Shown here in pieces: positions 1 to 35,047 of a stretch of DNA of 35,047 nucleotides. The notes beneath the pieces are model-generated. The model had not been told where the DNA came from and did not search any database. It was given only the letters and a program-made list of their open reading frames with translations. Each line of letters starts with the position of its first letter. Position 1 is the stretch's first letter. Position numbers and translations under genes: made by a program. The stretch comes from Caulobacteraceae bacterium (GTDB taxonomy: Bacteria; Pseudomonadota; Alphaproteobacteria; Caulobacterales; Caulobacteraceae), in NCBI GenBank assembly GCA_947452365.1, contig CANGCO010000018.1:1-35047 (forward strand), read 5' to 3'.

Positions 1-1
1 G

Positions 2-943
2 ACCGTATTCCCCTTCTCCACCCGCGTGGCGGAAAACTTCGCCAAAAAGACCGGCCGCAAGGCGCCTAAGGTCGAATCCTTGGGCACCGGCGGCGGCATT
101 AAGCTTTTCTGCAGCGGCTCGGGCGAAGGCTTCCCCGATATCGCCAATGCTTCGCGCCCCATGAAGCGCAGCGAATTTGACGCCTGCCAACAAAAGGGCG
201 TCAAGGACATCGTCCAGATCAAGATCGGCTTTGACGGTATTGTTATCGCCATCGACAAGGATGGCGGCGACTTTAATTTCCGCACCGAGCACCTGTATCT
301 GGGTCTGGCGGCCACGGCCCTGCGCGGCGGTGAGTTCGTAAAGAACCCTTATAAGACCTGGGACGAAATCGGTGCCGGCCTGCCAGGCACCCGCATTCTG
401 GTCTATGGCCCGCCACCAACCTCTGGCACGCGCGATGCCTTTGTTGAACTGGCCATCGAAAACGGTGCTCGCAAGTTCCCAACCCTAGACGCGATCCGCT
501 CGGACAATGAAAAACTGTTCAAGCAAAAGGTCGACAAGTTGCGCGAAGACGGCGCCTGGATTGATGCTGGCGAAAATGACAATGCCATTGTCGCCACCTT
601 GACCAAGACCCCCGGCGCAATGGGCATTTTCGGTTATTCCTACCTTGAAGAAAATATGGACAAGGTAAAGGGCGCTTCGGTCAATGGTATTCGTCCGACC
701 CCAACCGCGATTGCTGATGGCTCTTATCCGCTGTCACGCTCGCTCTATATCTATGTGAAGAAGTCGATGATTGGCGTGACGCCTGGCCTGCGCGAATTCG
801 TTGACGAATTCGTGTCGGATGCGGCGACCGGCCGTGGCGGCTATCTGCAAAGCCGGGGCCTGATTCCCTTGCCTGCCGGTCTGCACGCTGCCAATAAGGC
901 CGCTGCTGAAAGCCTGCCCGCCATGGGCCGTCCAGCCTCCTAA
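2..943 (+). CDS. pstS: PstS-like phosphate ABC transporter substrate-binding protein (5' end outside window)
   Basis: Periplasmic phosphate-binding protein of the high-affinity Pst ABC importer. The reading frame is open from base 2, and the residues before the first GTG (base 26) still fit the family (TVFPFSTRVAENF), so the true start and the signal peptide lie upstream of the window. Family features visible are the early GTGGGIKLFC segment, the SRPMK stretch, the conserved TSGTRDAFVELA motif and the late GYSYLEEN and SRSLYIYVK segments. In known PstS proteins these loops bind phosphate. The gene ends in TAA and is followed 21 bases later by a strong hairpin terminator, so nothing downstream is cotranscribed. 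The convergent genes after it look like a phosphate-saving lipid-remodelling pair, which supports a phosphate-limitation context. The Pst permease genes are not in the window. Confidence 0.9.
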   Translation, partial: TVFPFSTRVAENFAKKTGRKAPKVESLGTGGGIKLFCSGSGEGFPDIANASRPMKRSEFDACQQKGVKDIVQIKIGFDGIVIAIDKDGGDFNFRTEHLYLGLAATALRGGEFVKNPYKTWDEIGAGLPGTRILVYGPPPTSGTRDAFVELAIENGARKFPTLDAIRSDNEKLFKQKVDKLREDGAWIDAGENDNAIVATLTKTPGAMGIFGYSYLEENMDKVKGASVNGIRPTPTAIADGSYPLSRSLYIYVKKSMIGVTPGLREFVDEFVSDAATGRGGYLQSRGLIPLPAGLHAANKAAAESLPAMGRPAS

Positions 944-964
944 GCGCTGCGGCTTGATCTAAAG

Positions 965-1000
965 AAAACCCCCGCGGCCAGATCGGCTGCGGGGGTTTTT
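965..1000. terminator. Bidirectional rho-independent terminator
   Basis: AAAACCCCCGC (965-975) pairs with GCGGGGGTTTT (989-999). The stem continues inward through GGCC/GGCT pairs with one G-T wobble to a 5-nt loop at 980-984. A T run follows on the plus strand, and the A-rich left flank gives a T run on the minus strand. It therefore suits both the pstS-like gene and the convergent glycosyltransferase gene. Confidence 0.88.
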
Positions 1001-1022
1001 GTTTGTCTAAAAGGCTGTTTGG

Positions 1023-2126
1023 TTAGTCCGATTGGGGGGTGCGGTTACGCAGTCGGGTCAGCCGCCTTAGCCTGCGCCAGAACCTGGCCTTTTCCGGTTC
1101 GGGATAGGGCTGAAGATTGCGGATGAATTCTTCGCTCGAGGCGCGCCAGGAATAGGTCTCGGCAAAGGCCCGCACCGCGCGGCGATCTAGTTTTAGGCAA
1201 TCCAGACAGGCCTGGGCGAGATCTTCAAGCCTGTCGGACTGGGCTAGGACCCCTGCGCCAGAGCCTGGAATAATATCAATCGGGCCGGGGGCCTTAAACG
1301 CCGCAACCGGCGTGCCACAGCCCATGGCCTCCAAGATCACTAGGCCGAATGTGTCGGTCAGGGACGGAAACACAAACGCATCGGCATCGGCAAAATGGGC
1401 GGCTAGATCATCACCAAACCGCGCCCCGGCAAACACAGTCCCCGGGTATTTGGCCATAAGCTCCTCTTTTTGCGGCCCGTCACCGACCACCACCTTGGTG
1501 CCGGGCAGGTCCATTTGCAAAAAGGTCTCAATATTCTTTTCTACCGCAATGCGCCCGACATTGAGCCATATTGGCCGTGGCAGGTCGCCAAACACACCCT
1601 CGCGGCCATTCACGCCGATCGGGCGAAACTGGTCTGTATCGACGCCGCGGGTCCAGGGCGAAATATTGCGAAAGCCGCGTTTTAATAGCTCGTCGCGCAT
1701 GGTCGGGGTGGCCACCATAAGTCGGCCCGAAGGATCATGAAACCAGCGCATATAGGCATAGCCCGCCGCCAAGGGCAGGGGCAGGCGCGCCGAGATATAT
1801 TCAGGAAACCGCGTGTGATAGCTGGTGGTAAAGGGCAGCTTCCATTCTAGGCAAATCCGCCGGGCCGCCAAGCCTATCGGGCCCTCGGTGGCGATATGGA
1901 TGGCTTCGGGTTCAAAGGATTTGAACCGGTCCTGGATCGGCTCATAGGCCCCAACCGCCAGCTTGATTTCTGGATAGGTCGGCAGGGGAAAGGTTTTGAA
2001 CTGGTCGGGCGAGATGATATCGACCTGATGGCCCAAGGCGCGGCATTCGGCAATGGTCCGCACTAGGGTGCGCACAACGCCATTGACCTGAGGCTCCCAG
2101 GCATCGGTTGCCAGCAAGATTCGCAT
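1023..2126 (-). CDS. GT4-family glycosyltransferase, probable Agt-type glycolipid synthase
   Basis: A 367-residue family 4 glycosyltransferase of GT-B fold. The N-terminal acceptor domain begins MRILLATDAWEPQVNGVVRT. The C-terminal nucleotide-sugar domain contains NVGRIAVEKN (about 189-198), VVGDGPQKEEL (213-223) and TDTFGLVILEAMGCGTPVA (257-275). In that last segment Asp258 occupies the first position of the usual E-x7-E pair and Glu266 the second. I chose the ATG at 2126 because it overlaps the TGA of the upstream phosphoesterase by one base (TGATG), a classic translational coupling; a longer in-frame extension to 2213 lies inside that gene. Known Agt enzymes transfer sugar to diacylglycerol under phosphate starvation, paired with PlcP. 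That role here is inference from the pairing and the adjacent pstS-like gene; other lipid or polysaccharide glycosyltransferases are possible. Confidence 0.85.
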   Translation of the reverse strand: MRILLATDAWEPQVNGVVRTLVRTIAECRALGHQVDIISPDQFKTFPLPTYPEIKLAVGAYEPIQDRFKSFEPEAIHIATEGPIGLAARRICLEWKLPFTTSYHTRFPEYISARLPLPLAAGYAYMRWFHDPSGRLMVATPTMRDELLKRGFRNISPWTRGVDTDQFRPIGVNGREGVFGDLPRPIWLNVGRIAVEKNIETFLQMDLPGTKVVVGDGPQKEELMAKYPGTVFAGARFGDDLAAHFADADAFVFPSLTDTFGLVILEAMGCGTPVAAFKAPGPIDIIPGSGAGVLAQSDRLEDLAQACLDCLKLDRRAVRAFAETYSWRASSEEFIRNLQPYPEPEKARFWRRLRRLTRLRNRTPQSD

Positions 2127-2947
2127 CAGGCGGCTGCGCCCTCGCCCAAGGCTATGCGCCCGGCTTGACCTTGTCTGCGATCGATAACCGACCAGGATCG
2201 CATTTTTGCCCACTCCAAAATCTCAAGCCGGCCGTCCTTGTGTTCGACAAGTGCGGTGCAGCTTTCCACCCAATCGCCATCGTTTATATAGGCGATGCCG
2301 TCAATGTCACGCATCTCAGCCTTGTGAATATGGCCACAGATCACGCCGTCTACACCCCGGCGGCGCGCCTCCTCGGCGACGGCGCCTTCAAAATTCTCGA
2401 TAAATTGCAGGGCGTTCTTAACCCGTGACTTCAAAAACGCCGAAAGGCTCCAATAGCCAAAGCCCATCTTGCGCCGCGCATGATTGAACAAGGTGTTCAG
2501 CGCCAATATGGTGCGATAGGCCCAGTCGCCCAAAAAGGCCAGCCAGCGGGCATGTTGCACCACGCCGTCAAATTCGTCGCCATGGGTGATTAGGAACCGC
2601 TTGCCATCGGCCGTGGTATGAATGGCATCACGCGCGACGACCACGCCGCCAAAATGGATGCCGCAATAGTCTCTGGCAACCTCATCATGATTGCCGGGGA
2701 CATAGGTGATCTTGACCCCCTTGCGCGCCATGCGCAGTACTTTTTGCACCACATCATTATGCGACTGGGGCCAGTGCCAGCCGCCCTTGAGCTTCCAGCC
2801 GTCAATAATATCGCCGATCAGATAAAGATGGTCGCACTCTATATTGCGGATAAAATCCAACAGGATTTCAGCCTGACAACCCCGCGTGCCCAGATGCACA
2901 TCGGAGATAAATACGGTTCGAAAACTATAGAGTGGCGCGTCGTCCAT
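2126..2947 (-). CDS. PlcP/LpxH-like metallophosphoesterase
   Basis: Calcineurin-fold metallophosphoesterase of about 273 residues, related to LpxH (UDP-2,3-diacylglucosamine pyrophosphatase) and to PlcP, the phosphate-starvation phospholipase C of rhizobia and marine bacteria. The two-metal ligand set is complete: SDVHLG (Asp16, His18), GDIIDGW (Asp46), GNHDE (Asn87, His88), a central THGDEFD (His123) and GHIH (His206, His208). Numbers assume the ATG at 2947, which has ACGGGG five bases upstream. An ATG at 2962 and a TTG at 2971 are alternatives with weaker ribosome-binding sites. Its stop codon is fused to the glycosyltransferase start. The PlcP function (phospholipid to diacylglycerol, which the glycosyltransferase would then glycosylate) is inferred from this pairing plus the nearby pstS-like gene. 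Sequence alone does not exclude LpxH activity. Confidence 0.85.
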   Translation of the reverse strand: MDDAPLYSFRTVFISDVHLGTRGCQAEILLDFIRNIECDHLYLIGDIIDGWKLKGGWHWPQSHNDVVQKVLRMARKGVKITYVPGNHDEVARDYCGIHFGGVVVARDAIHTTADGKRFLITHGDEFDGVVQHARWLAFLGDWAYRTILALNTLFNHARRKMGFGYWSLSAFLKSRVKNALQFIENFEGAVAEEARRRGVDGVICGHIHKAEMRDIDGIAYINDGDWVESCTALVEHKDGRLEILEWAKMRSWSVIDRRQGQAGRIALGEGAAA

Positions 2948-3035
2948 ACTGGCCCCGTTCATGCTGAACAAGCGCCCAAAACGTGGGCAATAAGCCCCCG
3001 CTTAGGGTGATTGCATGTCGGTTTTGTGAAGTCGT

Positions 3036-3054
3036 CGCATATAATCCGTATGCG
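3036..3054. promoter_or_regulatory. Dyad overlapping a TATAAT box in the plcP-like/tetR divergent region
   Basis: CGCATA (3036-3041) and TATGCG (3049-3054) form a 19-bp dyad with a 7-bp centre. A perfect TATAAT (3040-3045, plus strand) lies inside it, so a bound repressor would block transcription toward the TetR gene. No good -35 hexamer stands 16-18 bases upstream. A short hairpin (TCTGGG 3104-3109, CCCAGA 3114-3119) lies between this point and the tetR start. TetR proteins commonly bind such dyads in their own promoters; the assignment is inference. Confidence 0.4.
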
Positions 3055-3140
3055 GCATGATAAAGACGAGGGCGCAAGGTTAGGTGCGACCTTAGGGGCG
3101 TGATCTGGGAAACCCCAGAGCATTATGCTAGGTAGTCACC

Positions 3141-3788
3141 ATGGTCGATCAAAGAATGACTGAGCCACATGGCTCTAAGGACACGCCCAAGTCCGTGCGG
3201 ACCCGCGCCCGTATCTTGGATGCAGCCCTGACCTTGTTTGTCGAGATTGGTTATCACGCGGCGACCAATGCCAAGATTGCCGAGGCCGCTGATCTCACCC
3301 GCGGGGCCATGCTGTATCATTTTGCAACGCGCGAGGCCCTGGTCGAGGCGGCGATCGACCATATCCAGGCCGAGCGCACCGTCTTGTTCAAGGCGGCCGC
3401 CACCGACCTGTCCGTCGGCGAGGATGTCAGTGAACATGCCATTGATGCCTATTGGCGGCTTTTGCACACACCGCCGTTTGTTGCCTTTGGTGAATTAGAG
3501 GCCGTGGCCCGCACCGATTCCAGTGTCCGCGCGCGCTTATCCGCAGCTCAGGCCGCTTTTGATCTGGTTCAGGTCGGCGACCAATTTGCCGCCCTGGTTC
3601 AGGCCGGTTCCGGTCCGCGCTTTCAGGCCAGCCGCGATCTCGCCCGTTTTATGCTAGAAGGTTTGGCCCGGGGCGGGGTGACCTATAATATTCAAGAGCG
3701 CACGGATAATCTGTTGACGGTGATCAAGCGCGTCACCCACATGCTCAATCGCAAGGGTGCGGTTCAGGACCCTTGGCCCGAGGGTTGA
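3141..3788 (+). CDS. TetR/AcrR family transcriptional regulator
   Basis: A 215-residue one-component repressor. The N-terminal TetR helix-turn-helix spans roughly residues 17-68, with the family hallmarks RARILDAALTLFVEIGYHAAT and AMLYHFATREALVEAA. The C-terminal two-thirds is a helical ligand-binding and dimerisation domain with no recognisable ligand signature. The ATG at 3141 has AGG eight bases upstream; an ATG at 3156 (MTEPHG) is a possible alternative. The gene is divergent from the plcP-like gene and is followed in the same direction, 68 bases on, by a DUF1330 gene and then a thiolase gene. It could therefore regulate either side. A dyad overlapping a TATAAT box upstream suggests autoregulation. 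Confidence 0.88.
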   Translation: MVDQRMTEPHGSKDTPKSVRTRARILDAALTLFVEIGYHAATNAKIAEAADLTRGAMLYHFATREALVEAAIDHIQAERTVLFKAAATDLSVGEDVSEHAIDAYWRLLHTPPFVAFGELEAVARTDSSVRARLSAAQAAFDLVQVGDQFAALVQAGSGPRFQASRDLARFMLEGLARGGVTYNIQERTDNLLTVIKRVTHMLNRKGAVQDPWPEG

Positions 3789-3856
3789 CTGGCAAGCTCT
3801 GGCGCCTTGGTGATTGTTCTGTAATCTGAGGCCGCAAATCTTGGAGTAACAGACCC

Positions 3857-4303
3857 ATGACCCTCATCGCCGTCGGTGCCATAGACCCAAGCCGCGCCCA
3901 ATTTGACCAGTTCAAGGCCCTGCCGCGCGACCAGCCGGTGCATATGCTGAACCTGGTCCGGCTAAGGGCCATGGCGCAATACCCCGAAGGCCATCCCGAT
4001 AGGGACAAGTCGCGCACCGGCCTTGAAGCCTATCGCGCCTATGGCCGCGAAAGTGCGCCCGTGTTCAAGCGCGTTGGCGGTCAGCAAATTTGGGCCGGGC
4101 GACCTGAGCTTGTTGTAACCGGGCCGCAGGACGAGGCCTGGGATCTCGCCTTTATTGCCGCCTATCCCAGCGGCGGCGCTTTTTTGGAAATGGTCACGGA
4201 CCCGGTCTATCGCGTGGTGGTCCAGCACCGCACAGCCGGTGTGCTGGATTCGCGCCTGATCCGCATGGCCCCGCTTGAGCCGGGCGAAGGGTTTGGCGAA
4301 TAG
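3857..4303 (+). CDS. DUF1330 domain-containing protein
   Basis: A 148-residue protein whose core (LNLVRLRAMAQYPEGH, then EAYRAYGRESAPVFKRVGG, then a WDLAFIAAYPSGGAFLEMV segment) resembles the DUF1330 ferredoxin-like dimeric alpha/beta-barrel group. No enzymatic function is established for the family and no catalytic residues can be assigned. No signal peptide or membrane segment is visible. The ATG is preceded by TTGGAG about 12 bases upstream. It lies between the TetR gene and the thiolase gene on the same strand. A MerR-type palindrome begins only 8 bases after its stop, so the thiolase probably has its own promoter. Confidence 0.7.
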   Translation: MTLIAVGAIDPSRAQFDQFKALPRDQPVHMLNLVRLRAMAQYPEGHPDRDKSRTGLEAYRAYGRESAPVFKRVGGQQIWAGRPELVVTGPQDEAWDLAFIAAYPSGGAFLEMVTDPVYRVVVQHRTAGVLDSRLIRMAPLEPGEGFGE

Positions 4304-4310
4304 ATTGCCC

Positions 4311-4326
4311 TTTACGTTAACGGCAT
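4311..4326. promoter_or_regulatory. Candidate MerR-type operator upstream of the thiolase gene
   Basis: The sequence TTTACGTTAACGGCAT has the same layout as the palindrome upstream of the merR gene (12498-12513, TTTACGTCAACGTCAA). The left half is identical and shares the preceding CCC, and the right half keeps ACG and CA. It lies about 85 bases before the thiolase start. Binding by the MerR protein encoded at 11975-12457 is inference. Confidence 0.45.
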
Positions 4327-4409
4327 CTGGCGGCGGGCCTCGCTCTCGCCTAGGGTGGCGGCATAGTTTGAAACCAAGGTTTTGATGACCGATCAAGAGG
4401 AAAACTTCC

Positions 4410-5597
4410 ATGGGTGATGTTGTCGTTGTTTCTTATGCCCGTACGGGTCTGGCCAAGTCTGGCCGCGGCGGGTTTAACAATACGCACGGGGCGGCCATGG
4501 CCGGCCATGCAATCCAGCACGCTGTGGCGCGCTCCAAGATTGATCCGGCCGAGGTCGAGGACGTGATCCTAGGCTGCGGTGGTCCAGAAGGCGCGACCGG
4601 CGGCAATATTGCCCGCAATGCCGCCCTTTGGGCTGGCCTGCCCATCACCACCTCGGGCACAACCATCAACCGTTTCTGCTCGTCAGGCCTGCAGGCGATT
4701 GCTTCGGCAGCGCATTATATCAAGAATGAGGGCGCAACCGTTGCCATTGGCGGCGGCGTGGAATCCATCTCGCTGGTCCAGATGAGCGGCAAGATGAACA
4801 CATATCGCATGACCGAGGAAAAGCTCCTCGCCCAGCATCCTGCCCTCTGGATGGCCATGATCGATACGGCCGATATTGTTGCCGAGCGTTATGGCGTTAG
4901 CCGCGAATATCAGGACGAATACGCCCTGCGCTCGCAACAGCGTATTGCCGCTGCCCAGGCCGCTGGCCTGTTCAAGGACGAAATCGTCCCCATGGCGACC
5001 AAGATGAAGAAGGTCGATAAGGCAACCGGCGAAGAATCCCTAGTCGATTACGTCGTCGATAAGGATGAGTGCAACCGCGCCGACACGACCCTGGAAGGCC
5101 TGTCCTCGTTGCAGCCCGTTAAGGGCCCTGGCAAGTTTGTCACCGCCGGTAATGCCTCGCAATTGTCCGATGGTGCCGCCGCCGTGGTCTTGATGGATGC
5201 CAAGGAAGCGGAAAAGCGCGGTCTTGAGCCCCTCGGTGTTTTCCGCGGCTTTGCCGTGGCCGGTTGTGAGCCAGACGAGATGGGCATTGGTCCTGTATTC
5301 GCCGTGCCACGCCTCTTGGCGCGCCATGGTCTGAAGGTCTCGGACATCGATTTGTGGGAACTGAATGAGGCCTTTGCCTCGCAGTGCCTCTATAGCCGCG
5401 ATCGTTTGGGCATTGATCCTGAGAAGTACAATGTCAATGGCGGCTCGATCGCGATCGGCCACCCCTTCGGCATGACCGGCGCGCGCTGTGCGGGCCATGT
5501 GCTGATGGAAGGCAAGCGTCGCGGCGCCAAGTTGGCGGTTGTGACCATGTGCATTGGCGGCGGCATGGGCGCGGCTGGCCTGTTCGAAGTCCTCTAA
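4410..5597 (+). CDS. Acetyl-CoA acyltransferase (thiolase)
   Basis: A 395-residue type II thiolase that condenses or cleaves acyl-CoA and acetyl-CoA in beta-oxidation. All catalytic elements are present: the acyl-accepting Cys90 in NRFCSSGLQ, His351 in [16 protein letters not shown], and Cys381 in [11 protein letters not shown] near the C-terminus. Length is normal for the family. The ATG has GAGGAAAA upstream at good spacing. There is no adjacent 3-hydroxyacyl-CoA dehydrogenase, so it is not part of a FadAB pair here. A MerR-type palindrome upstream suggests coregulation with the two acyl-CoA dehydrogenases at 8945-11939. Whether it favours degradative 3-ketoacyl-CoA or biosynthetic acetoacetyl-CoA chemistry cannot be told; acyltransferase is the safer name. 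Confidence 0.92.
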
Positions 5598-5622
5598 CTT
5601 TCAGCCTTGCTAAAATCGATTG

Positions 5623-5655
5623 GGCGGCCGGGATTGAATACCCGGCCGCCTTTTT
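5623..5655 (+). terminator. Rho-independent terminator after the thiolase gene
   Basis: GGCGGCCGGG (5623-5632) pairs perfectly with CCCGGCCGCC (5641-5650) across an 8-nt loop. Five T residues follow (5651-5655). It separates the thiolase gene from cysK. Confidence 0.9.
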
Positions 5656-5753
5656 CATGCGCATTGGCGGGGCACGTAAATCGACAAGACAAGTGCGTCA
5701 GGCCTGATAGACTACAGCCATAGGGCCCTGAAAAAAACCAAAGAGATCGCATC

Positions 5754-6746
5754 ATGACCTCGTCTGCCAATGACACAGCCTATGACGCCGCCCAGTATAA
5801 GCGCGCGGGTCGAGGCCGCATTTACGATTCCATTATCGATACGATCGGCAATACACCCTTGGTGCGCTTGCCGCGCCTGACGGCGGAGCTTAAGCCCAAG
5901 GGCGAGGTTCTGGCCAAGCTGGAATTTTTCAACCCGATTTCCAGCGTCAAGGACCGGATTGGGGCCTCCATGATTGCCTCGCTCGAGCATCAGGGCCTGA
6001 TCAAGCCGGGCACAACCATTGTTGAGCCGACGTCTGGCAATACGGGTATTGCGCTGGCCTTTGTTTGCGCCGCCAAGGGCTATCCGCTTATTCTGGTCAT
6101 GCCCGAAAGCATGTCGATTGAACGGCGCAAAATGCTGGCCCTGTTGGGCGCGCGGCTGGAACTGACGCCAGCGGAAAAAGGCATGCGCGGCGCGGTGAAC
6201 CGGGCCCAGGAACTGTTGGGCGAGATTCCCGGCTCGGTCATGCCACAGCAGTTTGAAAACCCCGCCAATCCCCTGATCCACCGGGTCTCGACGGCTGAGG
6301 AAATCTGGAACGATACTGAGGGCAAGGTCGATGCGATCATTTCCGGCGTCGGCACAGGCGGTACGATTAGCGGCATTGGCCAGGTCTTGAAGGCCCGCAA
6401 GCCTTCACTGAAAATGATTGCCCTGGAGCCTGAGGCCTCGCCCATCCTGTCGGGTGGCCAGCCCGGCCCGCACAAGATCCAAGGCATTGGCGCGGGCTTT
6501 GTCCCGGGCATTCTCGACCGCGGCGTGATTGATGAAGTGGTCCAGGTCTCGAATGAGGACGCCTTTGCCATGGCCCGCATGGCCGCGCGGATCGAGGGTA
6601 TTCCCGTGGGAATTTCCTCGGGCGCAGCCCTGGCGGCGGCCTTTAGGGTCGCTAGCCGCGATGATTATGCCGGCAAGCAGGTGGTGGCCATTATTCCAAG
6701 CTTTGCCGAGCGCTACCTCTCCACCGCCCTATTTGACGGGCTCTAG
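5754..6746 (+). CDS. cysK: Cysteine synthase A (O-acetylserine sulfhydrylase)
   Basis: A 330-residue PLP enzyme of fold type II that makes L-cysteine from O-acetylserine and sulfide. The PLP Schiff-base lysine is Lys66 in NPISSVKDR. The substrate loop is PTSGNTG (92-98), the phosphate-binding loop is [10 protein letters not shown] (198-207) and the PLP-ring serine is in GISSGAA (around 288). It has an N-terminal extension of about 20 residues before the usual [14 protein letters not shown] start of the fold. Catalytic residues match CysK, with no regulatory CBS domain as in cystathionine beta-synthase. It is monocistronic after a terminator. Its TAG stop interlocks with the TAG stop of the convergent histidine kinase gene within one CTAG (6743-6746). 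Confidence 0.95.
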
Positions 6747-8731
6747 GATCTGATCTTGGCGTGCCTGCCTATGGCGGCAAATAGGGCGGATGGCAGTATG
6801 GGCTTGCCCACATGGTCATTCATCCCAGCCGCTAGGCAGGCATCGACCTCAGAGGGCAGGGTATTGCCCGATAGGGCAATGATCGGCACCCGGTTCCAAG
6901 GCTCGCCCATGGCCCGAATGGCGCGGGTGGCGGCATGGCCGTCCATGCCGGGCATGCGGATATCCATCAAGATCAGGTCATAGGCCTTGCGCTGGGTGGC
7001 CAGCACGGCCTCTTGGCCATTCACCACCGTATCCAACTCGCAATCGAGCGGCTTTAGGCAGGTGCGGATCAGTTCTTGGCTAAAGGCATTGTCCTCGGCC
7101 AAGAGCACCTTGAGCGTTCCGGTGGTGGGCCTTGGCGGATCGCGCTGTGGCGGAAGCTCGGGAGGGGCATCTAGAATGGTCAGGTCGAGCGCGAACCAGA
7201 ACTCACTGCCGCCGGAATTGAGGTTTTTGGCGCCAATCGTGCCGCCCATCAGCTCAACCAGTTGGCGGCTGATGGACAGGCCAAGGCCCGCGCCCGGTGA
7301 TTGGGAATACGCCTCCGGTTCGCCGCGGGCAAAGCGTTCAAACAAATGCGGTATCTTATTGGGGTCTAGACCCTTGCCCGTGTCGCTGATCCGCAAGGTC
7401 ACCTTGGCTAGGCCATTCACTGAAGCGAGCTCTGCCGTGATCTTGATCTCGCCCGTGGCGGTATATTTTATGGCATTGCCCAGCAGGTTAAACAGGATCT
7501 GGGTAATGCGGCCAGAATCGCCGATCAGGACCGGCATGGTTTCGGGGAGCTGGCTGATCAGGGCCAGACCCTTGGCCCGGGCTTCTGGCGCCATCAGGGT
7601 CAGGACGGTTTGGACCGTGTCGGCAAGCCTAAAGGCCTCGTGATCAAGCTCGACCGCGCCAGCTTCTAGCCGCGACACATCCATCACATTATTAATAATC
7701 CCAATCAGTTGGCGGCTAGCGACCTGGACCATGTCGAGATATTTCTGGTCTTGGGCATCCAGTCGGCCATTGGCGCTGACCAATTGGCTGAGGCCGATAA
7801 TGCCGGTCAGGGGCGTGCGCAATTCGTGGCTTAGGGTCGCAAGAAATTCGGCCTTAGCCGCAACGGCGGCCTCGGCAGCAGCCCGCGCCGCGACGGTTTC
7901 TTCTTCAGCGCGCTTGCGGTCGGTAATATCGCGGATCACATCAATCCATTCGACGACCTTGCCTTCAAAATCGACAATCAGGCGCGGGTTTCCAGAGAGC
8001 CAAACCCAGCCCTTGGTCTTGTGCAAAAAACGGTATTCGAGCGAGGGGACCTTGGCCTTTCTGCCATCCTCGATCATTTCACTCATAATGGCGGCCAGCT
8101 GTGGCCAGTCATCGGCATGGGCAAAATGCCAAGGGTGGCGACCAATCAGCTCCTTGGCCTCATAGCCCATGACGGTTGAGGCCGCCGGTGACACATAGGT
8201 AATTCGGCCATCGCCGTCGAAGCGGCAAATCACGTCTCGGCTATAATTGATCATAAAGCGCAACTGCCGCTCGCTGGCTATGAGATCATCGTCCTGATTA
8301 CGCAGGTCAGTCAGGTCGATATTAAAGCCAAAAACTCGGACCTCGCCGTCGCGGCCTAGGCGCTCGCGCAATAGCCTCGTCCAGATATGGCGTATCTCAC
8401 CGTCGTGTCGCCTAATCCGATACTCTAGAGAAATGGGTTCTTCGGTGGTTTGGATGTCGTTAAAGGCTTGTTCGATCAGATGGCGGTCATCGGGGTGGTA
8501 CATGGCCATAACGGCATTGCGGTCCTTGGCCTCGTCTTGAGCAAAGCCGAACATTTCGTTCATGCCCTCGGACCACTCCCCGGTGAAGCTTGGAAAATAT
8601 AGCCGCCAATAACCAATCTTGGCCAATGTATTCGCCATGATCGCCGCTTCTGGGTCGGACAAATTCGCATTAACCCGTGCTTCTGCCGGGGACGACTCGG
8701 TCTGTTTGAGCTTGATTCTACGATCTTTCAA
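6743..8731 (-). CDS. Cytoplasmic hybrid sensor histidine kinase (PAS-PAS-HisKA-HATPase-REC)
   Basis: A 662-residue hybrid kinase with no membrane segment, so probably a cytoplasmic sensor. Domain order: PAS1 with PAC (about 32-145, HPDDR and [10 protein letters not shown]), PAS2 with PAC (155-272, [15 protein letters not shown]), an Ala-rich coiled linker, HisKA with phospho-His302 in [11 protein letters not shown], HATPase with the N box ([10 protein letters not shown], Asn419), G1 (SDTGKGLD), F (LFERFARG) and G2 (GAGLGLS) boxes, then a receiver domain (541-655) with phospho-Asp590 in [13 protein letters not shown] and Lys in GKPI. The TTG at 8731 is chosen because AGGTGA lies just upstream and an in-frame TGA bars further extension; an ATG at 8638 would trim the sequence before PAS1. 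No histidine phosphotransferase or output regulator is adjacent, so its signal and target are unknown. Confidence 0.93.
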
Positions 8732-8866
8732 AATTCACCTAATCCAGAATTAGTATTATAGTCATAACTACTTTATACATTGAACTTCTATTCAATTTAT
8801 AACCTAACATTATTAATATTTGTCAATATCTTCATTTAGTTATAGTTATCAATATGTTTATAGATT
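8732..8866 (-). promoter_or_regulatory. AT-rich promoter region of the hybrid kinase gene
   Basis: About 135 bases of very AT-rich sequence between the kinase start and the next terminator, in sharp contrast to its surroundings. On the minus strand it holds a perfect TATAAT (8760 to 8755) 24 bases before the TTG start. Further upstream lie a perfect TTGACA (8826 to 8821) and a TATAAA (8801 to 8796) 19 bases apart. No perfect -35/-10 pair at 17-base spacing exists, so the exact promoter is uncertain. Confidence 0.45.
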
Positions 8867-8901
8867 AAATAAAAGGCCCCGGCAAAACCTGCCGAGGCCT
8901 T
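8867..8901 (-). terminator. Rho-independent terminator of the acyl-CoA dehydrogenase operon
   Basis: Read on the minus strand, AAGGCCTCGGCA (8901-8890) pairs with TGCCGGGGCCTT (8884-8873), with one G-T pair and a 5-nt loop. A T-rich stretch (TTATTT) follows. It lies 44 bases after the stop of the acyl-CoA dehydrogenase gene ending at 8945. Confidence 0.85.
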
Positions 8902-8944
8902 GGGTCTGTTTTGTTGGTTTGTCGTGAGGCGCGGTGACGCCAAA

Positions 8945-10108
8945 CTAGAGGGTGCGTGCGATCAGGACCTTCATGATCTCATTAGCCCCGCCATAAATGC
9001 GCTGGACGCGGGCATCCTTGAACATTTGGCCGATCGGATATTCGGTCATATAGCCATAGCCGCCAAACAGCTGCAGGCATTCATCGACAATCTTGCACTG
9101 CAGATCGCTGACCCAGTATTTGGCCATGGAGGCCGTTGCTGCATCGAGTTTTTCGTTCAGCAATAGGTCGGTACAGTGATTGACAAACACCTTGGCCACG
9201 GTGGCTTCGGTCTTGCATTCTGCAAGCTTGAACTGGGTGTTTTGGAAATCGATCAGGCGCTGACCAAAGGCCTTGCGATCCTTGACATAGTCAATGGTCA
9301 CGGCGAGGGCGCGCTCGATCATGGCCATGCCCTGAATGGCGATGATCAGGCGTTCCTGCGGCAATTGCTGCATCAGCTGGATAAAGCCGCGCCCTTCCTC
9401 GGCCCCCAATAGGTTGGCGGTTGGCACCCGCACATCATTGAAGAACAGTTCGGACGTATCCTGGCTTTCCTGGCCAACCTTGTGCAGGTTGCGTCCGCGC
9501 TCAAAGCCCTCGACCTCATCGGTCTCGACAAAGATCAAGGAGGTGCCCTTGGAGCCGAGGTTTGGATCGGTCTTGCAGACCACGCAGATCAGATTGGCGG
9601 TCTGGCCATTGGTGATAAAGGTCTTTTGGCCACTGATCACATAATGATTACCATCCTTGCGGGCCGTGGTCTTGATGCCTTGCAGGTCAGAGCCTGTGCC
9701 AGGCTCGGTCATGGCAATGGCAGTGACCAGCTCGCCAGAAATGATCCGCGGCAGCCATTTTTGCTTTTGTTCCTCAGAGCCATAATGGGCGATATAGGGG
9801 GCAACAATCGCATTATGCAGGGTGATGCCAAAGCCCTCGACGCCCTTGAGGCCCATCTGCTCCATAATTACGACCTCGTGGCGGAAATCCCCGCCAGAGC
9901 CGCCATAGGCCTCGGGCAGGGACACGCCAAGCAGGCCAGCCTCGCCCGCCGTAGTCCAGAGCTTGCGATCGACCACGCCATTATCGCGCCAGCGCTGGAC
10001 GTCGGCGGGGCTAGCGTGCTGGTCAAAAAAGCGGCCAACCGCGGCCTCAAAAATATTCAGTTCTTCAACGGCCATAAAGTCTGGCTTTTCGACGCTTAGG
10101 ATTCCCAT
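8945..10108 (-). CDS. Acyl-CoA dehydrogenase, long-chain-type active site
   Basis: A 387-residue FAD-dependent acyl-CoA dehydrogenase performing the first oxidation of beta-oxidation or a related pathway. The N-terminal helical domain is followed by the FAD/substrate motifs AMTEPGTGSDL (132-142) and ITNGQTA, and the C-terminal LQLFGGYGYMTEYP motif (345-358). The segment that carries the catalytic Glu in short- and medium-chain enzymes is here IYGGANE (371-377), with Gly in its place. The base is likely Glu252 in LPQERLIIA, as in long-chain and isovaleryl-CoA dehydrogenases. Chain-length specificity is not proven by this. AAGGAAC stands six bases before the ATG. It is the last gene of a merR-dehydrogenase-dehydrogenase operon, 43 bases after the preceding gene. 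Confidence 0.92.
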   Translation of the reverse strand: MGILSVEKPDFMAVEELNIFEAAVGRFFDQHASPADVQRWRDNGVVDRKLWTTAGEAGLLGVSLPEAYGGSGGDFRHEVVIMEQMGLKGVEGFGITLHNAIVAPYIAHYGSEEQKQKWLPRIISGELVTAIAMTEPGTGSDLQGIKTTARKDGNHYVISGQKTFITNGQTANLICVVCKTDPNLGSKGTSLIFVETDEVEGFERGRNLHKVGQESQDTSELFFNDVRVPTANLLGAEEGRGFIQLMQQLPQERLIIAIQGMAMIERALAVTIDYVKDRKAFGQRLIDFQNTQFKLAECKTEATVAKVFVNHCTDLLLNEKLDAATASMAKYWVSDLQCKIVDECLQLFGGYGYMTEYPIGQMFKDARVQRIYGGANEIMKVLIARTL

Positions 10109-10151
10109 GGTCTTGTTCCTTTGACGTGTGGTCTTGATCTTGATGGAAGGA

Positions 10152-11939
10152 TTAGAAGGACTCAGCGCTCATGGCCATCATGGTGGCAGAGCCTGTCTTG
10201 AGCTTGGCCAAATGCGCGGGCGCATCGGGCAAGAGCCGCTCGACAAAGAATTGGCCGGTGATCAGCTTGTCTGAATAAAGCGGATCGGTTGCGCCCTCGG
10301 CGATCTTACCAAGCGCGGCCTTGGCCATCAGGGCCCACATATAGGCCGTGCCGGTGAGGCCAAACAAATGCAGATAATCGCTGGAGGCGGCGCCTGCATT
10401 GTCTGGATTTTGCAGGCCGTTTTGCATCAGCCACAGGGTGGCATCCTGCAGCAGGGCCTTGGTATCCCTAAGGCCGTCAATATAGACCTTGAGGGCTTGA
10501 TCGGCCTCGTTCTCGGCAATAAAGCCCTCGATCTCGGCAAAAAAGGTCATGACAGCCCGGCCGCCATTGGCCGCCAATTTGCGCCCAACGAGATCAAGCG
10601 CCTGAATGCCATTAGTGCCTTCATAGATCAGGGTGATGCGAACATCGCGCAAATACTGCGAGGCGGCATAATGCTCGGTAAAGCCTGAGCCGCCATGGAC
10701 CTGCAGTGAGTCCGAGGCAATCTTAAAGCCCTTATCGGTGAAGAATCCCTTCAGGACCGGGGTCATTAGGCCCATATAATCATTGGCCTTTTGCCGGATC
10801 TCGGCATCGGGGCTCTTATGCGCCAAATCGCCATGCAGCGCGGTCCAGAGCAAAAAGGCACGGCCGCCCTCAAGCAGACATTTCGACTCCAGCAACATGC
10901 GCCGCACATCGGGATGGACAATGATCGGATCGGCAGGACCATCGGGATTTTTGGGGCCGGTTAGGCTCCGGCCCTGCAGGCGGTCCTTAGCAAAGGCCAC
11001 GGCGCCCTGATAGGCGGCCTCGCCTTGGGACAGGCCTTGAAGGCCAACGCCAAGACGGGCCTCATTCATCATGACGAACATGATTTTCAGGCCATTGTTT
11101 TCTTCGCCGATCAGCCAGCCCTTGGCCTCCTCATAGGCCATGACGCAGGTGGCATTGCCGTGAATGCCCATTTTTTCTTCGAGGCCGACGCAATGGGCGC
11201 TATTGCGCGCGCCCGGATTGCCATTGGCATCGGGCAGGTGCTTGGGCACGATAAATAGCGAAATACCCTTGACGCCAGCGGGCGCCCCCTCGATGCGGGC
11301 CAAGACCAGATGGACGATGTTTTCGGCCATGTCATGTTCGCCGCCACTGATCCAGATCTTCTGGCCGGTAATGCGATAGGAACCATCCGCCTGGGGCACG
11401 GCCTTGGTGCGCAGCAGGCCTAGATCAGTACCGCAATGAGGCTCGGTCAGGTTCATGGTGCCGCCCCATTGGCCCGTGGCCAGCTTGGGCAGGTAAAGCG
11501 CTTTTTGCTCCTCCGAACCGCCCGCTAATATGGCCGAATAACAGCCATGGGTCAGGCCTGGATACATGGAAAAGGCCATATTGGCCGAGGACGACATCTC
11601 GCTATAGGCCAGGGTCACGACGGCGGGCAGGCCTTGACCGCCAAATTCGGCCTCCGATCCAATCGCGGGCCAGCCCGCCTCGACCATGGTCTTATAGGCG
11701 GCCTTGAAGCCGTCGGGTGTGGTGACCTTATGATCGGCCGATAATTGGCAGCCTTGGGTGTCACCGATCTTGTTCAAGGGGGCTAGGACCTCTTCGCAGA
11801 ACTTGGCCCCTTCATTGAGAATCTGTTCGACAACATCCAAGGACGCATCGGCAAAGCCGGGCAGGTTGGAATATTGGTCAATCTTTAGCACGTCGCCCAG
11901 AATGAACATCTGGTCGCGAACGGGGGCACGATAGGTCAT
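10152..11939 (-). CDS. Acyl-CoA dehydrogenase of the DmdC-like, C-terminally extended class
   Basis: A 595-residue acyl-CoA dehydrogenase of the large class with an extra N-terminal segment (MTYRAPVRDQMFIL is typical) and a C-terminal helical extension of about 130 residues. FAD-binding motifs are NLTEPHCGTDLG (163-174) and WISGGEHD (196-203). The catalytic Glu440 is retained in IYEGTNGIQALDL. Length and both extensions match the family that includes DmdC (3-methylmercaptopropionyl-CoA dehydrogenase) and many uncharacterised fatty-acyl enzymes. No other dmd gene is nearby, so DMSP catabolism should not be assumed. AGGA precedes the ATG. It starts 35 bases after the merR stop and is followed by a second dehydrogenase with a differently placed catalytic base, so the operon may handle two substrate ranges. 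Confidence 0.92.
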   Translation of the reverse strand: MTYRAPVRDQMFILGDVLKIDQYSNLPGFADASLDVVEQILNEGAKFCEEVLAPLNKIGDTQGCQLSADHKVTTPDGFKAAYKTMVEAGWPAIGSEAEFGGQGLPAVVTLAYSEMSSSANMAFSMYPGLTHGCYSAILAGGSEEQKALYLPKLATGQWGGTMNLTEPHCGTDLGLLRTKAVPQADGSYRITGQKIWISGGEHDMAENIVHLVLARIEGAPAGVKGISLFIVPKHLPDANGNPGARNSAHCVGLEEKMGIHGNATCVMAYEEAKGWLIGEENNGLKIMFVMMNEARLGVGLQGLSQGEAAYQGAVAFAKDRLQGRSLTGPKNPDGPADPIIVHPDVRRMLLESKCLLEGGRAFLLWTALHGDLAHKSPDAEIRQKANDYMGLMTPVLKGFFTDKGFKIASDSLQVHGGSGFTEHYAASQYLRDVRITLIYEGTNGIQALDLVGRKLAANGGRAVMTFFAEIEGFIAENEADQALKVYIDGLRDTKALLQDATLWLMQNGLQNPDNAGAASSDYLHLFGLTGTAYMWALMAKAALGKIAEGATDPLYSDKLITGQFFVERLLPDAPAHLAKLKTGSATMMAMSAESF

Positions 11940-11974
11940 GAGGGTCCTAGGGTCTGCAAAAGGGATAGGTCGGG

Positions 11975-12457
11975 TTAGGCCGTATGGGCGGCGTCTGGTG
12001 TACCGTCAAGGCGAGCGCGCAAGACCTGATCATAATCATCGGCCTGGGGTAGAAGGTCGGGCCGAATTTCGCTCAATTGCCGCTCCATACGCTCGCAACC
12101 GCCGCGCAATTGCTCAATCGCGCCGTCAATGTCTTCGCGCTGGGCCTCAAGCGCAGCAATGCGTTCGCGGAATTTTTTCAAGGACTTGGCCATCTGGGCC
12201 GCGCCGCCGTCATTCTCGTCATAAAGGTCAAGAATTTCACGGATTTCCGACAGGCTAAGGCCAACGCGTTTGCCGCGCAGGATTAATTGCAGGCGCGCCC
12301 GGTCGCGGTGATTATAGACCCGGTTCATACCCTCGCGCGCAGGATAGAGCAGGCCCTTGTCTTCATAAAACCGCAAGGCCCGCGGGGTGACCTTAAATTC
12401 AACACAGAGGTTGCGGATCGTAAAGGTCCGCTCAAGTCGCCTTAAATCCTGTGACAT
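11975..12457 (-). CDS. MerR-family transcriptional regulator of the acyl-CoA dehydrogenase operon
   Basis: A 160-residue MerR protein. The winged helix-turn-helix is at about 11-80, with the hallmarks TIRNLCVEFKVTPRALRFYEDKGLL spread over residues 13-37 and RLQLILRGKRVGLSLSEI (55-72). A coiled-coil dimerisation helix (about 85-125) and a short tail follow. No Cys-rich metal-binding loop is seen, so a metal sensor is unlikely. MerR proteins such as LiuR control fatty-acid and branched-chain acyl-CoA catabolism, and the operon position before two acyl-CoA dehydrogenases fits that. GGGAG lies seven bases before the ATG. A palindrome at 12498-12513 overlaps a candidate -35 box, consistent with autoregulation. 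Confidence 0.9.
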   Translation of the reverse strand: MSQDLRRLERTFTIRNLCVEFKVTPRALRFYEDKGLLYPAREGMNRVYNHRDRARLQLILRGKRVGLSLSEIREILDLYDENDGGAAQMAKSLKKFRERIAALEAQREDIDGAIEQLRGGCERMERQLSEIRPDLLPQADDYDQVLRARLDGTPDAAHTA

Positions 12458-12497
12458 CTGATATCTCCCATTTTGTTTTTTAAAACGCTAACTGCCC

Positions 12498-12513
12498 TTT
12501 ACGTCAACGTCAA
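12498..12513. promoter_or_regulatory. Candidate MerR-family operator and promoter of the merR-dehydrogenase operon
   Basis: TTTACGT-CA-ACGTCAA is an inverted repeat with half-sites TTTACGT and TTGACGT separated by two bases. On the minus strand it holds two TTGACG hexamers. The nearer one (12507-12502) is followed after 17 bases by TTTAAA (12484-12479), a fair promoter. From memory, the layout resembles sites described for LiuR-type MerR regulators of acyl-CoA catabolism. A related copy stands upstream of the thiolase gene at 4311-4326. Confidence 0.55.
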
Positions 12514-12601
12514 GATGCTCGCAGCATGACGGATCGACATCAGAAAATAGATTTCCCGCCTTGCGTGTTTTTAACTGCCCAGACTCGGATTAGATGTTTT
12601 A

Positions 12602-12624
12602 TGGCCAAGTCAATGGATTGGCCA
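12602..12624. promoter_or_regulatory. Dyad just upstream of the S24-type regulator, candidate operator
   Basis: TGGCCAA (12602-12608) and TTGGCCA (12618-12624) form a perfect 7-bp inverted repeat with a 9-bp spacer, ending 16 bases before the ATG of the regulator gene. CI-like repressors often bind such dyads over their own promoters; the assignment is inference. Confidence 0.4.
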
Positions 12625-12640
12625 ATGCGTCGGAGGGTTC

Positions 12641-13282
12641 ATGTCCACCCTGTCCCATAGTCAAATATGGTCCGCGATCGACGCGCTTGCGGTGCGGATG
12701 ACTATGACTCCGTCGGCCTTGGCCCGGCGCGCTGGGCTTGATCCCACCAGTTTTAATCGCTCCAAACGGATGTCGAGCGGAAAACCGTCTAGACCGCGCT
12801 GGCCCTCGACCGAGAGTCTGGCAAAGGTGCTAGAAGCCACGGGTATGAGCCTGGCTGATTTTGCCGCCCTAGCCGAAGGCCAAGCGGCCCAGGTCCGCAG
12901 CCAGATGCCCTTGCTGGGCCTAGAGGTCGCGGCCCACCATGGGCATTTTGATCAATTGGGCTATCCGGTCGGCGCGGTCTGGGGTGTCGCGGTGCTTCCT
13001 GGCCATGCCGAGGATGGGGCCTATGCCCTTGACATTGCCGACACGGAGCTTGCGCCGATCTATCGCCCCGGCGACCGGATTGTGGTTAGTCCGGCCCGCG
13101 AAATCAGGGCGGGCGACCGCGTACTGGTCAAGTTGGTATCGGGCGCGCTGGTCGTCAAGCGGGTCTCTGGCCTGAGCCCAACCCAGTTGAGCCTAGTCGG
13201 TCTAGACGGCCAGACGCCCGATCTTGTTTTGGATTTAGCGGATGTGGTCTGGATGTCGCGCATTGTCTGGGTCAGCCAATAG
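12641..13282 (+). CDS. HTH/S24 LexA-fold transcriptional regulator lacking the catalytic serine
   Basis: A 213-residue protein with an N-terminal helix-turn-helix (about 10-75, SALARRAGLDPTSFNRSKR) and a C-terminal S24/LexA-like domain (about 90-210). In active S24 proteins the nucleophile sits in a S-M-x-P motif preceding PGD. Here the aligned segment reads DTELAPIYRPGD, so the serine position is Glu136. The general-base lysine is kept (Lys173 in VVKRV). Self-cleavage as in LexA or CI is therefore unlikely, and the domain probably serves dimerisation or sensing. GGAGGGTTC precedes the ATG. It is divergent from the merR operon; a dyad lies directly upstream. Confidence 0.85.
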   Translation: MSTLSHSQIWSAIDALAVRMTMTPSALARRAGLDPTSFNRSKRMSSGKPSRPRWPSTESLAKVLEATGMSLADFAALAEGQAAQVRSQMPLLGLEVAAHHGHFDQLGYPVGAVWGVAVLPGHAEDGAYALDIADTELAPIYRPGDRIVVSPAREIRAGDRVLVKLVSGALVVKRVSGLSPTQLSLVGLDGQTPDLVLDLADVVWMSRIVWVSQ

Positions 13283-13457
13283 GATGAAAAACTTGGGCGC
13301 ATTGGTCAAAATATATGCCCTGGGTTGATTTGGGTCCGCATCTTGCCCGGTTAGACTCGCTAAGAATTCAATTCTTTTTAGCTTTTCTGTCCCCAGTAGC
13401 CTAAAGCAGCCCCTAACTTCGCCGTTTTAGCGCTCATGGCGCCCTGTCAGGATCTGC

Positions 13458-15659
13458 ATGCCCTTCTCTGTTAGCCACCCCGCCCTGCAACTTGCGCTCC
13501 AGGAGCAGGGTTATAAGGAGCCCACCCCGGTTCAAGCCGCCGTGCTTGAAGCGCGTGCCCATGACCAGGACCTGTTGGTCTCGGCCCAGACCGGATCGGG
13601 CAAGACCGTGGCCTTTGGTCTGGCTGCGGCCTCGACCTTGCTGGGCGAGGATGAGCGTATGGGCCGGGCTGGCCCGCCCTTGGCGCTGGTGATTGCCCCG
13701 ACCCGTGAATTGGCCATCCAGGTCAGCCGCGAACTGACCTGGCTCTATGGCAAGGCGGGCGCGGTGGTGGTGTCTTGCGTTGGCGGCATGGATGCGCGGC
13801 GTGAGCAAAGACTGCTGGCCAATGGCTGCCATATTGTTGTCGGCACGCCTGGGCGTCTGCGCGACCATATTGAGCGCGGCCATCTGGACCTGTCGGGCCT
13901 AAAGGTTGCTGTGCTCGACGAGGCAGACGAAATGCTCGATCTGGGCTTTCGTGAGGATCTCGAATTCATCCTTGATGCGGCGCCGACCGAGCGCCGCACG
14001 CTCTTGTTCTCGGCAACCATTGCCAAGGATATTGCTGCCTTGGCCCGCCGGTTCCAGCGCGATGCCGTGCGTATTGACACGACCAGCCTGAATGAGCCTC
14101 ACGGCGATATTGAATACCGCGTCATCAGTGTCGCGCCCAATGAGGTTGAGCGGGCCGTGGTCAATGTGCTGCGCCATATTGATGCACCGGGGGCCTTGGT
14201 GTTCTGCTCGACGCGCGAGACGGTGCGCCGACTTTATTCCAGCCTGCGCGAACGCGGCTTTGATGTGGTGACCCTTTCGGGCGAATTGTCCCAGCGGGAG
14301 CGGTCTGATGCCCTACAGGCCCTGCGCGATGGCCGCGCAAGGGTCTGTGTTGCCACCGATGTGGCGGCGCGCGGCCTTGACCTGCCCGATCTTGGCCTGG
14401 TGATCCATGCCGACCTGCCGGTTAATCGCGCTGGGCTCTTGCACCGCTCTGGCCGAACGGGGCGCGCTGGTCGTAAGGGGGTGTCTGTGCTCCTTGCCCC
14501 CTATCAGCGCCGCCGCCGCGTCGAGCAGATCTTGTCGTCTGCCAATATTGAGGCCGTCTGGAGCGGGCCACCGACGGCTGAAGATATTCGTGCGGGCGAT
14601 ATGAAGCGTCTGCTCGAAGATCCCACCTTGACCGAAACCGGCACCGAGGAAGAAGTGGCCCTAGCCACCGCCATCTTGGCCACCCGCACGCCTATGGAGA
14701 TTGCCACCGCCCTGATCCGCATGCGTCAGGCGGCCTTGCCTGCGCCAGAGGACATGTTTGATGATCCGCGCGCGAGCCTGGCCCCGCCTTCGCGGACCAG
14801 TCAGGATCGCGGCAGTGACAGGGGCAATGATCGCGACCGGGGTCAGGACCGCGGCTTTGACCGCGATGGTGGCCGACCCGAGCGCCTGGCCCCCGAAGAC
14901 GTGGTCTGGTTTCGCCTCTCGACCGGCCGTCAGAACAATGCCGATCCAAAATGGCTTATTCCTCTGATCTGCCGCGCAGGCCATGTCACCAAGAAGGATA
15001 TTGGCCAGATCAAGATTTTTGATCGCGAGACCAAGTTCGAGATCAGCAAGGAAGCTGAACAGCGCTTTACGGCTGCGATCAAGGCTGCGGCCGAAAGCGG
15101 TCAAGATCAGGACATGCGGATTGAACCGGCCGTTGCGCCTGCCGGTGCCCGTGCCGGCGGCGGTCGAGATAATGGTCCACGCGGTGGCGCGCCGCGCGGT
15201 GCTAGTCCTCGAGACTCTGGTCCCCGGGACTCTGGCGCCAGAGACGTTGCGCCGCGCCAATATGCCCCGCGTCCCGCGCCCAAGCGCGATTTTGTGCCGC
15301 GCGAGTCTGCCCCAAGGGACTTTGCCCCCAGGGACGCAGCCCCCAGGGACGCAGCCCCAAGATCAAAGCCGTTTGTGCCAAGAGACCCAGCCCCGCGCGC
15401 CGAAGGCGAGGCGCCCGCTCGCAAGGCTTATGGCAAGCCAGCCGCCCAGGCCAAGCCTGCGCGCGAATGGAATCCGATCGATGGTGCGGCCGAAGGTCCG
15501 CGCCCAGCCCGGCCGTTTAATCCCGACAAGAAGCCCGCCTTTGGTGCCAAGCCCGCTTTTGAGAAAAAAGCGTCCTATGACAAACGGCCGACGCCGGGGG
15601 AGGGCAAGCCGTTCTTTCCTAAAAAGCCTAAATCTAAAAAGGGCAAGCCAAACGGCTAA
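13458..15659 (+). CDS. DEAD-box ATP-dependent RNA helicase with DbpA-like domain and long basic tail
   Basis: A 733-residue RNA helicase, probably acting in ribosome assembly or RNA decay. Core motifs: Q motif (GYKEPTPVQ, 18-26), Walker A AQTGSGKT with Lys49, PTRELA (81-86), TPGR (130-133), DEAD at 154-157, SAT (185-187), ATDVAARGLD (298-307) and HRSGRTGRAGR (328-338). A DbpA-type RNA-binding domain (DVVWFRL to about residue 542) follows a charged linker. The last 190 residues are a low-complexity tail of RD, APRD and PAPR repeats ending in a Lys/Pro-rich stretch, probably a disordered RNA-binding region. AGGA lies five bases before the ATG. The 175-base leader upstream contains a short inverted repeat (AAGAATT/AATTCTT, 13362-13376) but no clear promoter. 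A PhnA-like gene follows after 29 bases. Confidence 0.94.
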   Translation: MPFSVSHPALQLALQEQGYKEPTPVQAAVLEARAHDQDLLVSAQTGSGKTVAFGLAAASTLLGEDERMGRAGPPLALVIAPTRELAIQVSRELTWLYGKAGAVVVSCVGGMDARREQRLLANGCHIVVGTPGRLRDHIERGHLDLSGLKVAVLDEADEMLDLGFREDLEFILDAAPTERRTLLFSATIAKDIAALARRFQRDAVRIDTTSLNEPHGDIEYRVISVAPNEVERAVVNVLRHIDAPGALVFCSTRETVRRLYSSLRERGFDVVTLSGELSQRERSDALQALRDGRARVCVATDVAARGLDLPDLGLVIHADLPVNRAGLLHRSGRTGRAGRKGVSVLLAPYQRRRRVEQILSSANIEAVWSGPPTAEDIRAGDMKRLLEDPTLTETGTEEEVALATAILATRTPMEIATALIRMRQAALPAPEDMFDDPRASLAPPSRTSQDRGSDRGNDRDRGQDRGFDRDGGRPERLAPEDVVWFRLSTGRQNNADPKWLIPLICRAGHVTKKDIGQIKIFDRETKFEISKEAEQRFTAAIKAAAESGQDQDMRIEPAVAPAGARAGGGRDNGPRGGAPRGASPRDSGPRDSGARDVAPRQYAPRPAPKRDFVPRESAPRDFAPRDAAPRDAAPRSKPFVPRDPAPRAEGEAPARKAYGKPAAQAKPAREWNPIDGAAEGPRPARPFNPDKKPAFGAKPAFEKKASYDKRPTPGEGKPFFPKKPKSKKGKPNG
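15325..15354 (+). repeat. 15-bp tandem repeat inside the helicase tail
   Basis: Two exact, in-frame copies of CCCCCAGGGACGCAG stand at 15325-15339 and 15340-15354, with partial degenerate copies on both sides. They encode the APRDA repeats of the helicase C-terminal tail. Such units could change number by slippage. Confidence 0.75.
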
Positions 15660-15688
15660 TGCCAAGCTTTTGTCGTCAGGAATAAGAC

Positions 15689-15901
15689 ATGGAAACCCGT
15701 GACAGCAATGGCACGCTCTTGGCCGATGGGGACAATGTTACCCTGATCAAGGATCTCAAGGTCAAGGGCACGTCAGTGACCCTAAAGCGCGGCACGCTTG
15801 TTAAGGGCATCCGCCTGACCGGCGATCCGGACGAGATTGAGTGCCGGGTTGAAAAGGTTAAGGGTCTGGTTCTGCGCACAGAATTTCTCAAAAAGGCCTG
15901 A
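15689..15901 (+). CDS. Small PhnA/YjdM-like protein
   Basis: A 70-residue protein matching the C-terminal domain of the PhnA/YjdM family (DSNGTLLADGDNVTLIKDLK, VTLKRGTLVKGIRL, DEIECRVEKVKGLVLRTEFLKK). The N-terminal zinc-ribbon half of full-length YjdM is absent, as in other short homologues. Despite the name 'alkylphosphonate utilization protein', this family is not known to take part in phosphonate breakdown, so no such role is claimed. AGGAA precedes the ATG, and it lies 29 bases after the helicase stop, so it may be cotranscribed. Confidence 0.85.
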   Translation: METRDSNGTLLADGDNVTLIKDLKVKGTSVTLKRGTLVKGIRLTGDPDEIECRVEKVKGLVLRTEFLKKA

Positions 15902-15967
15902 CCCCCGCGACAAGGTGACCTCAACTGTGCCAAGGTCGGGGCGACAACAGTCTTGGGGGCTTTGCAG

Positions 15968-17221
15968 ATGAATCGGCGTTTTACCTATTTTGTGATGGCG
16001 GCCATGCTGCTGGGTATTCTGGTCGGGTTTGTCCTGAACCAGACCCTGACCGATCCGGCCCAGGTCAAGGCCGCAGCGGGCGGACTAAACATCATCACCG
16101 ATATATTTCTGCGCCTGATCAAGATGATTATTGCGCCCCTGGTGTTTTCCACCCTGGTGGTGGGCATTGCCCATATGGAGGATGCGGCGACGATTGGCCG
16201 GGTTGGGGCCAAGACCATGGCCTGGTTTATCAGCGCCTCGATCGTCTCCCTGACCATTGGCCTTTTTATGGTGCATTTGATCGCGCCGGGGGTTGGACTT
16301 GGCCTGCCCTTGCCAGAAGTAACCGCCACCAGTGCCGTGGATGCCAGCACCCTGTCCTTTAAGGACTTTATTACCCACCTGGTGCCCAAATCCATTATTG
16401 AGGCCATGGCCAATAATGAGATCTTGCAGATTGTCGTGTTCTCGGTGTTTGTCGGCACCGCGATTTCATCGATCGAAGACAAGGCCCCGGCGGTTTTGCA
16501 ACTGGCCGAGCAGATCGCTCAGGTCATGCTCAAGATCACCAGCTATGTGATGCTGTTTGCGCCGTTTGCGATCTTTGCGGCCCTGGCCTCGACTGTGGCG
16601 ACCCAAGGCCTCGGCATATTGCTCAATTATGCAAAATTCATTGGCGGGTTTTATCTGTCACTGGGCGTGCTTTGGGCCCTATTGCTGATTGCGGCGGTCG
16701 CGATTATGGGGCGGCGCGGGGTTGGCCTGTTTGGCATGATCCGCGAGCCGGTCTTGCTGGCCTTTTCGACCGCCAGTTCTGAAGCTGCCTATCCACGCAC
16801 GCTTGAGCAACTGCAAAAATTTGGCGTGTCGCGCAAGATTGCTAGTTTCGTGCTGCCATTGGGCTATTCGTTCAATCTCGATGGCTCGATGATGTATTGC
16901 ACCTTTGCCACCCTGTTTATCGCCCAGGCCTATGGCATTGAGCTGAGCATTGGCCAGCAGGTCATGATGCTGCTGCTCTTGATGATCACCTCCAAGGGCA
17001 TTGCCGGGGTGCCGCGCGCCTCCTTGGTGGTGATCGCCGCAACGCTTGCCTATTTCAAAATCCCAGAAGCGGGCCTGTTATTGATCCTGGCCGTTGATCA
17101 CTTGCTCGATATGGGCCGCAGCGCCACCAATGTGGTTGGCAATTCGGTGGCGTCAGTCGTGGTCGCCAAATGGGAAAATCAGCTAGAGACGCCCAAGGAT
17201 CAGGCGGCCACCGCCACCTGA
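15968..17221 (+). CDS. Dicarboxylate/amino-acid:cation symporter (DAACS family)
   Basis: A 417-residue integral membrane symporter of the GltP/DctA/GltPh family. Hydrophobic segments run through the whole protein. Landmarks: hairpin HP1 STASSEAAYP (267-276), TM7 NLDGS (303-307), HP2 SKGIAGVPRAS (342-352) and TM8 DHLLDMGRSATNVVGN (377-392). Aligned by eye with GltPh, the substrate residues Asp394 and Arg397 are kept as Asp381 and Arg384, which favours acidic amino acids. The sodium-site Asp405 is Asn392, as in DctA. Substrate (glutamate/aspartate or C4-dicarboxylate) is thus open. The ATG at 15968 is preferred; a TTG at 15953 would add five residues. Its 3' end overlaps the convergent deacylase gene by 22 bases. 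Confidence 0.9.
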   Translation: MNRRFTYFVMAAMLLGILVGFVLNQTLTDPAQVKAAAGGLNIITDIFLRLIKMIIAPLVFSTLVVGIAHMEDAATIGRVGAKTMAWFISASIVSLTIGLFMVHLIAPGVGLGLPLPEVTATSAVDASTLSFKDFITHLVPKSIIEAMANNEILQIVVFSVFVGTAISSIEDKAPAVLQLAEQIAQVMLKITSYVMLFAPFAIFAALASTVATQGLGILLNYAKFIGGFYLSLGVLWALLLIAAVAIMGRRGVGLFGMIREPVLLAFSTASSEAAYPRTLEQLQKFGVSRKIASFVLPLGYSFNLDGSMMYCTFATLFIAQAYGIELSIGQQVMMLLLLMITSKGIAGVPRASLVVIAATLAYFKIPEAGLLLILAVDHLLDMGRSATNVVGNSVASVVVAKWENQLETPKDQAATAT

Positions 17222-18960
17222 TCACCGCGCAGCAGCCGGCCTGGCAACTGGCCGGTCCATTCGCCGTCCTCAAACGTCACAACCCCGCTCTTGATCGTCC
17301 AGCGATAGCCATGGGCGGCCTGTAAAAGGCGCGTGCCGCCGGCGGGCAGGTCCTGAACAATCTGTGGCGGGCTAAGGGACAAGCGGCCAAGATCAATCAC
17401 ATTGATATCAGCCAACATGCCCGGCGCGATCAGGCCCCGGTCCATCCAGCCAACATGCTCGGCATTGCGGCGGGTATAGCCATGGATCAGGGCTTCTAGC
17501 GCAATCTTGCGGCCAGACTTGTCGCCCTGGCTCCAGAGCGCCAGCGACGTGGTTGGAAAGCTGCCATCACAAATCGTGCCGCAATGTGCGCCGCCATCGG
17601 ACAGGCCATAAAGGGTGTGATCAGCGGTCATCATGCCATAGACATCCGACAGGTCGCCGCGGGCATAATTGATCAAGGGTTGATAGAGCAGCCTATGTCC
17701 GCCCTCCTCGAGCAGGGTGTCATAGGCATGGGCCGCAGGGTCTTGCCCCAAGGCCAGCGCATGGGCGAGCAGCGACATGTCCGGTGTCGGTTCATAATCG
17801 ACTGGATCGGTCATGCGAAACATCTTGCCAAAGCCCTGAACAATCCCGGCCGCCATGCCCGGGGGCTGGATGCCGACATGCTCGGCCAAGATCTGGCTAC
17901 GGATATGGGGCACGGCCAATTGTTTGAGGCGGGCTTCTAGCTCAAGCCCCATCAGGCTGCGATAGGTCGGGGTCAGGAAGAAGGGATTGACCGTCGCGGC
18001 AAAGGACAGGATCACCCCTAGCGGCCTTGGCGCGACCTGCATGGAGACGGGCAGGCCATCCTTGGCCATATTCGCGACCTTGTCGGCAATATAGCGCCAG
18101 CGGTCGGGCGCATCATCGGTCTGTTGCACGGTAAAGGATAGGCGCTGACCGCATGCCCTGGCCAGATTGGCAATCAGGTCCAGCTCGCGCTCGGCAAAGC
18201 CGTCATCGGGGGTCAGATAGGCATCGGAGATCAGCTGGATCACGCCGCGGCCTGCCGCCTTGATGGCGCGGGCTGCCCCCATTAATTCGGCCTCGGTTGC
18301 CGATAGGGTGCCGATCGTATCGCCATTGCGCGAGCGATGCACATAGGTGCGGGAGGTGGAAAAGCCTATGGCCCCGGCGTCTAAGGCCTCTAGGATCAGG
18401 CGCTCCATCTCGGCAATTTCGGCTTGGCTTGGGTGCTCCAGATGATCGCCGCCGCGATCGCCCATGACATAGGCTCTCAAGGCCGCATGGGGCACATGCG
18501 CGCCGATATCGACGCTGAACTGACGCCGGGCCAGGGCATCCAGATATTCAGGAAAGGTCTCCCAGTCCCAGGTCAGGCCCTCGGCCAGCGCCGTGCCGGG
18601 AATATCCTCAACGCCTTCCAAAAGCGCGATCAGCCAGTCATGCTTGTCCTTGCGCGCTGGGGCAAAGCCAACGCCGCAATTGCCCATGGCAATCGAGGTG
18701 ACGCCATTGATCGAGGAGGGGGCCAGTACCCCGTCCCAGGTCGCCTGGCCATCATAATGGGTATGGATATCGACAAAGCCCGGCGTGATCAGGGCCCCAT
18801 TCGCCTCCAGCACACGGATGGCCGGGCCTTCTACCGCCCCGACCGCGACAATCCTACCACCGCGAATGCCGACATTGCCAACAAAGCCCTGCTGGCCCGA
18901 GCCGTCAATAATCAGGCCATTTTGGATTAAGAGATCGAACGACGGCATAGGCTGGGTCAT
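17200..18960 (-). CDS. N-acyl-D-amino-acid deacylase-like amidohydrolase
   Basis: A 586-residue metal-dependent amidohydrolase of the D-aminoacylase group (N-acyl-D-Glu/D-Asp deacylases), which release free D-amino acids. The N-terminal beta-sandwich strand [12 protein letters not shown] is typical. The metal motif is [10 protein letters not shown] (His66, His68), and Cys95 in GNCGVGF matches the zinc-ligand Cys of D-aminoacylase. Further landmarks are GAIGFSTS (around 200) and [10 protein letters not shown] late in the barrel. A C-terminal sandwich closes the fold ([11 protein letters not shown]). AGGA precedes the ATG at 18960. It converges with, and overlaps by 22 bases, an acidic-amino-acid or dicarboxylate symporter gene. 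Substrate is not proven; related enzymes act on dihydropyrimidines and other cyclic amides. Confidence 0.88.
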
Positions 18961-19116
18961 GGGTCTTGGTCCTGAACGGCTTTGGCCTAGTAATCACCAT
19001 TCAGATACTGGCGGCGAGCGTTTTTTTTGGCTTGGCGCTGTGGACGAGGCCCGTCATGTTCGCACCGTTAATGCGCCCGGCAGTCCTAGACCGGGCCGAT
19101 CAAGGGAAGAGACACA

Positions 19117-19530
19117 ATGACAAACCTATTGACCCCCGTATTGGCCCTGGTGGCCTGGAGCCTTGTGGTCTGGTTCTGGATGTATGCCACCCGCATACCG
19201 GCCATGCAAAAATCGGGTCTTGACCCACAAGACGCGCGCTTTCCCGGCTCTTTGAGCGTCTTGCCAGACTCCGCGCGCCAGGTGGCCGATAATTACAACC
19301 ACCTGATGGAACAGCCGACCCTGTTCTATGCCTTGATCTTTTATCTGCAATTGTCGGGCCAAACCGATTCCACCAATGTTGCATTGGCCTGGGCCTATGT
19401 CGGCTTGCGGATTATCCATTCCCTGGTTCAAGGCACGATCAACCGGGTGGCCATTCGCTTCTTGGTATTTGCACTATCCAGTCTGGTCTTGATCGCCTTA
19501 TGCGTTCGATCTGTTCTGGTTTTGATTTAA
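19117..19530 (+). CDS. MAPEG-family membrane protein
   Basis: A 137-residue protein with about four hydrophobic helices, matching the MAPEG family (membrane-associated proteins in eicosanoid and glutathione metabolism). Conserved polar residues are DNYNHLMEQPTLFYAL (58-73, with Asn61 and Glu65) and AYVGLRIIHSLVQGTINRV (93-111, with Arg98, His101 and Asn109), which in characterised members bind glutathione. Bacterial members are mostly uncharacterised; glutathione transferase or peroxidase activity is possible. GGAAGAGA precedes the ATG. The gene is divergent from the deacylase gene across 156 bases and has no obvious partner. Confidence 0.88.
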   Translation: MTNLLTPVLALVAWSLVVWFWMYATRIPAMQKSGLDPQDARFPGSLSVLPDSARQVADNYNHLMEQPTLFYALIFYLQLSGQTDSTNVALAWAYVGLRIIHSLVQGTINRVAIRFLVFALSSLVLIALCVRSVLVLI

Positions 19531-19552
19531 TAGTTTTAATTATCGTATAAAC

Positions 19553-19623
19553 TTGTCACCGAGCTTTCTAGACTGGATTGCTGAGTTTAATCGGCTTGGT
19601 GACAATTTTGCGACTAATTAGTC
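19553..19623. promoter_or_regulatory. Palindromes upstream of the second TetR gene
   Basis: TTGTCACC (19553-19560) is inversely repeated as GGTGACAA (19598-19605), extending to 10 of 11 matching bases. A perfect 12-bp palindrome GACTAATTAGTC stands at 19612-19623. They lie 142-212 bases before the TetR start in a locally AT-rich 234-base gap. These could be regulator binding sites; the far spacing of the first pair also allows two separate half-sites. Binding by the neighbouring TetR is inference. Confidence 0.35.
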
Positions 19624-19764
19624 ATTATTGCTAAAACTATGCCTTGGCGACTGGAGTGAGAGCGTATAGGAAGGTTTCTAGCGCAAAAAGTCAGACGCCT
19701 AGAATCGCCATTCAGGTGTATTCCCTGACCCGAAGCCCTTGAGCCTTTTTGAGTTGGGGGGACG

Positions 19765-20382
19765 ATGAACAATCATACGATATTGCGCCAAGCGCGGACG
19801 GCCCTGACCCAGGACGCCCTTTTGGACATGGCAGGGCAGTTGGCGCAGACCCTCGGGCTAGAGCGCCTGACTACGAGCCTGCTGGCCGAACAGGCCGATC
19901 TGAGCCATGACCAATTGTTCCGGTTTTTTAAAGATCGCAGCAGCTTGATCGAGGCCATGATTGATCGGCTATATCAGCGCCAGACCGAGGTGGTGAATAT
20001 CTGGTTTGGCCACCATGGTGGCCGCGGTCAGGCCATGATGGCCGACCATGTCGAAGATCTGTTGACGGCGCTGTTTGCCGCCAGCGCCAGTATTCCGGGG
20101 TCTGAGCAATTGCACCGTGCCCTGCATGGCCATACGGGCCTGGCCGTCCGCCGCAAGGCCATGCGTAGCATGATCGCCGACCGATTTGCCGATGCGGTGG
20201 CCCCGTATCAGCCAAGCCTGACGCGTGAAGCGATCTGGCCACGCTATCGGTTGGCGGTCGAAATGGCCTTATCGACTGAGACGCTTACGCTTACGCCCGA
20301 ACAGGCGAGCCGCAAGCCAGATCCTGAGCGCTTGGCCCGCGAAGGTGCCCGGGTCTTGAGGCTAGCGCTCGAAGCCGCCTAG
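19765..20382 (+). CDS. TetR-like transcriptional regulator
   Basis: A 205-residue protein with a TetR-type N-terminal DNA-binding domain (about 15-62: ALLDMAGQLAQTLGLERLTTS, then LSHDQLFRFFKDRSSLIEAM) and a helical C-terminal domain of unknown ligand. The usual YYHF of the recognition region is LFRFF here, an acceptable variant. A GGGGGGACG tract precedes the ATG. The gene is flanked by palindrome-rich DNA upstream and a terminator downstream, so it is monocistronic. It converges on the TonB-dependent receptor gene; no target is evident. Confidence 0.82.
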   Translation: MNNHTILRQARTALTQDALLDMAGQLAQTLGLERLTTSLLAEQADLSHDQLFRFFKDRSSLIEAMIDRLYQRQTEVVNIWFGHHGGRGQAMMADHVEDLLTALFAASASIPGSEQLHRALHGHTGLAVRRKAMRSMIADRFADAVAPYQPSLTREAIWPRYRLAVEMALSTETLTLTPEQASRKPDPERLAREGARVLRLALEAA

Positions 20383-20400
20383 AGTCCAATCCGATAAGGG

Positions 20401-20444
20401 GCCTGAGCCCGCGTCTGTCCTCCCGGCTCAGGCGCGAGTTTTTT
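20401..20444 (+). terminator. Rho-independent terminator after the TetR gene
   Basis: GCCTGAGCC (20401-20409) pairs with GGCTCAGGC (20425-20433) across a 15-nt loop. Six T residues follow at 20439-20444 after a short GCGAG spacer. Confidence 0.75.
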
Positions 20445-20502
20445 GTCGCCGTGGCCCTTGTCGCATCACCGATACGCTCCCCCGCACGGCAACCCCAAGC
20501 CA

Positions 20503-20542
20503 AGAAAAAGGCCGCGCCCGGATCGCTTGATCCAGACGCGGC
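20503..20542 (-). terminator. Rho-independent terminator after the TonB-dependent receptor gene
   Basis: On the minus strand GCCGCGTCTGGATC (20542-20529) pairs with GATCCGGGCGCGGC (20524-20511), with a small mismatch bulge and an AAGC loop. CTTTTTCTT follows. It is 28 bases past the receptor stop. Confidence 0.85.
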
Positions 20543-20569
20543 TTAAGTTTTGCTCTCAGAGGGTCGTTA

Positions 20570-23497
20570 TTAGAACTTCTTGGTCAGACCAACCTTATAG
20601 GTCCGGCCCAGGGGATTGCCGGTAAAGGGATCATATCCGAGCTCAAGGCGGGCAAAGGACGGATCCTCGTCAAATATATTGCCAACTGTCGCGGTCAGTG
20701 TGGAATCCCATGGAAGGAAGACCCGGTAATTGATGTCCTGAATGATCTGGGCATCAATGGTCTTGCCTGCGGCGACCGTCACAGGGTTACCGGCTGTATC
20801 GCGATAGGCGCCGGGCGCAAATTGTGCGGTCCGCTGGTCCTCATACTTGTCGATATAGCGAACGACCCAGCGCACATTGTGTGGACCGACCGTATACTCG
20901 ACGTGGCCCTCGGCCTTCCATTTTGGAATTGGCACAATGATTGTTTGATAGTTCAGATACCCGACGCCATCAAAGCCTGGCGCAGCAAGGTTGGTGCCAA
21001 TATAGGTTGGGGCAACCTTATATTCTTGAGTGATCGTCACGCTGCCGCCGACGGTGACATCGCCGCCGCCAAGGATTTGATCCCACTTGTAATCGCCGAC
21101 AATATCAAAGCCGGAGGTCTTGATGCGCGGGCCATTGACGAAATAGGTTTGCAGCCGGGTGATATTCGCGCCGCCACAACCATTATTGTTGAAGGTAAAG
21201 CGCGATACAAACGGGCTGGAGCAATTGGCCGGAAGCCCCGTTGGGAATACAGAATTAACCAGGCCAGATACCGATTCCGAAACGATTGGATTGTCAAAAT
21301 CGAACTGCCACCAGTCCACCGTGGCCCGCAACCCGGCCACCTTAAATATGGCACCAAGATTATAGGTCTTAGCCTTTTCGGGCTTCAGGTCCGGATTGCC
21401 GCCAATATCAACGGCCCGGAAGCTGCCAGTAATCTGCTGGAGGGAGGTCACATTGTTTGGTGCCAATTGTGCATCAGGCGGACCCCGGAAGGTACTACCT
21501 GCTGAGGCCCGCAAGGCCAGCCATTCTGTAGTTTGCCAGCGCAAGGCGATCTTAGGATTAAAGGTTGAGCCTACGTCTCCGCCGTAATCTTCATAACGCG
21601 CGGCGATCTGAGCCTGCAATTTTTCCGTGATTGGTACATTCAATTCACCGAACCCTGCATAAATACTGCTTTCAAGGTCTTGAGGTGTTGCCACGCCTAG
21701 GAACACCGAAGGTCCGTTTCGAACTGCGCCGGTACAATTGGTCACGCCAAAATCGACCGAGTTTACGCAAGGATTGGTCAGGGCATTGCCCAGATCACTG
21801 AAGTCAGACTTGAAATAGTTTCGTCGATACTGCACCCCGGCTGCCCAGGCAATATTGCCGCCGGGCAGAACGATGGGTGTCTTACCGTTTAGGACCGCAT
21901 CAGCCACAAACGTGCTTGCGGTTTGCTTTGTCGAAGACTTTTGGAAGAACCAGGCCGTCAATTCCTTCGAGTTTGCCACCGCCGAATTATAGTTTGGATT
22001 GGCTTGTCCGGTCAGGGCATTGGTCGGAATGGCATTTGAGAAGGGGTTAAACCAAAGGCAACCATTGGCACCGGGCGTATTGGCCGCGATGTTACAGCTG
22101 GGGCCACCTAGGCCGCGCAGTGCTAAGGCAAGGCGATTGACCAGCGTATCATAACCGCTGCGCTGGCCGGTTTCTGATCCATAGGTTAGGGCCGTGTCCC
22201 AACCAATGCCATTGGCGAATTCGCCGGTCAGATTGCCTGAAATCCGAAAGGCTTCAAACTCGCGGGTACCGGTTGAGGGGCCATAGCCAAACAGGGGATT
22301 ACCGCCTGTACCAAAGGGACGGAAGGTACCGGCAAAGAGCTGAACGCCGCCAGCGGGTGCAGCCGCTCCGATAGAGTTGAAATAGGCCACCAGCCCCGGA
22401 TTATTGTTCGGAACAATATAGCGGCCAGGCGTTGTGCCAGCCGGTTGCGCCTCTAGAGTCGGAGACGATAAGGTCAGGTAGGATGGGGAAGTCTGCCACT
22501 CCGGGACATCGGTTTGGGCAAACAGGGCCTCGACATGAAGCTTAGTCTTGGCGGTTAGATCAGCATTGATCTCGCCATAAACCTGCCATTTGTCCTCTTT
22601 TTCGACGATGTTATCGAACGGGACAAAGTGGAATAGGCAGCGCGGGGACGCGCCAGAAAATCCCGCAAAACCCCCAGCAGCGGCGCAACCGGCGTCGCGG
22701 GTTAATCCGGCTGCTGGTGCAAGGTTTGCCGCTAGGGGCAGATAAATACCTGGGTTACCGCCGCCCGACCAACCACCGTCCGGGTTCGCCAGATAGCCCT
22801 TATTGGCCCAATCCCGGTCCGTAGCGGCTAGCACAGAGCGGTGGTCCCAGCCTGCGGCTAGCAATATGTTTGCCGTATCACCGACCCAACCATAGGTCAG
22901 GTTGAAGTTATAATCGCCATTGGAGTCGGCAATGTGCTTATAGCTGGCCCCGACCTCAAGGCCTGAAAAGTTCTTCTTGGTGATGAAATTGACCACCCCG
23001 GCGATCGCATCCGAGCCATAGGTCGCGGCGGCACCATCTTTTAGCACTTCAACCCGCCCAATCGCTGCGGCGGGAATGATATTTGTATCCACAATCCCTG
23101 AGGCGACCTGGCCAAACGGATTGATTGGCATGCGGCGGCCATTCATCAGCACAAGCGTGCGCTGTGAGCCTAGACCGCGCAGATTGACACTGCCGGACCC
23201 TTCAGACCCCTGAGCGCGCGCATCGAACTGGTTGGTCTCGCCTAGGACGCCATTGCTGACCGGCAGGGCCTTGAGCAGTTCCAGTGTGGTCGGCGAGCCT
23301 TGGCGTTGTAATTGTTCAGCGCTCAAGACCGCGACGGGCAGGGCGGCATCGGTTGGGGTGCCGCGGATGAAGGACCCGGTGACCACGATCTCTTCAATCG
23401 GGGCGGGCTTGGCGTCCTGGGCTAGGGCCTGGCCCGATAGCAAGGATGCGCCCCCAAACAGGAATGCCCCGCCACACAATAATTTGCGCTTTAACAT
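20570..23497 (-). CDS. TonB-dependent outer-membrane receptor
   Basis: A 975-residue TonB-dependent receptor for energy-driven uptake of a large or scarce substrate across the outer membrane. A Sec signal peptide (MLKRKLLCGGAFLFGGASLL, cleavage likely after Ala26 in QALA) leads to a TonB-box-like EEIVVTG (35-41). The plug follows with NLRGLGSQRTLVLMNGRRMP and IGRVEVLKDGAAATYGSDAIAGVVNF-type motifs, then a long beta-barrel ending in the outer-membrane signature YKVGLTKKF with a terminal Phe. The ATG at 23497 is chosen because GAGGAGG stands six bases before it; an ATG at 23512 would place that site inside the gene. No linked siderophore, vitamin B12 or glycan genes are present, so the ligand is unknown. 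Confidence 0.93.
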   Translation of the reverse strand: MLKRKLLCGGAFLFGGASLLSGQALAQDAKPAPIEEIVVTGSFIRGTPTDAALPVAVLSAEQLQRQGSPTTLELLKALPVSNGVLGETNQFDARAQGSEGSGSVNLRGLGSQRTLVLMNGRRMPINPFGQVASGIVDTNIIPAAAIGRVEVLKDGAAATYGSDAIAGVVNFITKKNFSGLEVGASYKHIADSNGDYNFNLTYGWVGDTANILLAAGWDHRSVLAATDRDWANKGYLANPDGGWSGGGNPGIYLPLAANLAPAAGLTRDAGCAAAGGFAGFSGASPRCLFHFVPFDNIVEKEDKWQVYGEINADLTAKTKLHVEALFAQTDVPEWQTSPSYLTLSSPTLEAQPAGTTPGRYIVPNNNPGLVAYFNSIGAAAPAGGVQLFAGTFRPFGTGGNPLFGYGPSTGTREFEAFRISGNLTGEFANGIGWDTALTYGSETGQRSGYDTLVNRLALALRGLGGPSCNIAANTPGANGCLWFNPFSNAIPTNALTGQANPNYNSAVANSKELTAWFFQKSSTKQTASTFVADAVLNGKTPIVLPGGNIAWAAGVQYRRNYFKSDFSDLGNALTNPCVNSVDFGVTNCTGAVRNGPSVFLGVATPQDLESSIYAGFGELNVPITEKLQAQIAARYEDYGGDVGSTFNPKIALRWQTTEWLALRASAGSTFRGPPDAQLAPNNVTSLQQITGSFRAVDIGGNPDLKPEKAKTYNLGAIFKVAGLRATVDWWQFDFDNPIVSESVSGLVNSVFPTGLPANCSSPFVSRFTFNNNGCGGANITRLQTYFVNGPRIKTSGFDIVGDYKWDQILGGGDVTVGGSVTITQEYKVAPTYIGTNLAAPGFDGVGYLNYQTIIVPIPKWKAEGHVEYTVGPHNVRWVVRYIDKYEDQRTAQFAPGAYRDTAGNPVTVAAGKTIDAQIIQDINYRVFLPWDSTLTATVGNIFDEDPSFARLELGYDPFTGNPLGRTYKVGLTKKF

Positions 23498-23502
23498 GTT
23501 AT

Positions 23503-23510
23503 CCCTCCTC
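23503..23510 (-). promoter_or_regulatory. Strong ribosome binding site that fixes the receptor start
   Basis: Read on the minus strand the sequence is GAGGAGGG, followed by ATAAC and ATG at 23497. It is close to an ideal Shine-Dalgarno sequence and rules in favour of the downstream ATG. Confidence 0.85.
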
Positions 23511-23849
23511 ATGCGGACCTGTGTTTCTGAATGCCAGCGGTTCCGCTTTGCCTATGTCTGCGATTATTTTGCAGAGGAACAACTCATAAAACTGTCATCT
23601 TGGCGCTGGGCGCAAGATTGGGGGCTGTTTGGGCGCTTTAATTATTGAATTTATTTACTTTAAGACATTTTGTCGCATGTAATATTGATCGTCTAGGTCC
23701 GGGGGGATCGGACAAATCGAACCCGAGTTTGAAATCTGTCATGGCTATAATGGTCAAGGTGGGCTCGAAACGTTACCGATTCCAAAATCTTATTGAAATA
23801 TTACTAGTTTTTGTGCTACCTTTAGTTAAGTTGGCAATAGGTGCGCAAA
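23511..23849. other. Divergent intergenic region between the receptor and FlgC-like genes
   Basis: About 340 bases without a convincing gene. The receptor promoter must lie here. The half nearer the FlgC-like gene becomes AT-rich (23640-23700 and 23770-23840). CTGTCAT occurs twice (23593-23599 and near 23736), but not at the 11-base period of a Pho box. A weak GTCCG/CGGAC hairpin is at 23697-23713. I see no RNA gene or terminator. Confidence 0.5.
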
Positions 23850-24281
23850 ATGAACGCCCAATCCATAGCAGCTTCTGGCATGAATGCGGCGACCTTGCGG
23901 CTCGAAGCGGCGGCATCAAATATTGCCAATGCCCAGACCGAGGGGGTCCTGCCGCCGCCCACGCCTTTGGCACAGCCAGCAGGCACACAGGCGCCGGACC
24001 TTCAGGCGGTATATGATCCGCGCTGGGTTGATCAGGTCAGTCTGTCTTCAGGCGCGGCTTCGGGCGTGTCGGCCAGTATCAAGGCAAGGCCGGACTATTC
24101 TCCCGCCTATAAGCCTGATGCCACCTATGCCGATGCCAAGGGCTTTGTCGCTGTGCCCAATGTGGATATGGCGCAGGAGACTGTGGGCCTGATCACGGCC
24201 CAGCAGTCGTTTAAGGCCAATATGAGCGTCTATCAGACGGCAGACGCCATGCAGCAGGCCCTGCTCAATATCAAGGCCTAG
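23850..24281 (+). CDS. Orphan FlgC-like flagellar rod-family protein
   Basis: A 143-residue protein with both end motifs of axial flagellar rod proteins. N-terminal: [22 protein letters not shown] (heptad-like, with the SNIAN core). C-terminal: [33 protein letters not shown], as in FlgC (NVD, then about 20 residues to a NxxVxxTA motif). The central DAKGFV precedes NVD as in FlgC. Length matches FlgC, but no flagellar gene is nearby, and the N-terminus lacks the usual phenylalanine-containing FlgC start. It may be a paralogue of FlgC outside the main flagellar cluster. The ATG at 23850 is preferred over a GTG at 23841. Its TAG stop interlocks with that of the convergent enoyl-CoA hydratase. 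Confidence 0.75.
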
Positions 24282-25054
24282 CGACCGGTAAAGCTTGCGG
24301 GCCGTTTGTCGATAAAGGCGGCCATGCCTTCCTTTTGGTCGTCGAATGCAAACAGAGAATGAAACAGCCGACGCTCATAGGCCACGCCTGCGGACAGGGT
24401 GGTCTCATAGGCCTGATTGACCATGTCCTTATTGACCATAACGGCCAGGGGCGACAGGGCCGCGATCTTGGCCGCAGCATTCATGGCTTCCTCAATCAAC
24501 TTGTCGACCGGCACGACCCGGCTGACCAGGCCAGAGCGCTCGGCCTCGGCCGCATCCATCTGGCGACCGGTTAGGACCATATCCATGGATTTGGACTTGC
24601 CGACAAACCGGGTCAGGCGTTGTGAGCCGCCAATGCCGGGTGACACACCGAGGGTTATTTCCGGCTGACCAAATTTCGCGGTCTCAGAGGCAATGATAAA
24701 GTCGCACAGCATGGCCAGCTCGCAGCCCCCGCCCAGCGCATAGCCCGAGACCGCGGCAATGATCGGCTTGCGAAAGGCCTCGATCGCCTTGGCAATGCCT
24801 GCGAAAAAATTGAGCTTGAACATGTCGGCATAGGACTTGTCCGACATTTCCTTGATATCGGCCCCGGCGGCAAAGGCGCGGTCGGATCCGGTCAGGACCA
24901 CGCAGCGCACCGTCTCGTCGCTATCAAAAGTGCCAAGGGCAACTGCCAGTTCCCCGAGCAGCTGGCTATTGAGCGCGTTTAAGGCCGAGGGACGGTTCAG
25001 GCGAACCAGGACAACATGGCCGGTCTGTTCGATGATCAAGGTTTCATAAGCCAT
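24278..25054 (-). CDS. Enoyl-CoA hydratase, probably methacrylyl-CoA hydratase
   Basis: A 258-residue crotonase-fold enzyme that adds water across a 2-enoyl-CoA double bond. Oxyanion-hole segments are [11 protein letters not shown] (60-70) and [11 protein letters not shown] (105-115). Both catalytic glutamates are present: Glu112 in GGCELA and Glu132 in GQPEITLGV. Length and C-terminus ([12 protein letters not shown]) are typical of true hydratases. It is the last gene of the valine operon, three bases after mmsB. There it can supply the methacrylyl-CoA to 3-hydroxyisobutyryl-CoA step that the other four genes otherwise leave open. It may also act on crotonyl-CoA and other short chains. Confidence 0.92.
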
Positions 25055-25057
25055 GGA

Positions 25058-25960
25058 TCAGTCCTTTTTCAGGGTTTCGGTCTGGCCGCTCAGCCAGGGC
25101 AGGACGGCCGAAAAATCGCGCTGAGCATAGCCTTGATTGGCAAACAAGGCATAGAGGGCTTCGGCCTGGGCCCCTAAGGGCGTTGAAGCCCCGGCCTTGG
25201 CGGCCGCTTCTTGCGCGAGTTTTAAGTCTTTCAGCATCATGGCTGTGGCAAAGCCGCCCTCATAGCCGCGATCGGCTGGGGTGGCTGGACCAATGCCCTC
25301 TACCGGGCAATAGGTGGTGAGCGACCAGCACTGGCCCGAGGATTTTGACGCTATCTCAAAAAATCGGTCCGCCTCTAGGCCCAGCTTATCGGCCAGGGCA
25401 AAGGCTTCACAGGTGCCGATCATGGAAATGCCTAGCAGCATATTGTTGCAGATCTTGGCCGCCTGCCCCGCGCCGCTGGCACCGGCATGGATGACAACCC
25501 GGGCCATGGGGGTGAGGGCGGCCTCAACGGCGGCAAAGTCTTTAGCCTCGCAACCGACCATAAAGGCTAGGCTTCCGGCGTCAGCGGCAGCCGTGCCGCC
25601 CGATACGGGCGCGTCCGCCGCACGCAGGCCTGAGCCCACGGCAAGGGCGGCCACAAAGCGGGCACTATCGACATCAATGGTCGAGCAATCAATCACCAGA
25701 GCGCCGGCCTGGCTATGGCCAACAATCTCCTCGGCATAGACACTGCGCACATGCTGGCCTGCAGGCAGCATGGTGATGACCACTTCGGCGTTCATAACCG
25801 CATCACGCACACTGCCAACCGGCGTGCAGCCTGCCTCGGCGGCGCGTTTTAGGGCCCCGGCGCTTAAGTCAAAGGCCAGCACCGTATGGCCAGCCTTGGC
25901 CTGGTTGGCCGCCATGCCAGCGCCCATATTGCCAAGTCCGATAAAGGCTATGCGGGTCAT
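25058..25960 (-). CDS. mmsB: 3-hydroxyisobutyrate dehydrogenase
   Basis: A 300-residue NAD-dependent beta-hydroxyacid dehydrogenase that oxidises 3-hydroxyisobutyrate to methylmalonate semialdehyde. The Rossmann motif is FIGLGNMGAGMA (6-17). The substrate loop is DAPVSGGTAAADAGSL (117-131). The catalytic Lys169 and Asn173 are in GQAAKICNNMLL. The ATG at 25960 overlaps the TGA of the preceding hydrolase gene (ATGA) and has GGAA six bases upstream. An ATG at 25972 is possible but has no properly spaced binding site. The operon position between the CoA hydrolase and hydratase genes confirms the valine role over the related glyoxylate or tartronate reductases. Confidence 0.94.
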   Translation of the reverse strand: MTRIAFIGLGNMGAGMAANQAKAGHTVLAFDLSAGALKRAAEAGCTPVGSVRDAVMNAEVVITMLPAGQHVRSVYAEEIVGHSQAGALVIDCSTIDVDSARFVAALAVGSGLRAADAPVSGGTAAADAGSLAFMVGCEAKDFAAVEAALTPMARVVIHAGASGAGQAAKICNNMLLGISMIGTCEAFALADKLGLEADRFFEIASKSSGQCWSLTTYCPVEGIGPATPADRGYEGGFATAMMLKDLKLAQEAAAKAGASTPLGAQAEALYALFANQGYAQRDFSAVLPWLSGQTETLKKD

Positions 25961-27015
25961 AGGGGTTTCCATTCCTGATCGGCGGGGAGGGGAGCAAAAA
26001 TACCGTCCAGCAGGGCGGTATCCACGTCTTGCAGCCTAGCGGGTGCCCAAACCGGGGCATTGTCCTTATCGAGGATCACAGCACGCACGCCTTCGGAAAA
26101 GTCATGGCGGTTAACCACACGGGCGCTGATCCGATATTCCATCGCTAGAACTTGCGCAAAATCGGTGGCCTTTGCCCCCGTCTGCATCTGACGAAGCGCA
26201 ACCTTTAGGGCCTGCGGCGACTTGGTCAGCAAGAGGGCGTGCTGTTGCCTAGCCCAGTCACTCTTGTCGGCGGCCAAACTGTCCATCACCGCCTCAACCG
26301 TTGGCACGGAAAAATGCGCGTCTATGGCGGCTTGATGAGCAGTAATCGGGGGTGGCCCGGGATCGCTTGAATGCGCGCTCAGGGCCTCACCCAGGCGATT
26401 TTGGCCTGTGCTTGCGATAAGATCGGCCTTGAAGGCCTCTAGCTGGGCGGTCGCGATATAGTGGGTCGTCAGGCCAAGGGCCATACAGTCGGCAGCCTTG
26501 AGGCGCGCGCCCGTCAGGCCCATCCAATACCCGGCAGCGCCGGGCAGGCGCGGCAGGTACCAGCCGCCGCCCACATCGGGAAAAAGACCAATCCCAGTTT
26601 CGGGCATGGCAAAGGTCGTGCGCTCTGTGGCAATCCGGACGCTGGCAGGCAGGGCAATCCCAACGCCGCCGCCCATGACTGTGCCGTCCATCACTGAAAT
26701 CACGGGCTTGGCATAGGCCTTGATCAGGTGGTCGAGCTGATACTCGATATAGAAAAAGGCCCGCGCCTCGACCCCGTCGGTCTGGACGCTCGTGGCCAGC
26801 ATGCGGATATCGCCGCCCGCACAAAAGCCGCGTGCGCCGGTGTGATCGAGCAGCACCATCTGAATGGCGTCATTCTCTCGCCAGTCTTGCAGCGCGGCGA
26901 TCATGATCTGGCACATATTGGTGGTCAGGGCATGCAGGGCATCTGGCCGGTTCAGGGTCAGGTGGCCAATCCCGTTCTGTACACGGACCAAGACTTCTGG
27001 GGCCGCATCGGTCAT
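25957..27015 (-). CDS. 3-hydroxyisobutyryl-CoA hydrolase
   Basis: A 352-residue crotonase-superfamily thioesterase that frees 3-hydroxyisobutyrate from CoA, avoiding build-up of reactive methacrylyl-CoA. The N-terminal crotonase fold carries [11 protein letters not shown] (63-73) and the oxyanion segment [12 protein letters not shown] (111-122). The hydrolase signature [23 protein letters not shown] runs over about 135-157, with Glu139 and Asp147 as the likely catalytic pair. The C-terminal extension of about 100 residues separates it from simple hydratases. It overlaps by 4 bases (ATGA) with the genes on both sides, indicating translational coupling. Confidence 0.93.
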
Positions 27016-28151
27016 TGGCGAAACAGCTCTCTGGAAATAATCACCCGCATGACCTCGTTTGTGCCCTCGAGGATCTGGTGCACGCGCAGGTCGCGGACAA
27101 TCCTCTCCAGCGGATAGTCGCGCAGATAGCCATAGCCGCCATGCAGTTGCAGCGCCTGATTGGCGACTTCAAACCCGGCATCGGTGGCATAGCGCTTGGC
27201 CATGGCGCAGTATTGGCTGGCCTTGGGGTGGCGGCTATCCATGGCATGGGCACCGCGATAGACCATCAGGCGCGCGGCCTCCAATTCGGTGGCCATATCG
27301 GCCATCTTGAACTGCAGGGCCTGAAAATCCTTTAAGGCATGACCAAATTGGTTGCGGGTCTCAAGATGGGCCTTGGCGGTTTCCAGCGCCAGACTAGCGC
27401 CGCCGAGCGAGCAGGCGGCAATGTTGAGCCGTCCACCATCTAGACCCATCATGGCAAAGCGAAAGCCTTCGCCCTCTGAGCCAATTCGATTTTCAACGGG
27501 GACCCGGACATTGTCGAAATTAACCATGGCTGTCGGCTGACTATTCCAGCCCATCTTGCGCTCATTGGCCCCAAACGACAGGCCGGGCGTGCCTTTTTCG
27601 ACCACCAGGGTGGATATACCCTTGGGGCCAGGCCCGCCTGTGCGCACCATGACCACATAGAGGTCTGACACGCCTGCGCCGGAGATAAACGCCTTGGCGC
27701 CATTGATCACATAATGATCACCGTCCAGATGCGCCTTGGTGGCTAGGCTTGCCGCATCAGAGCCCGCACCCGGCTCGGTCAGGCAATAGCTGGCAATCAA
27801 TTCCATGCAGGTTAGCCGCGGCAGGTATTTGGCCCGCAAGGCCTCAGAGCCAAACCGATCAATCATCCAGGACGCCATATTATGGATCGACATAAAGGCG
27901 GCGGTCGAGACATCGCCCTTGGACAAGGCCTCAAAAATGATCGCCGCGTCCAGCCGCCCAAGGCCAGAGCCGCCGACATCTTCGCGCACATAAATACCGG
28001 CAAAACCCAAGCTTGCGGCCTTGCGCATCACATCGACCGGAAAATGCGCCTCGGCATCCCACTGCGCTGAGAACGGTGCCATTTCTGCCGCTGCAAACGC
28101 TTCGGCGGCGTCCTGAATAGCGATCTGGTCTTCGCTTAGGGCAAAATCCAT
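27012..28151 (-). CDS. Isobutyryl-CoA dehydrogenase (ACAD8-like)
   Basis: A 379-residue acyl-CoA dehydrogenase forming methacrylyl-CoA from isobutyryl-CoA. Motifs: [14 protein letters not shown] (123-136), [18 protein letters not shown] (155-172, the variant typical of isobutyryl-CoA dehydrogenases), [14 protein letters not shown] (334-347) and the catalytic Glu362 in [10 protein letters not shown]. Unlike the dehydrogenase ending at 8945, the base is in the standard EGTNE position. It starts 7 bases after mmsA and overlaps the hydrolase gene by ATGA. Specificity is assigned from the operon as well as the sequence; 2-methylbutyryl-CoA is a possible second substrate. Confidence 0.92.
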
Positions 28152-28158
28152 GGCGGCC

Positions 28159-29655
28159 TCACTTCATGGTCGGAATGACAAAGGCGGAGTCTTCAACCGC
28201 CCCTTCGGGCCAGCGGGCGGTGATGGTCTTGACCTTGGTATAGAAGCGCACGCCCTCGGCCCCGTGCTGATTGGTGTCGCCAAACGCACTGCGCTTCCAG
28301 CCGCCAAAGCTGTGATAGGCCACCGGCACAGGGATGGGCACATTAATGCCCACCATGCCCACCTCAACCCGGGCGGCAAATTCGCGAGCGGCGCGGCCAT
28401 TGCGGGTAAAGATCGCCACGCCATTGCCGTATTGGTGATCGGACGGATAGGACAGGGCCTCTTCAAAGCTCTCGGCCCGCAGGATTTGCAAGACCGGGCC
28501 AAAGATTTCTTCCTGATAGGAGCGCATGCTTGGCTTGACCTGATCAAACAGGGTGGGGCCGATAAAGAAGCCCTTTTCAAAGCCTTGCAGGGCAAAGCCG
28601 CGGCCATCGACCACAAGCTCTGCGCCCTCATCGACGCCCATCTGGATATAGCTGGCAATCTTGTCGCGGTGGGCCGAAGACACGACCGGGCCATAATGGG
28701 CATTCACGTCAGACGAGACACCGATCTGTAGGGTCTGAATCTCTTCTAGCAGGCGCTCGCGCAAATCGTCGGCGGTCTTTTTGCCGACGGGCACCACCAC
28801 CGGCAGGGCCATGCAGCGCTCGCCCGCCGAGCCATAGGCCGCCCCGACCAGGTCCTTGACCGCCTGGTCCAGATCCGCATCGGGCAGGATAATGCCATGG
28901 TTCTTGGCCCCGCCCATGGCCTGGACGCGTTTGCCATTGGCCGTGCCGGTCGAATAGACATATTGGGCAATATCGGACGAGCCGACAAAGCTGACCGCCT
29001 TGATGGTCGGGTGATGCAAGATGGCATCCACGGCCGTCTTGTCGCCATGCACAACATTCAGCACGCCCGCGGGAGCGCCTGCCTCCATAAAGAGTTCGGC
29101 CAGCCGCACCGGCAAGGATGGATCGCGCTCAGAGGGCTTGAGAATAAAAGTATTGCCCGTGGCGATGGCAATGCCAAACATCCACATTGGGATCATGGCC
29201 GGGAAGTTGAACGGGGTAATCCCGGCGACCACGCCCAAGGGCTGGCGCATGGAATAGACGTCAATGCCGGGGCCTGCGCCCTCAGTGTATTCGCCCTTTA
29301 AGAGATGCGGAATGCCGCAGGCAAATTCGATCACTTCCAAGCCGCGCTGGATATCGCCCTTGGAATCGGCAATCACCTTGCCGTGCTCGCTAGATAGAAG
29401 CTCGGCCATCTCAGTCATATTGGCTTCGAGCAGGCGCTTGAACTCAAACATCACCCGGGCGCGGCGCTGGGGATTGGTCGCAGCCCAGCCGATTTGCGCG
29501 GCAGCCGCAGACTGGACGGCCAGGTCCATCTCCGCATCGGTGGCAAATTGAACTCGCGCCTGGACCTCGCCCGTATTGGGATTAAACACATCGCTAAACC
29601 GGCCTGACTTGCCGATCAGGGTTTGACCGTTAACAAAATGATGGATGTCGCGCAT
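28159..29655 (-). CDS. mmsA: CoA-acylating methylmalonate-semialdehyde dehydrogenase
   Basis: A 498-residue aldehyde dehydrogenase that converts methylmalonate semialdehyde plus CoA to propionyl-CoA and CO2. Landmarks: [16 protein letters not shown] (143-158, Asn150), ILKPSERDP (171-179, Lys173 contacting NAD) and the nucleophile Cys281 in GSAGERCMA. The general-base glutamate of hydrolytic aldehyde dehydrogenases is replaced in AMGGAKNHG (246-254), as expected for the CoA-acylating class. Length is standard. AGGAG lies seven bases before the ATG. It is the first gene of the five-gene valine operon and is divergent from a LysR gene. Confidence 0.96.
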
Positions 29656-29779
29656 GGGGCATCTCCTGACGAGGCTTTAGGCCAATATGAATCTGACCCA
29701 CTGGCTATCATTTCCAAGGCCGTGCGTATGCTGCAAAAATTCTGGACTAATCCTGCAATTATGCGGTTAGGTGGGGCCC
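29656..29779. promoter_or_regulatory. Divergent mmsA/lysR control region
   Basis: This 124-base gap holds both promoters. A direct repeat CTGCAA stands at 29731-29736 and 29753-29758, a 22-base period or two helical turns on one face of the DNA. On the minus strand the distal copy gives TTGCAG, a fair -35-like hexamer. Shine-Dalgarno sites for both genes are clear. LysR proteins commonly bind such divergent regions; the exact site is inference. Confidence 0.4.
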
Positions 29780-30676
29780 ATGAAGGATTGGGATGATTTG
29801 CGCGTATTTATGGCCGCGGCCCGTAGTGGGTCTTTGACCAGTGCTGCCCTGCGTCTGCATATGGATGCCACCACGGTGGGGCGGCGGATTCAAAGGCTGG
29901 AGGCCAGTCTGAAATCCACCCTTTTGGTGCGCTCCTCGCGCGGCCTGCAATTGACGGCGGCAGGCGCGCGTCTGCGCGAGGCGGGCCTGTCGGTCGAGGC
30001 GGCGATTGACGCAGCAGGCGAGGCCGATGCCCCTGGTGGGGTGTCGGGCACGGTGCGCATCAGTGTTTCCGAAGGCTTTGGTGGCCAGATTGTCGCCCCA
30101 GCCTTGCCTGACTTTATCCGCACCCGTCCGGGGCTGACCATCGAACTGGTGACCAATGCCGGCTCCCTGTCCCCGGCGATGCGCGAGGTGGATATCTCCG
30201 TCACCCTCAGTCCGCCGCGCTCGGCCAGACTGACGGTGGAAAAACTGACCGATTATGAGCTGGGTCTTTATGCCTCGTCGGCGCATCTGGCCAAGGTGGG
30301 TCACCCTGAGCAGCTTCAGGACCTGCGGGCGCATCAATTGGTCGGTTATGTCGATGATCTTATTTATGCGCCAGAACTGCGTTATTTGGATGAGGTCTTG
30401 CCCGACCTTAGGCCAAGGCTGATGAGTTCATCGATCCGGGCGCAGCTGGAACTGGTGGCAGCGGGCGCTGGTATCGGGGTCCTGCCGCATTTCATGGCCA
30501 GTGAGACGCCGGGCCTTGAGCGGGTCTTGGCCGGCGTCGTCGGGATTAAACGCTCGTTTTGGATGTCGATCCATCAGGATCTTAAGACCACGGCAAGGCT
30601 AAGGGCTGTGCGCGGCTGGATGCTGGACCTTGTCGCGGCAAGGTATGATCAATTGCTGCCGGGGCCAAGCGCATGA
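29780..30676 (+). CDS. LysR-family transcriptional regulator
   Basis: A 298-residue LysR regulator. The winged helix-turn-helix is at 1-60 ([22 protein letters not shown], then [15 protein letters not shown]). The effector-binding periplasmic-binding-protein-like domain (about 85-290) starts at [11 protein letters not shown] and contains [14 protein letters not shown]. The ATG at 29780 is preceded by AGGTGGGG; a GTG at 29771 is a poorer alternative. It is transcribed away from mmsA, the usual place for a regulator of the adjacent catabolic operon. Its stop overlaps mobA by ATGA, so it is cotranscribed with a cofactor gene of no obvious relation to valine. Confidence 0.9.
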
Positions 30677-31215
30677 GGCTGGGCGTGGCCATATTGGTTG
30701 GCGGGGCCTCGCGGCGGATGGGCACTGACAAGGCTTTGCTAGACTGGGGCGGTATGCGCGCTGTTGATCGCTGCGCCGCCTTGGGGACTGCTCTGGGGGC
30801 GGAACATGTGCTCACGGCTGGGGGCGATTATGGCCTTGCCTTTGTGCCTGATACCGCGCCTCAGGCTGGGCCGGTGGCAGGCTTGCTGGTGGCGGCAAGG
30901 CGATTACAAGATTTGGGTCTTAGCCATATGCTGGCCCTTGCCGTGGATGCCCCGACCGTGACCCCGACGGATTTGGGGCCCCTGCTGGCTCTTTCCGAGG
31001 GCGGATGTTTTGAAGGCTTTCCCTTGCCGTTTTATGTGCCTATTGCCGCTCTTGACCACAGTGCCGCGCCAGACTGGCCCTTGCGGCGGCTGGTTGAGCG
31101 GGCGGGCGGGCAGACCTTGGCCTGCGCGCCTGATATGGCCCTGCGGCTCAGAGGGGCCAATACACCCGGCGAGCGCTTGGCCCTTGTCGAGGCGGCCGGC
31201 CTGGGTCAGGATTGA
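30673..31215 (+). CDS. mobA: MobA-like molybdenum cofactor guanylyltransferase
   Basis: A 180-residue nucleotidyltransferase of the MobA/MocA group, which attach GMP or CMP to molybdopterin. The nucleotide-binding signature [20 protein letters not shown] is at 8-27 (Arg15, Lys20). GPVAGL (66-71) and the metal-binding Asp92 in LAVDAP follow, as in MobA. It is slightly shorter than typical members (about 190-200), with a plain C-terminus. GTP (MobA) versus CTP (MocA) preference cannot be fixed by eye. It is translationally coupled to the LysR gene, and no molybdoenzyme gene is visible in the window. Confidence 0.85.
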
Positions 31216-31255
31216 CCAGACTTCAGCCCAAAGACCTAAGCACGAGACGTAAATT

Positions 31256-32020
31256 ATGGCACATTTCAATTTCGGCGGTTTTGAGCTCCATTTTGAAGAC
31301 ACGGGCCCGGGGCCGGTAAATACGCTGGTGCTGGTGCATGGCTTTACCTCTAATGCGCATGAGAACTGGGGCCGCACCGGCTGGGTGCATGCGGCAAGGG
31401 TCAAGGGCCTGCGCTGTGTGACGCTGGACCTTCGTGGTCATGGCCAGAGCGCCAAGCCGCATGATCCGGCCGATTATGGCCGTGCCAATCTGGCGGGCGA
31501 TGTCTTGGCCCTGCTGGATCATTTGGGCTTAGAAAAAGTTGACTTGATGGGGTTTTCGCTGGGCGCGCATGTGGCGCTAGCCGCCGCCATGGCTGCGCCA
31601 CATAGGTTTTGGAACCTGATCCTTGGTGGTATTGGCGGGCGGATGCTGGAGGCGCGCCCGCGTGATGACGCCATGGCCCTGGCCATGGAGGCCGAGGATA
31701 TCGAAACCATTGCCGAGCCCTTGCATAAGAGCTTTCGTCAGTTTGCGGATGAACAGGGCGAGGACCGGCTGGCCTTGGCTGCGTGTATCCGCGGGCCTCA
31801 CACGCCGCTTGATCTGGACGCGCTGGAGACCTTGAGCGTGCCCACCCTTGTTGTGGCCGGATCGCGTGATGACCTGGCTGGTGATCCGCAGGCCCTGGCC
31901 GACAAGATTATGGGCGCTAGGGCTGTGCGCCTGCCCGGCTGTGACCATTTCTCAGCCATAGCGCATGGGCTCTACAAGGCCGCCGTGTTTGATTTTCTGG
32001 ATGGGGTTTTGGAAGACTAG
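31256..32020 (+). CDS. Alpha/beta-fold hydrolase
   Basis: A 254-residue alpha/beta hydrolase. The oxyanion segment is LVHGFTSN (26-33), the nucleophile Ser101 is in GFSLGAH, the acid is Asp205 or Asp206 in GSRDDLAGD, and His231 is in GCDHFSAI. LDLRGHGQS (58-65) is typical of esterase, haloperoxidase and ring-cleavage hydrolase relatives, so the substrate is not identifiable. It follows mobA after 40 bases. Its TAG stop interlocks with that of the convergent isochorismatase-like gene in CTAG at 32017-32020. Confidence 0.85.
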   Translation: MAHFNFGGFELHFEDTGPGPVNTLVLVHGFTSNAHENWGRTGWVHAARVKGLRCVTLDLRGHGQSAKPHDPADYGRANLAGDVLALLDHLGLEKVDLMGFSLGAHVALAAAMAAPHRFWNLILGGIGGRMLEARPRDDAMALAMEAEDIETIAEPLHKSFRQFADEQGEDRLALAACIRGPHTPLDLDALETLSVPTLVVAGSRDDLAGDPQALADKIMGARAVRLPGCDHFSAIAHGLYKAAVFDFLDGVLED

Positions 32021-32643
32021 CCTTCAATCAGGGCTAGGGCCTTTGCCTCATCGATCACCTCGGCATATTTGGCCTGGAGATCAAACAGATTGGATCCGTG
32101 CGGGCGTGGGTCGCGGTCGGCGCAGGCCTGGCGCACCACAAACGGCGCAAAGCCATGTTGCAGGGCATCTAGGGTCGTGGCCCGCACGCAGCCCGAGGTC
32201 GAAAACCCGCCAATCAGGACCGTATCAACCTTCATGGCCGCTAGGGTCGAGGCGAGGCTGGTGCCAAAAAACGCTGAGGCATATTGCTTAGTCACGATCA
32301 CGTCTTCGGATTGGGGCGCGATTTCGGCAGGAATGACGCCAAGCGGCGAGCCCGCATCAAAAGCCTTTAATGCCGGGACCTTTTGATAGAATAGACCGCC
32401 ATCGCGGCCGCCCGCGCCATAGACCACCTGGGTATAGATCACCGGAATGGATTTGGCCCGGCAGGCGGCTATCAGGCGGGCAAAGCAGGCCACGGCCTCT
32501 GCCCCGCCCAGATAGAGCGGCGAGGCGGGATCCAGATAGGCGGCGACGACATCGACGACGAGAAGGGCCGGACTGTGGCCAAACCGCAAATGGCCACCAA
32601 AGCCAGCCTTGGCATAGTCTGCATCGAGATCCGCCCCAGCCAT
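32017..32643 (-). CDS. Isochorismatase-fold amidohydrolase (N-carbamoylsarcosine amidase-like)
   Basis: A 208-residue cysteine hydrolase of the isochorismatase superfamily. The catalytic triad is complete: Asp31 (LLVVDVV), Lys119 (IVTKQYASAFFGT) and Cys152 (FSTSGCVRATTLDA). A catalytic cysteine identifies an amidase-type member such as N-carbamoylsarcosine amidase, maleamate amidase or nicotinamidase, rather than isochorismatase proper. The TSGCVRATTLDA form and the N-terminal helical extension favour the N-carbamoylsarcosine/maleamate group. It is the last gene of the operon, three bases after the CoA-transferase. The pairing with a hydantoinase B gene upstream supports hydrolysis of a carbamoyl- or amide-containing intermediate, as inference. 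Confidence 0.87.
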   Translation of the reverse strand: MAGADLDADYAKAGFGGHLRFGHSPALLVVDVVAAYLDPASPLYLGGAEAVACFARLIAACRAKSIPVIYTQVVYGAGGRDGGLFYQKVPALKAFDAGSPLGVIPAEIAPQSEDVIVTKQYASAFFGTSLASTLAAMKVDTVLIGGFSTSGCVRATTLDALQHGFAPFVVRQACADRDPRPHGSNLFDLQAKYAEVIDEAKALALIEG

Positions 32644-32646
32644 GGC

Positions 32647-33852
32647 CTAGATCAGGCCACGGGTCTTAAGGTCAGCGAGATCGGCGGGGCTTAGGCCAAG
32701 CACGCTGGAATAGATCTCGTCATTATCCTGGCCCACGGTTTGCGGCGCGATCGAGCGCACCACGCCAGGCGTCGCCGACAGTTTTGGAAACACGTTTTGC
32801 ATTTTCAGCGTGCCCCAGCGCGGATGCTCGACATCAATAATCGCCTCACGCGCAGCAAAGTGCGGATCGGCGAGCATTTCGGGTGCGCGATAAATCTTGC
32901 CCGCTGGCACCCCGGCCTTGATCATCTTGGCCTCTAGCTCATCGACCGTGAGGGTCTTGGTCCAGTCCTCGACCAGGGCGTCAAGCTCGAGCTGGTTCTT
33001 GCCGCGGCTGATATGGTCAATATAGCGCGGGTCCTTGGCCAGTTCTGGCCGTTCCATGGCATCGCACAGCCGGCCAAACACCGTGTCCTGATTGGCCCCG
33101 ATCAGATATTCGCCGTCGGAACACTTATAGACGTTCGAGGGCGCAATCCCGGGCAGGAAGGAGCCGGAACGCTCGCGAATATAGCCGGTAACCGAATAGT
33201 CCGGCACCATGCTTTCCATGACCTGTAGAACGGCTTCATAGAGCGAGGAATCGACCACCTGACCCTGGCCAGTCTGGTCGCGGTGACGCAAGGCCGCCAG
33301 TGCACCCAAGCAGCCATAGGTCGCGGCCAAAGAATCGCCGATGGAAATGCCCATGCGCGAGGGCGCGCGGTCCGGATCGCCGACAATATAACGCCAGCCG
33401 CCCATGGCCTCACCAATGCCGCCAAAGCCTGCCCGGTCCGAATAGGGGCCGGTCTGGCCATAGCCCGAGACCCGGACAATGATCAGGCCCGGATGGTCCT
33501 TCATCAAGGATTCGGGCGACAGGTTCCATTTTTCCAAGGTCCCTGGCCGGAAGTTTTCGATCAGAATATCGGCCTTGGCGATCAGACGCCTCGCCAGATC
33601 CTGACCTTCGGCGACGCGTAGGTCGGCCGAGACCGATTTTTTATTGCGCGCCACCACTTCCCACCAAAGGGGATAGTCACCCCGGCCCCAGGCCCGCATG
33701 GGATCGCCGGTCACGGGGGGTTCGATCTTGATGACCTCTGCCCCCATATCACCCAGCAATTGACCGCAGAAGGGACCCGCAATCAGCTGGCCCATTTCCA
33801 CAACCCGCAGACCCTTTAGGGGGCCGGTATTTGCAACCTTGACCTCAGACAC
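32647..33852 (-). CDS. CaiB/BaiF family III CoA-transferase
   Basis: A 401-residue family III CoA-transferase, which moves CoA between carboxylic acids through an enzyme aspartyl-CoA thioester. The start region GLRVVEMGQLIAGPFCGQLL and LGDMGAEVIKIE (33-44) are typical. NFRPGTLEKW (100-109), SGYGQTGPYSDR (129-140) and the catalytic Asp173 in SIGDSLAATYG complete the pattern. A GTG at 33852 is used as start; AGGA stands ten bases upstream, which is rather far. It lies 12 bases after the hydantoinase B gene and 3 bases before the isochorismatase-like gene, hence one operon. The acid it activates is unknown. Confidence 0.92.
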   Translation of the reverse strand: MSEVKVANTGPLKGLRVVEMGQLIAGPFCGQLLGDMGAEVIKIEPPVTGDPMRAWGRGDYPLWWEVVARNKKSVSADLRVAEGQDLARRLIAKADILIENFRPGTLEKWNLSPESLMKDHPGLIIVRVSGYGQTGPYSDRAGFGGIGEAMGGWRYIVGDPDRAPSRMGISIGDSLAATYGCLGALAALRHRDQTGQGQVVDSSLYEAVLQVMESMVPDYSVTGYIRERSGSFLPGIAPSNVYKCSDGEYLIGANQDTVFGRLCDAMERPELAKDPRYIDHISRGKNQLELDALVEDWTKTLTVDELEAKMIKAGVPAGKIYRAPEMLADPHFAAREAIIDVEHPRWGTLKMQNVFPKLSATPGVVRSIAPQTVGQDNDEIYSSVLGLSPADLADLKTRGLI

Positions 33853-33864
33853 TCAGTATACGTC

Positions 33865-35047
33865 CTATTCTGCAGCCATCTTGACGACTCGGTTGCGCCA
33901 GACAGGCTGAACCGGGGCGGGAAGGCCAGTGTCGGCTAGGCATGAGGCGCGCAGCTCATCAATCGATGGGCCACGGTCAAATAGTTGCAGGGGTCCGCGC
34001 TCAGAGCGCATCTTGGCCCGCAAGGCTTCGGTTGCTGCGGTATCAATACTGCCATCGGCATGGGCAACCACGCCAAAGCGCAGTGCACCCTCGACCGTCA
34101 CCAGGCCACGGGTGATTTCCAATCCGATCAGGTCGGTTTCGCGCTCGAGCGGATCGCCCCAGCCGCCGCCGCCCCAGGTGACAAAGTGCAGGACGTCGCC
34201 CTTTTCCACCTTGATACCATCGCATTTGGAAGCCAGCGGGATCTGCTCGCCCGAGACCTTGTCCAGACGCTTCCACGACCGCTCACCGGGCAGGCCGCCA
34301 TTCACGCCCCAAGGCGGGATGAACCAGCGGTCGTCATGAATGGCAATCGTGCCCGCTTCCAAGAAGCGATAGGTCATGTGAATGCCATTACCGCCGCGGA
34401 ACCGGCCCGCGCCGCCACTGTCGGCGACGCTTTCATACCGCTCAATGACCATGGGGAAATAGCGCTCAAGGAACTCGTTGGGCACATTGGTAAAGCCGGG
34501 CCACAAGGAGTGACCATCAGCACCGTCGCCGAACGGACGGCCGGGAATGCCGCCAAAGCCGATCTGGAACAGCTGGAACCATTCGCCCTTGCTGTCAAAG
34601 CCCGAAAACATCAGGTGCGGCGAGGACGAGAAGCCCGCAGCGCAAAGAAATTCTGGGGTCTTTTGGCCCAAGAGCGCACCCAGCACGTCAAAAATCCGGC
34701 CCAGAGCATGGGTGCGGCAAGACAGGGCGGCGGGGAATTTGGGCTTCAGCAATGAGCCTTCAGGGATGCGCACATCCACTAGGTCATAAAAGCCGTCATT
34801 GAACATGACCTGTGGGTCAAAGACCATGATCATATAGATGCCAAAGAACATCTTGAACATGTTCTCGTTCAAATAGAAATTGATCGAGCTGTCGGATTGA
34901 GGGTCCGTGCCGTCAAAGTCCAATATCACCCTGGAGCCTTCGCGCCACATGGTGCACTTGATCTTGAACGGGCCAGCGCCCTTGCCGTCGTCACAGATAA
35001 AGTCTTCGAAACTGACCTTTTCCTCGCCAATCGACATGGCCATCAAC
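33865..35047 (-). CDS. Hydantoinase B/oxoprolinase family protein (N-terminus outside window)
   Basis: The C-terminal 393 residues of a hydantoinase B (HyuB-type) subunit; the reading frame runs open to the window edge. Full members have about 550-600 residues, so roughly the first third is missing. Recognisable parts are DFDGTDPQ (44-51), FPAALSCRTHALGRI (104-118), DSGGAGRFRGG (210-220) and the C-terminal GGGGWGDPLERE (293-304), all typical of this ATP-dependent family. Relatives are N-methylhydantoinase, 5-oxoprolinase, acetone or acetophenone carboxylase and caprolactamase. The ATPase partner HyuA would be expected upstream beyond the edge. The first internal ATG codons near the edge are not the start. 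It heads the visible part of an operon with a CoA-transferase and an amidase. Confidence 0.9.
   Translation of the reverse strand, partial: LMAMSIGEEKVSFEDFICDDGKGAGPFKIKCTMWREGSRVILDFDGTDPQSDSSINFYLNENMFKMFFGIYMIMVFDPQVMFNDGFYDLVDVRIPEGSLLKPKFPAALSCRTHALGRIFDVLGALLGQKTPEFLCAAGFSSSPHLMFSGFDSKGEWFQLFQIGFGGIPGRPFGDGADGHSLWPGFTNVPNEFLERYFPMVIERYESVADSGGAGRFRGGNGIHMTYRFLEAGTIAIHDDRWFIPPWGVNGGLPGERSWKRLDKVSGEQIPLASKCDGIKVEKGDVLHFVTWGGGGWGDPLERETDLIGLEITRGLVTVEGALRFGVVAHADGSIDTAATEALRAKMRSERGPLQLFDRGPSIDELRASCLADTGLPAPVQPVWRNRVVKMAAE

Follow-up and report, generated by a model that had tools for sequence, protein, structure and literature searches.

A hydantoinase, CoA-transferase and amidase gene set of Caulobacteraceae and more distant bacteria: a candidate route for cyclic-imide breakdown

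The breakdown of creatinine and N-methylhydantoin uses N-methylhydantoinase and N-carbamoylsarcosine amidohydrolase. Nicotinate fermentation, of which HyuAB ring opening is not known to be a part, involves a LeuCD-like 2,3-dimethylmaleate hydratase and a dimethylmalate lyase of the PEP mutase/ICL family. HMG-CoA lyase cleaves tertiary 3-hydroxyacyl-CoA esters, which is established chemistry, and the citramalyl-CoA lyase of itaconate/citramalate degradation is of the CitE type. We know of neither an HMG-CoA-lyase-type enzyme nor an isochorismatase-type amidase in the anaerobic indoleacetate pathway of Aromatoleum aromaticum. According to excerpts of two papers, this pathway employs the hydantoinase-like IaaCE and the CoA-transferase IaaL, which acts on a substituted succinate (PMC8453981, PMC8360864). 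Excerpts of another paper describe that in itaconate/citramalate degradation (Ict, Ich, Ccl) a succinyl-CoA-dependent CoA-transferase can activate (S)-citramalate and that citramalyl-CoA lyase then gives acetyl-CoA and pyruvate (PMC12290011).

The locus described here resembles each of these systems in part. It shares the HyuA/HyuB subunits and their ATP-motif and metal-ligand residues with caprolactamase (CapAB), N-methylhydantoinase and 5-oxoprolinase, but differs in the linkage to an amidase, a CoA-transferase and a lyase. As in creatinine breakdown, a hydantoinase-type enzyme is accompanied by an isochorismatase-fold amidase, whereas the present set also includes a CoA-transferase and an HMG-CoA-lyase-type enzyme, neither of which sarcosine would need. 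The combination of a hydantoinase-like hydrolase with a CoA-transferase recalls the excerpted indoleacetate pathway, where, however, the mutase IaaGH and the dehydrogenase IaaF come next. An earlier note on this DNA knew of no described pathway with a CoA-transferase between a hydantoinase and such an amidase; this has to be qualified, as a CoA-transferase is paired with a hydantoinase-like hydrolase in anaerobic indoleacetate breakdown. A CoA-transferase followed by a lyase is also part of the excerpted account of itaconate/citramalate degradation, but the lyase here belongs to the HMGL family and would be fed by ring opening. Both enzyme families of nicotinate fermentation are encoded beside HyuAB in some relatives, but loci of the window type have a CoA-transferase and an HMGL-type lyase.

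The window, i.e. the whole stretch of 35,047 nucleotides that was analysed, is an entire contig of a Caulobacteraceae genome. The three minus-strand genes proposed earlier were confirmed as open reading frames (Table 1), with gaps of 3 bases (32644-32646) and 12 bases (33853-33864). Because the contig ends inside hyuB, this gene is 5'-truncated, and the apparent TTG start codon near 35046 marks the edge of the contig and no genuine start. The N-terminal part of HyuB is missing, since the match to Pfam Hydantoinase_B begins only at profile position 228 of 519. The remaining part is 96% identical to residues 235-627 of an intact HyuB from the same genus, and CoAT shows 91% identity in the relatives L021-L023. 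In comparison with the same-genus relative L021, dN/dS is 0.04 for the HyuB part, 0.06 for CoAT and 0.13 for ISO; the three genes are under purifying selection. Neither hyuA, the hyuB N-terminus nor a lyase of the module type was found in the assembly of the window's genome, and a search for hyuA elsewhere in this genome returned nothing. An assembly gap is the likely cause of these absences.

Table 1. Genes of the set that lie in the window
Gene product	Position	Strand	Length	Pfam match	Remark
ISO (isochorismatase-fold amidase)	32017..32643	-	208 aa	Isochorismatase, 6e-34	
CoAT (family III, CaiB/BaiF CoA-transferase)	32647..33852	-	401 aa	CoA_transf_3, 1.4e-122	GTG start
HyuB (hydantoinase B/oxoprolinase)	33865..35046	-	C-terminal 393 residues	Hydantoinase_B, 4.2e-78	gene leaves contig end

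In same-genus genomes, the complete form consists of hyuA-hyuB-CoAT-ISO and a divergent lyase gene, and the window probably holds the 3' part of this catabolic gene set. Loci of relatives (the best 80 of 438, to which all counts in this paragraph refer) were chosen by CoAT; the CoAT counts are therefore conditional on this choice. HyuB with at least 500 bits is encoded near CoAT in 57 of the 80 loci, and with at least 900 bits in 54. CoAT lies directly downstream of HyuB in 54/57 loci, and the HyuA partner, absent from the window's assembly, lies directly upstream in 47/57, as the earlier note had anticipated. ISO is present within the stretch in 45/57 loci and directly follows CoAT in 22/57. 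An HMG-CoA-lyase-family lyase is encoded in 47/57, and all five enzymes occur together in 40/57. The predicted transporter is represented in many loci by an outer-membrane TonB receptor (36/54 with HyuB of at least 900 bits), and a GntR regulator is found near HyuB in 31/54. Among the 23 loci lacking HyuB, one has a weak HyuB piece and nine begin within 0.7 kb of CoAT, so that these nine cannot be counted as true absences. In the other 13, the sequence upstream of CoAT extends over at least 3.4 kb, which indicates that CoAT can occur on its own, without HyuAB. In G005, it has persisted next to residual pieces of hyuB and ISO. The lyase gene of G004, whose match showed an internal stop, has an intact open reading frame of 313 aa and is not regarded as a pseudogene.

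Continuation by beta-oxidation through other genes of the window, also part of the earlier proposal, is rejected. The acyl-CoA genes at 25058-29655, more than 2.3 kb away, match methylmalonate-semialdehyde dehydrogenase, 3-hydroxyisobutyryl-CoA hydrolase and 3-hydroxyisobutyrate dehydrogenase, i.e. valine degradation. In the available flanks of L021 and L023, no member of the clusters to which these genes belong lies next to the module. In place of beta-oxidation, the recurring fifth enzyme is the carbon-carbon lyase of the HMG-CoA lyase family.

For a comparison over larger distances, regions were selected by HyuB, and both these regions and the controls with HyuB paralogues were picked from among the matches listed. 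Of 40 regions 39 were scored (L199, with HyuB below 900, was dropped), and of 20 controls 17 (three had no scorable HyuB); three genomes were entered twice (G233, G315, G696). Within 8 kb of HyuB, the 39 distant regions contain HyuA in 38 cases, ISO in 25, CoAT in 18, the lyase in 17 and LeuC, LeuD and a PrpB/PEP-mutase-type lyase (ICL) in 8 each, as scored with HMMs trained on the CoAT-selected loci and an ICL profile built from loci later counted with it. The 17 controls contain HyuA in 17 cases, ISO in 3 and none of CoAT, lyase, LeuC, LeuD and ICL. Several share a contig with a close HyuB, so that the controls are not fully independent. In control L226, CoAT and lyase lie just past the 8-kb limit. 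Over whole stretches, controls and distant regions compare as 1 to 21 for CoAT, 1 to 19 for the lyase, 1 to 8 for ICL and 3 to 26 for ISO. All five enzymes are present in 15/39 distant regions. Seven have none of ISO, the CoAT-lyase pair, LeuC and ICL near by, and seven more have ISO alone. The conserved order expected earlier holds in Caulobacteraceae and Sphingomonadales for CoAT behind HyuB, less often for the amidase behind CoAT; farther away it has largely disappeared, with CoAT immediately behind HyuB in 3/39, though the enzymes still cluster.

L202, L204 and L205 each encode CoAT, lyase, HyuA, HyuB, ISO, LeuC, LeuD and a TonB receptor, and in L204 a regulator with a PrpR_N domain is adjacent. 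Compared with L205, the window or L021 proteins are 64% (HyuB) and 53% (HyuA) identical, but only 27% (CoAT), 37% (lyase) and 37% (ISO). Trees with a single clade for both CoAT types (AU p 1e-5) or both lyase types (p 4e-4) were rejected, the types having been separated by HMM score ahead of the tests. These identities and tree tests suggest that the same types of reaction were recruited on two separate occasions. LeuC is a single-copy gene in 10 of 14 HyuB-bearing genomes tested and likewise in the window's genome, where no dedicated LeuC was found.

The gene set is widespread and represents a new version of catabolic gene clusters that are already known. A literature search limited to open-licence papers found no description of it, in line with the earlier view that it is uncharacterised. 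It occurs in Caulobacter and sphingomonads as well as in further classes of the phylum, and a related hyuA-hyuB-amidase-lyase set is located on a haloarchaeal plasmid. This distribution implies that the environment offers a common substrate for whose breakdown annotation is lacking. The labels "hydantoinase" and "N-carbamoylsarcosine amidohydrolase" in records of these genes may mislead. Since the same enzymes recur, the question of the substrate lends itself to direct tests with purified proteins and with deletion strains of culturable Caulobacter.

The sequences establish the enzyme families, the conservation of catalytic residues and the linkage. Because ISO, CoAT and HyuB of the window reach no curated NCBIfam cut-off, "N-carbamoyl-amidase" and "hydantoinase" are family labels and not identified activities. 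By sequence, ISO matches best in the PDB 26st, an N-carbamoylsarcosine amidohydrolase (141.6 bits), followed by the putative isochorismatase 3ot4/3uao (132.7 bits), presumably a maleamate amidase; ISO is about equally near to both. In alignments whose members were picked by score and length, D31, K119 and C152 of ISO, which we take to be the Asp-Lys-Cys triad of isochorismatase-like amidases, are conserved in 83/83 relatives. CoAT has a full-length CoA_transf_3 domain (409.8 bits), and its candidate catalytic Asp173, presumably the catalytic Asp of family III CoA-transferases, is kept in 101/101. It remains below the NCBIfam cut-offs for succinate-glutarate, mesaconate, oxalate, formyl and carnitine activities (at best 255 against 750). 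Among relatives picked likewise by score and length, the motif residues of HyuA (DxGGTxxD, DxGGT) are present in 94/94, and HyuB residues matching the CapB metal ligands Asp41, His99, Asp102 and His124, as given in an excerpt (PMC8453981), in 96/96; they fall in the part missing from the truncated copy. The lyase of L021, whose gene is present in relatives and not in the window, exceeds the cut-off of PRK05692 (289 against 246), and the HMG-CoA-lyase-family residues R41, D42, H238, H240, C271 and N280 are found in 74/74 of the members picked by the same criteria.

Scores against the caprolactamase NCBIfam equivalogs are far from the cut-off of 1000 bits, with 83.7 for the window HyuB and 222.1 for the intact HyuB (CapB model) and 531.7 for HyuA of the relative (CapA model). 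Acetophenone carboxylase models (cut-offs 1250-1500) give 56.6, 140.7 and, for HyuA, 321.9 and 182.8 bits, all below the cut-offs. For HyuA and HyuB of L021, caprolactamase thus gives the higher scores (532 vs 322 and 222 vs 141 bits for acetophenone carboxylase). N-methylhydantoinase is among the two nearest PDB relatives of HyuAB and is the nearest for HyuA.

There is about an even chance that the enzymes act on a cyclic imide in a five-step scheme of ring opening, half-amide hydrolysis, CoA transfer and retro-Claisen cleavage; that the ring is of the (hydroxy)succinimide or maleimide type is less likely than not. We infer the order of steps, the imide and the products as follows. HyuA would activate the imide in its lactim form with ATP, and the metal site of HyuB would open the ring to a half-amide, from which ISO would produce a malate-type dicarboxylic acid. 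In some relatives, the product of ISO may first be a 2-substituted maleate that LeuCD-like enzymes would hydrate. CoAT would then form a 3-hydroxyacyl-CoA with a donor such as succinyl-CoA, and the HMG-CoA-lyase-family enzyme would release acetyl-CoA, or some other short acyl-CoA, together with a 2-oxo acid by retro-Claisen cleavage. Uptake and control could be provided by the TonB receptor and the GntR regulator. The succession of opening, deamidation and activation suggested earlier is plausible as a sequence of steps. With a single LeuC in the window's genome, a maleimide route would depend there on the housekeeping hydratase, unless the imide already carries a hydroxyl group. The scheme is further weakened by the parts missing from the window's assembly, by the loss of gene order and of partner enzymes in distant regions, by the CoAT loci that lack HyuAB and by the similar nearness of ISO to both of its PDB matches.

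Several other readings have to be weighed against the imide scheme. The top PDB match of ISO and the kinship of HyuAB with N-methylhydantoinase would also suit a hydantoin route, in which HyuAB opens a substituted hydantoin, ISO strips the carbamoyl group from the resulting N-carbamoyl acid, and CoAT and lyase then act on a further acid. The Asp/Glu/hydantoin-racemase-family protein (PF01177) of some relatives, a neighbour in 13/54 HyuB regions (best 80 of 438 relatives), might racemise the hydantoin. This route is unlikely, as the amino acid set free would be no obvious substrate for a CoA-transferase or an HMG-CoA-lyase-type enzyme, and LeuCD hydratases beside HyuAB and ISO would not fit. 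HyuAB could instead open a lactam of the (di)oxindole-3-acetate type to 2-(2-aminophenyl)malate or succinate, which CoAT would activate as IaaL does and the lyase would cut to acetyl-CoA and an aryl-glyoxylate. A tertiary 3-hydroxyacyl-CoA would indeed be the kind of ester cleaved by HMG-CoA lyase, and the species names of some carriers point to an association with plants (Caulobacter zeae, C. endophyticus, C. radicis). Excerpts on anaerobic indoleacetate degradation provide the precedent of IaaCE with IaaL (PMC8453981, PMC8360864). This chemistry is nevertheless quite improbable: it leaves ISO without an amide and LeuCD without a substrate, and the dioxygenase, ligase and mutase of the auxin pathway are not among the recurrent neighbour families identified, though one plasmid locus, L101, has genes for a cytochrome P450 and for an acyl-CoA synthetase near by.

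Subunits of acetophenone and acetone carboxylases are further relatives of HyuA and HyuB. That HyuAB is an ATP-dependent ketone carboxylase, with CoAT activating the beta-keto acid and ISO as a side activity, is hardly credible: caprolactamase and N-methylhydantoinase score distinctly higher, and ISO and the HMG-CoA lyase would be left unexplained. Very unlikely is a loose clustering of genes outside one pathway, with CoAT in a separate role. It would agree with the 13/23 HyuB-less loci that have room for HyuAB (best 80 of 438 relatives), with G005, where CoAT outlived the module, and with the separation of CoAT from HyuB in most distant regions. It is at odds with the position of CoAT directly behind HyuB in nearly all CoAT-selected loci (54/57; best 80 of 438 relatives) and with its presence within 8 kb in 18/39 distant regions against 0/17 controls (21 against 1 over whole stretches).

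Within the imide scheme, a widespread, hitherto undescribed aerobic salvage of substituted maleimides and related cyclic imides, including those from oxidation of tetrapyrroles (chlorophyll, haem, bilins), is a remote possibility. Import by the TonB receptor would be followed by ATP-dependent opening by HyuAB, removal of ammonia by ISO and LeuCD-like hydration of the substituted maleate; the resulting malate would be cut by a PrpB-like lyase or by the pair of CoA-transferase and HMGL-type lyase.

Three minus-strand genes occupy the right end of the window. The spacing of 12 and 3 bases described in the earlier note is exact: 3 bases separate the amidase from the CoA-transferase (CoAT) and 12 bases the CoAT from HyuB. 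The source genome comprises 133 contigs with 2,588,825 bases; the window spans its contig C18 from end to end.

Genes at the right end of the window and the source of their assignment
Feature	Position	Strand	Source
Isochorismatase-fold amidase	32017-32643	minus	Pfam
Family III CoA-transferase (CoAT)	32647-33852	minus	Pfam
HyuB, C-terminal 393 residues	33865-35046	minus	Pfam

The HyuB gene is truncated by the contig end: its Pfam profile is matched only from position 228 of 519 onward, and the encoded part aligns with residues 235–627 of an intact same-genus HyuB (96% identity). None of the three proteins passes an NCBIfam cut-off. The low dN/dS values in a codon comparison with the complete same-genus locus L021 (HyuB part 0.04, CoAT 0.06, amidase 0.13) indicate that all three genes are under selection. 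A plus-strand alpha/beta hydrolase gene (31256-32020) converges with the amidase gene, their ends overlapping by 4 bases. A valine-degradation set is located on the minus strand at 25058-29655 and includes 3-hydroxyisobutyrate dehydrogenase, 3-hydroxyisobutyryl-CoA hydrolase, acyl-CoA dehydrogenase and methylmalonate-semialdehyde dehydrogenase.

The earlier note had anticipated a HyuA partner. It is present in the same-genus genomes G002, G003 and G004; searches of the window's own assembly found no HyuA, no HyuB N-terminus and no module-type lyase. G002 and G003 contain the full gene set; in G004 it is spread across two cut contigs. The complete same-genus loci L021 and L023 share the order lyase (divergent), hyuA, hyuB, CoAT, amidase, and in L023 a TonB receptor and a partial GntR regulator adjoin the set. 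No close HyuA or HyuB was found in G001 and G006, each 83% complete. In G005 (contig C4, ~64800-66500, locus L245:6876-8459) an intact CoAT (92% identity) lies beside a 38-residue C-terminal remnant of hyuB and an amidase in two fragments, a case of module decay within the genus.

The best 80 of 438 CoAT relatives in the named collection belong chiefly to Caulobacteraceae and Sphingomonadales, and those closest to the window copy are from Caulobacteraceae MAGs. HyuB (≥500 bits) is present in 57 of these 80 loci. Among the 57, CoAT lies directly downstream of HyuB in 54, HyuA directly upstream in 47, the lyase occurs in 47 and the amidase in 45, in 22 of them as CoAT's immediate downstream neighbour; all five enzymes are found in 40. 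An uninterrupted HyuA-HyuB-CoAT-amidase run, with no other profiled gene between, is present in 21 of the 80. Within 8 kb of HyuB, a TonB receptor is found in 36 and a GntR regulator in 31 of 54 loci (HyuB ≥900 bits). At least 13 loci with room for HyuAB have CoAT without it, and there CoAT must have another context. In one of these, L075, genes resembling FAD monooxygenase, arylmalonate decarboxylase, the lyase and LeuCD accompany CoAT. A bigger cluster adjoins the module in L055 and L062 (both Sphingorhabdus) and in L201, with FAD monooxygenase, an allantoinase-PuuE-like protein, aldehyde dehydrogenase and an arylmalonate decarboxylase/EutA-like protein; L055 and L062 additionally have extra amidases and enoyl-CoA hydratase. 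A scaffold with a cyanobacterial title (Pseudanabaena biceps O153 scaffold31, 7328 bases) carries an alphaproteobacterial-type HyuB-CoAT (70% and 80% identical, respectively), at a guess contamination from an associated bacterium.

Gene order is not kept in distant, HyuB-selected regions from class and phylum samples (39 of 40 scorable), where CoAT directly follows HyuB in 3/39 and the amidase does so in 8/39. Within 8 kb of HyuB these regions contain HyuA (38/39), amidase (25/39), CoAT (18/39), lyase (17/39) and LeuC, LeuD and a PrpB/PEP-mutase-type lyase (ICL; 8/39 each). In 15/39 all five enzymes are in the stretch; 7/39 have neither amidase, CoAT-lyase pair, LeuC nor ICL near by, and another 7/39 the amidase alone. 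Around more distant HyuB paralogues (17 of 20 control regions scorable), HyuA is present in 17/17, the amidase in 3/17 and CoAT, lyase, LeuC, LeuD and ICL in 0/17 within 8 kb; these controls are not fully independent because a close HyuB is also present on the contigs of several of them. Over whole stretches, controls versus distant regions give 1 versus 21 for CoAT, 1 versus 19 for lyase (both control hits in L226) and 1 versus 8 for ICL (L230). A window-like HyuB (1e-100) occurs in 32/385 class genomes and 14/398 phylum-sample genomes, the window's genome being in both, a patchy distribution.

HyuA and HyuB of L021 score far higher against caprolactamase and N-methylhydantoinase, both ATP-dependent cyclic amidases, than against carboxylases. 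The D-K-C triad of the amidase is present in 83/83 aligned relatives. This enzyme is about equally close to N-carbamoylsarcosine amidohydrolase and to 3ot4/3uao, presumably maleamate amidohydrolase. HyuA and HyuB retain the ATP motifs and metal ligands reported for caprolactamase (PMC8453981). HyuAB would open the ring of a substrate that is, at a guess, an imide, to a half-amide, the putative substrate of the amidase, whose product would be a diacid able to accept CoA in the putative CoAT step. According to PMC12290011, itaconate CoA-transferase activates (S)-citramalate from succinyl-CoA. The lyase would then cleave the CoA ester to acetyl-CoA and a 2-oxo acid. Ten of 14 HyuB-bearing genomes tested, including the window's, encode a single LeuC; in these, therefore, the substrate may come already hydroxylated, or the leucine enzyme may perform the hydration.

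Every enzyme family in the set is already known. Creatinine breakdown involves a pair of them. Another such pair is known from indoleacetate breakdown (PMC8453981, PMC8360864). For the five-gene set no description was found among the open-licence papers searched in full text. The set is widespread, recurrent and easy to test.

The fifth enzyme belongs to the HMG-CoA-lyase family (289 bits; PRK05692 subfamily cut-off 246), and the residues that retro-Claisen cleavage would require are kept in 74/74 lyases picked by score and length. Three loci of other classes of the phylum (L202, L204 and L205; perhaps Gammaproteobacteria) each combine a TonB receptor with CoAT, lyase, HyuA, HyuB, amidase, LeuC and LeuD in one cluster; the regulator adjoining the L204 set has a PrpR_N domain. 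Identities of L205 to the window type are 64% (HyuB), 53% (HyuA), 27% (CoAT), 37% (lyase) and 37% (amidase). In trees with types pre-sorted by HMM score and some long outgroup branches, AU p values for a single clade are 1.0e-5 for the two CoAT types and 3.6e-4 for the two lyase types; neither pair forms one clade. A further caveat is that another lyase homologue of the window's genome, on contig C75, groups among window-type lyases. For the ICL-type proteins of L179, L188 and Natronomonas, the top-scoring family is methylisocitrate lyase, with scores below its cut-off. Judged by family, a substituted malate as shared intermediate would be compatible with 2-substituted-maleate hydratases and substituted-malate lyases. 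It looks as if the same reaction types were recruited repeatedly around one HyuAB.

Eight plasmid regions were examined. The full five-enzyme set is present in Novosphingobium capsulatum and, in a different order, in Acidiphilium multivorum. HyuAB is paired with the amidase in N. resinovorum and in Natronomonas pharaonis PL131, where an ICL-type lyase follows, and two further regions have an aldehyde dehydrogenase beside HyuAB instead. Of the remaining two, one lacks HyuAB but has CoAT, lyase and amidase, and the other has only the amidase. On plasmids of Sphingomonas JE1 and Sphingobium TomTYG65 (L102, L107), HyuAB is present (HyuB ~69% identical to L021), and FAD oxidoreductases, a zinc-binding dehydrogenase or quinone oxidoreductase and succinate-semialdehyde dehydrogenase replace CoAT and amidase; this HyuAB possibly acts on a different substrate. 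The Tistrella mobilis pTM1 locus (L104, record 315223-319835) has no hyuAB. It combines genes for CoA transferase, HMG-CoA lyase, a NIPSNAP protein and amidase with a GntR regulator and an arylmalonate-decarboxylase-like gene, and may supply the same final steps by another entry route.
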